This document shows positions 1 through 64,000 of a stretch of DNA of 64,000 bases, piece after piece (positions within the stretch are counted from its first letter, which is position 1; every line of letters starts with the position of its first letter). The notes beneath the pieces are model-generated. The model made no database searches. It had not been told where the DNA came from and was given only the letters and a program-made list of their open reading frames with translations. Made by a program: the position numbers and the translations under genes. The stretch comes from an uncultured Desulfobacteraceae bacterium (GTDB taxonomy: Bacteria; Desulfobacterota; Desulfobacteria; Desulfobacterales; UBA5852): the NCBI GenBank assembly GCA_913060875.1, contig CAJXSL010000005.1, positions 62,001-126,000 on the forward strand. Reading direction: 5' to 3'.

Positions 1-594
1 CGGGCGCGCCACGTCTACAATATCGGGGTGGACCTGGGCATGCCGACCGGGGTGCTCTCCAAGCTGGGGGACAAGGTTTCCTGGCAGAATGCCGAGATGC
101 TTTCGGTTCTGCTGGCCAAACACGGCGGGGTGAAAATCGGGCACGGCGACAACCTGGAACAGCTGACCATGTTCTGCCGCCTGGGCTATATTCCCATCAC
201 CTATGGGATTCCGCCCTACGGCTTTTTCGAACACCCGGCCGAACACGGTTCAATTCCGCCCCATCGCACCGACAGCGGCGCATTTCTCCTGGCGGAGAAC
301 ATCGGCGCCCGCTCCCTCATCTTCCTGAAGGACGAACGGGGACTTTTCGAAAAAGATCCCAAGAAAGTGCCGGAAGCCGAGCGGGACCAGCTGGAATACT
401 ACAGCCGCATCTCAGCCCGTGAACTGCTGGAGCTGGATCTGGACGACCTCATCATCGAGCGGCCCATCCTCAAGCTGCTGCAAAGGGCCAAATGCCTCAA
501 GGAATTCCAGATCATCGACGCCATCCGTCATCCCGAACACATCGAGGCGGCGTTGAAGGGGGAGCATGTGGGGACGATCATCACCAAAGATTAG
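1..594 (+). CDS. Molybdenum storage protein subunit (C-terminal part, 5' end outside window)
   Basis: The reading frame is open from base 1 to the TAG at 592-594, giving 197 residues of a longer protein. The family is the amino-acid-kinase-fold molybdenum storage protein (MoSto), whose alpha and beta subunits bind ATP and store polyoxomolybdate clusters in the cytoplasm. Diagnostic similarity lies in the segments around PPYGFFEHPAEHG, IPPHRTDSGAFLLAE, IFLKDERGLF and the C-terminal GEHVGTIIT. I cannot tell whether this is the alpha or beta homologue because the N-terminal half is missing. UMP kinase is a distant relative but lacks these segments. The stop codon touches the left arm of a foldback element. 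Confidence 0.85.
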   Translation, partial: RARHVYNIGVDLGMPTGVLSKLGDKVSWQNAEMLSVLLAKHGGVKIGHGDNLEQLTMFCRLGYIPITYGIPPYGFFEHPAEHGSIPPHRTDSGAFLLAENIGARSLIFLKDERGLFEKDPKKVPEAERDQLEYYSRISARELLELDLDDLIIERPILKLLQRAKCLKEFQIIDAIRHPEHIEAALKGEHVGTIITKD

Positions 595-1355
595 TGCCCG
601 TCCAGAAATGGTCTTTTTGGCCCTGCTCTTCGTTCTCCGCGCGTTTCAGGCTGCGGCGTACATTGGCCCGGATATTTCACGCGTTCGAGATATTCATTGG
701 CAAGACATCAGGGGTGCCGCTGTACGAATGCTACCGCAAGCCACTGATAACGCAGCCAATGAGCATCTCGGGCGCGCCCGGAGGGTGAAATTTTTTCTAT
801 GGGTTTGGGAATCGGCGAAGGTTACAAAGTGTCACCTGAAAATTATATCCCGGATAGTTTCGATACCCCTGAATATTTGAATAAAATTTATTGTGTAGAA
901 GAAATTTCATGCAATGTTCGGGATAGTACGCCTCACCGGAAACCCTTGTGCGGCCTCGATCAGAACCAAAAATCCTCATTTCTGGCCTGGGCACGTTTCT
1001 TATGGCTGCCCGTCGACAGAAAGCCAAAGCTCTCTTTTTCAATACCTTGAACGCGATCTGAGGTTTGGAACCTACTTCTCAATCTGATAATAACCAGGTT
1101 GATAAATCAGCAACGGGATCGAAATCGGTAGGCGATGACGCGGGGCCGCCCTAACGCAAAACCTTCAATTTCCAACGGCGCCATTGAATGGGCCAAACAG
1201 CTCGCCCGCCAACAGCGCGCGTCGCCCTCCTGAAGGCACGATCCCGATTTCGATCCCGATACCGACAACAACGCAGGAATAGTGGACTATTTCGAGGATT
1301 TACAAAGAGCGAAAACGCCGCTCGGGATTAAAAGATGCCGTTTCTGGACGGATAC
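594..1355. repeat. Large foldback element, 142-bp family end sequences around a 760-bp interior
   Basis: The left arm at 594-611 and right arm at 1338-1355 are inverted copies of each other (about 16 of 18 positions). They match the arms of the 142-bp elements at 22835 and 27584. Similarity continues inward: 1279-1337 resembles the right half of those elements, and 612-640 resembles the same half in reverse orientation. The interior has no credible gene; short open frames at 797-1050 overlap on both strands and lack family resemblance. Positions 666-685 are identical to 35888-35907. Confidence 0.6.
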
Positions 1356-1358
1356 CCG

Positions 1359-1577
1359 TCAGGTGCTCTGCCCCCCACCGTCCTTCTTCCCCTGGCCCGC
1401 ATCCAGGTAAACGGTATCAGCGCCGCTTTCCCGGCAGATCTGGTCAAGCTCCTTCTTACGGATGTGCTTTACATAAAGTTTGATATCGGGGCCGCTCACG
1501 CCCACCACGCGGAACCGCGGCTTTTTCTCACCCTTCTCGACCTTGCGTCTTTCACGCACGAATATTTTACTGGCCAT
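1359..1577 (-). CDS. Small basic conserved-type protein of unknown function
   Basis: This gene encodes 72 residues from the ATG at 1577, which has a GGAGG about 6 bases upstream. A longer start at 1589 would place that Shine-Dalgarno inside the coding region. The protein is rich in Lys/Arg near the N-terminus and has a middle section with alternating hydrophobic residues (FRVVGVSG, IKLYVKHIRKKEL), so it could be a small beta/alpha domain. It has no signal peptide or Cys pair. It is divergent from padR across an AT-rich 80-base gap and may share that control region. I do not recognise the family. Confidence 0.6.
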   Translation of the reverse strand: MASKIFVRERRKVEKGEKKPRFRVVGVSGPDIKLYVKHIRKKELDQICRESGADTVYLDAGQGKKDGGGQST

Positions 1578-1613
1578 CGGTGCCTCCATAGGTTATCAAG
1601 GTTATAGGTTAGT

Positions 1614-1637
1614 GAATATAAATATATTCAATTTATA
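1614..1637. promoter_or_regulatory. Inverted repeats in the padR divergent control region
   Basis: Two overlapping inverted repeats lie between the divergent start codons at 1577 and 1658. Positions 1614-1629 have 7-bp arms with a 2-base spacer, and 1617-1637 have 7-bp arms (tataaat/atttata) with a 7-base spacer. They are plausible autoregulatory PadR sites, but being AT-only they could also be promoter DNA. Confidence 0.35.
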
Positions 1638-1657
1638 GATATGTCCTTGGAGGATAT

Positions 1658-2035
1658 ATGTCAAGCAAGAAACCTAAAACCACCCCCAAGAGCCGCCAAC
1701 CCGGTTCAGGCAAGGCCGAGCGCTATATCCAACCCTCCCTGCTGCTGGCCCTGAAGCGCAAGCCCTCCTATGGCTACGAGTTGATCCAGGAGATTTCCAC
1801 GTTTGGTTTCGTGGAGGGGCAGGCCCCGCCGGGCATGATCTACCGTCATCTGCGGGACATGGAGGAAAACGGCTGGGTGCAGTCGGAATGGCACACCGAG
1901 GAGGCCGGCCCGGCCAAACGCATCTACCAACTGACCGACGAGGGGCGGGAAATCCTATCCTTCTGGATTGCCTACATGGATCAGCAGGCCCGGAAGCTGG
2001 CTGATTTTATCGCCATGTACAAGGCTTCCGAATAG
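1658..2035 (+). CDS. PadR-family transcriptional regulator
   Basis: The protein has 125 residues from an ATG preceded by GGAGG. A basic, Lys/Pro-rich N-terminal tail of about 20 residues leads into a winged helix. Typical PadR segments are LLALKRKPSYGYELIQEI, GMIYRHLRDMEENGWV and KRIYQLTDEGREIL, where the last is the wing. The short C-terminal helix (residues 100-125) suits PadR subfamily 2 dimerisation. It has no obvious adjacent target except the divergent small protein. Two decayed partial copies lie downstream at 3299 and 5062, so this locus has been duplicated. Confidence 0.85.
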   Translation: MSSKKPKTTPKSRQPGSGKAERYIQPSLLLALKRKPSYGYELIQEISTFGFVEGQAPPGMIYRHLRDMEENGWVQSEWHTEEAGPAKRIYQLTDEGREILSFWIAYMDQQARKLADFIAMYKASE

Positions 2036-2121
2036 CCGAAAATCGACCACCTGATGCAATCAACCGTTACCGGCGGGCCCCCTTTCGGAAAGAAGCATGC
2101 AACGCTCAACCCGGGTTTACG

Positions 2122-3219
2122 TCAGGAAAATCGCTGTACCCACTTGCGAAATACCGGATCGCAAACCCGGTATACGCCGTTCTTGGCGGCCAACTCCCTT
2201 TGCTCAAGCACTTTCATGGCGGCTACCACCTGCGACGCGGTATTAAGCTGGTACCTGGCAAGGCTCTCAGCCGCAAAAATTTGCTGCCCTCCGGTGGCGG
2301 CGATCAGCTTGAGGGCTTTTTTTTGATTCAGGGACAGGGAGTCCCATACGTTCATGAACTCGACCGACCGTTTTTCGATGATCGCGTTTTCAACCGCATT
2401 GATTTGGTCCGTGTCAATTTTTTTAGATGGCCAAAGCGTATAGAAAAATTCCTGAACATATTTGGGATGATTCTCGCACCTGGCGACGATATCGCGAATC
2501 GCCGTTTCGTCAATCGCTTTCCCTGCCTGAAGGTACAAATCGCCGATCCAATCGATATAATCCTCCGTGGCGATGCGGTCCAATGGCATGCTGATGGCCA
2601 TCTGATAGAAAGCTCTTTTGGCGTCGTTGAACATTTGCGTCAGCATATGGCGCTGACTGCCGGCAAAAATATAGGCGATATGATCATGATGCTGAAGGAT
2701 TTTTCGCAGCTCTTTTTCAAAATTCGGAGAGCCGTAGCCAGCAACTTCCTGAAATTCATCGAAGGCGATAACAATTTTTTTCCTGCGTGCGGCCCGCTTA
2801 ACCAATTGGAAAGCGGCTTCGATGTCCACGGCTGCCGGCTGGCGTTCAAAAGAAGCGCCGATATTGGGCGTCTGGCTGATCGGATCGAAACCGAACGAAA
2901 TGGATATGCCGGAGATGGTTTCCCGAACAATTTTGATAAACCGGCTGCTCTTGGGTTCGATAACACTTGCACCCTTGATCAATGATTTTATGAACCCTTC
3001 GATGCTAGTCGTACCGTACAGATCCACATAGACCGGCGTAATATTGCGAAGCGCTTTGAAAACTTTTAAGATCAAAGAGGTTTTGCCATACCGGCGATGC
3101 GAAAAAAGCAATACATTTTGAGCATTACGGATGTGCGCCTTCAGTTCGGCTTGTTCCTTCCGCCGGTTGCAGAAGGAAGGATTGTCTACAATTCCCGTCA
3201 CCACGAAAGGGTTTTGCAT
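2122..3219 (-). CDS. Archaeal-type P-loop ATPase with C-terminal winged helix
   Basis: The protein has 365 residues. The N-terminal ATPase domain carries a Walker A of the type RRYGKTSL (about residues 42-49) and a Walker B around KIVIAFDEFQEV, followed by a sensor-like FAGSQRH. The last ~80 residues resemble the winged helix that ends this ATPase family (Pfam ATPase_2, STAND-related). These proteins are common in archaea and in bacterial accessory regions, and their substrates are mostly unknown. It is a single gene, divergent from a padR relic, with a PadR-like operator upstream. Its function in the cell cannot be read from sequence. Confidence 0.8.
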   Translation of the reverse strand: MQNPFVVTGIVDNPSFCNRRKEQAELKAHIRNAQNVLLFSHRRYGKTSLILKVFKALRNITPVYVDLYGTTSIEGFIKSLIKGASVIEPKSSRFIKIVRETISGISISFGFDPISQTPNIGASFERQPAAVDIEAAFQLVKRAARRKKIVIAFDEFQEVAGYGSPNFEKELRKILQHHDHIAYIFAGSQRHMLTQMFNDAKRAFYQMAISMPLDRIATEDYIDWIGDLYLQAGKAIDETAIRDIVARCENHPKYVQEFFYTLWPSKKIDTDQINAVENAIIEKRSVEFMNVWDSLSLNQKKALKLIAATGGQQIFAAESLARYQLNTASQVVAAMKVLEQRELAAKNGVYRVCDPVFRKWVQRFS

Positions 3220-3256
3220 TCCATCGCCACCTTTCCTCAGCCTTGAGTCATTTATA

Positions 3257-3272
3257 ATGTAATATATGACAT
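3257..3272. promoter_or_regulatory. PadR-type operator, ATGT-N8-ACAT
   Basis: The 16 bases match the published PadR consensus of ATGT, eight bases, ACAT. The site lies between the ATPase start (3219, minus strand) and the relic padR start (3299, plus strand), where a repressor of either would act. Confidence 0.4.
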
Positions 3273-3298
3273 TGTCTGTGTTACATCAAGAGCGTAAT

Positions 3299-3478
3299 AT
3301 GGCCGCCGTTTCAAGCCAGACCGGAACCTATATCCAACCTTCCCTGCTCCTGGCCTTGAAGCACAACCATCCCACGGCTACGAGTTGATCCAGGAAATTT
3401 CCATGTTTGGTTTCAAGGAAGGGCAGGCCCGGAAGCTGGCCGATTTTATCGCCATGTATAAGGCATCCGAATCAGATT
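3299..3478 (+). pseudogene. Decayed padR copy with frameshift and internal deletion
   Basis: From the ATG at 3299 the reading resembles the intact PadR (YIQPSLLLALK). A one-base loss near 3371-3377 shifts the frame to a TGA. Nucleotide similarity then continues through the ELIQEIS-equivalent region, jumps over about 160 bases, and resumes at the segment encoding KLADFIAMYKASE. The jump joins two occurrences of gcaggccc in the intact gene, as expected from deletion between short direct repeats. Confidence 0.8.
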
Positions 3479-3625
3479 GAATCATACGTCAGGGATCATT
3501 CGAAAGGTTAGATGTCCCGGTTCAAAGCCTGTCCCGGACGCCGATCCGGGATCGGGAATGACAGATAAATTACTTTTTACGGGATCATCTTTGTTCCTGA
3601 CGGAAGTAGCGTTTCGCTTACCCGA

Positions 3626-4513
3626 TCAACGTTGCGCAACGGCCTGGTACAAAGGCAGCATTTCTGTGAATAATTGTACCATTTTTTCAACAACATTCCG
3701 ACCATCGGCAAACGCCTCACTCTTGTCCAGCCGGGCCGCTATTTCAAAATCAAAAGGCTCTGATACGGGTGTTCTATCGATGTATGTCGACAGCGTTTCG
3801 GTATCGGGCTGGCGTTCCTTGGCATCGACATGCCAACCGTCTTGCGAAGCGGTTAGCAAACCGACTATAGGCGTCGCTCGGTTGTAAACCGTTAAATGGT
3901 GACTGGCGCACATTTGGCGGAGGCCTTCTTCGTTTTCGGACCGGCCAAGCCAATCAAGAAATGCGTTCCAATCAGGCGACGGTGGGCTGTTATGAGCCGG
4001 GCGCGCAGCCAGCAATCCGAAATATAACGCCATCGGGTCGACGCGGACAAAAAATTTAGCTTGATATTCCAGTGCGGTGCAACCACGATGCTGAACATCC
4101 TGCACATGCATTTCCGGTTTGGTGCGAAATGCCCAGGAATTGAATGTCACTCCGTGGCTTTTTAATCCGGTGGTTATCAGCGTACCCAGTTGATGGCGGG
4201 AACGCCAGGATGTACCTGCGGCACTGTTTTTGAAATCTGTCTGGGCAAAACCGTCGAATGCGGTCTTTTTCACAGTTGGTACCGCCTTGCGCAACCCATC
4301 GTTGGCCGCTTCGATAGCAGCCAACCGCTTGCGTTTTTCCCATTGCCTGCGCTCGGCGATGCGACGCTGCAAATCAATGTCCGTTATGATTTCTTCACCA
4401 TTTTCCCAGCGGATGACCATTTCATTTCGATCGATCGATATGACTTTGAAAATGCCTTTTTCATTTTCGTATTGTTCATCAACCTTGAATTCAATTTCTG
4501 TCGGTTCGTTCAT
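3626..4513 (-). CDS. Protein of unknown function
   Basis: The protein has 295 residues with an ATG start; a GGAG-type site (aggaggacac) lies just upstream. The first ~60 residues look like a small beta domain (FKVDEQYENEKGIFKVISID, MVIRWENGEEI), followed by a charged helix (RRIAERRQWEKRKRLAAIEA) and an alpha/beta C-terminal part rich in Trp and His. There is no signal peptide, membrane segment or nucleotide-binding motif that I can see. It stands alone in the accessory region between two pseudogene relics. I do not recognise it. Confidence 0.65.
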   Translation of the reverse strand: MNEPTEIEFKVDEQYENEKGIFKVISIDRNEMVIRWENGEEIITDIDLQRRIAERRQWEKRKRLAAIEAANDGLRKAVPTVKKTAFDGFAQTDFKNSAAGTSWRSRHQLGTLITTGLKSHGVTFNSWAFRTKPEMHVQDVQHRGCTALEYQAKFFVRVDPMALYFGLLAARPAHNSPPSPDWNAFLDWLGRSENEEGLRQMCASHHLTVYNRATPIVGLLTASQDGWHVDAKERQPDTETLSTYIDRTPVSEPFDFEIAARLDKSEAFADGRNVVEKMVQLFTEMLPLYQAVAQR

Positions 4514-4910
4514 GTGTCCTCCTGATTCGGTGTATTTGACTGTTCATGCTAACAACAATACGAAAATTTAGATGCCTGGAAAAAATCGACGGATAACGGT
4601 TCTAAATCGTTGTCAGGGATGGAAGCTGGAAGGGTCACTTCAGCCGGCAACGCCTATCGATGGCCAAGATAAGCTACGTTCCGGTCTGTCTGTAACGGCA
4701 CGAAGTTTTCCGTATTTATACACTATGAGCACGATTCAGGTAAAATGCACGCTTAAAGGCCATTTTCATGCTTGGAAGCTATCTATGTTTTCATCCTAGC
4801 ACAGTGGCCATCACAAACCGTACCGTGATTTTGGACGCTATTTATGGTAGCGCGTGTTCCCTAAATCTTGCTGGCAGAAATAAAAACAGACGGGAGGGGG
4901 GAACCTTATA
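4514..4910. other. Gene-free stretch
   Basis: This is intergenic DNA between the unknown protein at 3626 and the relic at 4911. Short open frames occur on the plus strand but show no coding character or ribosome binding site. I see no repeat or clear promoter. Confidence 0.4.
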
Positions 4911-5067
4911 TGACTTCGATCGCCGCACGGTTGGTCTCCGCTACGGTCATGATCTCCGGCGCGCTACGCAGATCGCCGAACTCGGTTTAGCGGCCCGACC
5001 GGCCCGAGGCGGTCAGGCCTGCTGCTGCCGCGCCGATGATGCCGTCGCAGGTGCCGCCATGCCCGGA
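4911..5067 (-). pseudogene. Fragment of the TiaS-like gene found intact at 12888-13622
   Basis: About 157 bases closely match 13064-13226 in the same orientation, covering the segment around the GHGGTCDG and YIEFGDLR residues. A TAT-to-TAA type change creates an in-frame stop in the YIEFGDLR-equivalent codons, and there is a small indel, so the piece is dead. It is a direct repeat of the intact locus and marks the left edge of the AT-rich island. Confidence 0.8.
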
Positions 5068-5107
5068 AACTGGCCGATTTCATCGCCATGTACAAGGCAT
5101 CCGAATA
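5062..5107 (+). pseudogene. padR 3' fragment
   Basis: Forty-odd bases match the last codons of the intact padR (the KLADFIAMYKASE segment and stop). The fragment is fused directly to the TiaS-like relic, and the shared sequence cccgga at the join suggests a microhomology junction. Confidence 0.7.
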
Positions 5108-5782
5108 AACGGTCGTGTACGCCTTGGTGAAGTCCCTTATCAACGATACCGGCAGACATCCTTGGATAAAGCTTCATTTCATCCAGAGGGTCTTTTTTTC
5201 TATCGCAAGCGGTTAGTAAATTGTAGGTTCTATTGAATTGTTTGGTTGGGGTTATGGCACGTAATCTGGATTATTGGCAGTTACAAATGTAATGGGATTA
5301 TCTCCCTATATTTTTAATTTTTCGCTGCCCATCTTAAAGGTTAAAATCGAAAACGATTCAAATTGCATAATTTCAACGCTTTTAACCAAACCCACTACAG
5401 TACTCAGTAGTTTCTTTGGCACCTCCACCGTCAATAGCCTGACATAACACGTCAAAAGCTGACAATTTTTGTCATTTAAGTATTTTATGAATTTGCCGAA
5501 ATATTAATGAGTGACTGATATAATGCGATAATTCCATATGATTCTTATTGGCACAGTATTTGAAATAAATTCATAAGGTTATAGAATCAAAGGTTGTCGT
5601 GATAAAATTTGTACGAATAATCTGTGTCGGGTCGACTGTAATCATAATTTCAACATAATTACTGTAGCAGGTGTTCAAGATGTAATTTATCCATGGGTTG
5701 AAGGCGAGTAAGGTTAAGAAAGTCAAAAATCGAAGTTAGCGAGATTTTTTCTTTACGGTAAGCGTTTAAGGTAATTAGCCTA
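5108..5782. other. AT-rich gene-free leader of the island
   Basis: About 675 bases hold no credible gene. Base composition changes here from the high-GC surroundings to AT-rich DNA that continues through the next six genes. The promoter of the island operon is expected in this stretch, but I cannot single out a convincing -35/-10 pair. Confidence 0.4.
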
Positions 5783-6907
5783 ATGAAAATACCAACTATT
5801 TTTATCTCTTTGATTATTTTTTATGTAACATTGATTGGTTCGGTAACGGCGGATGAAGTAAAGATACATTTCGCAGGCTTTTCATTCCGAGGAGATTATT
5901 CACAGATAAGTACCAATTACCCAAAAACATTATCAATAAGTAATCAGAAGCTGGCAGATCAAAGAAGTATATTGGACGCAACCTTGGTTGATAAAATCAA
6001 AAATATTAAAATAAAAGGTGGTAATCTTGTTCTTGGAGAGTTGGCCAATCTTGACGATGGATCACTAATCTTAGCTTGTTGCTTAGATACCGAGCTTATT
6101 TCTGTAGAACAATTTGATGATGGCTTTAAATTAGTAATTGATTTAGGTGCACAAGCGTTATTTTTTGATTATAGCAGTATGAAAGTCGTCGCCAGTTACC
6201 CAATTATGGTTGAGCTTATTGACTATCTTCCTATCGAACCTGATGATAAAATTATAACCAATAGAATCGGCGACTTATTGCTATCACGAAAATACAATTT
6301 GAATCTATTCGACGATTTCATAGCCATTCTACAGAAAATAGAAATTAAAAAATCATATAGTAGCTCATTGAAAGTTACCGATGTCCTCCTTGAGGAAAGA
6401 GCTTTTTCCTACCTTCCTCCACGTTTTAGAAATGATCCAAATAATTTTAAAATTTTTATTGCTCAAAATTTAGGTAAGTTCCTTTCAAATAATCAGGGCG
6501 TATCGATACTACCCTATACAAAAGGTTATGATATTGGGAACAAAATAGCTGTTCGGTTCACTGATGCAAAAGTTTTTGAGTTAGATATACCAGAACCGCA
6601 ATTTGCAATCGAACTAACAGTAAGAGGTTTTAAAAAAGTATGTACCGATCAAAAAGCATCAGGTTCATGTTGGGTTTATGGCTCTTTTGCTAAAATTAAA
6701 GTGTTCCAACCTATGCTTGGAAAAGTCTACATGGATGATAAGATCAAACAAGGGGTTAGTAAAATAGTTCCGTCCACACAAAAAACAGTTAACGATTGGC
6801 CGAGTTACCAAAATAGTCTTATGGCCCTATTCAATGATACGACTAAGAAGTTCTCAACGGATAGTAAATATACTAAAGTTAGAAAGGTTATTGAAAAATG
6901 CAAATAA
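5783..6907 (+). CDS. Exported protein of unknown function, first gene of AT-rich envelope island
   Basis: The protein has 374 residues. Residues 1-23 form a signal peptide (lysine, long hydrophobic run, cleavage near VTA-DE), with no lipobox Cys. The mature part is rich in beta-type sequence and contains four Cys (paired CC near residue 103; single Cys near 287 and 295, in a short KKVCTDQKASGSCW loop) plus a late Cys two residues from the end. It is probably periplasmic or outer-membrane associated. I recognise no family. The stop overlaps the next start by 10 bases, so the two are translated together. Codon use and AT content differ sharply from the chromosome around the island. Confidence 0.75.
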   Translation: MKIPTIFISLIIFYVTLIGSVTADEVKIHFAGFSFRGDYSQISTNYPKTLSISNQKLADQRSILDATLVDKIKNIKIKGGNLVLGELANLDDGSLILACCLDTELISVEQFDDGFKLVIDLGAQALFFDYSSMKVVASYPIMVELIDYLPIEPDDKIITNRIGDLLLSRKYNLNLFDDFIAILQKIEIKKSYSSSLKVTDVLLEERAFSYLPPRFRNDPNNFKIFIAQNLGKFLSNNQGVSILPYTKGYDIGNKIAVRFTDAKVFELDIPEPQFAIELTVRGFKKVCTDQKASGSCWVYGSFAKIKVFQPMLGKVYMDDKIKQGVSKIVPSTQKTVNDWPSYQNSLMALFNDTTKKFSTDSKYTKVRKVIEKCK

Positions 6908-7992
6908 AGAGGATTGCATATTTTACTACTATTCTGTTTTTCATAAGCGTCCCGTGTTTTGCAGGCATAGTTAAGCAACAGGGTGTTGGGCAAATCTCCT
7001 ACAGTGGTTGGGGTGGACCCTCTTCTGAGGTAAAACAGGATGCTATTGAAAAGGCAAAAAAAAGCTCTATAGAAAATTATTCCGCTACCTTTTCAACGGC
7101 AAAAATGATGAATTACGAAAAAATACGTAACTCCATCGAAGGCAACCTTGATAGATATATAACAGACTACAAGGTAATAGATGACGATACCGATAAAGAC
7201 GCTAAAAGATACAGTGTCGTAATTGAGGCCTCAATTAACACGTCTCTTATCGAGGTTGAACTACAAAAGGTCTCATCAGTTGAAAATGCATCTCTCGACG
7301 AGAAATCATATCTTAGTTTTGTTTTTGTTGCCCGTGAGGTTGTCTCGAGAAAGGCCTTTGACGCGAGGCGCAGTAAACGTGTAGTGCAAGAATCAACTAC
7401 CGAGGAGCGTGAAGAAGCCTATGTTGATGGAGAGCAAATGGGATATGCCAATGAAACTTTAAAAGATTCCGTCCAAACAACAGGCGGATCAACCTTACAA
7501 AAATCCGACAAAATTGAGTATGATGTAAGTAATGCAGAAGACATTAATGCAACAATGACTGACATTTTCTCACAGGCCGGTTATGAAGTAATTGAGGCTG
7601 ATTATTTGCAGGAAGAAACGGGTAACTTGGTCAATGTGGATGATTTTAAGGAAGATTTTCGTTATGGAGATGACATTTCTGGTTCGACACGTCGTAATGC
7701 GGCCAAAGGGTGCCGTTCGGTTGGCGTTGAGTATTTTGCTATTGGAACTCTTGATGTAGGGGCCAAAGATATAGACCCTGTAAGTGGCATGACAAGGGTG
7801 TTTGTTTCCGTGAATGGAAAAATAATGGATTTACGAGGACGATTTCCGAAAACAGTCGCCTCTGTAGGCCCAGTTCAATACGCCGGGCTTGGGCCAGATC
7901 AAACTGTAGCAAGACGAAATGCTTTGCGCCAGGCTGGCAAGAAAGCTGCTGAAGATTTGACGAACAAATTGCGTGCTAAGAGCATTAAGTAA
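6898..7992 (+). CDS. Exported protein with LPP20/FlgT-N-like segments
   Basis: The protein has 364 residues with a signal peptide ending near CFA-GIV. After it, residues ~25-60 show a Gly motif followed by a helix with spaced Ala (GVGQISY, then DAIEKAKKSSIENY). The same pattern recurs at the C-terminus (AGLGPDQTVARRNALRQAGKKAAEDL). That pattern is typical of LPP20 and FlgT N-terminal domains in envelope proteins. A middle section (about residues 205-310) resembles the alpha/beta fold of CsgG/TolB-N-type domains: a tyrosine-rich strand, then GVEYFAIGTLDVGAKDI. It starts inside the preceding gene and precedes a gene 32 bases on. Function is inferred only as part of an envelope complex. Confidence 0.75.
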   Translation: MQIKRIAYFTTILFFISVPCFAGIVKQQGVGQISYSGWGGPSSEVKQDAIEKAKKSSIENYSATFSTAKMMNYEKIRNSIEGNLDRYITDYKVIDDDTDKDAKRYSVVIEASINTSLIEVELQKVSSVENASLDEKSYLSFVFVAREVVSRKAFDARRSKRVVQESTTEEREEAYVDGEQMGYANETLKDSVQTTGGSTLQKSDKIEYDVSNAEDINATMTDIFSQAGYEVIEADYLQEETGNLVNVDDFKEDFRYGDDISGSTRRNAAKGCRSVGVEYFAIGTLDVGAKDIDPVSGMTRVFVSVNGKIMDLRGRFPKTVASVGPVQYAGLGPDQTVARRNALRQAGKKAAEDLTNKLRAKSIK

Positions 7993-8024
7993 TTTATAAT
8001 TCAAATTTTTAAGGAGAATCTTAG

Positions 8025-8687
8025 ATGAAACACTTAACGATTGCATTGATGATTGTTGTTATGGCTGTTGGAACTTCATTTGCTTTTGGACTCCCGAGTC
8101 TTGGAACTGATAATACGAATCAATCAGGAGTAAACATTGATGATGCAATGAAATCTCAAAGTGATCTCGTTGCTGCGTATGTCGCAGGCAATAAATACGA
8201 CTTGGAGACAAAATCAATAATAGCTGACGCACTTGGACTCAGAGAAGAGGCCGCTGCCTTGATGATGGCATCAGAAAGTATCAACGACGGAAATGTCAAA
8301 GACATCCCTGCTACTCGCGCGAAAACTGAAGATGCTCAGAAGGCTATAGAAAGCAAAATGTCTGATTCTAAGGATCTTTCAGAGGAAGCCAAAATAAAAG
8401 TGGGTGAAAGTCTAGTGTGTCTAACAAAATGTGTTGTTTCCTATAAGCAAGCCTCTGATTTAAGTCAAAGTGCTCTCGATTCTGCTCAAAATGTTGTTAA
8501 AAACTCATCTGTCACGGAAGTTTTTACCGTTAAAAAGAAGCTTGATCCTGTCCTTACAATTGCACCTAAAGTCCCAGGAGACTTGACCTCTGTAGTTGAT
8601 ACCTCGACAAAATATTTAGCATTCGCAAAGTCTGTCGGAGTTGAGCCCCCTGCAGATCTTGAATCAGCTTTGGGCGGTCTTGACTAA
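8025..8687 (+). CDS. Small helical exported protein, possible substrate or structural subunit
   Basis: The protein has 220 residues with a strong ribosome binding site (aaggag). The signal peptide is clear (to about residue 20, SFA-FG). The mature protein is rich in Ala, Ser, Lys and Asp with heptad-like helices and almost no aromatic residues. It carries one Cys pair, CLTKC, near residues 129-133. The composition suggests an elongated helical bundle rather than an enzyme. A hairpin follows the stop, so this gene may be made in different amounts from the genes after it, as is common for secreted structural subunits. I do not recognise the family. Confidence 0.75.
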   Translation: MKHLTIALMIVVMAVGTSFAFGLPSLGTDNTNQSGVNIDDAMKSQSDLVAAYVAGNKYDLETKSIIADALGLREEAAALMMASESINDGNVKDIPATRAKTEDAQKAIESKMSDSKDLSEEAKIKVGESLVCLTKCVVSYKQASDLSQSALDSAQNVVKNSSVTEVFTVKKKLDPVLTIAPKVPGDLTSVVDTSTKYLAFAKSVGVEPPADLESALGGLD

Positions 8688-8694
8688 TTTTTTA

Positions 8695-8727
8695 CAGCCG
8701 GTCATCATTAAAGTTGGTTACCGGCTT
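8695..8727 (+). terminator. Intra-operon hairpin, partial terminator candidate
   Basis: The arms agccggt and accggct are separated by 17 bases and followed by ttaattt. The hairpin sits just after the helical protein gene and before the CsgG/FlgT-like gene, and could reduce read-through or protect the upstream mRNA. Confidence 0.45.
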
Positions 8728-8746
8728 TAATTTATATGGTGTGAGC

Positions 8747-10042
8747 ATGATTAAAAATACGACGAAATTCGCATTCATCGCCCTATTGTTGGTTGCCGTT
8801 AGTGTCGGTTTGTCACATGCTAGTCTTAAAAAGAAGACTGTTATAGCTGAAGGTATAGGTGCATCTCTAAATCAAGCAATCTATGATGCATTGGATGAAG
8901 CTGTTGGACGCGTAAATGGTAAATCAATTGATTCTCACAAACAGCTTGAATCAATCGAAATATCTAAAATTGAAGGCGCTAATGAAAATTATTTTGCCTC
9001 GGAGATGTACCAGGCAAAAGTCAAATCGGCAACAAAAGGGGTTGTTGATAGCTACGAAATACTTTCTAAAAGCAAAGATGGAGATGGACTGTATAAAGTA
9101 AACTTGTCCGTTAATGTTATAAAATTTGTAGCTCGGAATAACAACCGGAAACGAATTGCAGTGTTCCCAATGCGAATTGGGCAAGGCCGGTTCACAATCA
9201 AGGGAGAACCTATTGACAAGGAAAGGGTTGTCCGCCTGGCAACTCAAAATTTAGTAACAACGCTTGTTCAATCACGAAGATTTACCGTCCTTGACAGGGA
9301 ATACATGACAGAAACGGTTGGCGAACAACGTATAGCGATGTCACCCAATGCACCGGTTGAAGAAATGGCGCGCCTTGGGCAGGAAATGGTTGCGGATTAC
9401 ATGATGGTTGGGACGATTGAAAGTCTCGGGTATAAAGAACAAAAAATTAAGATGAAGAGCAGTGGACGTGAGATAATTCAAAAAATGGGAAATGTCGAGA
9501 TTGGCATTCGTTTGGTCGATGTTGCAACTCGGCAGATCGCCTATTCCGATTTTGTCAAATTGCGTGTGTCTGAAGAGGCTATAGAACGTTTTGGTGGAAG
9601 TTTCCGAAGTGAGGGCATCGACGCAAGCATTTCAATGGTGGCAGCCGATAATATCGGACGAAAAATACTCGAAACGATTTATCCGTTGGTCGTTGTGTCC
9701 GTGAATGGTGAAACCCTGACAATAGGCCAGGGTGGCTCCCAGATTAAGAAGGGGGATCTCTTTGAAATCTTTATGTACGGAAAGCGTCTTACCGATCCCT
9801 ATACGGGCGAATTTCTTGGCCGAGATGAAGTTAAGGTCGGCACTATCCAGATAACTCGGGTCAATCCAAAACAATCACATGCCCGTATCATAAAATGCAC
9901 TGTCAATATTAACCAGGAATTTGAACCCAAAAAATTCATTTGTCGTACGCAAACCGGTGCTCCTGACAAAAAACAAATCAAGCGTGAAGAGCGGCGCAAA
10001 GTGAGAGATGAGCGCCGAAAAAAAAGGGATGACGATTGGTAA
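8747..10042 (+). CDS. FlgT/CsgG-like exported protein
   Basis: The protein has 431 residues from the ATG at 8747, chosen because the signal peptide starts there (cleavage near SHA-SL, residue 26). Three parts are visible. Residues 31-125 form an LPP20/FlgT-N-like domain (AEGIGASLNQAIYDALDEAV). Residues 135-312 form a CsgG-like domain (RIAVFPMRIGQG, RRFTVLDRE, ADYMMVGTIESLG). Residues 314-385 form an SH3-like FlgT-C domain (KKGDLFEIF, DPYTGEFLG). The tail is highly basic. This is the domain order of the Vibrio flagellar H-ring protein FlgT, but no flagellar gene is nearby. CsgG itself is a lipoprotein pore; no lipobox Cys is present here. Likely a periplasmic or outer-membrane ring component. 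Confidence 0.8.
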   Translation: MIKNTTKFAFIALLLVAVSVGLSHASLKKKTVIAEGIGASLNQAIYDALDEAVGRVNGKSIDSHKQLESIEISKIEGANENYFASEMYQAKVKSATKGVVDSYEILSKSKDGDGLYKVNLSVNVIKFVARNNNRKRIAVFPMRIGQGRFTIKGEPIDKERVVRLATQNLVTTLVQSRRFTVLDREYMTETVGEQRIAMSPNAPVEEMARLGQEMVADYMMVGTIESLGYKEQKIKMKSSGREIIQKMGNVEIGIRLVDVATRQIAYSDFVKLRVSEEAIERFGGSFRSEGIDASISMVAADNIGRKILETIYPLVVVSVNGETLTIGQGGSQIKKGDLFEIFMYGKRLTDPYTGEFLGRDEVKVGTIQITRVNPKQSHARIIKCTVNINQEFEPKKFICRTQTGAPDKKQIKREERRKVRDERRKKRDDDW

Positions 10043-10062
10043 GTCAACCTTGTGGAGGTCGT

Positions 10063-11400
10063 ATGATGAAAAAGTTAATTATTGCCACTTTATTGCTGTC
10101 ATGTGTGTTAACGTTGTCAGCAAACGCTTCTGGGGTTTTACACGAGTTTGCTGTGGACGAAACACCATCAACATTCATGGAAAAAAGGAGTGTTCGAGAC
10201 AGTATTGATGAGTTTCTTTCGTCAAAAGGTTTTTACGAAGGTAAGAATTCACGTTCCAAAGGCAGCGATATATTTATTGCTGTCGGTACGGGCGTTATAC
10301 AGGCACAACGAAATAGTCCTGCTTATATGAACTCTAGGATTAATGCGTTTGACAAAGCCATGATGTACGCTAAAAAGCAGATGGCTGAATACATTGGTGT
10401 TGAAATTAAGAATAACATTGTAACCGATTATGCTGAGGGTGAGTCGCCAACTGCACGAAAAAAGCGTCAAGCAGACGCGGTTGTTGCCTTGGAAGAACCT
10501 GGCCTTATTGAAAAAACAGAAGCTTTGATCAATGCGAAGCTGGATCAACTGCTTGAGGAGGAAGGGGTCGATTTAACACAACCCGTACCTGATGAAGTCG
10601 TTCAAAAGGTCTTAACATCCGAAGAGTTTGAAAAAACAATCAAATCAGTTTCTAAAGCAAGAATTGTCGGCCTGCAGACATATAAAGTTTTCGAAGAATC
10701 TCCTGACGGTTCAAAAGGGCAGATCGGCGTGATTGCAGTATACAGCGACAAGCTATATCAGATGGCAAATGCCCTTTTCAGCGGAAACTTTTCTAACCTA
10801 CCTAAGGGAACACCAAGGAAAGCAGTTGTGAAACAAATCCCCAAGGATGTGAATGTTCTCTTGAGCACTTTTGGTGTGCAACAAAAAACCGATGAAAACG
10901 GCCAGTTAGTACTTGTGGCATTTGGCCAAGGTGTACCTAAAACCAAAAGCACCCGTTCTCTTGACGCCGCCTATGAAAAGGCCAAGCTTGACGCTATTGG
11001 AAATTTAAGGTCCTTTGCTGGTGAAATTGTTCTGGTTGAAGGTGAGGTTAACAAGTTTGAATCTGTCAAAGAATTAGAGGACGGGATGGAACAGTATGAA
11101 AACGAGGAGTTTTTCAGAGACAAGGTTGAGGCCAAAGCAAAATCTTTGAAAATCTCTGGAATACAAAAAATCCATCGCTGGCAATCGGTTCATCCATTAA
11201 CCAAAAAGCCTGTAGTTGGTGTTGTTATCTCATGGTCACCTAAGTCAGCAACTGATGCCGGTAAATTTGCACAAAAGATGAATAAACAACCTAATAAGGT
11301 GGTAAAACCATCATCTTCTAGTGTGGTTTATAACTCCAGTAGCGGTCAAAGTGGAAGTTATAGTAAGTCCGGAGCTACCGCAGATGAAGATTCTTTCTAA
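10063..11400 (+). CDS. Exported protein with two LPP20-like segments
   Basis: The protein has 445 residues; GGAGG lies 4 bases before the ATG at 10063 (7 before a second ATG). The signal peptide ends near NASG, residue 24. Two stretches share a Gly-then-Ala-helix pattern: one near residues 65-110 (IFIAVGTGVIQAQ, then INAFDKAMMYAKKQMAEYIG) and one near 280-325 (LVLVAFGQGV, then SLDAAYEKAKLDAIGNLRSF). This suggests duplication of an LPP20-type domain. The C-terminal 35 residues are low-complexity Ser/Gly/Lys. It starts 20 bases after the CsgG/FlgT-like gene and ends 10 bases before the next one. The function is unknown but the protein fits the same envelope assembly. Confidence 0.75.
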   Translation: MMKKLIIATLLLSCVLTLSANASGVLHEFAVDETPSTFMEKRSVRDSIDEFLSSKGFYEGKNSRSKGSDIFIAVGTGVIQAQRNSPAYMNSRINAFDKAMMYAKKQMAEYIGVEIKNNIVTDYAEGESPTARKKRQADAVVALEEPGLIEKTEALINAKLDQLLEEEGVDLTQPVPDEVVQKVLTSEEFEKTIKSVSKARIVGLQTYKVFEESPDGSKGQIGVIAVYSDKLYQMANALFSGNFSNLPKGTPRKAVVKQIPKDVNVLLSTFGVQQKTDENGQLVLVAFGQGVPKTKSTRSLDAAYEKAKLDAIGNLRSFAGEIVLVEGEVNKFESVKELEDGMEQYENEEFFRDKVEAKAKSLKISGIQKIHRWQSVHPLTKKPVVGVVISWSPKSATDAGKFAQKMNKQPNKVVKPSSSSVVYNSSSGQSGSYSKSGATADEDSF

Positions 11401-11410
11401 CGGACACTTT

Positions 11411-12658
11411 ATGCAAAATCTATATAGACTGATATTTGGGCTACTTTTGATCGTATGGAGTGTCCCCAGCGCATCTGCTGGGGACACTCCACATCATTAT
11501 TTTAAATTGAACAAGCAGAAAATTTTGTCCAAAAACCATTCAGAGATGAATGGTTTTGTTTTTGCGGTGGGCCGTGCTGTCGCAAGTGATCATGATAACG
11601 CTTTAAAAGAGCGTACAATGCAAAAAGCTCGACTGATCGCGATTGGCAACCTAACGAAACCGATTTCACATATTTCTGGATGGCCCTTTTTAGAAAATCT
11701 ACAGTTGCAGCGTGAAGTTGTGCAAAACTACGCGACGCTTAAAGCTCAAAAATTTCACGTGAAAAATCTCCAGGCTGTTTATAGAGATTGTCAGGGGATC
11801 TCATGTACTGTCGTAGTGGCCGCACCAGCTCGAGCAATCGATATCAAGCATCTATATTGGGTCGATATCAGAAATTCATTTGACAGAGCGTACGAAGCAG
11901 GTGATGAACGCATTCCCTTAAGTGTCTATTTTGAGATATGCGCGGAAAACAGACTTGATCAAGTGCTAAATGACATCTCTCATAGATGGGGAGACAGATA
12001 CGGCGTAAATGTTCAAAAGGTCATCCAAGGTCACTATATTGATACTCCTGCCTTTCTTTGGCGGCAAGGGAAAAGGTTGCCAGGAAATAAGGTCGCAACT
12101 CTTGGATTTCAGGATCTAATGAAATTACTTGAACTCGACCCTTACGATCCTGTTGTTCTTTACTTTTTAGGCCAAAATGCAGAATCAGTCGGGCGGAATC
12201 GTTTGGCGCAAATGTTTTATTCAAGAGCCCTTCTTTGGGAAATAGATCCCGAATACAACAAACGGTGTCGACAATTGATTAATAGTAATTTGTTTATTAA
12301 CAAGTCGGAACCGCTAAATGGTTTGGAGAAGGAATTACAAAAGAAAGCTATAGCCATTTATGGAAATGAGGGCCCATTTGAGGCAGGCTTGGCAAATTTG
12401 GTTTTTCTTAGTTTGGGAACACTTCCTCTCATTGGTTCATCAGATACTCACGTAACATCAATATATTCAGATAATGTAAGTGTCCATGATTTCATTAATA
12501 ATAATCCGACAGCGACTGCTTTTGCTACGGTCTCTAAAATTTTTATGGAACGTGGCCAATGGGAGTACGCTTTACCTTTTGCAATTCAAGCCAGCCAAAT
12601 GGATGGAGGGTATGCAGGTTTGCGAAAGACTGTACTTAATTTTGCTACACGGGAATAA
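11411..12658 (+). CDS. Exported LPP20/TPR-like protein, last gene of island operon
   Basis: The protein has 415 residues from the ATG at 11411, where a signal peptide begins (cleavage near SASA-GD). Residues ~45-100 repeat the Gly/Ala-helix pattern of its neighbours (NGFVFAVGRAVAS, then MQKARLIAIGNL). The second half has helical pairs resembling degenerate TPRs (VVLYFLGQNAESVGRNRLAQMFYSRALL, about residues 240-270; WEYALPFAIQASQMDGG near the end). A perfect 15-bp stem lies inside the signal-peptide codons. Such helical repeats usually serve as scaffolds. A strong terminator follows at 12805. Confidence 0.75.
   Translation: MQNLYRLIFGLLLIVWSVPSASAGDTPHHYFKLNKQKILSKNHSEMNGFVFAVGRAVASDHDNALKERTMQKARLIAIGNLTKPISHISGWPFLENLQLQREVVQNYATLKAQKFHVKNLQAVYRDCQGISCTVVVAAPARAIDIKHLYWVDIRNSFDRAYEAGDERIPLSVYFEICAENRLDQVLNDISHRWGDRYGVNVQKVIQGHYIDTPAFLWRQGKRLPGNKVATLGFQDLMKLLELDPYDPVVLYFLGQNAESVGRNRLAQMFYSRALLWEIDPEYNKRCRQLINSNLFINKSEPLNGLEKELQKKAIAIYGNEGPFEAGLANLVFLSLGTLPLIGSSDTHVTSIYSDNVSVHDFINNNPTATAFATVSKIFMERGQWEYALPFAIQASQMDGGYAGLRKTVLNFATRE
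11456..11491 (+). promoter_or_regulatory. Perfect 15-bp hairpin inside the signal-peptide codons
   Basis: The left arm at 11456-11470 and right arm at 11477-11491 are exact complements around the 6-base loop gcatct. It is a GC-rich structure in an otherwise AT-rich gene, 45 bases after the start codon, so it could slow ribosomes or define an mRNA processing site. Confidence 0.5.
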
Positions 12659-12804
12659 GGCCTCAGCTAATAATCGATTATATCGCAAAAGGGACGGCCA
12701 AGTATAATTATCTGGTTTCCCAAAACAGATTAAACCAAACTATATGCAAATTCTATGAATTACAGCTATACTGCTATAAAAACGTTGAAGAAGAACTGAA
12801 ATTT

Positions 12805-12850
12805 GGAAGGCCAACCCCGGTATAAGGAGGTTGGCCTTCCATTTCATTTT
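12805..12850 (+). terminator. Rho-independent terminator of the island operon
   Basis: The 12-bp arms ggaaggccaacc and ggttggccttcc (12805-12816 and 12829-12840) enclose a 12-base loop and are followed by atttcatttt. The terminator lies 147 bases after the last island gene. Confidence 0.7.
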
Positions 12851-12887
12851 AAATGAAAAAAATTCGATCTTAAAAAACCCACCTTCT

Positions 12888-13622
12888 TCACGCGGTTCGA
12901 TGGGCGACTTTACGGCGTTTGCAATAGAGGTTTTCCCACACGCCCTCGCTTTTGGGGCGCACCAGCAGGACCGGCCGGTGCCCCATGAGGCGCGGCCGGA
13001 GCCAGCGGTTGGTCAACACCCGGTCTCCGGGGGCAGGCATCCGGGCATCGCGGTCTTCCGCAATGACGTCAATCGCCGCCCGGTTGATCTCCGCTACGGT
13101 CATGATCTCAGGAGCGCTGCGCAGATCGCCGAACTCGATATAGCGGCCCGACCAGCCCGAGGCCGTCAGGCCTACGGCTGCCGCCGCGCCGATGATGCCG
13201 TCGCAGGTGCCGCCGTGTCCGGACAGATGAGCGCCCTTGGCCCTGTCCATGGCCTCCGCCTGGGTGCTTACCGCGTGGGTGCAGCGGCGGCCGAAAGCCA
13301 TCAGGGCCGGCAGGGCCGGGCTGTCTTCGGCTATGACACAGAGTCCCGGATCGCTGCCCTCGGCCGCATGACGGCCAAGGTGGTCCACCGCCCGCTCGAT
13401 AACAGGGGTAATCTGGTCGGCGTCGGCCATCTCCAGCACCATACAGGCCGCGCTGTTGTGGGACGTATAAGGGATGTCGTCGCACACCAGCAGCTGCTGC
13501 CGGACCACCCCCTGGCAGCGGCATCCTTCCGGTAAATGAGGTTGAAACCAGCGGACCACCTTTCCAGTGCCATAGTCCGAATCCTTCGCGTCCGTATCGT
13601 CGAATCCAACAAAAACTCGCAT
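12888..13622 (-). CDS. TiaS-like FDDTD-motif protein
   Basis: The protein has 244 residues from the ATG at 13622. Upstream in-frame codons offer only a TTG. The N-terminus MRVFVGFDDTDAKDSDYG carries the FDDTD motif of the kinase-like domain of archaeal tRNA(Ile2) agmatinylcytidine synthase (TiaS). The later GHGGTCDGIIGAAAAVGLTASG is a glycine-rich segment also seen in that group. Archaeal TiaS is about 420 residues, so this protein has only the N-terminal region and probably a different role in bacteria, perhaps nucleotide-dependent phosphorylation. It is a single gene just right of the AT-rich island. A mutated 157-bp piece of it lies on the island's left side. Confidence 0.65.
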   Translation of the reverse strand: MRVFVGFDDTDAKDSDYGTGKVVRWFQPHLPEGCRCQGVVRQQLLVCDDIPYTSHNSAACMVLEMADADQITPVIERAVDHLGRHAAEGSDPGLCVIAEDSPALPALMAFGRRCTHAVSTQAEAMDRAKGAHLSGHGGTCDGIIGAAAAVGLTASGWSGRYIEFGDLRSAPEIMTVAEINRAAIDVIAEDRDARMPAPGDRVLTNRWLRPRLMGHRPVLLVRPKSEGVWENLYCKRRKVAHRTA

Positions 13623-13658
13623 GCGCTCCCAATCCAATCGATCTGTTCGGTGTCCCAA

Positions 13659-13921
13659 CCGGCATCAACGGGCAGTCGGAGAAATGATCGCCACCATAAA
13701 ACCGCCTGTCCTTCCCTTCTCCATCCGGGCAACTTGCCAGACATGGCTGCGGCAGCCACAGCAACGAATATCGGAGTGGTCCACTACCCCAACCGTTGCC
13801 TATTGTCAATTGGATCTGCACAAATCATCAATTGCAATGAGGACAACCCCAGAATAACGCACAATAACCGGAAACGATATCGGGAGATGGGAAGGGAGGG
13901 GATAGAGGAAACAGTCCGCTT
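13659..13921. other. Intergenic stretch without recognised features
   Basis: This is the upstream region of the TiaS-like gene and the 3' side of the transporter. I see no repeat family member, RNA gene or clear terminator here. Confidence 0.4.
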
Positions 13922-15121
13922 TTATACCGACAGCTTTTCCCAGCGAAGCAGCTGGGCGATCACCAGTCCCACGATAAACCCTGCCGCGAGGTTGGATGCC
14001 AGGGTAATCCCCAGTATCATGGCCGCCACAAAGTATTCTTTACGACTGTTGAGATCCATGATCGTCAGGGCCAATTGCGCCCCGGCAAATACCAGGAGTA
14101 CCCCCAGGATGGCCAGGGGCAGCAAATTGAAAAACCCTATGATGGCGTCTCCGAAAAACACGGCCAATGCGAGCAAACCCAAACCAATCATCAAGTTGGA
14201 ACCCGCCGTGCGGGCGCCGAAGCGGTAGTGGGCAGCCAGACCTCCGGCGCCGTGACAAAGGGGCATCCCCCCAAGGCAGAAACTCAATCCGTTGGCCAGG
14301 GCCATGCTCAGGCAGACGTTCCGGTTGGTGACCCGCGCCGACCGGCCGCCAAAATAATCCCGGGAGAGATCGGTGTAGGCCAGCACGGCATTTCCCAGCG
14401 TCATCGGAAGCTGGGGCAACACCAGCACGAACAGGGCAAACGTAAAATCGGCCTTGGCCGGGAAACCGAAGGGCAGCAGCACCGGCATATGGAAGCCCAG
14501 GCGCAAACCCTGCCAATCGAGGCGGGCCCCTAAAAGCACTCCGGCAAACAGCCCTCCCAGAACGACGATCAGCCCGGCCGGAAATTTACGGTTGTCCAAC
14601 AGCAGCAGGGTAATGAAGCCCCCGGCCAGGCCAATCACGATGCCCACCGGGACCGGCCCCCAGGACTGAACGGCAAGAAAGGGTTCAGCCGACTGGCGTA
14701 AGGTCTGGAGAGTCGATTGGCCCACCATGAACTTGACCCCACCGGCTATCAGCAGCGCGCCGGTGGACAGTTGGACGCCGCGGATCACCGCCTTGGGCGT
14801 AAAGCGCCGGATGATATCGATGGCCCCGGTCAAACCGACAATCAGGAGACACAGGCCCATCAGGAGGGATGAGGCCATGATCTGGGAGGCGCTCATGGCG
14901 GTTGCAATGGCATAGGCCCCGATGACTTTCATGGGCTGCACCGGTACGGTGACGCCAAAAAAAAGGCCCCCCAGGACGTAGAAAACCGCGATACTGGTAA
15001 AGACGCCCACAGGGCTGAGACCGTTGATCAATACCATGGCGATGGCAATGGGCAGCAGAGTGCCGAGATCACCCAGTGAACCGGCCAATTCCATGCGATT
15101 GAATTTGATGCGCTCCGACAT
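13922..15121 (-). CDS. MOT1-like molybdate/sulfate transporter (SulP-related)
   Basis: The protein has 399 residues with ~11 hydrophobic segments and a good Shine-Dalgarno (gggagg) before the ATG. The N-terminal ELAGSLGDLGTLLPI and the later GVTVPVQPMKVIGAYAIA match the two duplicated motifs of the MFS_MOT1/SulP-like family, whose plant and bacterial members import molybdate with high affinity. Some relatives move sulfate, and residues alone do not decide. It sits 12 kb from a molybdenum storage protein gene, which makes molybdate the favoured substrate. It is located in the inner membrane. Confidence 0.8.
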   Translation of the reverse strand: MSERIKFNRMELAGSLGDLGTLLPIAIAMVLINGLSPVGVFTSIAVFYVLGGLFFGVTVPVQPMKVIGAYAIATAMSASQIMASSLLMGLCLLIVGLTGAIDIIRRFTPKAVIRGVQLSTGALLIAGGVKFMVGQSTLQTLRQSAEPFLAVQSWGPVPVGIVIGLAGGFITLLLLDNRKFPAGLIVVLGGLFAGVLLGARLDWQGLRLGFHMPVLLPFGFPAKADFTFALFVLVLPQLPMTLGNAVLAYTDLSRDYFGGRSARVTNRNVCLSMALANGLSFCLGGMPLCHGAGGLAAHYRFGARTAGSNLMIGLGLLALAVFFGDAIIGFFNLLPLAILGVLLVFAGAQLALTIMDLNSRKEYFVAAMILGITLASNLAAGFIVGLVIAQLLRWEKLSV

Positions 15122-15190
15122 GCAGCCTCCCGGTCACATGACATTCGATTGGCGATCCATACAGATCCGATGCGTTTTCTATCAAACCCG

Positions 15191-16147
15191 TCAGCTGAAG
15201 TACAATACCCGCACGATCAGCGACAGCGGGTAATAGGCCAGGGTCAAGCCCCCCATGATCCGCCCGTAGGACTGCCGGGTGATCACCACCAGGAAAAACA
15301 GTAACGAAAGAATGGAAACGGACATGTAGTCGAAAAGATTGCTCCGGTTAAAGAAGATCGGATCGCCATAGGCGAGGATCGTGGCCCCCAGCACCAGGAA
15401 AATGTTGAAGATATTGCTGCCCAGGATATTGCCGATGGCGATATCCATCTGCTTTTTCATCACGGCGATGATGCTGGCGGCACAATCCGGAATCGACGTC
15501 CCCACGGCGATGACCGTCAGTCCGACGATGGATTCGGAAAGCTGCAGGCGTTCGACGATGGCGAGCGCATTGCGGTAGATGATTTCCCCGCCGAGGTAGA
15601 GCATCACCCCCCCGAGAAAAAATATCCCCCATTCCCGTTTGCAGGAGGTGTCCGTGCAGGGTTTGGCTTCCTGCGGCAACTGGCTGTTGTGTCGCGACAA
15701 TTCCTGTTTGGTCAGGAATATATAGCCGACAAACCCGACGAACAGCAGCAGACCGTGTACCATGGTCAACGCCGCGTTGGGGGATAAGAGGATAAACCCG
15801 ACGATCAACATGGGCCCCGCAAAAAGGAACGTCAGGTCTTTGGTGAAATTCTTGCGCGTGATGGGCAGGGTGGCAATGATCGCGCTGACACCCAGCCCCA
15901 GACAGATATTGATGAGATTGCTGCCGGACACATTGCTGAGTGCGAATTCGGCATTGCCGTGCAGGGCGGAAATCATGTTGAAAAAGAGCTCCGGTGCACT
16001 CGTCCCGAAGGCCACCAGGGTAATGCCGACGATAAACGCCGGGATGTTCTTCTTCTGGGCAATACCGGCCGCCCCGGTCACCAGAAAATCACCGCCCTTG
16101 AACAGCAGTGCAAATCCGATACAGATGAAAACGACAATCAGTAACAA
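15191..16147 (-). CDS. CaCA-family calcium/sodium antiporter
   Basis: The protein has 318 residues with ten predicted membrane segments in two homologous halves. The first alpha repeat reads GITLVAFGTSAPELF and the second GLTVIAVGTSIPDC, the standard ion-binding motifs of cation/Ca2+ exchangers (YrbG type). The second repeat has Asp in place of the more usual Glu, a tolerated change. A Cys-bearing loop (TDTSCKREW) separates the halves. The start is a TTG at 16147 with AGGGGA upstream; the nearby ATG is in another frame. It probably exports Ca2+ in exchange for Na+ across the inner membrane. It lies 70 bases before the MOT1-like gene. Confidence 0.85.
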   Translation of the reverse strand: MLLIVVFICIGFALLFKGGDFLVTGAAGIAQKKNIPAFIVGITLVAFGTSAPELFFNMISALHGNAEFALSNVSGSNLINICLGLGVSAIIATLPITRKNFTKDLTFLFAGPMLIVGFILLSPNAALTMVHGLLLFVGFVGYIFLTKQELSRHNSQLPQEAKPCTDTSCKREWGIFFLGGVMLYLGGEIIYRNALAIVERLQLSESIVGLTVIAVGTSIPDCAASIIAVMKKQMDIAIGNILGSNIFNIFLVLGATILAYGDPIFFNRSNLFDYMSVSILSLLFFLVVITRQSYGRIMGGLTLAYYPLSLIVRVLYFS

Positions 16148-16309
16148 AACATTCCCCTGACAGGATGGTTATGGCCATGCCCGGTTGGGTATCGGGGCAC
16201 GTTAAAATGATGCAACCTACCGGTTTTACCCCTGTGATGCAAATGAAAACCGACCCGAGGCGGCGGCCAGGCCTACAACCGGCGGCTTAGGAGAGGCTGG
16301 GAAAAGATG

Positions 16310-16338
16310 TTGACATATAGAGAGTCGGCGCATAAAAA
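16310..16338 (+). promoter_or_regulatory. Candidate promoter for the acyl-CoA ligase
   Basis: A perfect TTGACA (16310-16315) is followed after 17 bases by taaaaa, a weak -10. It lies about 200 bases upstream of the ligase start, in a locally AT-rich stretch of the 390-base gap between divergent genes. Confidence 0.3.
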
Positions 16339-16539
16339 CAAACAAAAATTTATATTCTAATGATCGCCATATAAACTAAATGCTCATTCATTTTTACAGT
16401 TCGACCACCACCGCAAGACAACACCCCCAATTCCGCCTGGGAATCGGCATGTCGATATTGACAGCGCCGCCCGAGACGGCAACGCCACAACCTGAATTCA
16501 ATCCCCATAACGTTATAACCCATCGATCAAGGAGGTCCC

Positions 16540-18183
16540 ATGACTGCCAGACTGATTGAAAAAACCCCGTCCGCCTATGCGTATCCCCTGCTCATCAAGA
16601 ACATTCTCCGAACCCCCCTCCAGTACGCCCCCGACCAGGAAATCGTCTACCGCGACCAGATGCGCTACACCTACCGTGATCTCGAACGGCGCATCCACAA
16701 GCTGGCCAACATGCTGGCCGCTGCCGGCGTCAAACCCGGCGATACCGTGGCGGTGATGGACTGGGACAGCCATCGCTACCTGGAGAGCTTTTTTGCCATT
16801 CCCATGATGGGGGCCATTATCCATACGATCAATATCCGGCTTTCTCCGGACCAGCTGCTCTACACCATCAATCATGCCGAAGACGACGTTATCCTGGTTT
16901 TCTCGGAATTTTTGCCCATGCTGGAAGCGGTCAAGGACCAGATCAAAACCGTCAAGAAATTTGTCCTGATGACCGATGACGAGCAGCCGGAAACCAGTCT
17001 TCCACTGGCCGGGGAGTATGAAGACCTGCTGGCCGGGGCGGCCGACCATTACGACTTCCCGGAGCTGGATGAAAACACCATGGCCACGACTTTCTACACC
17101 ACCGGTACCACCGGCCTGCCCAAAGGTGTTTTTTACAGCCATCGCCAGATCATGCTCCACACCTATGCCCTCATGTCCGGTTTCTGCATCTACCGGTCCC
17201 AGATCAGTATCGACTCCGGGGACGTCTACATGCCCATCACCCCCATGTTTCATGTCCATGCCTGGGGGGTGCCCTACCTCTGCACCTTGATCGGCACCAA
17301 GCAGGTCTACCCGGGACGCTACGAACCGGAGATGCTCCTGAAACTCCTGCTCACCGAAAAGGTCACCTTCTCCCACTGCGTGCCCACCATCCTGCACATG
17401 CTGGTCAGCAGCCCGGCCGTCAAGAATTTCGACCTGTCCAACTGGAAGGTCATCATCGGCGGATCCGCCTTGTCCAAAGGGCTCTGCAAGGCCGCCCTAG
17501 ACTTGGGCATCGACGTGACCTCAGCCTACGGCATGTCCGAAACCTGCCCGCTCCTGACCGCGGCCAACATGAAACCCCACATGCTCGATTGGGACACCGA
17601 AGAACAGGTCGCTGTCCGGTGCAAGACCGGATTGCCGGTGCCCAACGTCCACCTGGAAGTCCTGGATCCCAGTGGCGCTCCCCTGCCCCATGACGGCCAG
17701 TCGGCCGGCGAGGTGGTGGTGCGCGCTCCCTGGCTGACCCAGGGTTATGTCAAGGATACGGAAAAAAGTGAAGAACTCTGGGAGAACGGTTGGCTGCACA
17801 CGGGCGATGTGGGCAATATCGACGAAGAGGGCTATCTGCAGATCACGGACCGCATGAAGGACGTCATCAAAACCGGCGGGGAATGGATATCCTCCCTGGA
17901 GTTGGAAGATATCATCAGCCAGCACGAGGCGGTCAGCGAAGCCGCGGTGATCGGGGTTCCGGACGACAAATGGGGCGAACGCCCCCTGACCCTGGTGGTT
18001 CTCAAACCCGATTATGCGGATAAGGTGTCCGGGGACGACCTAAAGAACTTCTACATGGGCTTCGTGGAAAACGGAACGATCCCGAAATACGGCGTCCCGG
18101 ACCAGGTGGTCATCACCGACCAGATTGCCAAAACGAGTGTCGGCAAGATCAACAAGAAGGAAATCCGCAGTCAATACCGGTAA
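16540..18183 (+). CDS. Acyl-CoA ligase, AMP-forming (medium/long-chain type)
   Basis: The protein has 547 residues with AAGGAGGT just before the ATG. It has the AMP-binding P-loop FYTTGTTGLPKGVFYSHR (about residues 186-203), the A5 motif AYGMSETCP, the A7 motif GWLHTGDVGNIDEEGYL, and the catalytic Lys segment GKINKKEI near the C-terminus. It activates a carboxylic acid to the acyl adenylate and then the CoA thioester. Length and motifs fit AlkK/FadD3-like ligases of fatty-acid or aromatic-acid catabolism; the actual acid cannot be read off. No beta-oxidation genes are adjacent. It is cytoplasmic or loosely membrane bound. Confidence 0.9.
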   Translation: MTARLIEKTPSAYAYPLLIKNILRTPLQYAPDQEIVYRDQMRYTYRDLERRIHKLANMLAAAGVKPGDTVAVMDWDSHRYLESFFAIPMMGAIIHTINIRLSPDQLLYTINHAEDDVILVFSEFLPMLEAVKDQIKTVKKFVLMTDDEQPETSLPLAGEYEDLLAGAADHYDFPELDENTMATTFYTTGTTGLPKGVFYSHRQIMLHTYALMSGFCIYRSQISIDSGDVYMPITPMFHVHAWGVPYLCTLIGTKQVYPGRYEPEMLLKLLLTEKVTFSHCVPTILHMLVSSPAVKNFDLSNWKVIIGGSALSKGLCKAALDLGIDVTSAYGMSETCPLLTAANMKPHMLDWDTEEQVAVRCKTGLPVPNVHLEVLDPSGAPLPHDGQSAGEVVVRAPWLTQGYVKDTEKSEELWENGWLHTGDVGNIDEEGYLQITDRMKDVIKTGGEWISSLELEDIISQHEAVSEAAVIGVPDDKWGERPLTLVVLKPDYADKVSGDDLKNFYMGFVENGTIPKYGVPDQVVITDQIAKTSVGKINKKEIRSQYR

Positions 18184-18320
18184 GCATGCACCGGCCGCCA
18201 CGGTGGCCGGCGTCAGGATACCGGAAAAAACGGTTTGAACTTCCGGTCCTGATTTAATTTTTCCCACGCCAATCACGGGCAGGCGGTCGTTCATCATGCG
18301 GCCGCCTCGCCCGTGCACTT

Positions 18321-19301
18321 TCAACCGGATCGGGCCACCGGCCCCTTGACGGTTTCTTTCAGCCCTCCGTTGCCGCGGCGCATCCGCCAGTAGGACCACA
18401 CACGATAGAGATGAACGGCCACCAGGGCCGTAATCAGCCGGGGTATCCATAACCAGATGGCGGGTATTCCCAGGGCCATGAAAATCGCCGGATCTTCGAT
18501 GAGGGAATGATTGATCCCGATGGAGATCTGCAGCCGCTCGATTTCCGCCTTTTCAAATGCCCCGTTGCGCGCCTCTTCGACAATGACGGCCGCCCCGTAG
18601 CCCAAACCGAAAACCGCCGCCGTCAGCCAGAGAATGCCCACCCGGTGGCTCAACCCCATCAGCCACAATAGCGGCCGCAGGATCCGGGCCAGAAGCGGAA
18701 TGATGCGGGCGGCCCGCAGCAGCTCCATCACGACCATCATGCCGGTAATGATGGCAAAAATCTGCAGACAGAGAATGCCCGTATCCCAGAGCCACGCTTG
18801 CAGTTGAGCGACAAAGGGGCCGCTTTCCGCGACAACGGCGGCGGTGGCCGCCAATTCACGGCCCTCCGTCGGCAGCAGCGGTGCCAGGCACAGAACAGTC
18901 GCCACCGATGCCGTCAGCCTGGCGGCCGTGGCTTTAAAGAAGTTGAGGCCGGAACTGGCCTGCACGATGCCTTCCTGGATGATATTGTGGGAAATGAGGA
19001 GGAATACAGCCACCAGGATCGTCTCCGCCATACTCAAATCCAGCACAGCCAGCGCGGCCACGGCACCATAAATCCCCGCCAGCAGCCCGGCGGTCAGGGG
19101 CAGGGCCGCCTCCGGCGGCAGGCTTAAAAACCCCATGGCCGGGGCCAGCATAAAATCCAGATAGCCCAGCAACCCGCTGGTATCGATCAAAAAGGTCAAA
19201 AGGGAACAGGGCACCAGAATCTTGAGCATCCAGATCGTGCCGCGAACGCCCTTGTGCAGCCCTTCACGGGTAGCGGGCCACCATTTCACTGCTGTTGTCA
19301 T
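18321..19301 (-). CDS. Nucleoside-recognition (Gate) domain membrane protein
   Basis: The protein has 326 residues with about eight hydrophobic segments in two Gate-type halves. The first includes GYLDFMLAPAMGFLSLPPEAALPLTAGLLAGIYGA in separate pieces, and the second ends in a membrane helix and a basic tail. This domain occurs in nucleoside transporters, FeoB and spore-maturation proteins. In stand-alone form the substrate is unknown. It is transcribed in the same direction as the glycosyltransferase ending at 19321, whose stop lies just 19 bases from this gene's start, so they may be one unit. Confidence 0.75.
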   Translation of the reverse strand: MTTAVKWWPATREGLHKGVRGTIWMLKILVPCSLLTFLIDTSGLLGYLDFMLAPAMGFLSLPPEAALPLTAGLLAGIYGAVAALAVLDLSMAETILVAVFLLISHNIIQEGIVQASSGLNFFKATAARLTASVATVLCLAPLLPTEGRELAATAAVVAESGPFVAQLQAWLWDTGILCLQIFAIITGMMVVMELLRAARIIPLLARILRPLLWLMGLSHRVGILWLTAAVFGLGYGAAVIVEEARNGAFEKAEIERLQISIGINHSLIEDPAIFMALGIPAIWLWIPRLITALVAVHLYRVWSYWRMRRGNGGLKETVKGPVARSG

Positions 19302-19320
19302 TTAATGACTCCGATCAAAC

Positions 19321-20604
19321 CTAAGCCCCACAGGCGATGCTGTCTTGAATCAAGCCCCCCAGTTTTCGTTTCAGAACCTGGTAGGAATAGCATTTACGCG
19401 CAATCGCGTAGTTGCGATCCACCATCTGCTGCCGCATCAAGGGGTCATCCAACACCTTTCGGGTGGCCTGCACCGCGTCGTCGGTTACATAGCCATCCAG
19501 TTCGATAACGGCAAACCCTTTGGGCTGGATATCCATCTGGTAGATGGAATAGGTGTTGACCACGATGGGTTTGCGAAAATAGACGGCCTCGAGAAAGGCG
19601 TTGCCAAAGCCCTCGAAATTGGAAGGATAGGTCACCAGGTCGGCATGGGGATAGATATCTTCCAGAGTATATATCTTCAGGCCGTCCGCAGTCCGCCCTC
19701 TTTTCTCGTTGATGATCCGGGCCACGAAACGTGTGTCCACATCCATGAGACGCGAGTATTCCCGTACCCGCTGTTCGTAGTCATGGCCTTCATCGCCGGA
19801 AGCATGCGAAATAACCAGCGTGGCCCGGCGTCCCAGGCGCCGCACCAGTTCGATGGCATGCTCGATGCCCTTGCGCTTGACCACCCGCGTGGGCTGGAGC
19901 ACCAGCAGATCGTCCGGCGCAATCTCGAGGCTCTCCCGCACATCCCGGGCGTAATCATCCGGCGGTTCCGGCGGGTTTTCAAAATCCATGACGTTGGGTA
20001 CCACGGTCGAGGATATCCCCGTTCGCAGACCCAACTGGTTGTCCGCCGAAGAATTGATCACCACATGGCGAATCGAATTCAGATGCGGCGGGAAGGCCAT
20101 GTTCAGGTACTCCCACACGGCATTGGTCAGAAAGTGCTGGCGCTCCCAGAAAAAATCGTGATGATGGGCAATGGTCGGTATACCCGTTTCCGAAATCATT
20201 TCCGTCAAAGCGATGCCCAGCGGGAGGTTCAGGGGAATGGTCAGGGAGTTTTCCGGCACCAGCAGCTGGATATCAAACTTTTCGACAAAGCGGTAAAGCT
20301 GCTCCTTGAGCAAGAGGGTGTAGCGATGGATCTTTTCCGTGGTCTGGATACTGCGTTTCTGGACACCAAAACAATGATGATAGATGTCCAGAATCTCCGG
20401 ATGGCGGAAATGCGCTTCCGGCACCAGAAACGAGCGTGCCGCCGGCGTATCCAACTCGCCGGCGAAGTAAAAACAGTTGAACCCGGAATCCTCGAATACA
20501 TGGGCCCACTTTTCTGTTTCCAGCGATACGCCGTCCGTCCCGGCCAGCCGGGTGGCGACAAAGCCGACGTTATGCACCTTTCCGCATTGCGGGCAAACTC
20601 TCAT
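19321..20604 (-). CDS. GT4-type glycosyltransferase (mannosylglucosylglycerate synthase-like)
   Basis: The protein has 427 residues with GGAGGG upstream of the ATG. The N-terminus has a CPQCGK knuckle, then GFVATRLAGTDGVSLETEKW, the Rossmann start of a GT-B fold. The C-terminal half has the GT4 signature (LQPTRVVKRKGIEHAIELV, ADLVTYPSNFEGFGNAFLEA), with the conserved Glu pair of retaining nucleotide-sugar enzymes. The opening segment resembles glucosylglycerate-type compatible-solute synthases, but the acceptor is not certain. The gene lies between a Gate-domain protein and PilZ protein. Confidence 0.75.
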   Translation of the reverse strand: MRVCPQCGKVHNVGFVATRLAGTDGVSLETEKWAHVFEDSGFNCFYFAGELDTPAARSFLVPEAHFRHPEILDIYHHCFGVQKRSIQTTEKIHRYTLLLKEQLYRFVEKFDIQLLVPENSLTIPLNLPLGIALTEMISETGIPTIAHHHDFFWERQHFLTNAVWEYLNMAFPPHLNSIRHVVINSSADNQLGLRTGISSTVVPNVMDFENPPEPPDDYARDVRESLEIAPDDLLVLQPTRVVKRKGIEHAIELVRRLGRRATLVISHASGDEGHDYEQRVREYSRLMDVDTRFVARIINEKRGRTADGLKIYTLEDIYPHADLVTYPSNFEGFGNAFLEAVYFRKPIVVNTYSIYQMDIQPKGFAVIELDGYVTDDAVQATRKVLDDPLMRQQMVDRNYAIARKCYSYQVLKRKLGGLIQDSIACGA

Positions 20605-20832
20605 GCCGGCCCTCCTTCCCGCTCAAACTCGAAATGACGATGCTGCCAACGCGCTCTGCGGGCAAGCCAGTTTCTTTATAATGATCCACATGCTTTGTCC
20701 AGCGGGAATCATGGCAACGGACGGACGCCGTCAGAACACACGGACGTGAAAATGGCAGGGGCTCAGACCGATGCGGGTCATTCACCCATTGGTCGGTGGC
20801 AGGCGTTTCAATAGGGATCCATTGCCGGGCCA

Positions 20833-21315
20833 TCAGCCCATGAGATAAAACCCGATGGCCTTGTCGGATGCATTGCCGGCATCGATCGAGGTGAACTCGG
20901 TGCCAAGATCATACCCCACGATTTTACGGATAATGACTTCTTTTTCAATCCGGGACCGTTTGGTATCATCCAGCGTGAAAACGACCTCCAGAATATCACC
21001 GGCCTTCATATGCGCCGAATCGTTGACCCGGATGGAAAGTCCGTTGCGGGATACGTCCTTGACAACCATGGTCCCATTTCCGGCCCGGCGTTGGTTGTAG
21101 ATCCGGGTAAAGGTCCCGGGCAAGCTGACCGCCTTGCGAAACTGACGGCGCCGTTCAATCATCACCGGATAGCTGTGCCCGCACGGGCAATGGACCTTGA
21201 TTTTGACCGCCTTTTCCAGGGCTTTATACTTGGCGATATCCACCGTGCGAACTTTTTTGCACCGGGGGCATGAAAAGGTGACTTTGTTATTGCTGGCAAC
21301 GAAGGCTTTTTGCAT
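20833..21315 (-). CDS. PilZ-domain protein with N-terminal zinc ribbon
   Basis: The protein has 160 residues. Residues 16-50 carry two knuckles (CPRCKK and CPCGH), a likely zinc ribbon. Residues ~54-150 are a PilZ domain with the c-di-GMP binding RRRQFRKAV motif and the VKDVSRNGLSIRV strand (DxSxxG type). It should bind cyclic di-GMP and pass the signal to an unknown partner. No secretion or motility gene is next to it. The start at 21315 has GGGAG upstream. Zinc ribbon plus PilZ is a recurrent small-protein layout in Desulfobacterota. Confidence 0.85.
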   Translation of the reverse strand: MQKAFVASNNKVTFSCPRCKKVRTVDIAKYKALEKAVKIKVHCPCGHSYPVMIERRRQFRKAVSLPGTFTRIYNQRRAGNGTMVVKDVSRNGLSIRVNDSAHMKAGDILEVVFTLDDTKRSRIEKEVIIRKIVGYDLGTEFTSIDAGNASDKAIGFYLMG

Positions 21316-21429
21316 AATATCGCTCCCGAACAGCCGTCAGACTTGACAACCGGCAGTATTCGGTTCATTCACGTGACGGGTTTCTATTCCCCCTGGCGCC
21401 ATCATGATTCCTGACGGGTGGCAGACGAG

Positions 21430-21619
21430 TAGAACCCATCTCAAAAAAATCTAAGTTCCCCTGGCGGTGTTTCCAGCGTTGCTGGATACCGCATCGTTTG
21501 AATCAAATAGCGGGGCATACCGAGCCGGCTAAAAATGCTCACATACTGCGTGTATGCTCCGCTTTTTCGCCGTCTCGCGCCTTGCCAGGAACCCTAATCT
21601 TTTTTTTGAGATAGGTTAT
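21430..21619. repeat. Foldback element, arms type C
   Basis: The terminal arms (tctcaaaaaaat and its near complement) enclose about 190 bases. The core read on the minus strand, ggttcctggcaaggcgcgag and later caccgccagggg, parallels the cores of the elements at 22835 and 27584. A central inverted repeat (gcatacacgcagtatgtg) parallels those at 24327 and 34471. It lies between the divergent PilZ and kamA genes. Confidence 0.6.
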
Positions 21620-21727
21620 AGAAACGATCACTCGTTTTTCTTTAATTATCTAACAGTTAAAGTGTAGTACAAAAAATCCTGAAAGGCAACAAGCACAGCG
21701 GCAAATAGCCCGCTGGTCCCTGATCTC

Positions 21728-22831
21728 ATGACCATCACGCCCCTAAACCACCATTACGCCTCAATCCTGACCCCGGAGCAGGCCCTCTTGGAGGAACGGG
21801 ATTGGCAAGAACTGCTGGCCGCAAGCGTTATCTCCGCCGAGCAGCTCGCGACCCATCTGCCCATCGACCCCGAAAACGTCGACCGGGTGGCCGGGGCCTA
21901 TCCCATGCGTATCAATCCCTATTTTTTAGAGCTTGCCTGCCGCCAGGGTGCCCCGCTGCAGCGCCAGGTCGTGCCCTGCATCGATGAACTTCTCACGGCA
22001 GACGCCATCCCGGACCCGCTGCATGAAGAACACCAATCACCGGTGGAAGGCATCATTCATCGCTATCCGGACCGGGTGGTGTTTCTCGTCTCCAACCGCT
22101 GTGCCGCCTACTGCCGTTTCTGCATGCGCAAACGGCGGGTGGCAACGGGTGCCCCGATCGAGTGGCCGACATTGCAGGCCGGGATCGACTATATTCGTAG
22201 CGCCACCGAGGTCACAGACGTCATCCTTTCCGGCGGGGACCCCCTCCTGCGCACCGATACGCAACTGGAATGGCTCCTGGCGGGACTGCACGCCATTCCC
22301 CATGTGACCACCATTCGGATCCACAGCCGGGTGCCATCCACCCTGCCCCAGCGCATCACCCCGGCCCTGACCGCCATCCTGAAGCGCTTCGCCCCCCTTT
22401 ACGTCAACACCCATTTCAATCATGCCGCCGAAGTGACACCGCAGGCCGAAACCGCCTGCCGCCGGCTGGTGGAAGCCGGCATCCCCCTGGGCTGCCAGAC
22501 CGTGCTGCTGCGGGGTGTCAACGACACACCGGCCGCCATGCAGGACCTCATGCGGCGGCTGGTGGCCATCCGGGTAAAACCCTATTATCTCCACCAGATG
22601 GATCCCGTCGCCGGCACGGCCCATTTCCGGGTGCCGATCCGCGAGGGGCTGGCCATCATGCGATCTTTGCGCGGTCACATTTCCGGCATGTGTGTCCCCC
22701 ACTACATGATCGATCTGCCGGGCGGCGGCGGCAAAGTCCCGCTGCTGCCGGACTACGTCAGGGAAGTCAGAAAACGGGACATGGTGGTGGAAAACTTCCG
22801 GGGGGAGCGGTTCACCTATCCTCTGGACTAA
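21728..22831 (+). CDS. kamA: Lysine 2,3-aminomutase-type radical SAM enzyme
   Basis: The protein has 367 residues. The radical SAM motif CAAYCRFC is at about residue 119, the PLP lysine is in LPGGGGKVPLLPDY, and the two Asp residues that bind the lysine side-chain amino group in clostridial KamA are present (HQMDPVAG, MIDLPGG). These Asp residues argue for L-lysine rather than glutamate as substrate, and the second is not kept in EpmB. The product, beta-lysine, serves as an osmolyte precursor or in lysine breakdown. The protein is shorter at the C-terminus than KamA. No acetyltransferase (AblB) is adjacent. The gene stands alone between two foldback elements. Confidence 0.75.
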   Translation: MTITPLNHHYASILTPEQALLEERDWQELLAASVISAEQLATHLPIDPENVDRVAGAYPMRINPYFLELACRQGAPLQRQVVPCIDELLTADAIPDPLHEEHQSPVEGIIHRYPDRVVFLVSNRCAAYCRFCMRKRRVATGAPIEWPTLQAGIDYIRSATEVTDVILSGGDPLLRTDTQLEWLLAGLHAIPHVTTIRIHSRVPSTLPQRITPALTAILKRFAPLYVNTHFNHAAEVTPQAETACRRLVEAGIPLGCQTVLLRGVNDTPAAMQDLMRRLVAIRVKPYYLHQMDPVAGTAHFRVPIREGLAIMRSLRGHISGMCVPHYMIDLPGGGGKVPLLPDYVREVRKRDMVVENFRGERFTYPLD

Positions 22832-22834
22832 ATA

Positions 22835-22976
22835 GTGCCCATCCATAAATGGTAGATTTTGGTTCCTGGCAAGGCCCGAACGCGTTTTAAACCGGAGGAA
22901 TAGCCCGCTATTTCGAGGATTGAAAACGAGCGAGAACGCCGCCAGGGGCCGAAAGATGCCATTTAGGGATGGGCAC
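22835..22976. repeat. 142-bp foldback element, arms type A
   Basis: The arms at 22835-22852 and 22959-22976 are complementary at 17 of 18 positions. The sequence is nearly identical to that at 27584-27725. It begins 3 bases after the kamA stop and contains no open frame. Confidence 0.85.
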
Positions 22977-23067
22977 AAAATAATGGCCGCCCCCACTCTG
23001 GTCACCCGCGGGGAAGCGGCCGTTATCCCGTCAGACTATCGGTAGTTTTATGCCTTCCAGGTGAGCA

Positions 23068-24156
23068 TCACCCGTTGCGGCGCTCGAATTCCCGCATAAA
23101 CCCTGTCAGGGCTTCCACGGCCTCCAGCGACAAAGCGTTGTAGATCGAGGCCCGGCAGCCCCCCACGGAACGGTGGCCTTTGAGACCGCCCAGGCCGTTT
23201 TCCAGGGCTTCGGCCACGAAGCGCTTCTCCAGCTCTTCACTGGGCAGCCGGAAAGTCACGTTCATCAGGGACCGGCTGTCCGCCGCAGCGGTTCCCCGGT
23301 AGAATTCACCGGTATCCAGGACACCGTAAAGCGCTTCGGCCTTTTGGCGATTGATGGTCTCCATGGCCGCCAGCCCGCCGACGGTCTCTTCCAGCCATTT
23401 CAAAACCAGCTGCACCGTGTAGACGGCGAAGCAGGGCGGCGTATTGAACATGGAATTCTTGGCCGCAAAGGTGGTGTATTTCAGCATGCTGGGAAGACTT
23501 TCCGGCACCCGGTCCAACATGTCATCACGAATGATGACCAGGCAGACACCGGCCGGTCCGATATTCTTCTGGGCCCCGGCATAGATGATGCCGAAGGGAG
23601 TCGGATCGAGGGGCCGGCACATGATGTCGGAAGACATGTCCGCCACCAGCGGAACGCCGCCGGTGTCGGGATAGCCATGCCACTGGGTTCCCTTGATGGT
23701 GTTGTTCGAGGTGATGTGCACATAGGCGGCATTGCTGTCCAGGGCAAGTTCAGCGGGAATGTAGCTGTAGTTCTTATCTTCCGATGACGCCGCCACGTTC
23801 ACGCTTTTACCCAGTGTGCGGGCCTCCTTGATGGCCTTGGTAGACCATGTGCCCGTATCGACATAGTCCGCCGAAGCACCGTCCGGCAGCGTGTTCATGG
23901 GCACCATGGCAAACTGCATGCTGGCCCCGCCCTGCAGGAAGAGCACCTGATAGCGGTCATCCAGCTGGAGCAAACGACGGAAACGGGCAATGGTGTCGTT
24001 GATCACATCATCAAACCATTTGGAACGGTGGCTGACCTCGGTGATGGACATGCCGGAACCGCCGAAATCCAAAAATCCGGCCTGGATTTCTTCGAGAACG
24101 GGCAAAGGCAGGGCTGCCGGCCCGGGATTGAAATTGTAGATGCGATGGCTGCTCAT
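23068..24156 (-). CDS. serC: Phosphoserine aminotransferase
   Basis: The protein has 362 residues from the ATG at 24156, which has AGGAGGGT six bases upstream; longer starts lack this. The N-terminus YNFNPGPAALP, the HRSKWFDDV region, the PLP-Lys segment YAGAQKNIGPAGVCLVI and the C-terminal GLGGLKGHRSVGGCRASIYNA are all canonical for SerC. It converts 3-phosphohydroxypyruvate plus glutamate to phosphoserine (serine, and in some bacteria pyridoxine synthesis). It is divergent from hisD across a foldback element. Confidence 0.95.
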   Translation of the reverse strand: MSSHRIYNFNPGPAALPLPVLEEIQAGFLDFGGSGMSITEVSHRSKWFDDVINDTIARFRRLLQLDDRYQVLFLQGGASMQFAMVPMNTLPDGASADYVDTGTWSTKAIKEARTLGKSVNVAASSEDKNYSYIPAELALDSNAAYVHITSNNTIKGTQWHGYPDTGGVPLVADMSSDIMCRPLDPTPFGIIYAGAQKNIGPAGVCLVIIRDDMLDRVPESLPSMLKYTTFAAKNSMFNTPPCFAVYTVQLVLKWLEETVGGLAAMETINRQKAEALYGVLDTGEFYRGTAAADSRSLMNVTFRLPSEELEKRFVAEALENGLGGLKGHRSVGGCRASIYNALSLEAVEALTGFMREFERRNG

Positions 24157-24326
24157 GGGTACCCTCCTGGATTTCGGTCTTCGATTAAACAAAAGGAAGC
24201 AGTTGACCAAATCTCACCGGTGATGTCAATGGGAATATCCGGCCGTCGCCAGGGTTCCTTTGACAGACCCGGTCAAAGGGAATATAGGAGGACAACGCTT
24301 GCCAGCCGTCCACCGCGGCCTTAGGT

Positions 24327-24472
24327 TAGAAGCGATCTCAAAAAAGTTTTTTCGCCCGATATCGGCGTTGTGCCCTCGTCTCAAGTCCTCGACATACTTG
24401 AGTATGTCTGCGGGCTGATTCTCGGTCACGCCTTGATCTCGAACGAAAACCCTAATTTTGAGATGGCTTCTA
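24327..24472. repeat. 146-bp foldback element, arms type B
   Basis: The arms tagaagc/gcttcta plus inner atctcaaaa/ttttgagat bracket a core containing gatatcggcgttgtgccc and the central inverted repeat catacttgagtatg. A second copy is at 34471, and the arms alone survive at 49664. It lies in the divergent serC-hisD gap. Confidence 0.85.
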
Positions 24473-24526
24473 GCAGGCGAAGAGTTCAAACCCCGTACAA
24501 CCCTTTTTACCGGAGAACCACGACGC

Positions 24527-25837
24527 ATGCAGATCTACCGCTATCCTTCACCGGCCACCGAAAAAAAACTGGCCGCCATCCGGCGGCGCCGCAGCCTTTC
24601 TTTCAGGAAAAAAGACGTCCAGGCCGTGGCCCGAATCATCGAAGACGTGCGCCGCAACGGCGACAAAGCCCTGATGGGCTACACCCGGAAATTTGATGCG
24701 CCCCGCATGCATGCTGACCAACTGGTCGTCGCCCCCGAAGCCATACGGGCCGCCGCCAAATCAGTGGATCGCCGCTTTAAAACCGCCCTCAACCGGGCCG
24801 TGCGGCAGATCGAAGCTTTCCATCGCCAGCAATTCCGCAAGTCCTGGATCGACCCGGCCCGGGAGGGAGTTCTGCTGGGCCAAATTTTCCATCCGGTGGA
24901 TTCGGCCGGTATTTATGTTCCCGGTGGCCAGGGCGGGCAAACCCCCCTGGTGTCCTCGGTCCTCATGGGCGCCCTTCCGGCCCGGATTGCCGGTGTGCCC
25001 CGCCGTGTCATGGTCACGCCCCCGACCCGGGAAGGCGAGGTGAACCCGCATCTCCTGGCGGCCGCCCATGCCTGCGGCATCGACACCGTCTACCGCGCGG
25101 GCAGCGCCTGGGCCATTGCCGCCCTGGCCCACGGCACCGAAACGATCCCGCCCGTGGATATCATCGTCGGTCCCGGCAACTTCTACGTGACCCTGGCCAA
25201 AAAACTGGTGGCCGGCACGGTGGGTATCGACATGGTGGCCGGCCCCAGCGAAATCCTGATTATCGCCGACCAGACCGCCGATCCGGAATATGTGGCGGCC
25301 GACATGCTGTCCCAGGCCGAGCACGACCCCATGGCCTCGGCGGTCCTGCTGACCGACGCCCCGGACCTTGCCAAGACCGTGCGCTCCGCTCTGGAACGTC
25401 AGTTGGATCAGTTGAAACGCCGGGAAATTGCCGCCGCCGCCATCCAGGATTTCGGCCTCATCGTGCAGGTTCCGGATATGACAACCGCCGTGGGTCTCGC
25501 CAACCGCATGGCACCGGAGCATCTGGAACTGATGACGGAGCGCCCCATGGACCTGGTGGGGGGCATCCGCAATGCCGGGGCTGTTTTTCTGGGGGCCTAT
25601 ACGCCGGAGCCGGTCGGCGACTACATTGCCGGCCCGAATCACGTGCTGCCCACGGCCGGCACGGCCCGCTTCTCTTCAGCCCTGTCCGTGGACAACTTCA
25701 TCAAAAAAACCAGTTTGATCCGCTATACGGCCCAAGCCTTGAAACGGGAAGCCCGCGACATTATTCAGCTGGCGGAAATCGAGGGGCTGGACGCCCATGC
25801 CAACGCCGTCCGGCAGCGGCTGTCGAAGAAGTTATAG
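24527..25837 (+). CDS. hisD: Histidinol dehydrogenase
   Basis: The protein has 436 residues from the ATG at 24527, with CGGAG upstream; an in-frame GTG-type start 23 codons earlier lacks a site and would intrude on the repeat. Canonical segments are present: IYVPGG, GPGNFYV, GPSEILIIAD, SQAEHDPMASAVLLT (zinc ligands His and Gln region) and GPNHVLPTAGTARFSS. It oxidises histidinol to histidine in two NAD-dependent steps. The related sulfopropanediol dehydrogenase HpsN was considered because of the sulfonate genes nearby, but the PNHVLPT segment favours HisD. No other his gene is adjacent. Confidence 0.85.
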   Translation: MQIYRYPSPATEKKLAAIRRRRSLSFRKKDVQAVARIIEDVRRNGDKALMGYTRKFDAPRMHADQLVVAPEAIRAAAKSVDRRFKTALNRAVRQIEAFHRQQFRKSWIDPAREGVLLGQIFHPVDSAGIYVPGGQGGQTPLVSSVLMGALPARIAGVPRRVMVTPPTREGEVNPHLLAAAHACGIDTVYRAGSAWAIAALAHGTETIPPVDIIVGPGNFYVTLAKKLVAGTVGIDMVAGPSEILIIADQTADPEYVAADMLSQAEHDPMASAVLLTDAPDLAKTVRSALERQLDQLKRREIAAAAIQDFGLIVQVPDMTTAVGLANRMAPEHLELMTERPMDLVGGIRNAGAVFLGAYTPEPVGDYIAGPNHVLPTAGTARFSSALSVDNFIKKTSLIRYTAQALKREARDIIQLAEIEGLDAHANAVRQRLSKKL

Positions 25838-25938
25838 CGCAACGCCGAAATGGCATGCCGCCCGAACTTGGAATTTACGAATGGGATTAGCGTGATTGAA
25901 ACCGGGTCCGGCTTCAGGGCAGATGAAAATTGACAGAT

Positions 25939-27156
25939 TCAGTCCGTGGATGACAGCGGCGGGAGGCGGTCGCCCGGGCTTAGCACCGGTGGTCGGGTGT
26001 GCACTGTCTCAGGATATTTCAAGCCGGACCCGGTATTGAGCAGCACGACCTTTTCTTCCGGTTTAATCCATCCCTCTTGAACCAGTTTAAGAGCCGCGCT
26101 CAAAGTGGCCGCCCCTTCCGGACAAACGAAGGTGCCCTCCCGGGATGCCAGCAGGGCCTCGGACGCCAGAATCTCGCTGTCTTCCACGGCAACGGCACAG
26201 CCGTCGGTCTGGTAGATGGCATCCAGCACCAGAAAATCGCCCAGGGCTTTGGGCACCGTAATCCCAAACGCCAGGGTCGCGGCATTTTCCCAGAACTCAG
26301 ATTCCGTTAGGTTTCGCTTCCAGGCCTCAACAATGGGAGCGCATCCCGTCGACTGCACGGCCACCAGTCGGGGGAATTTCCCCTGGATCCATCCCATGGA
26401 TTCAAGTTCCTGGAGCGCCTTGAAGATGCCGATGATGCCCACCCCGCCGCCAGTGGGGTAAAGAATGACATCCGGCAACTGCCAGCCGAACTGTTCTGCA
26501 ATCTCCAGCCCCATGGTCTTTTTTCCTTCGATGCGATAGGGCTCCTTGAGGGTGGAAGCATCAAACCAGCCATAGTCTGCCACCGCCCGGGCAACAATCT
26601 TGCCCGCGTCACTGATCAAGCCGTCCACCAGATACAGCTCCGCTCCGGTGATGGCGCATTCCCCCCGCGGTATCGGCGGGGCGTCTGCGGGCATGACGAT
26701 AATGGCCTTGATGCCGGCCGCCGCGCAGTAGACCGCCAAGGCAGCCCCGGCATTGCCATTGGTGGGCATGGCCAGCGCCTCGATCCCCAGTTCTTTGGCG
26801 CGCGAAACACCGACGGCGGCCCCGCGTGCCTTGAACGTACCCGTGGGGATGATCCCCTCGTCTTTCATAAAGAGGTTGGGCAGGCCGACTTGCGGCCCCA
26901 GTTTTTTTAGCGGCAGCAGGGGCGTCATGCCCTCCCCCAGGCAGACCCGATTGGCGTCCTGCTTGACCGGCAGCAGCTCTTTATAGCGCCACAGGTCAGG
27001 GGGACGCGCCATTAGACTCTCTTTGTGCACAGCTGCTTTTACGCGATCGAGGTCGTAGCGGACCAGAAGGGGGGCGCCGCACCGGCATAACTGGATGATA
27101 TGTTCACTCGCATAGGTGGCAGCGCACTTCGGGCACGCCAGGTGGGAAACGTACAT
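25939..27156 (-). CDS. Threonine synthase-like PLP enzyme
   Basis: The protein has 405 residues. An N-terminal zinc knuckle (CPKC and CRCG, residues 9-27) precedes a fold-type II PLP domain. The Schiff-base Lys lies in IPTGTFKARGA, the phosphate loop in PTNGNAGAALA and a glycine loop in YPTGGGVG. Classical threonine synthase has FKDRG at the lysine, whereas FKARG is the form in threonine/serine dehydratase-type enzymes, so beta-elimination is possible. It lies 24 bases downstream of ridA, a deaminase of the enamines such enzymes release. The annotation as ThrC is possible but not proven. Confidence 0.75.
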   Translation of the reverse strand: MYVSHLACPKCAATYASEHIIQLCRCGAPLLVRYDLDRVKAAVHKESLMARPPDLWRYKELLPVKQDANRVCLGEGMTPLLPLKKLGPQVGLPNLFMKDEGIIPTGTFKARGAAVGVSRAKELGIEALAMPTNGNAGAALAVYCAAAGIKAIIVMPADAPPIPRGECAITGAELYLVDGLISDAGKIVARAVADYGWFDASTLKEPYRIEGKKTMGLEIAEQFGWQLPDVILYPTGGGVGIIGIFKALQELESMGWIQGKFPRLVAVQSTGCAPIVEAWKRNLTESEFWENAATLAFGITVPKALGDFLVLDAIYQTDGCAVAVEDSEILASEALLASREGTFVCPEGAATLSAALKLVQEGWIKPEEKVVLLNTGSGLKYPETVHTRPPVLSPGDRLPPLSSTD

Positions 27157-27180
27157 AGGCCCTCTCCCGCAGGTGGGCGG

Positions 27181-27567
27181 TCAAGCGCTAAGAAGCGCGA
27201 TAGCCTCGACTTCGACGTTGGCGTCCTTGGGCAGCCGGGCGACCTCGACGCAGGCCCGTGCCGGCGGATCTTCTTTAAAAAATTCCGCATAAATGGCGTT
27301 GATCTCGGCAAACTGATCCATGTCGGCAATATAGACCGTCGTTTTCAAAACATGTTTCAAAGAACTGCCGGCAGCGATCAGAATGGCTTCCAGATTCGTC
27401 AAGGCCTGGCGGGTTTCCTGACGGATATCGGTTGTCACCAGTTCCCCCGTGGCCGGATCGATGGCCAGCTGGCCGGAAACAAATACCATCGAATCGGTTT
27501 GGACCGCCTGGGAATAGGGACCGATCGCCCCGGGGGCTTTGTCTGTGGCTACAATTGTTCGCACCAT
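27181..27567 (-). CDS. ridA: RidA-family enamine/imine deaminase
   Basis: The protein has 128 residues from the ATG at 27567 with AAGGAAGG upstream. Family marks are APGAIGPYSQAV, FVSGQLAIDP, QALTNLEAIL and the C-terminal PARACVEVARLPKDANVEVEAIA pieces, including the substrate-binding Arg (A-R-A). RidA hydrolyses 2-aminoacrylate and similar enamines released by PLP dehydratases, protecting other PLP enzymes. It is the first gene of a two-gene unit with the threonine-synthase-like enzyme. A 142-bp foldback element ends 17 bases before the start codon, so it forms most of the leader. Confidence 0.9.
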   Translation of the reverse strand: MVRTIVATDKAPGAIGPYSQAVQTDSMVFVSGQLAIDPATGELVTTDIRQETRQALTNLEAILIAAGSSLKHVLKTTVYIADMDQFAEINAIYAEFFKEDPPARACVEVARLPKDANVEVEAIALLSA

Positions 27568-27583
27568 TGGTTTTCCTTCCTTA

Positions 27584-27725
27584 GTGTCCGTCCATAAATG
27601 GTAGGTTTTGGTTCCTGGCAAGGCCCGAGCGTGTTTTCAACCGGAGGAATAGTCTGCTATTTCGAGGATTGAAAACGAGCGAGAACGCCGCCAGGGGCCG
27701 AAAGATGCCACTTATGGATGGGCAC
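27584..27725. repeat. 142-bp foldback element, arms type A, second copy
   Basis: It is the same length as and about 93% identical by eye to 22835-22976, in the same orientation. Arm changes between the copies mostly keep pairing by G-U wobble. It lies between ridA and the ald end, directly upstream of the ridA ribosome binding site. Confidence 0.85.
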
Positions 27726-27947
27726 TCCTTAGGTTAAACACACGGACGGCAAAGTGCTCATCTTCAAAAATTCACCGGAGCGGGTCTAACGGATTGCCGG
27801 CTCGAGTCATTACGGCCATCCGCTTTGGCAGACGCATCCTCCAGGCAGGGGATGCGGCCACCCGCCTCCGACCGGACGATCGCGGCCATCCCTGGCGATA
27901 CGGGGGCCGCTTGTCGTCCGGTTGGTAAAGATGCAACGCGACAGGTG

Positions 27948-29060
27948 TTAAATCAGGGTATCCGCATCCACGTAATCCAGGCCGAAAGCGTCGGCCACGC
28001 CCCGGAAAGTAACCTTGCCCTGGATAATGTTCAAACCGAGACGGATTTCCTTATTCTCCCGGCTGGCCCGCCGCCACCCCTTGTTGGCGATCTCCACGGC
28101 GTATGGCAGGGTTGCATTGGTGAGCGCCAGGGTGGACGTCTTGGCCACCGCCCCGGGCATATTGGCCACACAGTAAACCAGCACGCCATCCTGTTTAAAA
28201 ACCGGATCGGTATGCGTGGTGGCCCGGGAACATTCGAAACAGCCCCCCTGGTCAATGGCCACATCCACCAGGACCGCGCCTTTTTTCATGACTTTGATCA
28301 TATCATTCGTCACCAGGCGGGGCGCTTTGGCGCCGGGGATCAGTACGGCCCCCACCACCAGGTCGGCCTCTTTCAAAAGCTCGCGGATCGTCGCCGGGCT
28401 GGACATCAGGGGGTAGCAGTTGGCCGGCATCACGTCGCTCAGATATCGCAGCCGGTTGAGGCTCATATCCAGGATGTAGACCTTGGCGCCCAACCCGCAA
28501 GCCATCTTGGCGGCATTGGTCCCCACCACACCGCCACCGATGATGACCACCGTGGCCGGATCGACGCCGGGCACACCACCTAACAGGACCCCTTGTCCGC
28601 CCTGGGGCATCTCCAGGAATTTGGCTCCCTCCTGGATCGCCATACGGCCGGCCACCTCGCTCATGGGCGTCAGCAGGGGCAGGGAGCGATCCGCTTTCTG
28701 AATGGTTTCGTAGGCGATGCCGATGCAGCCGCTTTTGGTCATGGCGTGGGTCAATTCTTCCGCCGCCGCCAGGTGCAGATAGGTAAAGACGATCTGGCCC
28801 TCCCGGATCAGGTCGTACTCCGAGGGCAGCGGTTCCTTGACATGCATCACCATCTCGGCCCGTTCGTAAATTCCCTGGGGAGTGTCCACCAGTTCGGCGC
28901 CGGCCGCGGCATAGGCGGCATCGTCAAATCCGCTGCCGACACCGGCGTTTTGTTCCACCAGCACCTGGTGCCCGTTCATCTTCATCACTTCCACACCGGC
29001 CGGTGTCATGCACACGCGATTCTCTTCTGTTTTTATCTCTTTCAGGATACCAACAATCAT
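27948..29060 (-). CDS. ald: Alanine dehydrogenase
   Basis: The protein has 370 residues (family ~371) from the ATG at 29060 with GGGGGAGGG upstream. Marks include MIVGILKEIKTEENRV, the substrate-binding H-containing TYLHLAAAEELT, the Rossmann loop VIIGGGVVGTNAAK, and the DVAIDQGGCFECSR catalytic segment. It oxidises L-alanine with NAD+ to pyruvate and ammonium. In the taurine locus this regenerates the pyruvate consumed by the aminotransferase 75 bases upstream and releases the nitrogen. It is cytoplasmic and is probably co-transcribed with tpa and xsc. Confidence 0.95.
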   Translation of the reverse strand: MIVGILKEIKTEENRVCMTPAGVEVMKMNGHQVLVEQNAGVGSGFDDAAYAAAGAELVDTPQGIYERAEMVMHVKEPLPSEYDLIREGQIVFTYLHLAAAEELTHAMTKSGCIGIAYETIQKADRSLPLLTPMSEVAGRMAIQEGAKFLEMPQGGQGVLLGGVPGVDPATVVIIGGGVVGTNAAKMACGLGAKVYILDMSLNRLRYLSDVMPANCYPLMSSPATIRELLKEADLVVGAVLIPGAKAPRLVTNDMIKVMKKGAVLVDVAIDQGGCFECSRATTHTDPVFKQDGVLVYCVANMPGAVAKTSTLALTNATLPYAVEIANKGWRRASRENKEIRLGLNIIQGKVTFRGVADAFGLDYVDADTLI

Positions 29061-29135
29061 CGTGCCCTCCCCCTCGTATTGGTTTCGCGATAGATCGTTT
29101 TTAGCAGGTGTCGACGGGTCGATCAAACCAATTTA

Positions 29136-30530
29136 TCAAAATTTTAGCAAAACCGTCTCCACCGCACGGACAATACGATCGATGTCCTGCCGGGTCGCAA
29201 TCAAGGCCGGGGCAAAATTCATGATCGTGTTATTGCCGGGCAGGCTGCTGTTGGTGCGCCCCACCAGCACCCCCTCCCGGGCAACCAGGCCCATGATACG
29301 CCCCATCTCGTTTTCCGTGATGGGTTCTTTGGTGGTTTTATCCCTGACAAGCTCCAGTCCGGCAAAAAGCCCCTTACCGCGCACATCGCCCACCAGGGGC
29401 AAATCCGCTAGCCCCCTCAGTTTTTCAAGCAGGTAAGCGCCCACCTCCCGGCTGTTCGCCACCAGGTCTTCATCCTCGATGATCCGTGTATTCTCCAGGG
29501 CCGCCGCCGTAGCACCGGCGCACCCACCGTAGGTACTGATATCCCGGAAGTAATTCATGCGCTCGGCGCCATCGGCCGGATCACAGAGAAACTGCCCGTA
29601 GATGTCGTCTTTGACGACCGTGGCCGAGAGGGGCATGTAGGAACTGGCCAATCCCTTGGCCAAAGTCACCATCTCGGGATCCAGGTCATAATGGTCATGG
29701 CCCCAGAAGCGTCCCGTGCGCCCGAAACCGCAAACCACCTCGTCCATGATCAGGTAGACGGCATACTTGCGGCAAATGTCCTGCAGGATGGGATAATATT
29801 CCTTCACTGGCGGAATGATTCCCCCGCCGGCCGTGATGGGCTCGACAATGCACCCGCCGACCGTATCCGGCCCCTCCCGCAGGATGATGTCTTCGACGCA
29901 CCGGGCGCATTCGATATTGCAATCCGGATAGGTCCGGCCGAAGGCACAACGGTAGCAGCAGGCATGGGGAAACGCGACAAACCCTTCGAGGAAGGGTCCG
30001 TAGTCCTGCCGGCGCTCCGACTGCCCGGTGGCGCTGAGGGTTGCGATGGTCGTTCCGTGGTAGTCCCGATCCCGGAAAAGAATTTTGTGTTTTCCCTTGC
30101 GGTCCGGGTCGATATGGGACAACTGGCGCACCATTTTAAAGGCCTTTTCATTGGCCTCGGAGCCACTGTTGGAAAAAAAGACCTTGCCTAAACGGGGCAG
30201 CAATTGCACCAGCTTGACCGCAAACTTGATGGTCGGAACATTGCCCACCGTTCCGGCGAAATATCCCAGGGTTACCAGTTGGTCATAAACAGCCCGGGCA
30301 ATGCTCTCACGGCCATGACCGACCATCACGCTCCAGACCCCGCCCGAAGCTGCGTCCAGATACTCGCGCCCGCGGATGTCCTTGACGGTCAGTCCCCGGC
30401 CCTCGACGATGATCATCTGTTCGCTGTCCTGGAAAAGCCGATGGGGTTTGATGTGATGCCAGAGGCATTCCTTGTCGCTTCGGACAATGGCGTCCACGTC
30501 ATAGACCGATGTACTGAAGGGTGTTGGCAT
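29136..30530 (-). CDS. tpa: Taurine:pyruvate aminotransferase
   Basis: The protein has 464 residues, a class III aminotransferase. PLP-binding residues are seen: SNSGSEANEKA at 120-130, DEVVCGFGRTG at 263-273, and the Schiff-base Lys at 292 in TLAKGLASSYMPLSA. It also has a Cys-rich insert (CCYRC, CNIECARC, residues 191-211), as in Tpa relatives. It transfers the amino group of taurine to pyruvate, giving sulfoacetaldehyde and alanine. The sequence alone leaves other omega-transaminase roles open, but placement between xsc and ald makes Tpa the clear choice. The Cys-rich loop might bind a metal; this is inference. Confidence 0.9.
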   Translation of the reverse strand: MPTPFSTSVYDVDAIVRSDKECLWHHIKPHRLFQDSEQMIIVEGRGLTVKDIRGREYLDAASGGVWSVMVGHGRESIARAVYDQLVTLGYFAGTVGNVPTIKFAVKLVQLLPRLGKVFFSNSGSEANEKAFKMVRQLSHIDPDRKGKHKILFRDRDYHGTTIATLSATGQSERRQDYGPFLEGFVAFPHACCYRCAFGRTYPDCNIECARCVEDIILREGPDTVGGCIVEPITAGGGIIPPVKEYYPILQDICRKYAVYLIMDEVVCGFGRTGRFWGHDHYDLDPEMVTLAKGLASSYMPLSATVVKDDIYGQFLCDPADGAERMNYFRDISTYGGCAGATAAALENTRIIEDEDLVANSREVGAYLLEKLRGLADLPLVGDVRGKGLFAGLELVRDKTTKEPITENEMGRIMGLVAREGVLVGRTNSSLPGNNTIMNFAPALIATRQDIDRIVRAVETVLLKF

Positions 30531-30695
30531 GACGATCTCCCTCAGTGAGGCTCACCCCGCAGAGCGGGAGGCTTCAGGTAGGCATCCCCTTGAATGGGGT
30601 TATAATTGGCAGAACCTCTCCGGGCCCTCCACCAGAAGTGGAGGGCTTTGATCGAAGCTACAAAAGCCGACAGGCACAGATGCTTGGACGCCCCA
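30531..30695. other. xsc-tpa intergenic region with hairpins
   Basis: This 165-base gap inside the taurine operon contains several small inverted repeats, including ccctccac...gtggaggg at 30634-30654 and aacccc...ggggtt-type pairs near 30585-30602. There is no clear U-run, so they are more likely mRNA processing or stability elements than terminators. Confidence 0.4.
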
Positions 30696-32483
30696 TCAGG
30701 CGCCCTTTTGGGCTTGCATATCGGCCCTGTCAATGCCGGCCACCACAACGGGTTTCTTCATGGCATCACGGCGGAAGGGTTCGCCCAACTCCTGGTTGGT
30801 CAGCACCTCGATGAAGGTCGTCTTGCCTTCCTCCATCTGGGCCTTGATGGCGGCCTTCAGCATGGCCGTCACATCGTCCATTGTGGCGGCCTGCCCCCCT
30901 TCCATACCACAGGCCCTCGCGATGGCCGCGTAGGAGACCCCGCGATCCAGTTCGGTGCCCACGAAGTTGTCGTCAAACCACAGGGTGGAGTTGCGCTTTT
31001 CAGCGCCCCACTGGTAGTTGCGGAAAATGACCATGGTGATGGCCGGCCATTCGTCCCGGCCGCAGGCCGTCATCTCGTTCATGGAGATGCCGAAGGCGCC
31101 GTCGCCGGCAAACCCCACCACCGGCACGTCGGGCTGGGCGATCTTGGCCCCCAGGATGGCGGGAAAGCCGTAGCCGCAGGGCCCGAACATGCCCGGCGCC
31201 AGGTACTTGCGGCCCGCCTCGAAGGTCGGATACGCATTGCCGATAGCGCAGTTGTTGCCGATATCCGAAGAGATGACAGCTTCTTTGGGCAGGGCTGAGA
31301 TGATGGAGCGCCAGGCCTGGCGGGCGGTGATCTTTTCCGGTTCGGCCTGGCGAGCCCGATCGTTCCAAGTGGTTCCGGGGTCGTCCTGCTCGTGATCCAT
31401 GGCCGCCAGTTCCTGCGCCCAGTCGGTCTTGGTCTTCTGGATCAACGCCTGGCGGGCTTCCCGGTCCGCATCCCCCGCATTGGCAGAGAGCTTGGCCAGG
31501 ATGGAGCGGGCCACTTTGCCGGCTTCGCCCACGATACCGACGGAGATGGGTTTGGTGAGCCCGAGGCGGTCGGGGTTGATGTCCACCTGGATGATGGCGG
31601 CGTTTTCGGGCCAGTAGTCGATGCCGTATCCCGGAAGGGTGGAAAACGGGTTCAACCGGGTGCCCAGGGCCAGGACCACGTCCGCCTTGGCAATCAGGGT
31701 CATGCCGGCCTTGGAACCATTGTAGCCCAGGGGGCCGGCGAACAGCGGATGGCTGCCGGGAAAGGCGTCGTTGTGCTGGTAGCCGCAGCAGACCGGGGCG
31801 TCCAGACGCTCGGCCAGAGCCATGCTGTCGGCGATGGCGCCGCCGATCACCACGCCGCCGCCGTTCAGGATCACCGGGAATTTGGCCTTGGACAGCAGTT
31901 CCGCCGCCTTGGCGATGGCGTCCTCGCCCCCGGCCGGGAGCTCGAAATCCACCACCGGGGGCAGTTCGATCTCGATCTCCTGGGTCCAGAAATCCCGCGG
32001 CACGTTGATCTGGGCCGGCGCCGAAGCACGCTTGGCCTTCAAAATGACACGGTTGAGTACTTCGGCGATCCGGGCGGGATGGAGCACCTCTTCCTGGTAA
32101 GCCACCATATCTTCGAAGACGGCCATCTGGGGGATTTCCTGGAAACCGCCCTGCCCCATGGTCATGTTGGCCGCCTGGGGGGTGACCAGCAACAGGGGGG
32201 TGTGGTTCCAGTAGGCCGTCTTCACCGGGGTGACGAAATTGGTGATACCCGGTCCGTTCTGGGCCACCATCATGCACATCTTGCCCGAGGCCCGGGTGAA
32301 CCCGTCAGCCATCATGCCGGCGTTGCCTTCATGGCCGCAGTCCCAGAAGGTGATGCCCGCCTTGGGAAAAAGGTCCGAAACCGGCATCATGGCCGATCCG
32401 ATAATGCCAAAGGCATGCGCGATACCGTGCATCTGGAGCACTTTCACGAAAGCTTCTTCGGTGGTCATCTTCTGTTTGCTCAT
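30696..32483 (-). CDS. xsc: Sulfoacetaldehyde acetyltransferase
   Basis: The protein has 595 residues. The ATG at 32483 (AGGAGG nine bases upstream) is preferred over the GTG two codons earlier. It is a thiamine-diphosphate enzyme with three domains. The N-terminus AHAFGIIGSAMMPVSDLFP and ITFWDCGHEGNAGMMADGF is diagnostic for Xsc within the acetolactate-synthase superfamily, and the ThDP motif begins GDGAFGISMNEM. It cleaves sulfoacetaldehyde with phosphate to acetyl phosphate and sulfite. Acetyl phosphate can yield ATP or acetyl-CoA, and the sulfite can feed dissimilatory reduction. It follows gntR by two bases. Confidence 0.95.
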   Translation of the reverse strand: MSKQKMTTEEAFVKVLQMHGIAHAFGIIGSAMMPVSDLFPKAGITFWDCGHEGNAGMMADGFTRASGKMCMMVAQNGPGITNFVTPVKTAYWNHTPLLLVTPQAANMTMGQGGFQEIPQMAVFEDMVAYQEEVLHPARIAEVLNRVILKAKRASAPAQINVPRDFWTQEIEIELPPVVDFELPAGGEDAIAKAAELLSKAKFPVILNGGGVVIGGAIADSMALAERLDAPVCCGYQHNDAFPGSHPLFAGPLGYNGSKAGMTLIAKADVVLALGTRLNPFSTLPGYGIDYWPENAAIIQVDINPDRLGLTKPISVGIVGEAGKVARSILAKLSANAGDADREARQALIQKTKTDWAQELAAMDHEQDDPGTTWNDRARQAEPEKITARQAWRSIISALPKEAVISSDIGNNCAIGNAYPTFEAGRKYLAPGMFGPCGYGFPAILGAKIAQPDVPVVGFAGDGAFGISMNEMTACGRDEWPAITMVIFRNYQWGAEKRNSTLWFDDNFVGTELDRGVSYAAIARACGMEGGQAATMDDVTAMLKAAIKAQMEEGKTTFIEVLTNQELGEPFRRDAMKKPVVVAGIDRADMQAQKGA

Positions 32484-32485
32484 GG

Positions 32486-33205
32486 TCACATTCCTCCTTT
32501 AGGATTCTGTTCCGTATCGAATGGTTGTGATGTGGGAAGGGCGTCAACATGCTGCTCATGATAAGCCCGGATAAAGTCTTCCTGCACAGGAAAAGACCAG
32601 TGCACATCCCGCAGCAGGCGAACGGCTTCGCTGATATCCGCCCCAACAATGCTGGCGATAAACTGATCGTGCTCGTCCAGGTTGCGCAGCTCCCAGGCTT
32701 TCACATAGGGCAGCCGCTGGAAATCGTACAAGCGCTGCTTCAAAGGCATCAGCATGGCCCTGATTTTTCGGTTGTCGGAGAGATTGAGAAAAACATCGTG
32801 GAACGCGATATTCAAATTGTAGTACGTTTCAAAGGCCGCCTGCTTGATGGCGGTATGCATTTCGTCATTCAGCCGGCGCATGGCCTCCACGTGGCCATCG
32901 TTGAACCGATCAAAAACCGACTGGACGACATCCCCCTCCAGAGCGCCGCAAATCTGATAGATGTCTTTTACATCCTGCAACGTGAGCGCATTGACGATGA
33001 CCCCCCGCCGCGGCAGGATGGTCACGAAGCCTTCCACCTCGAGGCGAATCAGGGCGTCCCGAAGGGGCGTTTTGCTGATGCCCAGATGCGTGCTGATCTG
33101 GTTGAGGTTCAGTGTGGTGCCGGGCCGTATGCGGCCGGCGCACATTTCGTCCCGGATATATTCGTAGACCTGCTCACGCAGGGATTTTACATTCAATACG
33201 CCCAT
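32486..33205 (-). CDS. GntR/FCD-family regulator of the taurine operon
   Basis: The protein has 239 residues. Residues 1-75 are a GntR winged helix (VYEYIRDEMCAGRIRPG, HLGISKTPLRDALIRLEVEG, LPRRGVIV). The rest is an all-helical FCD ligand domain with conserved metal-binding type His and Asp residues (FHDVFL). It is the first gene of gntR-xsc-tpa-ald and its stop is two bases from the xsc start, so expression is coupled. A perfect 26-bp palindrome 74 bases upstream is the likely operator. The inducer is plausibly taurine, sulfoacetaldehyde or sulfoacetate. It differs from TauR, which is a MocR-type GntR. Confidence 0.9.
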   Translation of the reverse strand: MGVLNVKSLREQVYEYIRDEMCAGRIRPGTTLNLNQISTHLGISKTPLRDALIRLEVEGFVTILPRRGVIVNALTLQDVKDIYQICGALEGDVVQSVFDRFNDGHVEAMRRLNDEMHTAIKQAAFETYYNLNIAFHDVFLNLSDNRKIRAMLMPLKQRLYDFQRLPYVKAWELRNLDEHDQFIASIVGADISEAVRLLRDVHWSFPVQEDFIRAYHEQHVDALPTSQPFDTEQNPKGGM

Positions 33206-33278
33206 GCCTTCACCTCGCCCCCCGGGTTTTCATGCCATAGCCTGCCAAAAGTGATGGAAAGGCCGCCATGACAATTTC

Positions 33279-33304
33279 ATGATATCTGATATATCAGATA
33301 TCAT
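33279..33304. promoter_or_regulatory. 26-bp perfect palindrome, GntR operator candidate
   Basis: The half-site atgatatctgata is followed by its exact reverse complement. It lies 74 bases upstream of the gntR start codon in the gap shared with the divergent degV gene. Its length and AT content suit FCD-type GntR repressors. Confidence 0.65.
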
Positions 33305-33585
33305 TCTGCGTCAATTGTTTTTAGCATTTCTTCAGACCGACCTCGCACCGGCCCGTTGACTTGCCATTCCGGAGGGCTTTACGGACATCTCACAGCGGAA
33401 CAAACTGGTTGCCAACTTATCGAAAATATGACATATATTATTAATTCCGTATTCCGCCATATTGTCGCTTCGGCAAGGGGCGGTCGGAAACGGAGGGAAG
33501 GGATCATCCTCGTGATGGCAGGGAGCTATCGCACCGGCAGCGAACAAACGGTCGGGCCGGTCCACAAACGACGGAAGGGATCAGC

Positions 33586-34455
33586 ATGGGTAAAAAGATC
33601 GGTATCGTGACGGACAATACCTCGGACATTCCGGAAAAGCTGAAACGGGCTCTGGGCATTCTCACCATCCCCACCAACATCGTTCTGGACGGCAAGGTTT
33701 ACCGGGACGGCATCGATATCAAGGTGGAAGATTTCTACCGTAATTTCCACACCTACAAGGAAATGGTCTCCCAGCCGATCACCTATGAAGATTATGCCCT
33801 GATCTACAAGAAGCTGACGTACGAATACGACGGTTTGGTCTTCGTCCACGTTTCCAGCAAGTTGAGCGGCACGTATGACATCGCTTTGCAGGTGCACAAT
33901 GATTTCAAAGGCAGCCACAACTGCCGGGTCGAGATCATCGACTCGCTTCAATGCAGCATGGGCTATGGCATCCCGGTCATCGCCGGCGCCCGCATGGTCC
34001 AGAAAGGCCGTTCCCTCGATGATGTCACGGCCCATGTGCAACATGTGCTGAAGAACATGTCGGCTTTCTTCGCTGTCCCGGATCTGACCTATTTGCGTCG
34101 GGGCAAGAAAATCAGCGGTTTCAAATCATTGATGGGCATGGCCATGAAAGTCAAACCGGTTATGTCCATCGAAAACGGCGAGAATGTGGTCAAGACCAAA
34201 CTGTTCGGCGAGCAAAAGAACATGATCCTGGCCATGCTCGATATGATTCGGGAAGATATTGCCGGACGACCGATTACACTGGCGATCCTGCAAACAGCCG
34301 CCGAAGTTTCCGTGGTCGAAAGCCTGCGCGAGGTCTTCCAGTCGGAATTCAAGTGCCATGATATCTTCGACGCCTATTACAGTCCCTCCATCGGACTGAA
34401 CATGGGGCCTGAATCCACCGGAATCGCCTATTACAAACACCCCATGAGGGCCTGA
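33586..34455 (+). CDS. DegV-family fatty-acid-binding protein
   Basis: The protein has 289 residues. The N-terminus IGIVTDNTSDIPEKL and LTIPTNIVLDGKVYRDGIDI are hallmark DegV motifs, the VHVSSKLSGTYDIAL segment forms the fatty-acid carboxylate site (Ser/Thr), and the C-terminal domain has the FRxDY-like region of the family. DegV proteins bind a fatty acid; in Firmicutes FakB passes it to the kinase FakA. No FakA-like kinase is in the window. The gene is divergent from the taurine regulator and convergent with an unknown gene across a foldback element. Confidence 0.85.
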   Translation: MGKKIGIVTDNTSDIPEKLKRALGILTIPTNIVLDGKVYRDGIDIKVEDFYRNFHTYKEMVSQPITYEDYALIYKKLTYEYDGLVFVHVSSKLSGTYDIALQVHNDFKGSHNCRVEIIDSLQCSMGYGIPVIAGARMVQKGRSLDDVTAHVQHVLKNMSAFFAVPDLTYLRRGKKISGFKSLMGMAMKVKPVMSIENGENVVKTKLFGEQKNMILAMLDMIREDIAGRPITLAILQTAAEVSVVESLREVFQSEFKCHDIFDAYYSPSIGLNMGPESTGIAYYKHPMRA

Positions 34456-34470
34456 CGGAGATCGGTACTT

Positions 34471-34640
34471 GAAGCTATCTCAAAAAAGCCTTTTCGCTCG
34501 ATATCGGCGTTGTGCCCTTGTCTCAAGTCCTCGACATACTTGAGTATGTACCCCAAGGGCACTTCCTTCGGGGCGCCTACGGGGCTGAGCCTCGGCCACG
34601 CCTTGATCTCGAACGAAAATCCTGATTTTGAGATAGCTTC
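34471..34640. repeat. 170-bp foldback element, arms type B, second copy
   Basis: It matches 24327-24472 except for an extra GC-rich stretch of about 27 bases containing its own hairpin (ccccaagggc...cggggc). The arms are gaagctatctcaaaa and its complement. The right arm supplies the first base of the TAG stop complement of the minus-strand gene at 34640, and the degV stop is 15 bases away on the other side. Confidence 0.85.
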
Positions 34641-35437
34641 TAGGCAGCCGTCCTGTCCGGGGCATCGAGCACATCGCGCCCCAGCGCCTTGAAGACCTCG
34701 CTCCCCTCCTGGTCCGGGGCGGTCGTTCCGGCCACCACGGCTTCATATCGGGCCATGTCGTCCGGATCGGACAGCTTGATGGGCTGCTGGATACGTTTCA
34801 GGTTGTTATGCATGCGGTCGTAAAGCACCACCGGGCCGAACAGATACTGTCCGCCCCCCCCGCGGCGAAGCCCCCAGATGGTATGATGCGCGGCCTGCAG
34901 AGCTTTGGGTACGGGCTGGTAGCCCAGCAGGTCCGCCATAAAATGCAGGGTTTCCTCAACCCCTTCGGCGTATCGATTTTCCAGGCCGCTGAGCCCGTCA
35001 TAAACCAGATCGTCGATATCTTCCCGGGTGAATCGAAGATCCAGGCCGGCAATCAGTTCTTCCCGCAAGGTTTCCAGGGAAACCTCTTTTTTACTGATGA
35101 CCACATCGGCATCGTTGAGAATCTTGATGACATTGCGGATATTCAGCATTTCCTTGACCACCGGGCTCTTTCGCAAAACGACATCTTCGACATCGGTTTT
35201 GTAAATGCCCAGGTCGTTGTCGAGCACCAGCAAACGCGGTTGGTCTCCCATCGGCGGAAGCCGGTAGAGTTCCATATCCCGCTCCAGGATTTTTTCATAA
35301 GCACCTTCCGCCAGCAGGTTCCGCATCAGTTCCTTATCAATGCGACGGCCGCTGTCCGGTGGCCCCATTGAGGCTTTGATACGGTATGCCAGGGCATTGA
35401 TTTCGATTTTCTTCCGCAAATTGTCCTTGAATGCCAT
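34640..35437 (-). CDS. Protein of unknown function
   Basis: The protein has 265 residues. The ATG at 35437 has GGAGG eight bases upstream; the ORF also opens at an ATG five codons earlier that contains this site. The sequence is mostly helical, with a lysine-rich start, a middle segment LLVLDNDLGIYKTDVEDVVLRKSPVVKEML that looks like an alpha/beta unit, and a short GLRRGGGGQYLFGP glycine loop. It lacks a signal peptide, membrane segments and Cys. Its stop codon is formed at the edge of a foldback element. I do not recognise the family. Confidence 0.65.
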   Translation of the reverse strand: MAFKDNLRKKIEINALAYRIKASMGPPDSGRRIDKELMRNLLAEGAYEKILERDMELYRLPPMGDQPRLLVLDNDLGIYKTDVEDVVLRKSPVVKEMLNIRNVIKILNDADVVISKKEVSLETLREELIAGLDLRFTREDIDDLVYDGLSGLENRYAEGVEETLHFMADLLGYQPVPKALQAAHHTIWGLRRGGGGQYLFGPVVLYDRMHNNLKRIQQPIKLSDPDDMARYEAVVAGTTAPDQEGSEVFKALGRDVLDAPDRTAA

Positions 35438-35452
35438 CGGAAAGGCCTCCAT

Positions 35453-35963
35453 TTCGGGAAGTGATTTCGGGAATTTCTTCGAACATGATCGAACTCATCG
35501 GGCTTGCGCCGGGGAGCAGATGGTCCCGCCAGCCCCATCAAAGCAGAAGAAGTGCGCCCGACGCTGTGCTATCAAGCTAACACAGCGCTATAGACGTGTA
35601 AACGCCCCTCCGGACCGGGTCGTCAGAAAGCGACCCCCAAGACCCTTGACCCGACGCCAACCATTCGTCTATAAAAGGAAGCTTCGCATGACCACGCTCC
35701 ATGACCGACCGCATCCATCTGCCGAACGGACCCCGTACAGGGTTGACGCTAGTAACGCGCTTAACAATTAAAGTGCCCTTTGGGGTGCCGCACTGACGAG
35801 GTCGGCACACAACAGCGCAACCGATCGGCGAGCCGGTGTCCGGATGGCCCCGTATTGTCCGATTGGAAAACGCTTCGCAAACGTTTAGCCCGGATATTTC
35901 ACGCGTTAGGGTGCCCCACAACACGCGCAACAACAGACATAACATTGCAGGAGGAAAGCCATT
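35453..35963. other. Intergenic leader upstream of gltA
   Basis: The roughly 510 bases hold no credible gene. The 20 bases at 35888-35907 are identical to 666-685 in the large foldback element, so a remnant of that repeat family lies here. The gltA ribosome binding site (aggagg) is at its right end. An in-frame-looking open stretch at 35340-35771 has no coding character. Confidence 0.4.
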
Positions 35964-37244
35964 ATGACGGAAGCGGCGACACTGACCTACCAGGGGAAAA
36001 CCTATGAATTGCCGGTCATCGAAGGCACCGAAGGTGAAAAAGGCATCGACATCTCCCGGCTCCGCCAGACATCAGGCCTGATCACGCTGGACAGCGGCTA
36101 CGCCAACACGGGGAGCTGCACCAGCGCCATCACCTTCATGGATGGTGAAAAAGGCATATTGCGATATCGGGGTATCCCCGTGGAACAACTGGCGCGCCAC
36201 TCGTCGTTTCGGGAAACCGCCTATCTCCTGGTCCGTGGCTCCCTACCCACCCGGAAAGAATTGAACCGTTTTTCGGTGTTGCTCAATGATGCGTCTCTGG
36301 TGCATGAAGACATGAAGGTTTTCTATCAGAACTTCCCCAAGGGGTCCCACCCCATGGGAATCCTCTCCAGCATGGTCAACGCTCTGCGCAGTTTTTATCC
36401 GGAGCTCCAAACCATGGAAGAAGAAATTGATATCACCGTCACGCGCCTGCTGTCGAAAGTCCGCACGCTGGCAGCCATGTCTTATAAAATGTCCCGCGGC
36501 CATACCGTGGTCTATCCGCGCCCGGACTTATCTTATTGTGCCAATTTTCTGAACATGATGTTCGACTCGCCGGTCAAACCCTATGAGATCGACGAAGACT
36601 TGGTGGAAGCCCTCAACGTTTTCTGGATTCTGCATGCCGATCACGAGCAAAATTGCTCCACATCGGCCGTGCGTATGGTCGGCTCCGGACGGGTTAACCT
36701 TTACGCCGCCATATCCGCCGGCATCGCCGCCCTCTGGGGTCCTTTGCACGGCGGGGCCAATCAGGCCGTGGTTGAAATGCTCCAGGACATCACGGCCAGC
36801 GGCAAGAGCATGCAGCACTACATCGAACGCGCCAAGGACCGCCAGGACCCGTTCCGTTTAATGGGGTTCGGCCATCGGGTCTATAAAACCTATGACCCCC
36901 GGGCCAAGATCATCAAGGTCATGTGTGACCGGGTGTTGGACAAACTGAAGATCAGCGATCCCCTTCTGGACATGGCCAAGGAAATGGAAGAAATTGCCCT
37001 GCGCGACGATTATTTTATCGAGCACAATCTCTACCCCAACGTGGATTTCTACAGCGGTATCATCCTGCGGGCCATTGGGATCCCCACCAACATGTTTACC
37101 GTCATGTTCGCCATCGGCCGGCTGCCCGGCTGGATCGCCCAGTGGAAAGAAAGCATGGACGACCCCCAGTGGAAACTGTGCCGTCCGCGCCAGATTTATG
37201 TCGGGCCGGCAGAAAGAGACTACACCCCCGTCGATCAACGTTGA
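35964..37244 (+). CDS. gltA: Citrate synthase
   Basis: The protein has 426 residues, standard for the bacterial hexameric type. It has an N-terminal small beta domain (TYQGKTYELPVIEG) followed by the catalytic set: His in WILHADHEQNCSTS, His in GFGHRVYKTYDPRA, and Asp in NVDFYSGI. It condenses acetyl-CoA with oxaloacetate. Complete acetate oxidation in sulfate reducers uses either this cycle or the Wood-Ljungdahl route; presence here shows at least a biosynthetic branch. A strong Shine-Dalgarno precedes the ATG and a bidirectional terminator follows 15 bases after the stop. Confidence 0.95.
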   Translation: MTEAATLTYQGKTYELPVIEGTEGEKGIDISRLRQTSGLITLDSGYANTGSCTSAITFMDGEKGILRYRGIPVEQLARHSSFRETAYLLVRGSLPTRKELNRFSVLLNDASLVHEDMKVFYQNFPKGSHPMGILSSMVNALRSFYPELQTMEEEIDITVTRLLSKVRTLAAMSYKMSRGHTVVYPRPDLSYCANFLNMMFDSPVKPYEIDEDLVEALNVFWILHADHEQNCSTSAVRMVGSGRVNLYAAISAGIAALWGPLHGGANQAVVEMLQDITASGKSMQHYIERAKDRQDPFRLMGFGHRVYKTYDPRAKIIKVMCDRVLDKLKISDPLLDMAKEMEEIALRDDYFIEHNLYPNVDFYSGIILRAIGIPTNMFTVMFAIGRLPGWIAQWKESMDDPQWKLCRPRQIYVGPAERDYTPVDQR

Positions 37245-37255
37245 TATCCAAAGCT

Positions 37256-37296
37256 AAAAAAAAGCCGGTGGCATCTTATCGCCACCGGCTTTTTTC
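37256..37296. terminator. Bidirectional rho-independent terminator between gltA and uraA
   Basis: The arms aaaagccggtggc and gccaccggctttt (37260-37272, 37281-37293) enclose an 8-base loop. The flanking A-run and T-run make it functional for both convergent genes. Confidence 0.85.
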
Positions 37297-37331
37297 ATCC
37301 GCTTTTATAGACGGGAGATGCTTCCCCCGGG

Positions 37332-38648
37332 TCAACCTTTCTTGTTCGGCAGTACCAGATTCAAAACCACCCCCAGAATCCCTGCCATGCCAATCCCGCC
37401 TAACGTAAATTTACCGAAGGAAAGCACCATACCGCCAATGCCGCACACCAGGATGAGGGCCACAATGGACAAATTGCGCGGCTCGGTGAGATCTTCGCCG
37501 GCCCGGACCAGGGTGTTGAGCCCGACAACCGTAATGGCGCCGAAGAGCAGCAGCATGATGCCGCCCATGACCGGCACCGGAATGGTCTGCAGCAGGGCGC
37601 CGACCTTACCGATAAACGCCAGCAGGATCGCAAAAATTGCGGCCCAGGTCATAATGGCCGGATTGAAGGCCTTTGTCAGGGTAACGGCGCCGGTGACTTC
37701 GGAATAAGTTGTGTTGGGCGGCCCCCCCAGGCAGGATGCCAGCGAGGTGGCAATGCCGTCCCCCATCATGGTGCGATGAATCCCGGGGTTCTTGACGAAA
37801 TCCTTGCCGGTCACATTGCCGATGGCCAAAATGTCGCCGAAGTGCTCGATGGCCGGGGCGATGGCGACCGGTACGATGAAGAAAATCGCTTGCAGGTTCC
37901 ATTCCGGGAAAACGAAATTGGGAACCGCGAACCACGGGGCCTCCACCAGAGGTTTGAAACTGACCAGGGCCGGACCCGTAAAATTCTTCAACTGACCGGG
38001 ATCGAAGGTGGACTGGACTGCACCGGAGATACCCAGTCCGTCCAGTATCAGGGCCGTGATATAGCCGGCGGCCACACCAATGAGAATGGGCACCAGTTTG
38101 AACCAGCCTTTCCCCAGAAGGGAGGTCAGGATGGTGGTGATCAGGGCCACACCGGCCACGATCATGGCCGTCTTTTCCGGCACCAACCAGGCCGCGCCAT
38201 CCCCGGTTCGCCCCATGGCCATATGGACTGCCACCGGCGCCAGCACGAGACCGATGACCATGATCACCGGCCCCACCACCACCGGCGGCAGAATTCGGTG
38301 CAGAAAACCGGCCCCGAAGGCCTTGATACACAGGCTCAAAACGATATACAGCACACCCGCCGCCACCAGGCCGCACATGGTGGCCGGGATACCCCATGTC
38401 TGGACACCGTAAATGATGGGGGCAATAAAGGCGAAAGAAGACGCCAGGAAAATGGGCACCATGCGTTTGGTGATCAGCTGGAAGATCAGCGTCCCGGCAC
38501 CGGCAGTAAACAGGGCCACATTGGAATCCAGCCCTGTAAGGAGCGGTACGAGCACCAGGGCGCCGAAAGCGACAAACATCATCTGCGCGCCGATAAGGCT
38601 GTCCTTGAGTCTGAACTGATAGGCTGTCGACGAATTGTTCGGGGCCAT
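37332..38648 (-). CDS. uraA: Uracil/xanthine permease (NCS2 family)
   Basis: The protein has 438 residues from the ATG at 38648, which has AGGAGGTTTA directly upstream; longer starts add an unrelated head. It has about 14 membrane segments with the NCS2 signature [20 protein letters not shown] after the [16 protein letters not shown] segment. It is a proton-linked uracil importer. It lies 46 bases after upp in the same direction, so uptake and phosphoribosylation of uracil are coupled. The base specificity is inferred from this neighbour. Confidence 0.9.
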
Positions 38649-38694
38649 TAAACCTCCTCTGTGTGGGAATTGAAAATCCGTATGGGCACTTCGT

Positions 38695-39321
38695 CTACTT
38701 CGTTCCGAAAATCTTATCCCCCGCATCCCCCAGACCGGGCAGAATATAGCCGACATCGTTCAGGCGTTCATCGATGGCGGCGACATAGATGTCGACGTCG
38801 GGATGATGTTTCTGAACTTTTTTAATGCCCTCCGGGGCCGCCACGAGAAAGATGCCGCGAATTTTTTGGCAGCCGGCTCTCTTGAGCATGTCGATGGTAG
38901 CAATCAGGGTGCCACCGGTCGCCAGCATGGGGTCGAGAATAAGGGCGATGCGGTCCTCGATTTGGCCGGTCATTTTGACATAATACTCAACGGGCTCGAG
39001 TGTTTCCTCGTTGCGGTACAGGCCCACCACACTGACTTTGGCGGACGGAATTAAATTGAGCACGCCATCCATCATCCCCAAACCGGCCCGCAGAATGGGA
39101 ACCACCGTAATCTTTTTGCCTTTTATGCCCTCGACCTCCACATCGCCGGCCCACCCCTTGATGGTTCGCTTTTCGGTTTCCAAATCTTTGGTGGCTTCGA
39201 AGGTCAGCAAGCTGGCCAATTCAGAAGCAATATCCCGAAAATCTTTGACGGTGATATCATGTTCACGCATCAATCCCAGTTTGTGTTTGATCAGCGGATG
39301 GTCCACGACACATACGGACAC
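38695..39321 (-). CDS. upp: Uracil phosphoribosyltransferase
   Basis: The protein has 208 residues (family 208-210), with a GTG start and AAAGGAGGACGCC just before it. Marks are [16 protein letters not shown] at the N-terminus, the PRPP loop [18 protein letters not shown], and the C-terminal uracil-binding [16 protein letters not shown]. It makes UMP from uracil and PRPP. It is the first gene of upp-uraA. A terminator-like hairpin sits 34 bases upstream, allowing attenuation or ending the previous transcript. Confidence 0.95.
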
Positions 39322-39354
39322 GGCGTCCTCCTTTTTTGGGGGTCCTTGAGGGCA

Positions 39355-39387
39355 ATAAAAAACCGGCCCTTGAAAAAGAGCCGGTTA
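39355..39387 (-). terminator. Terminator or attenuator upstream of upp
   Basis: On the minus strand the arms aaccggc and gccggtt around a 12-base loop are followed by a T-run. It can end the transcript of the 39489 gene or act as an attenuator in a upp leader. Confidence 0.65.
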
Positions 39388-39488
39388 GCCTTACCACAAA
39401 ACACACCGTTTGTCAGTTGAAAATGACGGGATTACGGCACCCCCGAGGTGGTTCCCACAGTCTCGGGCAACACCTTTGTCGGGCGTTA

Positions 39489-39797
39489 TTAAAAATCGCC
39501 CAGGGGCCGCTTGAAGGTATACTGCACAGGGTCCTTCAACAAATTCTGTTTGGCTTGGTCCACGTTTCCGCCCGCAGCGGCAAAAGGCCATCCGATGAGA
39601 AAAACGAAACTGGTGACCCCCAGGCAAACCAGTGAGACCGGTCGAACGATAAGGGCGTCGCCGATCATAGCTTCACCACTCGGTTCTGATTTCATCACGT
39701 AAACGCCAGCATCATCCGTTCCCATGGCCAATACCGGTGCTGTCACGATGGACAGACTGAGCAGCATGACCACCGCATAGGTTATAAACTTTCGCAT
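39489..39797 (-). CDS. Small exported or membrane protein of unknown function
   Basis: The protein has 102 residues from the ATG at 39797, with AAAGGAGG upstream. Residues 1-24 form a signal peptide (cleavage near VLA-MG) and a second hydrophobic segment lies at ~55-75 (SLVCLGVTSFVFLIGWPFAAAGG). The C-terminal NLLKDPVQYTFKRPLGDF pattern recurs in small Desulfobacterota proteins of unknown role. It is followed after about 100 bases by the upp leader hairpin. Confidence 0.7.
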   Translation of the reverse strand: MRKFITYAVVMLLSLSIVTAPVLAMGTDDAGVYVMKSEPSGEAMIGDALIVRPVSLVCLGVTSFVFLIGWPFAAAGGNVDQAKQNLLKDPVQYTFKRPLGDF

Positions 39798-40094
39798 GGC
39801 AAGCCTCCTTTGCGTAAAAGAAAGAACCCTGTGGGTTCGCAATACCGCAGAAATTGTCAGTCGTCTTCAGCCGGCCGCGGAAAGGTTTTTATTTAAGTGC
39901 TTGAATCCGCAGCGGCTCCTGCCTATAGTGACGTTCGATCTAAAATCAGGCGCCGCGACAACGTCACGGGCGACCTATCGCTTTAGAATTTAAGAGTAGA
40001 AAATGGTCTCCTAAGTGTCAAGGAAAAACCTTGTGTATTCCCAAGGGGTTGTTAACCTGCCCCCCTTGCCGGCACTATCGAAATTCGAAAACTG

Positions 40095-42533
40095 ATGCGT
40101 GCATCCGAACGTTACCTTGAAATTGCGGTCGCCCTTCCGGTATGGGGTTCCTTTACCTATCGCGTGCCGTCCGAGCTCTTTGCCGCCGCCGTTCCGGGAC
40201 GGCGCGTCCTGGTCCCATTCGGGCCACGGCGGGTCACCGGCTATGTACTGGGGCAGACGGCCGAGGCCCCGGCCACCGAATTGAAGGACATCCTGGATGT
40301 CCTGGATGAAGAGCGCCTTTTTACGGAAAAAATGATTCCGTTTTTCCGTTGGGCGGCCGTCTATTACATCCATCCCCTGGGAGAAGTCATCAAAGGCGCG
40401 CTTCCCGGGGGTCTGAATCTCTATGAGTTCAACCAATACGCCATCACGGAACTCGCCTGCCAACTGCCGGATGAAAGTGTTCTTTCCGGACCGGAAAGAG
40501 AGGTTTTGGCCTGCCTGAAAAAAGGGGCTTGCCGTCTCAAGGAACTGAATGCCCATTTGGATCGACCGGTGCCCGGCCGCTTGCTGCACGCCATGGAGCA
40601 GTGCGGCTGGGTGCGGCGCAAAAAAACGTTGGTGGGCGGCCGGACGAGGCCCAAACGTGAGAAGATGGTGCGTCTGCTCCGTCGCAGCATACCCGGTGAA
40701 CGACTGACGCCCCAACGACAAGCGGTCATCGCCTTGCTGGACGGCCCGGTGGAAGCCCCGCTGCAGCAGCTGCGCCAAACCCTGCCCAATGCCGCGGCCA
40801 TCGTTCGCGGCATGGCCACCCGCGGATTCGTGGAGGTCATCGCGCGCACGGCTTACCGGGATCCTTTCGGTGAGACGATCGTTCCGGACCGCCCGCCGGA
40901 GCTAACCCTGGAACAGCAGCAGGCCATGGACGCCATCCATCGGGCCGGCATCAAAGGATTCGCCCCCGTTCTTCTGGAAGGCGTGACCGGCAGTGGCAAG
41001 ACGGAAGTCTACCTCCGCATGGTTGCGGCGACCATCGCCCGGCAAAAAACAGCCCTCGTATTGGTTCCCGAAATTGCCCTCATCGCCCAGACCGAACGTC
41101 GGTTCCGGGCCCGCTTCGGCGAGAGCGTGGCCGTGCTGCACAGCGGCCTGTCGACCGGCGAGCGGCTGGATCAGTGGATGCGGATCCTGCACCAAAAGGC
41201 CAATATTGTGATCGGGGCGCGTTCGGCCATATTCGCGCCTTTAAAAAACCTTGGTCTCATTGTCGTAGACGAAGAACATGATCCTTCTTATAAGCAGGAA
41301 AGCAATCTGCGTTACAACGCCAGGGATCTGGCCGTGGTGCGGGCCCAACAATGCGCATGTCCGGTGCTGCTGGGATCGGCGACACCGTCGGTGCAGACCT
41401 ATTACAACGCCCAAAACAGCCGTTTTGCCCACATCCGCATGCAGCAGCGCGTTTCCGGACAGCCCTTGCCAACGGTGGACATCGTCGATCTCGGCTCCGT
41501 GCGTCATGAACGGGGGCTGCGCAAACATCTCACACCCGAACTGATTACCGCCATTCGCGAAACCCTGGCCAAAGGCGAGCAGACGCTGCTGTTTCTCAAT
41601 CGGCGGGGATACGCCAATTATCCTCATTGCACGGCCTGCGGAGAACCGGTACGTTGCCGCAACTGCAGTATCACCCTCACCTACCATCGTGACACCAATG
41701 CCTACCGCTGTCATTACTGCGGTCACTCCCGGGCCGCCAACCAGCCCTGCCAGGCCTGCGGTTCGACCAAACTGTGGCATTTCGGACTGGGTACGGAAAA
41801 ACTCCAGGAGGCCATTCAGCAACTGTTCCCCGAAGCCCGCACAGCACGCATGGACCGGGACACCACCCGCCGCAAGGGCAGCCTGCTGCGTATCCTGAAA
41901 GACCTCCAAAAAGGCGCCATCGACATTCTGATCGGAACGCAAATGGTGGCCAAAGGCCATGATTTCCCCAATATCACCCTGGTGGGCATCGTCTGTGCCG
42001 ACACGGCCCTCAATTTCCCGGATTTCCGTTCCAGCGAGCGGACCTTCCAGCTCCTGGCTCAGGTCGCCGGGAGGGCAGGACGGGGGGAGCGCGCCGGCCG
42101 CGTCATACTGCAAACCTACACACCGGAGCATTTTACCATCACCGCGGCCCGCAAGCAGGACTATGCGGCGTTTTATCGCCAGGAAACCCGGTTTCGAAAC
42201 GAATTGGTCTATCCCCCATTCAGCCGCATGATTCAGTTGCTCGTGACGGGCAAGGACCGCCAGGCAACGCGGGACACGGCCGCCGACATCGGTGTCGCCG
42301 GCCGCACCCTCCTGGAAAGCGATAGCGCTTACCACGGCATCACCCTCATGGGGCCGGCCGAGGCGGCTCTGCACCAGGTGGCCGGTCGGTTTCGCTGGCA
42401 GCTGTTGGCGAAAGGGCCCCAACCGTCTGCCCTCAATCGATTCGCGCGGCAACTGATAGAGGGGGCCGAGTCGGCCCGCAGGAGGCCGTCCACCAAGGTA
42501 ATCGTTGACGTTGATCCCCTGTTTATGATGTAA
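40095..42533 (+). CDS. priA: Primosomal replication restart helicase PriA
   Basis: The protein has 812 residues, longer than the E. coli enzyme (732). The N-terminal 3'-DNA-binding domain includes VALPVWGSFTYRVP and GRRVLVPFGPRRVTGYV. Helicase motifs are GVTGSGKTEVYL (Walker A), VDEEHD (Walker B) and QVAGRAGRG (motif VI). Eight Cys around residues 515-555 form the two zinc knuckles typical of PriA. It reloads the replisome at stalled forks. The extra length lies in the region between the DNA-binding and helicase domains (residues ~115-260). Confidence 0.95.
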   Translation: MRASERYLEIAVALPVWGSFTYRVPSELFAAAVPGRRVLVPFGPRRVTGYVLGQTAEAPATELKDILDVLDEERLFTEKMIPFFRWAAVYYIHPLGEVIKGALPGGLNLYEFNQYAITELACQLPDESVLSGPEREVLACLKKGACRLKELNAHLDRPVPGRLLHAMEQCGWVRRKKTLVGGRTRPKREKMVRLLRRSIPGERLTPQRQAVIALLDGPVEAPLQQLRQTLPNAAAIVRGMATRGFVEVIARTAYRDPFGETIVPDRPPELTLEQQQAMDAIHRAGIKGFAPVLLEGVTGSGKTEVYLRMVAATIARQKTALVLVPEIALIAQTERRFRARFGESVAVLHSGLSTGERLDQWMRILHQKANIVIGARSAIFAPLKNLGLIVVDEEHDPSYKQESNLRYNARDLAVVRAQQCACPVLLGSATPSVQTYYNAQNSRFAHIRMQQRVSGQPLPTVDIVDLGSVRHERGLRKHLTPELITAIRETLAKGEQTLLFLNRRGYANYPHCTACGEPVRCRNCSITLTYHRDTNAYRCHYCGHSRAANQPCQACGSTKLWHFGLGTEKLQEAIQQLFPEARTARMDRDTTRRKGSLLRILKDLQKGAIDILIGTQMVAKGHDFPNITLVGIVCADTALNFPDFRSSERTFQLLAQVAGRAGRGERAGRVILQTYTPEHFTITAARKQDYAAFYRQETRFRNELVYPPFSRMIQLLVTGKDRQATRDTAADIGVAGRTLLESDSAYHGITLMGPAEAALHQVAGRFRWQLLAKGPQPSALNRFARQLIEGAESARRRPSTKVIVDVDPLFMM

Positions 42534-42799
42534 TTTGGTGTCTGTCGGGAAACGGACGTTTTGGGTCTGAACGATGTGATGCGCGGGTTTGCCGGCAGCG
42601 CTGACTGTTTGCCCGCCTTACCGCCCTCTTGTAGCGGCCGCCTCCAAGCGGCATCCGTATTTCCTGCACACCGGTCATGTGCCTGGTTCCAAAACCATAA
42701 CCAGGTTTAGATCATGCGTCATCACCCTGTTCCGGACGTGCCCCCCTGTTGGCACGTTGGGGCTGGCGCTATTTCATTGGCAAGGAGACCCGCTTAACC
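42534..42799. other. Intergenic stretch without recognised features
   Basis: About 266 bases lie between priA and the DUF1573-type gene. I see no repeat family member or clear terminator; the next gene's ribosome binding site (aaggag) is at the right end. Confidence 0.35.
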
Positions 42800-43552
42800 A
42801 TGAAACGAACAATCCATTGCATAGTGCTCATGGTCGCCCTCATCCTGTCAGGGCCGGCCCTGGTTTCGGCCCAGGAAGACGTGGGCCAAGACACCCAGAA
42901 GAAGGCGGCACCCAACATCATGATTCCCGAACCCCTGTTCACGTTCGATGATGTGGTGGACGGCACCAAAGTCGTTCACGACTTCCGCGTCTACAACCGG
43001 GGTCAGGGGGAACTGGCCATCAGCAAGGTCCAGACCGGCTGAGGGTGCACCGCCGTCTCGTTTCCGAGACAAATCCCCGCCGGCGGCGAGGGAGCCATAC
43101 GGATTAAAATCCATACCAACGGCTATGGCGGCCACAACATGAAAAAACGGGTAACGGTCTTTTCCAACGACCCCAAACGTCCGCAGTTGATGCTGACCGT
43201 GGCCGGAAAAGTGGACGTCTTTGCCGATATCCAACCCCAGCGCATCATCCTGCGCGGCAACAGCGGCGCGGTCATGCGTCAGGAACTGGTGGTGACGCCG
43301 CGCGCCGGCTATCCGTTCAAACTCACGGATGTCAGCGCCAAAAACGGCGTCAATATCCGCTATGAGTTCCGTGAGCAGGAAACGCCCGAAGGCAAATCCT
43401 ATGTTATCGTGGTCGAGAACACCAAAACCTCACCGGGGAAATATTACGATACCCTGCTGCTGTCCACCGACAGCAAGCTCAAACCCAAGATCCCCATCCA
43501 TGTCTACGGCACCATTGCGGCAGGTGCGAAGGAGAAAAAAACTCAACCGTGA
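42800..43552 (+). CDS. DUF1573-type exported protein with in-frame TGA, probable selenoprotein
   Basis: Codons run in one frame from the ATG at 42800 (aaggag upstream, signal peptide to ~residue 25) to 43552, interrupted only by TGA at 43040-43042 (codon 81). Both sides belong to one DUF1573/ASPM-like immunoglobulin-type domain: FTFDDVVDGTKVVHDFRVYN before, and GCTAVSFPRQIPAGGEGAI and VFSNDPKRPQ after. The family has a conserved CGCT here, and the TGA replaces its first Cys, giving U-G-C-T. A stem (gtctc/gagac at 43055-43059 and 43066-43070) with a loop starting in G lies 17 bases after the TGA, fitting bacterial SECIS spacing. A later Ig-like region follows. Probably a periplasmic redox-active protein. 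Confidence 0.75.
43040..43070 (+). promoter_or_regulatory. In-frame TGA and candidate bacterial SECIS stem
   Basis: The TGA at 43040-43042 is followed after 12 bases by a short stem whose apical loop (gtttcc) begins with G. This agrees with the published bacterial SECIS rule of a G among the first two loop bases 16-37 nt from the UGA. Confidence 0.55.
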
Positions 43553-44187
43553 CCACCCATCCCATTAAAGCCGTCATTTTTGATTGTGACGGCGTCATGT
43601 TCGACACCACGGATGCCAATGCGGCCTACTACAACCGCATTCTGCAGCATCTTGGCCGGCCGGAGCTGACCCCGGAGCAGTTTGCCTACTGTCACATGCA
43701 CACCGTGGACAATGCCCTGCGCTTCCTGTTTGAAGAAGCGGGCCAATTGGCGGCGGCCCAGGCGTTTCGCAAGGCCATGAGCTACCGGGACTTCATCCCC
43801 TGCATGGTCATCGAACCCCAGCTCAAGGCACTGCTGAGGCGCCTGCGCCCCGCAATAAGGACGGCGGTGGGCACCAATCGTTCGGACACCATGGATGCGG
43901 TCATGGAAATCCACGGGCTGACGGATGATTTCGATCTGGTGGTGACGGCCCTGGATGTGTCCGCCCCCAAGCCGGCGCCGGACATCCTCAACCAGGCACT
44001 GGCGACTTTTGGAATCCAGCCGGCGGAAAGTATTTACATCGGGGATTCGGAACTGGATGAAATGGCGGCTGCGGCCGCCGGCATCCCTTTGGTGGCCTAC
44101 CGCAACCGCGCCCTCAAAGCCTGGCGACACATTGACAACCTGGGTGAAGTCAGCCACCTGCCGGGCATCGCCGAGGCGGCAGGATAG
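43549..44187 (+). CDS. HAD-superfamily phosphatase, Gph-like
   Basis: The protein has 212 residues with a GTG start overlapping the preceding TGA by GTGA, so translation is coupled. The HAD motifs are complete: FDCDGVMFDT (nucleophile Asp), GTNRS, PKPAPDIL (Lys) and YIGDSELDEMAA (acidic pair). The helical cap lies in between. It resembles phosphoglycolate phosphatase and beta-phosphoglucomutase-like enzymes, with unknown substrate. A tandem block of foldback repeats begins shortly after its stop. Confidence 0.85.
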   Translation: MTTHPIKAVIFDCDGVMFDTTDANAAYYNRILQHLGRPELTPEQFAYCHMHTVDNALRFLFEEAGQLAAAQAFRKAMSYRDFIPCMVIEPQLKALLRRLRPAIRTAVGTNRSDTMDAVMEIHGLTDDFDLVVTALDVSAPKPAPDILNQALATFGIQPAESIYIGDSELDEMAAAAAGIPLVAYRNRALKAWRHIDNLGEVSHLPGIAEAAG

Positions 44188-44249
44188 GCATCGCTCCCCG
44201 GCAGCCTGAGCGCACCACGCGTCCCATCGCAGGAACAATCTTAGCCGGA

Positions 44250-44713
44250 ATTCGACCGAGAACGCATGCGGCCTGAGAAGTGAGACCGACATCAGTAGGC
44301 CACACCGAAGAATGGCGAAACGCAACGCGGATATCGGGCGTTTGAAAAAGGATATCGGAACGATGCGTCCAGCGCCTAGATGCGGCGTGCGAGGCCTGAG
44401 TCGTACGGCGTAAATCAGTACGCCGCAGTGACGAAGGGGGGAGCACAACGCCGATATCGGGCGTTTAAAACAGCCAATATGAGACCGAGGCGTCAAACGT
44501 TCGAGATGCGGTGCGCAAGACTTGCAGAGTGAGGCGTAATCATTGCACCGCAGCCGGCTTAGGGAAAACGAGATAACGACATGGCGAGGATTCGTCAGGG
44601 ACCCGAGATCAAGACGCGCAAAGCCCGAGAAGGGAGGCGTACATCAGTACGCCGCACCGACGAGGGCTGCCGTGCAACACCGATATCGGGTTTCTGACGA
44701 ATCCTCGCCGTCA
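44250..44713. repeat. Tandem block of about four degenerate foldback elements
   Basis: Cores near 44250-44345, 44367-44466, 44480-44571 and 44578-44713 share a central palindrome (gtac-atcagtac type) and an end such as gatatcgggcgttt at 44330, 44452 and 44681. These match the reverse complement of the cores at 24327 and 34471. The last unit has intact arms (44578-44598 and 44694-44714, ggcgaggattcgtcag type) unlike type A or B arms. Its edge coincides with the TGA of the next minus-strand gene. Confidence 0.65.
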
Positions 44714-44932
44714 CTGGTTGCCGTAGCCGTTGGACTCCCCACAATCCGGACAAACCCAGGTAATGCCGTTGCAGGACACCCCCCAGAAATTCTCATCCAT
44801 GCAGGCCTGGCACATCGCGAAACCGCACTTGCGGCAGGTCCAGCAAAAGGGAACAGCTTGCCGGCAGCAGTGACAATGGCTGACCGTCGGCCGACGCCGA
44901 CGGCGGTAGCGGGAACGCGATTCTTTGGCCAT
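44711..44932 (-). CDS. Small zinc-ribbon protein
   Basis: The protein has 73 residues from the ATG at 44932 (weak AAAGAA site). The basic head (KESRSRYRRRRRP) is followed by ten Cys, largely in CxxC knuckles (CHCC, CWTCRKC, CQAC, CPDC), enough for two zinc sites. There is no other domain. It may be an RNA- or DNA-binding accessory factor; I do not recognise the specific family. Its TGA sits at the right edge of the tandem foldback block. Confidence 0.65.
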   Translation of the reverse strand: MAKESRSRYRRRRRPTVSHCHCCRQAVPFCWTCRKCGFAMCQACMDENFWGVSCNGITWVCPDCGESNGYGNQ

Positions 44933-45118
44933 GGCAGTTTCTTTATCGGGGGGGGCGAATTCCCCCGCGCAAAAGCCCGGGACGCAGAGGCCCAAGGCCG
45001 TTCTTGTTGTTTGCAGAAGAAGATGATATGCCCTCTCCCGCACCGGCCGAACGCGGGAGTTTAAGGCAGCCGGCATTGCAAGTCAACAATGGGATGGAAT
45101 GACAACAGGATTGCCGCC

Positions 45119-47797
45119 ATGAACACCGGAAAACAGATTTACCTGATCGACGGCAGCGCCTATATTTATCGGGCCTACCATGCCATTCGCAGCCTGTCCA
45201 ATGCGACGGGATTTCCCACCAACGCGATCTTCGGGTTTACCCGCATGCTGCTGAAGCTCATCGAAGAACGCCAGCCCCCCTACCTGGGGATGTTTTTCGA
45301 TGCCAAGGGGCCCACCTTCCGGCACGAAATGTATGCCGACTACAAGGCCAACCGCCCCCCCATGCCGGAAGAGTTGGCCGTTCAGGTCCCCCCCATCAAG
45401 ACGGTAACCGAAGCCTTCCGCATCCCGGTGGTGGAAATGAGCGGCTATGAAGCCGACGACCTGATCGGAACCACCGCCAAACAGGCGGCGGCAGCCGGGT
45501 TCGAAGTGGTCCTGGTGACGGGTGACAAGGATTTCGTCCAGCTGGTCACCCCGCAGGTCACCATCTGGGACCCCATGAAGGACAAAACCATTGCCGTGGA
45601 ACACATCACCGCAACCAACGGGGTGTCGCCCCGGCAGATGATCGACGTCATGGGCCTTTCCGGGGACACCGCCGACAATATTCCCGGTGTACCGGGTATC
45701 GGCCCCAAGACCGCCATCAAGCTGATCCAGTCCTATGGCGACATGGAGGCGGTCTATGCCCACCTCGATGACATCAAGGGGGCCAAACAGCGCCAAAATC
45801 TAATGGATTTCAAGGAGCAGGCCCTGCTGAGCCGCGATCTGGTAACCATCTGCATCGACGCCCCCATTGCCTTCGATCCCGAGGCGTTCCGCGCGGCGGA
45901 TCCGGATGAGGCCAAGCTGGCGGAAATCTGCCAGACCTATGAGTTCCGCCAGCTGCAGCAGCGTTTCACAGCCCCTACCGAGAGCCCTGCCAAACATTAC
46001 CACGGCATCATGGATCAGGACGCGCTGTCACAGCTCGTGGATCGACTGCGAAAAGCCGAAATTTTCGCCCTGGACACCGAAACCACGTCCCAGGACCCCA
46101 TGCGCGCCGAGCTGGTGGGCATCTCTTTTGCGCTGGAACCCCACGAAGCCTATTATATTCCCTGCGGCCACCGGTATCTTGGAGTCCCCGAGCAGCTGGC
46201 CTGCCGGGACGTGCTGGCAGCCCTGAAACCGATCCTGGAAAACCCGGCCATCGGTAAAATCGGCCAGAACATCAAATACGACTGGATGGTCCTGGCCCGC
46301 CAGGGGATCGACCTTCAGGGCGTGCGTTTCGATACCATGGTGGCGTCCTACCTGTTGAACCCCTCCAAGCGCTCCCACAGCCTGGACCAGATTGCCATGG
46401 ATTTTCTGGGCCACAAAACCATCACCTACGCCGAAGTGGTGGGCAAGGGCAGCAAAAAGGCCGGCTTCGAACCGGTTCCCGTCGAACAGGCCATCCCCTA
46501 TGCGGCGGAAGATGCCGATATCACCCTGATGGCTTATGAGGTGCTGCAGCCTCAATTGAAAAAACTGGCCCTCATGGATCTGTTCGATAAGGTGGAAATG
46601 CCGCTGGTCCCTGTTCTGCTGCGCATGGAAATGGCGGGTATCGCCGTGGATACGAAGCGTCTGCAGCGTCTGTCGGGGTCGTTCGCCTCCCAATTGGAAG
46701 CCCTGGAGGACAGCATCCACGCCCTGGCCGGTGAACCCTTCAATATCAAATCTTCCCAGCAGTTGGGACGGATCCTGTTTGAAAAACTGGGGTTGCCGGT
46801 GCAGAAAAAAACCAAGAAAAAAACCGGCTATTCCACCGATGTGGACGTCTTGACCACCCTGGCGGACCAGCACGAACTGCCGGCCCTGGTGCTGCGCCAT
46901 CGGGGCCTGGCCAAACTCAAATCCACCTATGTGGACGCTTTGATGGACATGGTCCACCCGGTCACCGGTCGCATCCACACGTCTTACAACCAAACCGTCA
47001 CGGCAACCGGGCGATTGAGCAGTTCGGATCCCAACCTGCAGAATATTCCCATTCGCACGGCGGAAGGCCGCGAAATCCGCAAGGCCTTCGTTCCCCGGGA
47101 CGGCTGGCAACTGCTGGCGGCGGATTATTCCCAGGTGGAGCTGCGCATCCTGGCCCACTATGCCCAGGACGAAATCCTGATCAATGCCTTTGCCGAGGAC
47201 CAGGACATCCACACCCGCACGGCCTGCGAAGTGTTCGAAACGTCCCCCGAGATGGTGACGGACGAGCTGCGCCGCCATGCCAAAGTGATCAATTTCGGCA
47301 TTATCTACGGCATGGGGCCCTTCAGCCTGTCCCAGGACCTCGGCATCAGCCAGGCCATGGCCAAGACCTATATCGACAACTATTTCAAGCATTACCCGGG
47401 CGTCAAAGCCTTCATCGATCAGACCATTGAAAAGGCCCGTGAAACCAAGCAAACCAGTACGCTGCTGGGCCGCATCCGCCTGCTGCCGGACATCGCCAGC
47501 CGCAATCACAATGTACGCCAGTTTGCCGAACGAACGGCGGTCAACACTCCGATCCAGGGTACGGCCGCCGACCTGATCAAGCTGGCCATGATTGTCGTCG
47601 ACCAGAAGCTGCGGGAAACGCCCTTCCGGGCCGCCATGCTATTGTCCGTTCACGACGAGATCGTGCTGGAAGTACCGCCGGAAGAAATAGACGCGGTCAG
47701 TGCCATGGTGGCGGAAACCATGGAAGGCATCTGGGATCTGGCGGTTCCCCTCAAGGTCAACCTGGCCGTAGGGGACAATTGGAATGAAGCCCACTAG
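45119..47797 (+). CDS. polA: DNA polymerase I
   Basis: The protein has 892 residues from the ATG at 45119 (agga site). The 5'-3' exonuclease domain spans residues 1-290 (IYLIDGSAYIYRAYHA, VTGDKDFVQLV, GLSGDTADNIPGVPGIGPKTA). The 3'-5' proofreading domain keeps all three motifs (ALDTETTSQD, GQNIKYDWMVL, YAAEDAD). The family A polymerase part has DYSQVELRILAHYA, RHAKVINFGIIYGMG and VHDEIVLEVP. It fills gaps and removes RNA primers. All catalytic residues appear present, so proofreading is expected to be active. Confidence 0.97.
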   Translation: MNTGKQIYLIDGSAYIYRAYHAIRSLSNATGFPTNAIFGFTRMLLKLIEERQPPYLGMFFDAKGPTFRHEMYADYKANRPPMPEELAVQVPPIKTVTEAFRIPVVEMSGYEADDLIGTTAKQAAAAGFEVVLVTGDKDFVQLVTPQVTIWDPMKDKTIAVEHITATNGVSPRQMIDVMGLSGDTADNIPGVPGIGPKTAIKLIQSYGDMEAVYAHLDDIKGAKQRQNLMDFKEQALLSRDLVTICIDAPIAFDPEAFRAADPDEAKLAEICQTYEFRQLQQRFTAPTESPAKHYHGIMDQDALSQLVDRLRKAEIFALDTETTSQDPMRAELVGISFALEPHEAYYIPCGHRYLGVPEQLACRDVLAALKPILENPAIGKIGQNIKYDWMVLARQGIDLQGVRFDTMVASYLLNPSKRSHSLDQIAMDFLGHKTITYAEVVGKGSKKAGFEPVPVEQAIPYAAEDADITLMAYEVLQPQLKKLALMDLFDKVEMPLVPVLLRMEMAGIAVDTKRLQRLSGSFASQLEALEDSIHALAGEPFNIKSSQQLGRILFEKLGLPVQKKTKKKTGYSTDVDVLTTLADQHELPALVLRHRGLAKLKSTYVDALMDMVHPVTGRIHTSYNQTVTATGRLSSSDPNLQNIPIRTAEGREIRKAFVPRDGWQLLAADYSQVELRILAHYAQDEILINAFAEDQDIHTRTACEVFETSPEMVTDELRRHAKVINFGIIYGMGPFSLSQDLGISQAMAKTYIDNYFKHYPGVKAFIDQTIEKARETKQTSTLLGRIRLLPDIASRNHNVRQFAERTAVNTPIQGTAADLIKLAMIVVDQKLRETPFRAAMLLSVHDEIVLEVPPEEIDAVSAMVAETMEGIWDLAVPLKVNLAVGDNWNEAH

Positions 47798-47858
47798 CCC
47801 GAACATTTCATGATGCCTTGAAATTTGACCTCTTGAAATGGGAGCTTACCCTACCCCT

Positions 47859-48728
47859 ATGAATACCAGCCCCAACAATTCCCTTTTGTGTCCGGGATGC
47901 CGCAAACTGATCAGCCGGGACGAACCCGCCTGCCCTTACTGCGGGATGCCACGCCCCGGTTCCAGGCTGAAGGCCAACTGGTGGACCCAGGGACTGCAAT
48001 CCCCTGAACACCTGATCAAAGCCATCGTTTACGCCAATGCCGGTTTTTATCTCCTGGCCCTGCTCCTCGATCCACGGGGCTTCCGGCTTTCCATGAACCC
48101 CATGGAATTCCTCTCGCCGGCCAGCAACGCGCTTTTCATCCTGGGGGCCACCGGGCGGTACCCCATCGATCAGATCTGGCCCGGCATTACCGGTATCCCG
48201 GGTATGGGCTGGCTGACCCTGCTGACCGCCAACTACCTCCACGGCAGCCTGCTGCACATTCTGTTCAACATGCTGGTCCTACGCCAGATCGGTCTGTTGG
48301 CCATCCGGGAATTCGGCACCCACCGCATGTTGATCATCTATACCCTGAGCGGCGCCGGCGGCTTCTGGGTGTCGTATGTGGCCGGCGTACCGTTTACCAT
48401 CGGCGCTTCGGCCGCGGTCTGCGGCCTCATCGGGGCGGTGCTCTATTTCGGGAAAAGCCGGGGGGGCGTCTACGGCAACCTGGTCTATCGCCAGATCGGG
48501 GGCTGGGCTGTGGGGCTCCTGATCATCGGTTTTCTGCCCGGCATCAACAACTGGGGGCATGGCGGCGGTTTTCTTTTTGGGCTGTTGCTGGCCTATCTCC
48601 TGGGTTACCAGGAAAGGCGACCGGAACGTTTCGGCCATAAAGCGGTCGCCGGTATCTGTGCCCTGGTGACCCTGATCGTGCTTTCCGGATCCGCGCTTTT
48701 CGGGGTTTTCTACACCTACCTCGGTTAA
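47859..48728 (+). CDS. Rhomboid-family intramembrane serine protease with zinc ribbon
   Basis: The protein has 289 residues from 47859; an in-frame ATG at 47838 is the alternative, as neither has a strong site. An N-terminal zinc ribbon (CPGCRKLI and CPYCGMPRPG) precedes six or seven membrane segments. The catalytic Ser is in FTIGASAAVCGLIG and the catalytic His in NNWGHGGGFLFG, and HGSLLHILFNMLVL is the rhomboid signature. It cleaves transmembrane proteins in the inner membrane. The zinc-ribbon head may recruit substrates. The gene follows polA by about 60 bases. Confidence 0.9.
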   Translation: MNTSPNNSLLCPGCRKLISRDEPACPYCGMPRPGSRLKANWWTQGLQSPEHLIKAIVYANAGFYLLALLLDPRGFRLSMNPMEFLSPASNALFILGATGRYPIDQIWPGITGIPGMGWLTLLTANYLHGSLLHILFNMLVLRQIGLLAIREFGTHRMLIIYTLSGAGGFWVSYVAGVPFTIGASAAVCGLIGAVLYFGKSRGGVYGNLVYRQIGGWAVGLLIIGFLPGINNWGHGGGFLFGLLLAYLLGYQERRPERFGHKAVAGICALVTLIVLSGSALFGVFYTYLG

Positions 48729-48739
48729 CCGCAAATTAA

Positions 48740-48768
48740 ACGGCAGGACCTTCGATGGTCCTGCCGTA
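48740..48768 (+). terminator. Hairpin after the rhomboid gene
   Basis: The arms acggcaggacc and ggtcctgccgt around a 6-base loop lie 12 bases after the stop. The following bases (aacgtctatttt) are only modestly T-rich. Confidence 0.5.
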
Positions 48769-48908
48769 ACGTCTATTTTCGCGGCGCCAATTCCGCACGG
48801 CATTGTTCCCCGCGCTCCATGGGTCCTCAGCAATCTGGGACCAGCCAGTCAGGCAGGGGCAGAGGCGGCCTTATTTCCCGGAGGTCATCCTTACCAAATG
48901 TTCCGCCA

Positions 48909-49379
48909 TCAGACAGGGCAGCGGTTCTGTAAATCAGCCGGAGGCGAACCCAGAGGCGGGAGAATTTTTACAATCTTGGGGCGGTAGGCCCGTTGGCGCC
49001 CCATGCGGTTGCCTTCAATCCGGACAATGGCCACCGTCAGGAAAAAGGCGGCAAATCCCAGGAGAGCGGAACAGACCGAGGCATCGTAGCCAAAGTGTTC
49101 GGAAACCTTGACCCCCAGCATGGCCCCGACCGTCAGACCGATGATGGGAAAGACATAGAGCAGGAAAGTGGCCTTGAGAAAGGCCGAGGTCTTGATGTCG
49201 ATGAGAATTCGGTCACCGAGCCTGGCGCCGATCTCGTTGATGACTTCCACTTCCGCATCTTCCCGCTGGGCATTGCAGGTACCGCAGGAAGAGCAGCCGG
49301 CACAGGCTTCCGAAGGCAAGGTGCGCACCCAGGCCTTTCCGGCGTCAACTTTTATAACGATTCCTTTTTCAGTTGCCAT
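48909..49379 (-). CDS. rseC: RseC/MucC-like membrane protein
   Basis: The protein has 156 residues. The N-terminus is a short beta region with four Cys (CAGCSSCGTC, residues ~26-35), suited to an iron-sulfur site, followed by two membrane helices (residues ~72-95 and 102-125) and a basic tail. This is the RseC layout; in E. coli RseC works with RsxABCDGE to reduce SoxR, and in Rnf-containing anaerobes it is thought to help Rnf cluster biogenesis. It lies next to the RnfB-containing operon (starting 320 bases on), which supports a link to Rnf-type electron transfer. Start at ATG 49379. Confidence 0.85.
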   Translation of the reverse strand: MATEKGIVIKVDAGKAWVRTLPSEACAGCSSCGTCNAQREDAEVEVINEIGARLGDRILIDIKTSAFLKATFLLYVFPIIGLTVGAMLGVKVSEHFGYDASVCSALLGFAAFFLTVAIVRIEGNRMGRQRAYRPKIVKILPPLGSPPADLQNRCPV

Positions 49380-49698
49380 TCTTATGCAAAGTCCTCTGAT
49401 TACATTATCACAGTGGTTACGTTCAGAAGGTAGTGAGTGAACCCGAGATGTCCAGCAACGACCTTCAAGAGTAAGATGCCGATTTAAATATAGTGTCCAT
49501 CCATAAATGGCATCTCTGGACGAACACTAAATAATACGGTTTTGGTCTCGTAGGACCGCCCCCAAAAAACAGTGTTGCCGCCGGTGATCGCAGGCCGCAA
49601 GCAGTTACCCTCTTCGGCCGGTCAGTTATGCCAAAGAGGGTATCAAGGAACAACCATTATCTGGAAGGCATCTCAAAATTAGGATTTTGAGGTGCCTT
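49380..49698. other. Intergenic gap with two collapsed foldback elements
   Basis: The 320-base gap between rseC (divergent side) and the RnfB-GltD stop holds two palindromes described separately at 49493 and 49664, both reduced to arms. I see no gene here. Confidence 0.5.
49493..49527. repeat. Collapsed 35-bp type A foldback element
   Basis: The left arm gtgtccatccataaatgg is joined directly to a right arm ending ctggacgaacac. The arms match the elements at 22835 and 594 but the ~110-base core is missing. Confidence 0.7.
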
Positions 49699-49699
49699 C
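49664..49699. repeat. Collapsed 36-bp type B foldback element
   Basis: The 16-base arms (gaaggcatctcaaaat and its complement with one mismatch) enclose a 4-base loop. It corresponds to the arms of the elements at 24327 and 34471 without their core. Its right edge supplies the first base of the stop-codon complement of the minus-strand gene. Confidence 0.75.
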
Positions 49700-51795
49700 T
49701 AAGCACTCTGCCGCAGATCCTGAATCGCCTCCGCCGTCCCGGTATGTTCGTAACAGATCAGACCGCATTGGAGACAGCGAGCAGCCTCTGCCCGGGCCGT
49801 CTCTTCTGAAAATCCCAGTTCCAACTGTCCTTCGCGATCCAGATCACGTGGCGGCGCCACCGGCATGATATGGCGGGCGGTCGATGCCACGGCCTCGACG
49901 GCGTCCACATTTTGAATGACGGCATCCGGGGTACAGAGCTTTTCCGGCAAGCCGGGCGTCATGCCATAAATCAATTGATGGATGGATGCCGCCGCCCGTC
50001 TTCCGGCGGCAATGGCCTTGATGGCGCCGCTGTAGTCCGTGATGACGTCACCGGGGGCAAACAGACCGATATCCTGCCCACTCGCCGCCTTTTTATAGGG
50101 TGGCACCGCGTTCCAGGCCAGCGGCCCATCCGGGGTCGCGTCTTCTTCCCCGTTCTCGGTATCCGGTCTCACCGGTGTGAAAATCAGCTCCGGGAAACGG
50201 CCCGCCGCCAGGATCAAGGTCTCGGCCGGATTCGAGACACGGTCTCCGGTATGCCAATCAACCCATGTCAGCCCGGTCAATCGGTCCTCCTCACCCGCCA
50301 GGCCAACGACGGCGGCATTGAAGACCACCTTGGCTTTCATGGCGTCAAGCGCCGCCCGGGCCTCGTCCTTCAGGGGGGCCTCATCCTCGCCTTCGCGCAG
50401 CAGCACCGTTATCGTCGATGCACCGCGGCGTTTGCAAATCTCGGCCGCCTCGACCACCAGCTTGCCGCCCCCGACGATGACCGCGTTGCCGTTGGCCACG
50501 ACCCCGGGGGCATCCTGGCGGCCAAAACGGATAAAATCGATCAACAGGTAAGCGCCCGGGAAAACGGTCTGCAGGATACCGGCTTCACCCCGCGCCAGTC
50601 GGCTGTCCCAGCCGCCGGACGCCAGGAAAACAGATTCGAATCCTTCCTTCAACAGATCCGCCACGGAAAAATCACGGCCCATGGCCTGGTTCAGACGCGC
50701 TTCGACCCCCATCTCCAAAATACCCTCGATATCCCAGTCCAGGATCTCGTGGGACAACCGATAGCGGGAAATCGCACTGCGCAGCAGCCCCCCCAACCGG
50801 GCCCCGGCCTCGTAAACAACCGGGGAATGGCCCAGGCGGGCACTGAAAAAGGCCGCTGAAAGCCCTTCCACCCCGCCGCCGACTACTGCGATACGCCGGC
50901 CGGTATCCGGTGCCTTGAAAGGTTGGACCCGCTCACCGCTCTTGTGTTCGGCATCCGCCACAAACCGTTTGACGTAGTTGATGGCCACGGGCTCATCCAC
51001 GTACTGCCGCCGGCATTGATCTTCGCAGGGGCGGGGGCAGATTCGTCCGATCACCGTGGGAAAAGGGTTGCGTTCTTTGATGACCTGAACCGAGCCCTGG
51101 TAATCGCCCTCCGCCGCCCGGTGGAGGTATTCACGGATATTGATCCCGGCCGGACAGGCGCGCTGGCAGGGGGTGGTGCATTCGTCGCTGAGATATTCCT
51201 TGAGAATGCGGCGTGTGACCGACGTCAGGTTGATGATACCCTTCGGGCAGACACGCTCACACGTGCCGCACCCCGTGCATTTGACCTCATCGACCACCGG
51301 CAGGCCTTCGGGGCCCATGGTGATGGCGCCAAAAGGGCAGGCCCTTGCGCAGGTGCCCAGCCCGAGGCAGCCGATGGCGCAGACCTTCATCCCGCCCCCG
51401 AGCAGGGCGGCGGCCCGGCAGTCGTTCATGCCGTCATAGAGATAGCGGGTGTCCGCATCCTGGACACCGTAGTAACAACCCGGAGCAGCGATGTCGGGTT
51501 CTTTGGCTTCGACGGTGACACCCAGCACCCCGGCGATGGCTTCGGCCACATCAGGCCCGGCGGCCACACAGGAGTTGGGCGCGGCCCGTCCCGCCACAAT
51601 GGCTTCGGCATTGGCGCTGCACCCCGGCAGCCCGCAGCCGCCGCAATTGGCACCGGGCAGAATGTCCTCCACGGCCAGGATTTTCGGATCGACATAGACG
51701 TAGAAAATTTTGGAGGCCGCGGCCAGAACGATGCCGACGCTCACCCCAATGCCGCCTAAGAGTGCCAGTGCTTGCAGGATTGAATCCACCATCAT
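49699..51795 (-). CDS. RnfB-ferredoxin-GltD fusion oxidoreductase
   Basis: The protein has 698 residues. Residues 8-26 form one membrane helix. The RnfB 4Fe-4S motif CGGCGLPGC with a later Cys at 76 follows, as do ferredoxin knuckles (CLGLGTCARACP, CTGCGTCERVCP). From about residue 205 a GltD/NfnB-like part begins: a Cys-rich CTTPCQRACPAGIN, then CPRPCEDQC, and FAD and NAD(P) loops (AVVGGGVEGLSAAFF, AVIVGGGKLVVEAAE). It couples iron-sulfur and flavin/NAD(P) electron transfer at the membrane. It is the last gene of NuoE-DRTGG-NuoF-fusion. No RnfACDEG gene is in the window, so the partner is open. Confidence 0.85.
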   Translation of the reverse strand: MMVDSILQALALLGGIGVSVGIVLAAASKIFYVYVDPKILAVEDILPGANCGGCGLPGCSANAEAIVAGRAAPNSCVAAGPDVAEAIAGVLGVTVEAKEPDIAAPGCYYGVQDADTRYLYDGMNDCRAAALLGGGMKVCAIGCLGLGTCARACPFGAITMGPEGLPVVDEVKCTGCGTCERVCPKGIINLTSVTRRILKEYLSDECTTPCQRACPAGINIREYLHRAAEGDYQGSVQVIKERNPFPTVIGRICPRPCEDQCRRQYVDEPVAINYVKRFVADAEHKSGERVQPFKAPDTGRRIAVVGGGVEGLSAAFFSARLGHSPVVYEAGARLGGLLRSAISRYRLSHEILDWDIEGILEMGVEARLNQAMGRDFSVADLLKEGFESVFLASGGWDSRLARGEAGILQTVFPGAYLLIDFIRFGRQDAPGVVANGNAVIVGGGKLVVEAAEICKRRGASTITVLLREGEDEAPLKDEARAALDAMKAKVVFNAAVVGLAGEEDRLTGLTWVDWHTGDRVSNPAETLILAAGRFPELIFTPVRPDTENGEEDATPDGPLAWNAVPPYKKAASGQDIGLFAPGDVITDYSGAIKAIAAGRRAAASIHQLIYGMTPGLPEKLCTPDAVIQNVDAVEAVASTARHIMPVAPPRDLDREGQLELGFSEETARAEAARCLQCGLICYEHTGTAEAIQDLRQSA

Positions 51796-51821
51796 CGCAT
51801 TCCTCCGGATGGAAAAGCCAG

Positions 51822-53669
51822 CTAATTAATGGCGTCGAACTTACACTTGTCGTAGCAGGTCAAACATTCAATGCAGAGCTCTTTGTCGATCTGGGCCACC
51901 TGTTTCTTTTCCCAGGCGATGGCATCCACCGGACAGGCCCGGGCGCACATGCCGCACTTGGTGCAGGCCTCCGGATCCACCTCGAATTTCAGGAGAGCAA
52001 CGCAGCGTTTGGCCGGGCAACGATGTTCCAAGATATGCGCTTCGTATTCGTCCCGGAAATAACGCAGGGTGGAAAGAACCGGATTGGGACCTGTTTGGCC
52101 CAGCCCGCACAAGGCGGTTTCCTTGATGACCGCCGAAAGGGTCTCCAGTTCCTCCAAATCCTGTGGCTCCCCTTCGCCGTTGCAGATTTTCTTCAACAGT
52201 TCCAACTGGCGCCGGGTACCCTCCCGGCAGGGCGTGCACTTGCCGCAGGATTCCTCCTGGATGAAATCCATAAAAAAGCGGGCCATGTCCACCATGCAGG
52301 TCTTGTCGTCCATGACAATGGCCCCGCCGGATCCCATGATGGCACCGACCTTGGCGATCTCCTCATAGTCGACCGGCGTATCCAGATGCTGCTCGGGCAC
52401 ACACCCGCCCGAAGGACCGCCCAATTGGACCGCCTTGAACTTCCGCTTATTGGGAATCCCGCCGCCGATGTCGTAGATCATGGTCCGCAGGGTCGTGCCC
52501 ATGGGAACCTCCACCAGACCGATATTGTTGACGTCACCGGACATGGCGAACACCTTGGTCCCCTTGCTGGTCTCCGTCCCGACACTGGCGTACCAGGCAC
52601 CGCCCTTGAGAATGATTTGCGGAATATTGGCCAGGGTTTCCACGTTGTTGAGAATGGTGGGCTTCTCCCAGAGCCCTTTCAGGGCCGGAAACGGCGGGCG
52701 GGGCCGCGGCATGCCGCGTTTGCCTTCGATGGACCGCATGAGCGCCGTTTCCTCGCCGCAGACAAAGGCCCCGGCACCTTGATAAATCTCCACGTGGAAA
52801 TCAAAGCCGGAGCCCAAAATGTTGTCGCCAATCAATCCGCGCTCCCGGGCCTGGTCGATGGCGATGCCCAGACGGCGGATGGCCAGCGGATATTCCGTAC
52901 GGGCGTAGATGTAGCCGTGATGGGCATTGATGGCCTTGGCCGCGATGATCATGCCTTCCAGCACGGCATGGGGGTCCGCCTCCAGAATGCTGCGATCCAT
53001 GAAGGCCCCCGGATCCCCTTCGTCGGCGTTGCAGAGCACATATTTCACGTCCCCCGGGCTGCCTTTGGCAAATGACCATTTGAGCCCGGCCGAAAACCCG
53101 GCCCCCCCGCGTCCGCGCAAACCGGATGTCTTGACCTCTTCGATGATGTCGTCGGGGGACAGTTCCATAAGCGCCTTGGACACGGCCTGGTAACCGTCAC
53201 GGGCAATGTAGTCGTCAATGGACTCCGGGTCGATGAGCCCTTTGTTCCGCAAAGCCCGGGGCATCTGATGGGCAAAAAAGGGAATGTCGTCCTGGGACGG
53301 AATCTTCTTCTTGGAAACCGGATCCTTGTATAAAAACTTTTCCACCGGTTTACCGTTGACGATATGTTCATCAAGAATCACCGGCACATCGTCGGCCGCA
53401 AGCTTCTGGTAGAAGATATCGCCGGGGTGCACCACCATAATGGGCCCCATGGCGCAAAACCCGTTGCACCCCGTTTCGATGACCCGCACCTTGTCCTGCA
53501 GGCCTTTTTTTTCAACTTCTTCCCGCAAGCGCTCGATGACAGCAATGCTGCCGGTGGCATGGCAGCCGGTACCGCCGCAAACCATCAGATGAAAAACATT
53601 GGGTTCATTGAGTTTCGCGGCCGCTTTTTCCTGCACCGCTTTGAGTTCCGCAACGGTGAACTTGCCCAT
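51822..53669 (-). CDS. NuoF-type NADH-binding subunit of a bifurcation-like complex
   Basis: The protein has 615 residues. An N-terminal thioredoxin-like 2Fe-2S domain has Cys 31, 36, 68 and 72 (CGGTGCHATG, CNGFC). The FMN/NADH domain follows, with GLRGRGGAGFSAGLKW and CNADEGDPGAF, the SLBB part, then the 4Fe-4S motif ESCGKCTPCREG. The C-terminus has two ferredoxin knuckles (CTKCGMCARACP, CIECLTCYDKC). This domain order is that of HydB/HndC, the NAD(P)H-active subunits of bifurcating hydrogenases and related complexes, not of respiratory NuoF. No hydrogenase gene is present here, so the third partner is probably the RnfB-GltD fusion. Confidence 0.9.
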   Translation of the reverse strand: MGKFTVAELKAVQEKAAAKLNEPNVFHLMVCGGTGCHATGSIAVIERLREEVEKKGLQDKVRVIETGCNGFCAMGPIMVVHPGDIFYQKLAADDVPVILDEHIVNGKPVEKFLYKDPVSKKKIPSQDDIPFFAHQMPRALRNKGLIDPESIDDYIARDGYQAVSKALMELSPDDIIEEVKTSGLRGRGGAGFSAGLKWSFAKGSPGDVKYVLCNADEGDPGAFMDRSILEADPHAVLEGMIIAAKAINAHHGYIYARTEYPLAIRRLGIAIDQARERGLIGDNILGSGFDFHVEIYQGAGAFVCGEETALMRSIEGKRGMPRPRPPFPALKGLWEKPTILNNVETLANIPQIILKGGAWYASVGTETSKGTKVFAMSGDVNNIGLVEVPMGTTLRTMIYDIGGGIPNKRKFKAVQLGGPSGGCVPEQHLDTPVDYEEIAKVGAIMGSGGAIVMDDKTCMVDMARFFMDFIQEESCGKCTPCREGTRRQLELLKKICNGEGEPQDLEELETLSAVIKETALCGLGQTGPNPVLSTLRYFRDEYEAHILEHRCPAKRCVALLKFEVDPEACTKCGMCARACPVDAIAWEKKQVAQIDKELCIECLTCYDKCKFDAIN

Positions 53670-53688
53670 AGGAATTCCCTTTCCGGTG

Positions 53689-54042
53689 TTACCAGGATCC
53701 GTCCAACCCCCTTAATCCATTCATGTACAATTTACCGATGGCAACAAACATGGAATAGTCCGTAACGAGAAGCGGCAGATTAAAGTTTTGGGCTTGGGCG
53801 ATGGTGCGTGCGCTGGGTTCCTGACCGCGTACAAAAACCACCGCACCGAGTTGGGATATGGTGGCGGTGCGCACAACCTCCTCGCTCGTCAAACCGGTCA
53901 GCAAGAGACCGTCTTTGGCAACGGTGGCCAGGATGACTTTCATGATATCCGCTCCGCCACCGGCCACAATGTTTCGATCCAGGGCGTCGTCACAGGTTAG
54001 AACCCTGGCGTTGAGAATGTCTTTAACCTCTGATAGCTTCAT
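53689..54042 (-). CDS. DRTGG-domain protein
   Basis: The protein has 117 residues. It matches the DRTGG ligand-binding domain: an N-terminal LNARVLTCDD segment, a GGGADIMKVIL strand-turn, and VRTATISQLGAVVFVRG, ending with LPLLVTDYSMFVAIGKLY. In Desulfobacterota and clostridia such small proteins sit between nuoE- and nuoF-like genes of bifurcating complexes. Its role is not known; nucleotide sensing has been suggested for the domain. It is 21 bases after nuoE and 19 before nuoF, so clearly co-transcribed. Confidence 0.8.
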   Translation of the reverse strand: MKLSEVKDILNARVLTCDDALDRNIVAGGGADIMKVILATVAKDGLLLTGLTSEEVVRTATISQLGAVVFVRGQEPSARTIAQAQNFNLPLLVTDYSMFVAIGKLYMNGLRGLDGSW

Positions 54043-54063
54043 GCTTCACCGTTACATAGCTGA

Positions 54064-54558
54064 TTATTCATAGTTCTCAAGGATATGGATCACTTTGTCG
54101 GAGCTGACCGCGCCGTGGGTGTCACCGCCCACGACCATGACCGGCGCCAGCCCGCAGGCACCCAAACAACGGACCCCTTCCAGCGAGAAGCGTCTGTCCG
54201 CGGAGGTCCCGCCTTCTTCAATATCGAATTCGTTGCCGATGCGGGCAATGACTTCTTTGATGCCTTTGACGTAACAGGCCGTCCCGGTGCAAACTTTGAT
54301 CGTATGACGCCCCTTGGGCTCGAAGGAAAACAGCGCATAAAAGGACGCCACACCAAAAACATCGCTGCGGGAAAGGTTCATACCCGTAGCGATGTATTCC
54401 ATCAGTTCCCTCGGCAGATAGCCCACGATTTCCTGACATTTTCGCAACACGGCGATGACCGAACCCGCAATTGACCGATTTTCAGCAATAATATCATCGA
54501 CTTGAATCCACATTGCGTCATCAATATCCGGGTGGTCAGGGCGGAAAGCAGACGTCAT
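54064..54558 (-). CDS. NuoE-type 2Fe-2S thioredoxin-like subunit
   Basis: The protein has 164 residues with GGAG seven bases before the ATG. The 2Fe-2S ligands are Cys 90, 95, 131 and 135 (CTGTACYVKG, CLGACGLAP). The helical N-terminus YLPRELMEYIATGMNLS is typical of NuoE/HndA/HydC. It accepts electrons from the NuoF-type partner. It is the first gene of the operon. An inverted repeat and a perfect TATAAT lie 80-115 bases upstream on its strand. Confidence 0.9.
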   Translation of the reverse strand: MTSAFRPDHPDIDDAMWIQVDDIIAENRSIAGSVIAVLRKCQEIVGYLPRELMEYIATGMNLSRSDVFGVASFYALFSFEPKGRHTIKVCTGTACYVKGIKEVIARIGNEFDIEEGGTSADRRFSLEGVRCLGACGLAPVMVVGGDTHGAVSSDKVIHILENYE

Positions 54559-54635
54559 ATATCTTCTCCAGTGGCTGAATTGGGTTTAGGCGTTTGCAGG
54601 AATCTCGCTTATCACAATCGCCGAAACTGGGCAAC

Positions 54636-54674
54636 ATTATAATAGTATCCCCGCTAGTTACACCCAATTGTAAC
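54636..54674 (-). promoter_or_regulatory. Promoter and operator candidate of the NuoEF/RnfB-GltD operon
   Basis: On the minus strand, TATAAT (54641 down to 54636) is preceded by an inverted repeat gttaca-N6-tgtaac at 54657-54674, covering where a -35 would be and replacing it. This layout suits activation or repression by a dimeric regulator. Confidence 0.4.
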
Positions 54675-54917
54675 CACCACCCCCCTTCCGTCAGACCGGT
54701 CGGGGGAACGCCGCCTGCCTTGACGCCACAGGTCCCGTGGTCTATAAGCCAGGCTTGCCTCGGCACATGGGGCATCAACCTGTCATCCAAGCCGGACCGC
54801 ATCAAGGAAAACGACAAAACAAATCGATTTGGCCTGGATACTCACTAAACATTCACACCCATCATCTTTAATAGGCCCGTCGGGGGAAAACCCCAATCCG
54901 TCCAGGAGGCCGATTCA

Positions 54918-55742
54918 ATGGTCGAACAGAAAACGCGCATCGATGCCGCTGCGGCTTTTATCCGCCATCAAAGCGCCATCCAGCCCGTCGTCGGGTTGCT
55001 GACCGGCACCGGGCTCGGCGGCTGCGCCGACACCATGCAGGTTGAACAGGAACTCGCTTACAGCGCCATTCCCCATTTCCCGGTTTCCACCGTTTCCGGC
55101 CACAGGGGCCGTCTTTTGCTGGGGCATTTGCAAAACAGGGCCGTCATGGTCTTTCAGGGGCGCTTTCACCTGTATGAAGGCTATCGTCCCCAGGAGGTGG
55201 TCTTCCCCATCCGGGTCATGCAGGCGCTGGGAGCCCATACCCTGATCGTCACGAATGCGGCCGGCGGCCTGAACCCCGCCTTTGCCCCCGGGGACATCAT
55301 GCGGATGGCGGACCATATCAATCTGACCGGCGAAAACCCGCTGGTGGGTCCCAATGAACCCGACTGGGGCATCCGTTTCCCCGACATGAGCGCCGTGTAC
55401 GACCCCCGCCTGGGGGAGCAGGCCCAAACCGCGGCCCGCACCTTGGGGATAACGCTCCAAAATGGCGTCTATGCCGGCCTGAAAGGCCCCAGCCTGGAAA
55501 CCCCGGCTGAAATCCGTTTTCTGACCACCATCGGGGCTGACGCGGTCGGGCTGTCGACGGTCCAGGAAGTTATTGCCGCGGTTCATGCCGGCATGCGCAT
55601 TCTGGGCCTCTCGGTCATCACCAATGTCAACCATCCCGACCGGCCGGTGCCCGCCACTCTGGAGGAAATCATCGCTGTGGCCGACCAAGCCGCCCCCCGG
55701 CTGGCCCGTTTGATCGAACACGTCCTGGAGCATCTGGAATAA
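54918..55742 (+). CDS. Purine nucleoside phosphorylase, 6-oxopurine type
   Basis: The protein has 274 residues (trimeric PNP size). Motifs are LLTGTGLGGCAD, VSGHRGRLLLG, GRFHLYEGY, TNAAGGLNP and GLSTVQEVIAAVHAG, with SVITNVNHP near the C-terminus. The Glu in STVQEV and Asn in ITN correspond to the human PNP residues that select 6-oxopurines (inosine, guanosine), whereas MTA phosphorylase has Asp there. It should split inosine or methylthioinosine to hypoxanthine and sugar-1-phosphate. It is the first of a run with two MtaD deaminases, separated from the next gene by one base. In this context methylthioinosine is a likely substrate. Confidence 0.8.
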   Translation: MVEQKTRIDAAAAFIRHQSAIQPVVGLLTGTGLGGCADTMQVEQELAYSAIPHFPVSTVSGHRGRLLLGHLQNRAVMVFQGRFHLYEGYRPQEVVFPIRVMQALGAHTLIVTNAAGGLNPAFAPGDIMRMADHINLTGENPLVGPNEPDWGIRFPDMSAVYDPRLGEQAQTAARTLGITLQNGVYAGLKGPSLETPAEIRFLTTIGADAVGLSTVQEVIAAVHAGMRILGLSVITNVNHPDRPVPATLEEIIAVADQAAPRLARLIEHVLEHLE

Positions 55743-55743
55743 C

Positions 55744-57075
55744 ATGAAACATGCCGATATCCTGATCACCAACGGCTGGATCCTGACCATGGATGCCCAG
55801 CGTCGCGAATTCAACCCCGGTTTCCTGGCCGTCAGCGGTTCGAACATCGCCGCCATCGGCCCCATGGCGGAGGCATCCGCCTGGACGGCCGCCCAAACCA
55901 TTGACGCCGGGGGCGGCATTGTCCTGCCCGGCCTGGTCAACACCCACACCCATGCGGCCATGACCTGTTTTCGCGGCATGGCCGACGACCTGCCCCTGAT
56001 GGACTGGCTTCAGAATCACATCTTCCCGGCCGAAGCCCAGCTGAACCATGAACGGGTCAAAACCGGCACCCTGCTGGCCTGTGCCGAAATGATCCTGTCC
56101 GGCACCACCTGTTTCTGCGACATGTACCTGTTCGAGGAGGCCGTGGCCGAAGCCGCCCATCAGGCCGGCATACGGGCGGTGGTCGGGGAAGTGCTCTACG
56201 ACTTTCCTTCACCGAATTACGGCCCCATCGAGGCCGGTTTTGCCTATACCGAAAAAATGATGGCCACATGGCGGGACAATCCGCTGATTACGGTTGCGGT
56301 GGAGCCCCACTCGCCCTATCTGTGCGCCCCGGACCTGCTCCGGCGGGCGGCTGACATCGCCCGCCGCAATGACAGTCCCCTGGTCATCCATCTGGCCGAA
56401 ACCCGCTCCGAAGTCGACACCATACGAGAGCGCTACGGCGTCACCCCGGTGCGTCACCTGGCCGATCTCGGGTTGTTGTACCCCGGATTAATGGCCTGCC
56501 ACGGCGTCATGCTGACCGAAGAGGACATGGATCTGCTGCAAACCCATGACGTCAAAGTCGCCCACAACGCCGAGAGCAACATGAAACTGGCGTCGGGCAT
56601 CGCCCCGGTGCCCCAGCTGCTGGACCGGGGCATCTGCGTCGGCCTGGGCACGGACGGCTGCGCCAGCAACAACAACCTGGACCTGCTGAGCGAAATGGAC
56701 ACCGTGGCCAAGCTGCACAAGGTCAACACCCTGGATCCCACCGTGCTGGACGCCGAAACCGTTCTGGCCATGGCCACCATCGAGGGCGCCCGGGCGCTGG
56801 GTCTGGCAGACCGGATCGGCTCGCTCGAAACCGGCAAGGCTGCCGACATTATCATCATCGATACCTGCAAGCCGCACCTGACCCCCCTGTACCACCCGGC
56901 CTCCCACCTGGTATACGCCGTCCGGGGCGGGGACGTGCAGACCACCATTATAAATGGCCAGGTGGTCATGCATAACCGGGAATTGCTGACATTGGATCGC
57001 GAAAACGTGATGCGGGACGTCCACCAGCTGGCCGCCGCCCTCCGGGAGCAACTCCCCGGGGCCGCAGCGCATTGA
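55744..57075 (+). CDS. mtaD: Amidohydrolase, 5'-methylthioadenosine/S-adenosylhomocysteine deaminase type (copy 1)
   Basis: The protein has 443 residues. Metal ligands are in GLVNTHTHAAMTCFRGMADDLPLMDWL, then VHLAETRSE-type His (PLVIHLAETRSE), the GVMLTEED region with its preceding His, and GTDGCASNNNLDLL (Asp). These are the Trz/MtaD-type motifs. It deaminates MTA or SAH to methylthioinosine or S-inosylhomocysteine. It starts one base after the PNP gene. A close paralogue follows 42 bases on. Substrate preference between the two cannot be fixed from sequence. Confidence 0.85.
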   Translation: MKHADILITNGWILTMDAQRREFNPGFLAVSGSNIAAIGPMAEASAWTAAQTIDAGGGIVLPGLVNTHTHAAMTCFRGMADDLPLMDWLQNHIFPAEAQLNHERVKTGTLLACAEMILSGTTCFCDMYLFEEAVAEAAHQAGIRAVVGEVLYDFPSPNYGPIEAGFAYTEKMMATWRDNPLITVAVEPHSPYLCAPDLLRRAADIARRNDSPLVIHLAETRSEVDTIRERYGVTPVRHLADLGLLYPGLMACHGVMLTEEDMDLLQTHDVKVAHNAESNMKLASGIAPVPQLLDRGICVGLGTDGCASNNNLDLLSEMDTVAKLHKVNTLDPTVLDAETVLAMATIEGARALGLADRIGSLETGKAADIIIIDTCKPHLTPLYHPASHLVYAVRGGDVQTTIINGQVVMHNRELLTLDRENVMRDVHQLAAALREQLPGAAAH

Positions 57076-57117
57076 TTAATGGGAGACGCCCAAAGGGTCA
57101 GGATCGAGGGCCTGAGC

Positions 57118-58479
57118 ATGTATGATCTTCTCATCCACAACGCCTGGGTGGTCACGGTCGATGGAAACGGTCATATCATCCCGGACGGCGTGATCGGCAT
57201 CCAGGGCGACCGTATCGTCCACGTGGGCCCGCAATCGGCCGGTGATGCCCTGCCCGCCGCCAGGGAAACCATCGACGCGGCCAGGGGCATTGTTCTTCCC
57301 GGCCTGGTAAACGCCCACACCCACCTCCCCATGACCATTTTCCGGGGCCTGGCCGACGATCTACCCTTGAAAACCTGGCTGGAAGACCATATTTTCCCGG
57401 CCGAGGCCGCCCATATTACAGAGGACACGGTGCATTGGGGCACCCTGTTGGCCTGTGGGGAAATGCTGCTGGGGGGCATTACCACATGCTGCGACGGTTA
57501 TTTTCGCGAAGAAGCCGTCGCCCGGGCCGTGGCCATGTCCGGCATGCGGGCCGTTTTGGGCCACGGGGTGATCGATTATCCGGCGCCGGGAGTGCCGGAT
57601 CCGGCCGACAACATCCGGACCGCGACCCGTTTTGTTCAGCAATGGCAGGACGTCTCACCGCTGATCACCCCGTCGATCTTCTGCCATTCGCCCTACACCT
57701 GCAGCGATACAACCCTGGCCCGCGCCAAAGCGGCGGCCCGGGACGAGGGTGTGCTTTTCCAGATGCACGTTGCCGAAACCCGGGATGAAATCCCGCCGGT
57801 CGGAGAGAGGGGCGCCTCCCCGCCCCTGACGCACCGACTGGCGCAACTGGATCTGCTGGATAACGACACCCTGCTGGTGCACGGCGTCTGGCTCGCCCCC
57901 GACGATATCGACCGCATTGCCGGCAGCGGCAGCAGTGTGGTCCATTGCCCGGAAAGCAATATGAAACTGGCCTCCGGGATTGCCCCGGTAACACAGATGC
58001 ACCGGGCCGGCATCACCGTGGGCATCGGCACCGACGGCTGTGCCAGCAATAACGATCTGGACCTCTGGCGGGAAATGGACATGACGGCCAAGCTGCACAA
58101 GGTGGCCGGCGGAGATCCCACGGCCATGCCGGCCGACAGCGTCCTGGCCATGGCCACCCGCGAGGGCGCCCGGGCCATCGGTCTGGGCGACCGCATTGGT
58201 TCCATCGAAAAGGGGAAACAGGCCGATCTCGTCATCCTCGACAGTGCCCATCCGGCCATGTGTCCGGTTTATCATCCCGTCTCCCAGGCGGTCTATGCCG
58301 GCGGCGGCGAAATGGTGCGGGATACGATTGTGGCCGGCCGGGTGGTGGTCCGCAACCACGCCCTGGTAAATGGCCACATGGCCGAAACCATGGCCCAGGT
58401 GCGTGCCATCGCCCGCAGGATCAAGAATGCAAGTGCCAAACGACCCGGCGGCGATACCGGACAAGGAAGCAGCCTATGA
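57118..58479 (+). CDS. Amidohydrolase, MtaD-type deaminase (copy 2)
   Basis: The protein has 453 residues from the ATG at 57118 with GAGGG eight bases upstream; the ORF opens earlier without a site. It repeats the copy 1 motifs (NAHTHLPMTIFRGLADDLPLKTWL, MHVAETRDE, GTDGCASNNDLDLW) but the middle, e.g. HGVIDYPAPGVPDPADN, differs clearly. It was probably made by duplication and then diverged, perhaps toward a different aminopurine nucleoside or toward SAH. Its TGA overlaps the ade start as ATGA, so the two are translationally coupled. Confidence 0.85.
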   Translation: MYDLLIHNAWVVTVDGNGHIIPDGVIGIQGDRIVHVGPQSAGDALPAARETIDAARGIVLPGLVNAHTHLPMTIFRGLADDLPLKTWLEDHIFPAEAAHITEDTVHWGTLLACGEMLLGGITTCCDGYFREEAVARAVAMSGMRAVLGHGVIDYPAPGVPDPADNIRTATRFVQQWQDVSPLITPSIFCHSPYTCSDTTLARAKAAARDEGVLFQMHVAETRDEIPPVGERGASPPLTHRLAQLDLLDNDTLLVHGVWLAPDDIDRIAGSGSSVVHCPESNMKLASGIAPVTQMHRAGITVGIGTDGCASNNDLDLWREMDMTAKLHKVAGGDPTAMPADSVLAMATREGARAIGLGDRIGSIEKGKQADLVILDSAHPAMCPVYHPVSQAVYAGGGEMVRDTIVAGRVVVRNHALVNGHMAETMAQVRAIARRIKNASAKRPGGDTGQGSSL

Positions 58480-60185
58480 GCCTCGAACATCTCATCGCGG
58501 TGGCCCGCGGCGATCAGCCGGCCGATCTTCTCCTGCGCAACGGCAGGATTGTCAACGTCTACTCCGGAGAGATTCTGGACGGCGACATCGCCGTGGCCGA
58601 CGGGCATATCGCCGGTTTCGGTGCCCGGGAGGCCCATGCCGTCGTCGATCTGCAGGGGCGCTTCGTTGCCCCGGGATATGTCGACGCCCACGTGCATATT
58701 GAAAGCGCCATGGCATCCCCCCAAGAATTCGCCCGGGCCGTCCTGCCCCACGGCACCACCACCGTCGTGGCCGACCCCCATGAAATTGCCAACGTGCTGG
58801 GCATGGCCGGCATCGCCTACATGCTGGAGGCCACCGAGCGCCTGCCGCTGCAATTTATGTTCGCGCTTTCTTCCTGCGTCCCGGCCACCTTCATGGAAAC
58901 GGCGGGGGCCGAATTGAAGGCCGAAGATCTGGCCCCTTTGATATCCCATCCCCGGGTTGTCGCCCTGGCGGAAATGATGAATTTCCCCGGCGCCATCCAG
59001 GGGGACGCCGCCGTCCTGGACAAAATCCGCTTGGCCCGGGAGGCCCGCAAACGGGTGGACGGCCACGCGCCCGGTGTTAAAGGACCGGCCCTGGACGCCT
59101 ATATCGCCGCCGGTATCGCCAGCGACCACGAATGCATTACCGCAACGGAAGCCATGGAAAAACTGCGGCGCGGGATGCACATCATGATTCGGGAAGGCAC
59201 CGGCGCCAAAAATATGGAGGCGCTGCTGGACATCATCCGCCCGGATACCGTTGCCCGGCTCATGTGGTGCACCGATGACCGCCATCCCCATGACATTCTG
59301 ACGGAAGGCCATATCGATGCCATCGTCCGCAAGGCCATCGGACACGGCGTGCCGCCCCATCTGGCCATACGCATGGCGACATTGAATCCGACAGCCTACT
59401 TCGGTCTGCGGCAAACCGGCGCCATTGCCCCCGGCCAGCGGGGGGACATGGTTGTTTTCAGCCGGCTGGAAGCCCCCCAGGTGGAAGCGGTGTATGCCGG
59501 CGGGCAACTGGTGGCAAAGAATGGTGAAATCGTCGACGAAGCCCTTTTCCCCGATGTGACACCGCCGGCACCGGCCATGAACGTGAATACGGAAACCCTG
59601 GCGTTTCAATTGTCGGCCAAGAAAGAACAGATTCGGGTGATCGACATCGTCCCCGGGCAAATTGTCACCCGCCAGGCCATCCATACGGCCACCGTCATCG
59701 ACGGGCGGGCGGTGGCCGACCCGTCGCGGGATCTCCTGAAGATCGCGGTGGTGGAACGCCACCGGGGATCCGGCCGCACGGGTATCGGTTTCGTGAAGGG
59801 GGTGGGGCTTCAACGGGGGGCCATTGCCTCGAGTGTGGCCCACGATGCCCACAACATCATCGTGGTCGGTGCCGACGATCAGGATATGGAAGCCGCTGTC
59901 CGGCGGGTCGCGGAGATGCAGGGCGGTCTGGTGGCCATATGCAACCAGGAAGTCATGGCCGACCTGGCGCTGCCCATCGCCGGTCTCATGTCCCCGGAGC
60001 CCGTCCAGTGGATCCAGCACCGCCTGGATGCCCTGATCCAGGCAACCCAGCGTCTGGGCTCTCCCTTGCCCGATCCGTTCATGACCCTGTCGTTCCTGGC
60101 CCTGCCCGTCATCCCCGATCTGAAGATTACCGACCTGGGGCTGGTGGATGTCAACCGATTTGAGCCTGTGGACCTGTTTTGTTAA
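58476..60185 (+). CDS. ade: Adenine deaminase
   Basis: The protein has 569 residues from the ATG at 58476 (aaggaag upstream, overlapping the previous stop); the frame opens much earlier but without a site. Motifs are GYVDAHVHIESAMASP, TVVADPHEIANVLG and HAPGVKGPALDAYIAAGIASDHE, and the C-terminal domain carries GVGLQRGAIASSVAHDAHNIIVVG. It is the non-zinc, binuclear-metal adenine deaminase of bacteria, giving hypoxanthine and ammonia. With PNP and the MtaD pair it forms a purine and methylthioadenosine salvage run. Confidence 0.95.
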   Translation: MSLEHLIAVARGDQPADLLLRNGRIVNVYSGEILDGDIAVADGHIAGFGAREAHAVVDLQGRFVAPGYVDAHVHIESAMASPQEFARAVLPHGTTTVVADPHEIANVLGMAGIAYMLEATERLPLQFMFALSSCVPATFMETAGAELKAEDLAPLISHPRVVALAEMMNFPGAIQGDAAVLDKIRLAREARKRVDGHAPGVKGPALDAYIAAGIASDHECITATEAMEKLRRGMHIMIREGTGAKNMEALLDIIRPDTVARLMWCTDDRHPHDILTEGHIDAIVRKAIGHGVPPHLAIRMATLNPTAYFGLRQTGAIAPGQRGDMVVFSRLEAPQVEAVYAGGQLVAKNGEIVDEALFPDVTPPAPAMNVNTETLAFQLSAKKEQIRVIDIVPGQIVTRQAIHTATVIDGRAVADPSRDLLKIAVVERHRGSGRTGIGFVKGVGLQRGAIASSVAHDAHNIIVVGADDQDMEAAVRRVAEMQGGLVAICNQEVMADLALPIAGLMSPEPVQWIQHRLDALIQATQRLGSPLPDPFMTLSFLALPVIPDLKITDLGLVDVNRFEPVDLFC

Positions 60186-60495
60186 ATGGGTATATATCCG
60201 GACCCGGAGGACCCGGCTTTGGGTTCCCCCTGGAAGGGGGGGATGCTCCAATCACGAGAAACAATAGCCATCAGAAGACAGAATTCAGGAGCCAGAAGGA
60301 TTTTGATGTCGCTTCGCTCCGTCTTTTGAAAAAAATCGAATGCGCCGAAGGCGAAAACCTTATTCTGACTTCTGGATTCTGACGCCTGAATTCCTATACG
60401 ACGATTACGGCGGATCGGTTAAACCTCTCCGGGTCCGCCACCAAAGGCGACAAGTTTAGATTAACTAAATGTATTCAAGGAGATAAAATCACCCC
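60186..60495. other. Intergenic gap with large inverted repeat
   Basis: The ade-mtnA gap of about 310 bases has no gene. An inverted repeat spans 60281-60394: gaattcagg / cctgaattc at the ends, with ccagaagg / acttctgg further in. A short hairpin cggacccgg/... lies near 60200. These are likely a repeat relic or terminator. Confidence 0.45.
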
Positions 60496-61596
60496 ATGAA
60501 ATCAGCTCCCCAACCGTTGCGTCCCATCTGGCTGGATGAAACCAACGGCGACGTCAATGTTATCGACCAGCGCAGCCTGCCCCATGAACTGGTGGTGCTG
60601 GAACTGCAAAACGTGGACGATACCATCTATGCCATCCAGGAAATGGTGGTCCGCGGCGCCCCCCTCATCGGCATCACCGCTGCCTATGGGGTCTATCTGG
60701 CGGTTAAAACGGCCCCGTACGGAGCGGCCGAAGACTATTTGCTAACGGAGTGTAACCGCATCAAGGCCGCCCGGCCCACCGCGGTCAACCTTCAATGGGC
60801 CGTGGATCGCGTCCGGTCCGAAATCGCCGATTTGCCCCATGACGATCGCCTCGGCGCGGCCCGACGGATGGCGGGTATCATCGCCGAGGAGGAAGCGGAA
60901 AACTGCCGCCTGATCGGGCGCCACGGTATGCGCCTCATCGAGTCCATCAGCCAGCAGAAGAATGGTGAGCCGGTCAACATCCTGACCCACTGCAATGCGG
61001 GATGGCTGGCCACCATCGCATACGGCACGGCCACGGCACCGATCTACACGGCCCACGACCTGGGAATCGATGTGCATGTATGGGTGGATGAAACGCGCCC
61101 ACTGAACCAGGGCGCCCGCCTGACGGCCTGGGAACTGGGCCGCCACGGCGTGTCCCATGCGGTCATTACGGACAATGCCGGGGGGCATCTCATGCAGCAC
61201 GGCATGGTGGACATCGTTATCGTGGGAACGGACCGCACCACCTACACCGGCGATGTGGCCAATAAAATCGGCACCTATTTGAAAGCCCTGGCCGCCAGGG
61301 ATAACGGCGTGCCGTTTTACGTGGCCCTGCCCTCCAGCACCTTTGACTGGACCATGCGCGACGGGGTGGCGGAAATTCCCATTGAAGAGCGGGACCCGGA
61401 TGAAATTCGCTATATTCAGGGACATACGGAAGACGGGCTCCGGACCGTACTCGTCCCCCCGGCCGACAGCCCGACGGCCAATTTTGCCTTTGATGTGACC
61501 CCGGCACGCCTGGTCACCGGGTTCATTACGGAACGGGGGGTATGTGCCGCCACCGAAGACGCGGTCCGCGCCCTTTTCCCCGACCGAACGGTCTGA
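60496..61596 (+). CDS. mtnA: S-methyl-5-thioribose-1-phosphate isomerase
   Basis: The protein has 366 residues. Signature segments are VVRGAPLIGITAAYG, the catalytic Cys in ILTHCNAGWLATIAYGTA, and the catalytic Asp in IVGTDRTTYTGDVANKIGTY, with DNAGGHLM between. It converts methylthioribose-1-phosphate to methylthioribulose-1-phosphate in methionine salvage. It lies downstream of the PNP and MtaD genes, which could supply its substrate. No mtnB, mtnC or mtnD gene is in the window. Confidence 0.95.
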   Translation: MKSAPQPLRPIWLDETNGDVNVIDQRSLPHELVVLELQNVDDTIYAIQEMVVRGAPLIGITAAYGVYLAVKTAPYGAAEDYLLTECNRIKAARPTAVNLQWAVDRVRSEIADLPHDDRLGAARRMAGIIAEEEAENCRLIGRHGMRLIESISQQKNGEPVNILTHCNAGWLATIAYGTATAPIYTAHDLGIDVHVWVDETRPLNQGARLTAWELGRHGVSHAVITDNAGGHLMQHGMVDIVIVGTDRTTYTGDVANKIGTYLKALAARDNGVPFYVALPSSTFDWTMRDGVAEIPIEERDPDEIRYIQGHTEDGLRTVLVPPADSPTANFAFDVTPARLVTGFITERGVCAATEDAVRALFPDRTV

Positions 61597-61752
61597 ACAC
61601 CAACGGCGCGCCGGCCAGCCTTCTCCATTCTTGACTTATGGGTCGGATTGGCCTAATGAACTGCGCATTTCACTGAAACCAAATGGTTTTTCAACCGCCG
61701 ATGCGATGGATCGCCATCTGAGGCTGCAGCGGAACAGGATCGAACGAAGACG

Positions 61753-63789
61753 ATGAAGCGAACCCCCAAAATTGACAATATCCGCAATATCGGCATCATT
61801 GCCCATATCGACGCCGGCAAGACCACGGTCACCGAACGCATCCTCTACTATACGGGCAAATCCTATAAAATCGGCGAGGTGCACGATGGCGAGGCCGTGA
61901 TGGACTGGATGGTGGATGAACAGGAGCGCGGCATCACCATTACATCTGCCGTGACCACCTGCAACTGGCAGGGTACCGACGTCCAGGTCATCGACACCCC
62001 CGGGCACGTGGATTTCACCATCGAAGTGGAACGCTCCCTGCGGGTTCTGGACGGTGCCGTGGGGGTGTTCTGTGCTGTGGGCGGTGTGGAGCCCCAGTCC
62101 GAAACGGTCTGGCGCCAGGCGGACAAATACAACGTGCCCAAAATTGCTTTCGTCAACAAACTGGACCGGGTCGGGGCCGATTTTTTCCGTACCGTCGAGG
62201 AGATGAAGGAGCGCCTCAATGCCGCCCCCCTGCTGCTGCAGATCCCCTGTGGCTCCGAAGATCGGCTTGAAGGGGTTTTCGATCTGGTCCAAATGCAAAA
62301 GATCGTGTGGGACGACGAAACCCTGGGCGCTTCTTATACGACCCACGACCTGAGCCCGGCTGAGAAAGAAGAGCTCGCCCCCCATCGCGAACAAATGCTG
62401 GAAACCCTGGCCGAGGTCGACGACCAGATCATGGAAGCCTACCTGAACGAAGCGCCCATCGACGCCGACATGTTGAAAGACGCGATCCGGCGGGCCACCA
62501 TCGCCCTGGAGCGCGTGCCGGTATTGTGCGGCAGTGCCCTGAAAAACAAAGGCATCCAACCCCTTCTGGATGCCATCGTCCGCTATCTGCCCAGTCCCCT
62601 GGATATCCCCGCCATCAAAGGAACCCATCCCGAAAGCGGGGAAACGATCGAGTGTCCGCCCAAGGACAAGGCGCCCCTGGCGGCCCTCATCTTCAAGGTA
62701 TCCATGATCGAAGGCCGCAAAATGAGCTACGCCCGGGTCTACAGCGGCAAACTCAAGGCCGGGGAGGAAGTCTACAACGCCATCCGTAAAAAAAAGGAGC
62801 GCATCTCCCGTATCCTGATGATGCATGCCAACAAACGGGACCGTATCGACGAAGCCGGTGCCGGGGGTATCGTCGGCATCGTGGGGCCCAAGGAATCGTC
62901 CACCGGCGAGACCCTCTGCCATGCCGATGCACCGGTATGCCTGGAGGATATCGAGACCTACCAGCCGGTGATATCCGTGGCGGTGGAACCCAAAACCCAC
63001 GCCGACCAGGAAAAGATCGACGGCGTCCTGAATAAATTCCTGGCTGAAGACCCCACCCTGAAAGTGAAAATCGACGAGGACACGGGCCAGACAATTCTAT
63101 CCGGTATGGGGGAATTGCATCTTGAGATCATCATCAGCCGCATGCTGCGGGAATTCAAGACCAGCGTCAACGTCGGCAAACCCCAGGTGGTCTACCGCGA
63201 AACCATCGCGTCCGCCGGCGAGGGCCAGGCGGTTTTCGACAAGGAAGTGGCCGGCCATCGGCATTTCGGGGATGTGACCCTGCGGCTGACCCCCCTGCCC
63301 CGGGGCACGGGCAATACCTTTATCAGCCGCGTTACAGAGGGCCAGATCCCAGCCGACTTCGTGCCGGCGGTCGAGCAGGGCGTCATGGAGTCATTGGAAA
63401 GCGGCACCCTCATGGGCTACCCGGTGGTGGACATCCAGGCCGAACTCGTCGGTGGCAGCTTCAAGGAATCCCAGGGGACGGAACTGGCTTACAGGGTGAG
63501 TGCCTCAATGGCCTGCCGAGAAGCCCTGGCCCAGGGCAGCCCTTTCCTGCTGGATCCCATCATGAAAGTGGAAGTGTTCGTTCCGGAAACGTTTATGGGA
63601 GAGGTGATCGGCGATCTCAATGCCCGGGGCGGCAAGGTCGATGCCATCGAGCACCGCTCCGGCCAGCAGGCCATCACGGCCAGCGTTCCGCTGGCCCGCA
63701 TGTTCGGCTATTCCACCGCCCTGCGTTCGGCCAGTCAGGGACGGGGCACCTTTTCCATGCACTTTTCCCATTTCGACCGGAGCGGATGA
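61753..63789 (+). CDS. fusA: Elongation factor G
   Basis: The protein has 678 residues. GTPase motifs are [13 protein letters not shown] (G1), [13 protein letters not shown] (G2/switch), [10 protein letters not shown] (G3) and FVNKLDRVG (G4). Domains II-V follow, including [15 protein letters not shown] and domain [23 protein letters not shown]. It translocates tRNA and mRNA on the ribosome. It is not next to rpsG or tuf, so it may be a second EF-G copy (EF-G2-like, which is also involved in recycling), slightly shorter than the usual ~695 residues. Functional partition is inference. Confidence 0.9.
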
Positions 63790-63796
63790 CCGTCCG

Positions 63797-64000
63797 TCAT
63801 TGTCGCGGTTTATTGTTTTTTTTCTTGTTTTTATTGGAATCCCTGGCGGCGGTTTCGATTTTGGCCAGCAACGCTTCCGTTGCCTTCCGCTGTTGGGGCG
63901 CCTGATCGAATTCCAGGGCCTTCTTGAGCTGGAAAGCGGCTTTTTTCATATCCCCCTTGCCATAGTAAAACCGCCCCAGATGGAAAAACGCATCGCCCTG
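63797..64000 (-). CDS. TPR-type protein, C-terminal end (start outside window)
   Basis: The minus-strand frame is open from the window edge to the TGA at 63797-63799, giving 67 residues. The repeat GDAFFHLGRFYYGKGDMKKAAFQLKKALEFDQ has the TPR spacing of small and aromatic residues, and a Lys/Asn-rich tail ends it. It converges with the EF-G gene. Confidence 0.7.
   Translation of the reverse strand, partial: QGDAFFHLGRFYYGKGDMKKAAFQLKKALEFDQAPQQRKATEALLAKIETAARDSNKNKKKNNKPRQ

Follow-up and report, generated by a model that had tools for sequence, protein, structure and literature searches.

The window analyzed here, 64,000 nucleotides from the genome of an uncultured Desulfobacteraceae bacterium, features six open reading frames, g1 to g6, which extend from position 5783 to 12658 on the plus strand (Table 1). 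This is the co-directional layout given in the initial annotation, with refined starts now assigned to g1 to g6; g1 and g2 overlap by 10 bp. The N-terminus of each of the six proteins resembles a Sec signal peptide as judged by eye, which supports the exported or envelope location ascribed to them. Flagellar genes had been reported to be missing nearby, and indeed none is present in the operon or adjacent to it in the loci read. A deviating composition had also been pointed out and is evident from a G+C content of about 40% in the block compared with 51% in the left and 58% in the right flank. The AT-richness is limited to the copy in this host; in other hosts the composition of the operon equals that of its surroundings. 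To the left of the block lies a duplicated fragment of a right-flank gene, with 132 nt showing 87% identity to positions 13063-13194 and 47 nt showing 94% identity to positions 13177-13223. It is probably a recombination footprint. The right-flank gene is absent from genomes of the same genus, so that a comparison with an empty site yielded no clean counterpart. A 16-bp hairpin at 11456-11491 was discarded as a notable element, as it resides inside g6 and occurs a single time in the genome.

Table 1. Features of the g1-g6 block and its left border (positions refer to the window).
Feature	Positions	Strand	Evidence
Duplicated fragment of right-flank gene, left of block	4910..5067	.	Repeat matches
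g1, exported protein, 374 aa, core gene	5783..6907	+	AF2 and Foldseek; adjoins g2 in 39/39 loci
g2, exported protein, 364 aa, core gene	6898..7992	+	AF2 and Foldseek; conserved in all loci
g3, exported protein, 220 aa, Ala/Leu-rich, core gene	8025..8687	+	Locus comparison
g4, exported LPP20-CsgG-like protein, basic disordered linker, acidic-Trp tail	8747..10042	+	Pfam
LPP20-like domain of g4	8828..9094	+	PF02169 match short of the curated cut-off (residues 27-115, E 5e-4)
CsgG-like domain of g4	9146..9586	+	PF03783, residues 133-279; E. coli CsgG alignment
Tail RDDDW of g4	10025..10039	+	Acidic-aromatic end in g4 homologues
g5, exported DUF6844 protein, accessory partner	10063..11400	+	Pfam PF20891, 5.3e-13
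DUF6844 domain of g5	10504..10776	+	Pfam
Tail DEDSF of g5	11383..11397	+	Acidic-Phe end in DUF6844 proteins
g6, exported protein, 415 aa, accessory	11411..12658	+	Homologue only in L009, shorter

Related loci were collected through g2, and in all 39 of them g1, g2 and g3 are consecutive. The g4 gene is located in the operon or beside it in 33 loci and absent from six. The flanks of these loci are unrelated and the hosts belong to several phyla, comprising at least Desulfobacterota, Beta- and Gammaproteobacteria, Candidatus Proruminimicrobium and genomes of Omnitrophota. Recurrence of the gene set in such unrelated contexts points at an association beyond chance. Furthermore, divergence is correlated among the g1, g2, g3 and g4 families (r 0.88-0.97; 0 of 2000 permutations). 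The g1 to g4 genes are one co-inherited core unit. The assumption of a single system is thus sustained by gene order and correlated divergence, that of a six-gene unit is not: g5 and g6 are accessory, their presence varies between loci, and as add-ons they are common to the window and one Desulfobacteraceae MAG. Nor does g4 qualify as the center of the operon, given the six loci that lack it. Reverse co-occurrence was examined in the plasmid collection only. Weak matches of the g2 profile, which cover just the first 130 residues and stem from about 40 genomes of the same phylum, were excluded as generic FlgT-like proteins (21 were read), and a first scan based on g5 found nothing.

The operon is widespread across phyla yet rare within families. 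No family match for g1 to g3 was obtained in Pfam, NCBIfam, PHROG or PADLOC, and a search of the open-access literature retrieved no paper on DUF6844 or on the g1-g6 gene set. Searches of phages and viral contigs as well as of PHROGs and PADLOC gave no match, and a phage or defense origin was rejected. Plasmids were likewise rejected as the main vehicle, with g2 residing only on large replicons of Cupriavidus and Caballeronia. The window may well harbor one copy of a so far undescribed, horizontally mobile envelope operon with the core g1-g2-g3-g4, here complemented by g5 and g6.

The CsgG/FlgT/LPP20-type folds expected from the initial annotation were recovered for g1 and g2 by AF2 modeling and Foldseek comparison. 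The g1 model (mean pLDDT 89, pTM 0.84) matches CsgG in the PDB with 1.9e-6, and also HpaA, FlgT and LptE; the protein is predicted to consist of two tandem CsgG/LptE/HpaA-like domains. For g2, the best PDB matches are FlgT structures (8z5n, 9.5e-7; 3w1e, 3.2e-6), and the model indicates a FlgT-N (LPP20/SHS2)-like and a FlgT-M (CsgG/TolB_N)-like domain, with moderate confidence between domains (pTM 0.50). A pattern of glycine followed by an alanine-rich helix had been claimed for at least three proteins besides g4. It is backed for g2 by the LPP20-like domain in the model, while for g5 and g6 it was seen by eye only and lacks profile support. Profile-profile comparison among g1, g2, g4 and g5 gave nothing significant; the fold link among the proteins depends on structure models.

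For g4, an order of LPP20, CsgG-like and FlgT-C domains had been proposed. Pfam confirms the first two in this order, with CsgG at 6.8e-11 (42.3 bits, above the cut-off of 20.8) and LPP20 (PF02169) at 20.9 bits, below the cut-off of 25.9. The FlgT-C-like end is reflected only in a weak TsaP match (E 2e-3) in a PDB search that also returned CsgG (E 1.5e-3). FlgT_M matches one relative at 1e-3. A lipobox was detected by regular expression in 22 of 30 g4 relatives, many of which are thus predicted lipoproteins, and is lacking in g4 of the window. FlgT from the Vibrio flagellar H-ring features the same combination of N (LPP20/SHS2) and M (CsgG-like) domains as g2 and g4. In contrast to the flagellar system, however, the operon lacks flagellar genes, g1 and g3 have no flagellar counterpart, and the third domain of FlgT is absent from g2. 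FlgP and Lpp20, ring proteins of the SHS2 fold, have the LPP20-like domain in common with our proteins, but the ring-forming beta-hairpin insert of FlgP is not seen and its place in the g2 model is taken by a second helix. FlgP forms concentric rings and, together with FlgT, sets a precedent for rings in the LPP20/SHS2 family (PMC12222027).

The g3 protein is probably helical and has no Pfam family. Homologues stand alone in Burkholderia. In the alteromonad loci without g4, g3 carries an acidic-Trp or Trp-acidic motif near its C-terminus, and in most of them it is a lipoprotein; in g4-less loci, the lipoprotein with the acidic-Trp motif is often g3. The g5 protein is a member of DUF6844 (PF20891; 49.4 bits, cut-off 27), a family without described function, and g5-type proteins are also present in locus L009, in Azospirillum and in genome G122. 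In g6, an N-terminal Gly/Ala-helix motif is combined with a C-terminal part resembling helical repeats.

All 33 complete g4 proteins end in an acidic-aromatic motif (DDW, DSNW, ESDY, DDKW), the first 30 of them representing 15 clusters at 70%. Wherever a second exported partner is present, be it a DUF6844 or a small LPP20-like protein, it ends in an ADDF/DEDDF-type sequence: an acidic-Phe tail was found in the four DUF6844 proteins seen (DEDSF, DEDDF, NADDF, DPDAF), and seven out of seven small LPP20-like partners carry the tail. A low-complexity linker precedes it in g4 as well as in the second partner. None of 21 generic FlgT-like control proteins has such an end, and the background amounts to three unrelated ORFs among about 800. 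No other trait of the system is as specific as this C-terminal acidic-aromatic tail, which goes unmentioned in the initial annotation.

We tentatively favor, with a little less than even confidence, a periplasmic scaffold or ring that is linked to the outer membrane via its lipoprotein member and onto which tailed subunits dock. The lipoprotein would hold the structure beneath the outer membrane, and g1 and g2 would supply stacked layers of the CsgG/FlgT type. As short linear motifs, the tails on g4 and on its second partner, g5 or the small protein, would dock these subunits onto the core. The tail of SSB, which docks partner proteins, is an analogue. The scaffold would not itself be a secretion pore. 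It counts against a ring that CsgG-like folds also occur in the non-ring proteins LptE, HpaA and LpoB. Solo homologues of g3, the missing lipobox in g4 of the window and the moderate interdomain confidence of the g2 model weigh against the favored reading as well. In addition, tailed DUF6844 proteins are found without g1-g3 nearby in Azospirillum (L003) and G122, such that g1 and g2 may not be the receptor. This last finding would also suit a sorting or quality-control signal read by a housekeeping envelope factor instead of internal docking, an option that we regard as unlikely. PDZ proteases or chaperones and the BAM machinery read aromatic C-termini, and such ends are typical of their ligands. 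Next to three g4-less loci lies a gene for a divergent papain-like protease that contains internal DDFF motifs, which fits in here. On the other hand, the tail follows a low-complexity linker and not a beta strand, and the FlgT-like controls, proteins of the same envelope type, are devoid of it.

It is conceivable, though again rather unlikely, that g4 is an LpoB-like lipoprotein that reaches a periplasmic synthase, so that the operon with g1, g2, g3 and DUF6844 as partners would regulate envelope growth or the synthesis of peptidoglycan. LpoB and YcfL belong to the same fold class as g4. The Pfam LpoB profile (PF13036) matches six of nine g4 homologues, the best with 4e-6, and g4 of the window with E 1.7e-4 (21.9, below the cut-off of 22.3); for the relative L014, the LpoB model TIGR02722 gave E 1e-4 (21.9 versus a cut-off of 110.6). 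In Azospirillum, lpoB- and ycfL-like genes adjoin those for DUF6844 and a FlgT-like protein. Loci L018 and L021 contain an extra gene for a PEGA-domain protein, with a sub-cut-off LpoB match in one of the two. However, LpoB and CsgG share a fold and the matches may be structural only. Moreover, g4 is much larger and has no linked synthase, neither a penicillin-binding protein nor a cell-wall enzyme is consistently linked, and rarity within families is not what characterizes core wall regulators.

Curli (CsgG-CsgA) and holdfast anchoring (HfaB-HfaA/HfaD) are the models for a further reading, in which g4 would form a channel or gate in the outer membrane and the exported surface component would be g3 or a different protein. 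We consider it improbable. In CsgG, each subunit contributes two amphipathic transmembrane beta-hairpins to a 36-strand barrel. The g4 segments aligned to these in E. coli CsgG, with hairpin limits drawn from general knowledge, comprise 6-18 and 4-25 residues and are polar and variable or even missing, which speaks against g4 as a pore. With no barrel protein in the operon either, the option of a secretion complex raised in the initial annotation is not supported in the form of a CsgG-type pore. Its possible substrate, g3, lacks support in this role too: it co-varies with g1, g2 and g4, has an N+Q+G content of 12-20% without visible curlin repeats and is often itself the motif-bearing lipoprotein where g4 is missing. 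The g4 family does feature a CsgG domain and frequently a lipobox, and HfaB is a CsgG-like protein required for placing HfaA/HfaD on the surface (PMC6707917). Yet CsgE/F/A or HfaA/D partners do not occur in the loci, six of which do without g4 altogether, and g4 has an additional LPP20 domain, a C-terminal domain and the tail. A loose cluster of independent exported proteins sharing an island but no function could account for solo g3 homologues and variable g5 and g6, but is highly improbable and, for g1-g4, largely refuted by conserved gene order amid unrelated flanks and by the strongly correlated divergence.

Taken further, the favored tail-docked scaffold could represent a new class of envelope machine, spread over several phyla, in which a g1-g2-g3 core recruits clients via a C-terminal acidic-aromatic code, a bolder proposal that we advance with clear reservation. 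In this code, DDW would mark the CsgG-like lipoprotein and DDF the DUF6844 or LPP20 partners, with DDFF possibly marking the papain-like protease. CsgG, FlgT and LPP20 folds recur in machines linked to the outer membrane, among them the flagellar H ring, the basal disk, the curli channel and the holdfast anchor. The operon adds a further gene set built from these folds, including three families (g1-g3) unnamed in the public libraries searched, and the common acidic-aromatic tail offers a concrete, testable handle on the system. If the proposal is true, bacteria dock periplasmic subunits by a C-terminal motif code.

The block at 5783-12658 consists of six open reading frames, g1 to g6, that all run in the same direction, with a 10-bp overlap between g1 and g2, remaining intergenic gaps of 10-59 bp and a G+C content of 40% versus 51-58% in the surrounding region. 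All six N-termini resemble Sec signal peptides when read by eye, which bears out the initial annotation of co-directional genes for exported proteins in a compositionally distinct block. In Pfam only g4 and g5 found matches, the former to CsgG (6.8e-11; LpoB and LPP20 slightly under the cut-off) and the latter to DUF6844 (5e-13), while NCBIfam, PADLOC and PHROGs gave none for any of the six genes. The genome contains a second, weak CsgG-family match, and a perfect 16-bp inverted repeat in the g6 signal-peptide region occurs in it just once.

The first homologues of g4 came from megaplasmids or chromids of Azospirillum, Caballeronia and Cupriavidus metallidurans CH34, the latter two with g1, g2, g3 and g4 all together. 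An alignment search with g2 in 84,980 species genomes yielded 14 loci from a Desulfobacteraceae MAG, Burkholderiaceae, Dyella, Nevskiaceae, two Alteromonadaceae-type genomes, a Geobacter MAG, Candidatus Proruminimicrobium and an Omnitrophota MAG, and iterated profiles placed g1-g2-g3 consecutively in all complete loci. Among sampled genomes, full-length g2 was recovered from 21 of 399 in one Burkholderiales family, 8 of 397 in the Alteromonas-type family and 2 of 395 in the window's phylum, which also yielded one fragment; wherever the surroundings of a full-length copy were fetched, g1-g2-g3 were there. The six genes had been taken as one system; over the distinct loci, collected through g2, this holds for g1-g2-g3 (39/39) and mostly for g4 (33/39, the six exceptions all alteromonad), but all six genes are present only in the Desulfobacteraceae MAG (L009) among loci from the g2 search. 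The flanks of these loci sort into many groups with no relation to one another, so chance synteny does not explain the g1-g2-g3 order. Families g1-g4 diverge in a correlated way (r 0.88-0.97), a level reached in 0 of 2000 label permutations. Solo g3 homologues (L131-L134), with g1, g2 and g4 not nearby, occur in several Burkholderia species and a Caballeronia, where they sit on secondary replicons, and Pandoraea anapnoica carries two differing g1-g4 operons (L089, G499:C19; L014, G499:C20).

The closest relative of the window copy is L009, from an AT-rich Desulfobacteraceae (33% G+C), with 58% identity in g2; a search of the other 95 related genomes found no DUF6844. The left flank is a mosaic of copied fragments, probably the scar of an insertion, and the duplication there of a right-flank gene fragment points to acquisition by recombination.

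FlgT/CsgG/LPP20-type folds are predicted for g1 and g2 in addition to the Pfam assignment of g4. The confident g1 model (pLDDT 89, pTM 0.84) has an internally repeated strand-helix order and matches CsgG, HpaA, FlgT and LptE best in the PDB (E 2e-6 to 1e-4), and is therefore interpreted as a tandem pair of CsgG-like domains. The g2 model, good inside domains (pTM 0.50), finds FlgT as its top two matches in the whole PDB (8z5n, 3w1e), followed by Lpp20, TolB, PelC and GNA1162. Profile-profile comparison gave no link among g1, g2 and g4, so their kinship is confined to the fold. Whereas CsgG has two membrane hairpins, the g4 family has short, polar, unconserved segments at both positions (6-18 residues versus 22 in E. 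coli CsgG for hairpin 1, 4-25 versus 26 for hairpin 2). Together with the lack of any other barrel-like operon product and the six loci that have no g4, this speaks against a CsgG-like secretion pore and makes the proposed secretion complex a weak reading.

Every complete g4 homologue (33/33, the first 30 forming 15 clusters at 70% identity) terminates with an aromatic residue that is preceded by an acid at most three positions away, as in RDDDW of the window protein or DEDW, DSNW, DDANW, ESDY, TDDW, AEDW, QDDKW and EDDW, whereas 0 of 21 generic FlgT-like proteins of the same phylum carry this tail. A second exported partner is tailed too, be it DUF6844 (DEDSF in window g5; DEDDF, NADDF, DPDAF) or a small LPP20-like protein (7/7; HADEF, HADDF, LADDF). 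A stricter pattern matched 25 of 831 locus ORFs, 22 of them system members. In g4-less loci, g3 is often a lipoprotein and bears an acidic-Trp or Trp-acidic motif close to its C-terminus (e.g. STVDW, SVSDWG, SESDWGTEETL), and three of the six encode a DDFF-bearing protease; as part of the tail pattern both are suggestive only. In one g4 subtype (L033, L128-L130) an apparent extra N-terminal domain resembles the adjoining small tailed partner, as if duplicated. On Azospirillum sp. TSH100 plasmid p1 (L003), an ADDF-tailed DUF6844 gene clusters with ycfL-like, lpoB-like and FlgT-like genes and g1-g3 are absent.

Coordinates of features in the window and in other loci (L) or contigs
Feature	Position	Identity
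Right-flank gene fragment duplicated on left	4910-5067 vs 13063-13223	87-94%
Left-flank fragment copied from site near 3424	5058-5106 vs 3424-3472	92%
g4 refined start	8747	
g5 refined start	10063	
g6 refined start	11411	
Inverted repeat in g6	11456-11491	
Second CsgG-family match	G000:C6:74137-74292	
Divergent exported papain-like (Peptidase_C1) protease, linker + DDFF/DDDFF, beside g4-less g1-g2-g3	L017 7347-8729 (-)	
Same	L020 7318-8622 (-)	
Same	L124 9780-11003	
DUF6844 cluster, Azospirillum sp. TSH100	L003 5441-9122	
g4 with apparent extra domain	L033 741-2913	

While the analysis shows the export signals, folds, gene set and tails, we infer that the products may oligomerise into a periplasmic scaffold or ring that would be attached to the outer membrane via a lipoprotein member, with the tails of g4 and its partner docking onto other subunits. 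The tail receptor may lie elsewhere than in g1-g3, as tailed DUF6844 also occurs without them. The FlgT/CsgG-type building blocks have been described before, but the family libraries and open-access papers searched contain no account of the gene set, of three of its families or of the tail. We regard the system as a variant FlgT/CsgG-fold envelope assembly, with a real chance that it is a separate kind.
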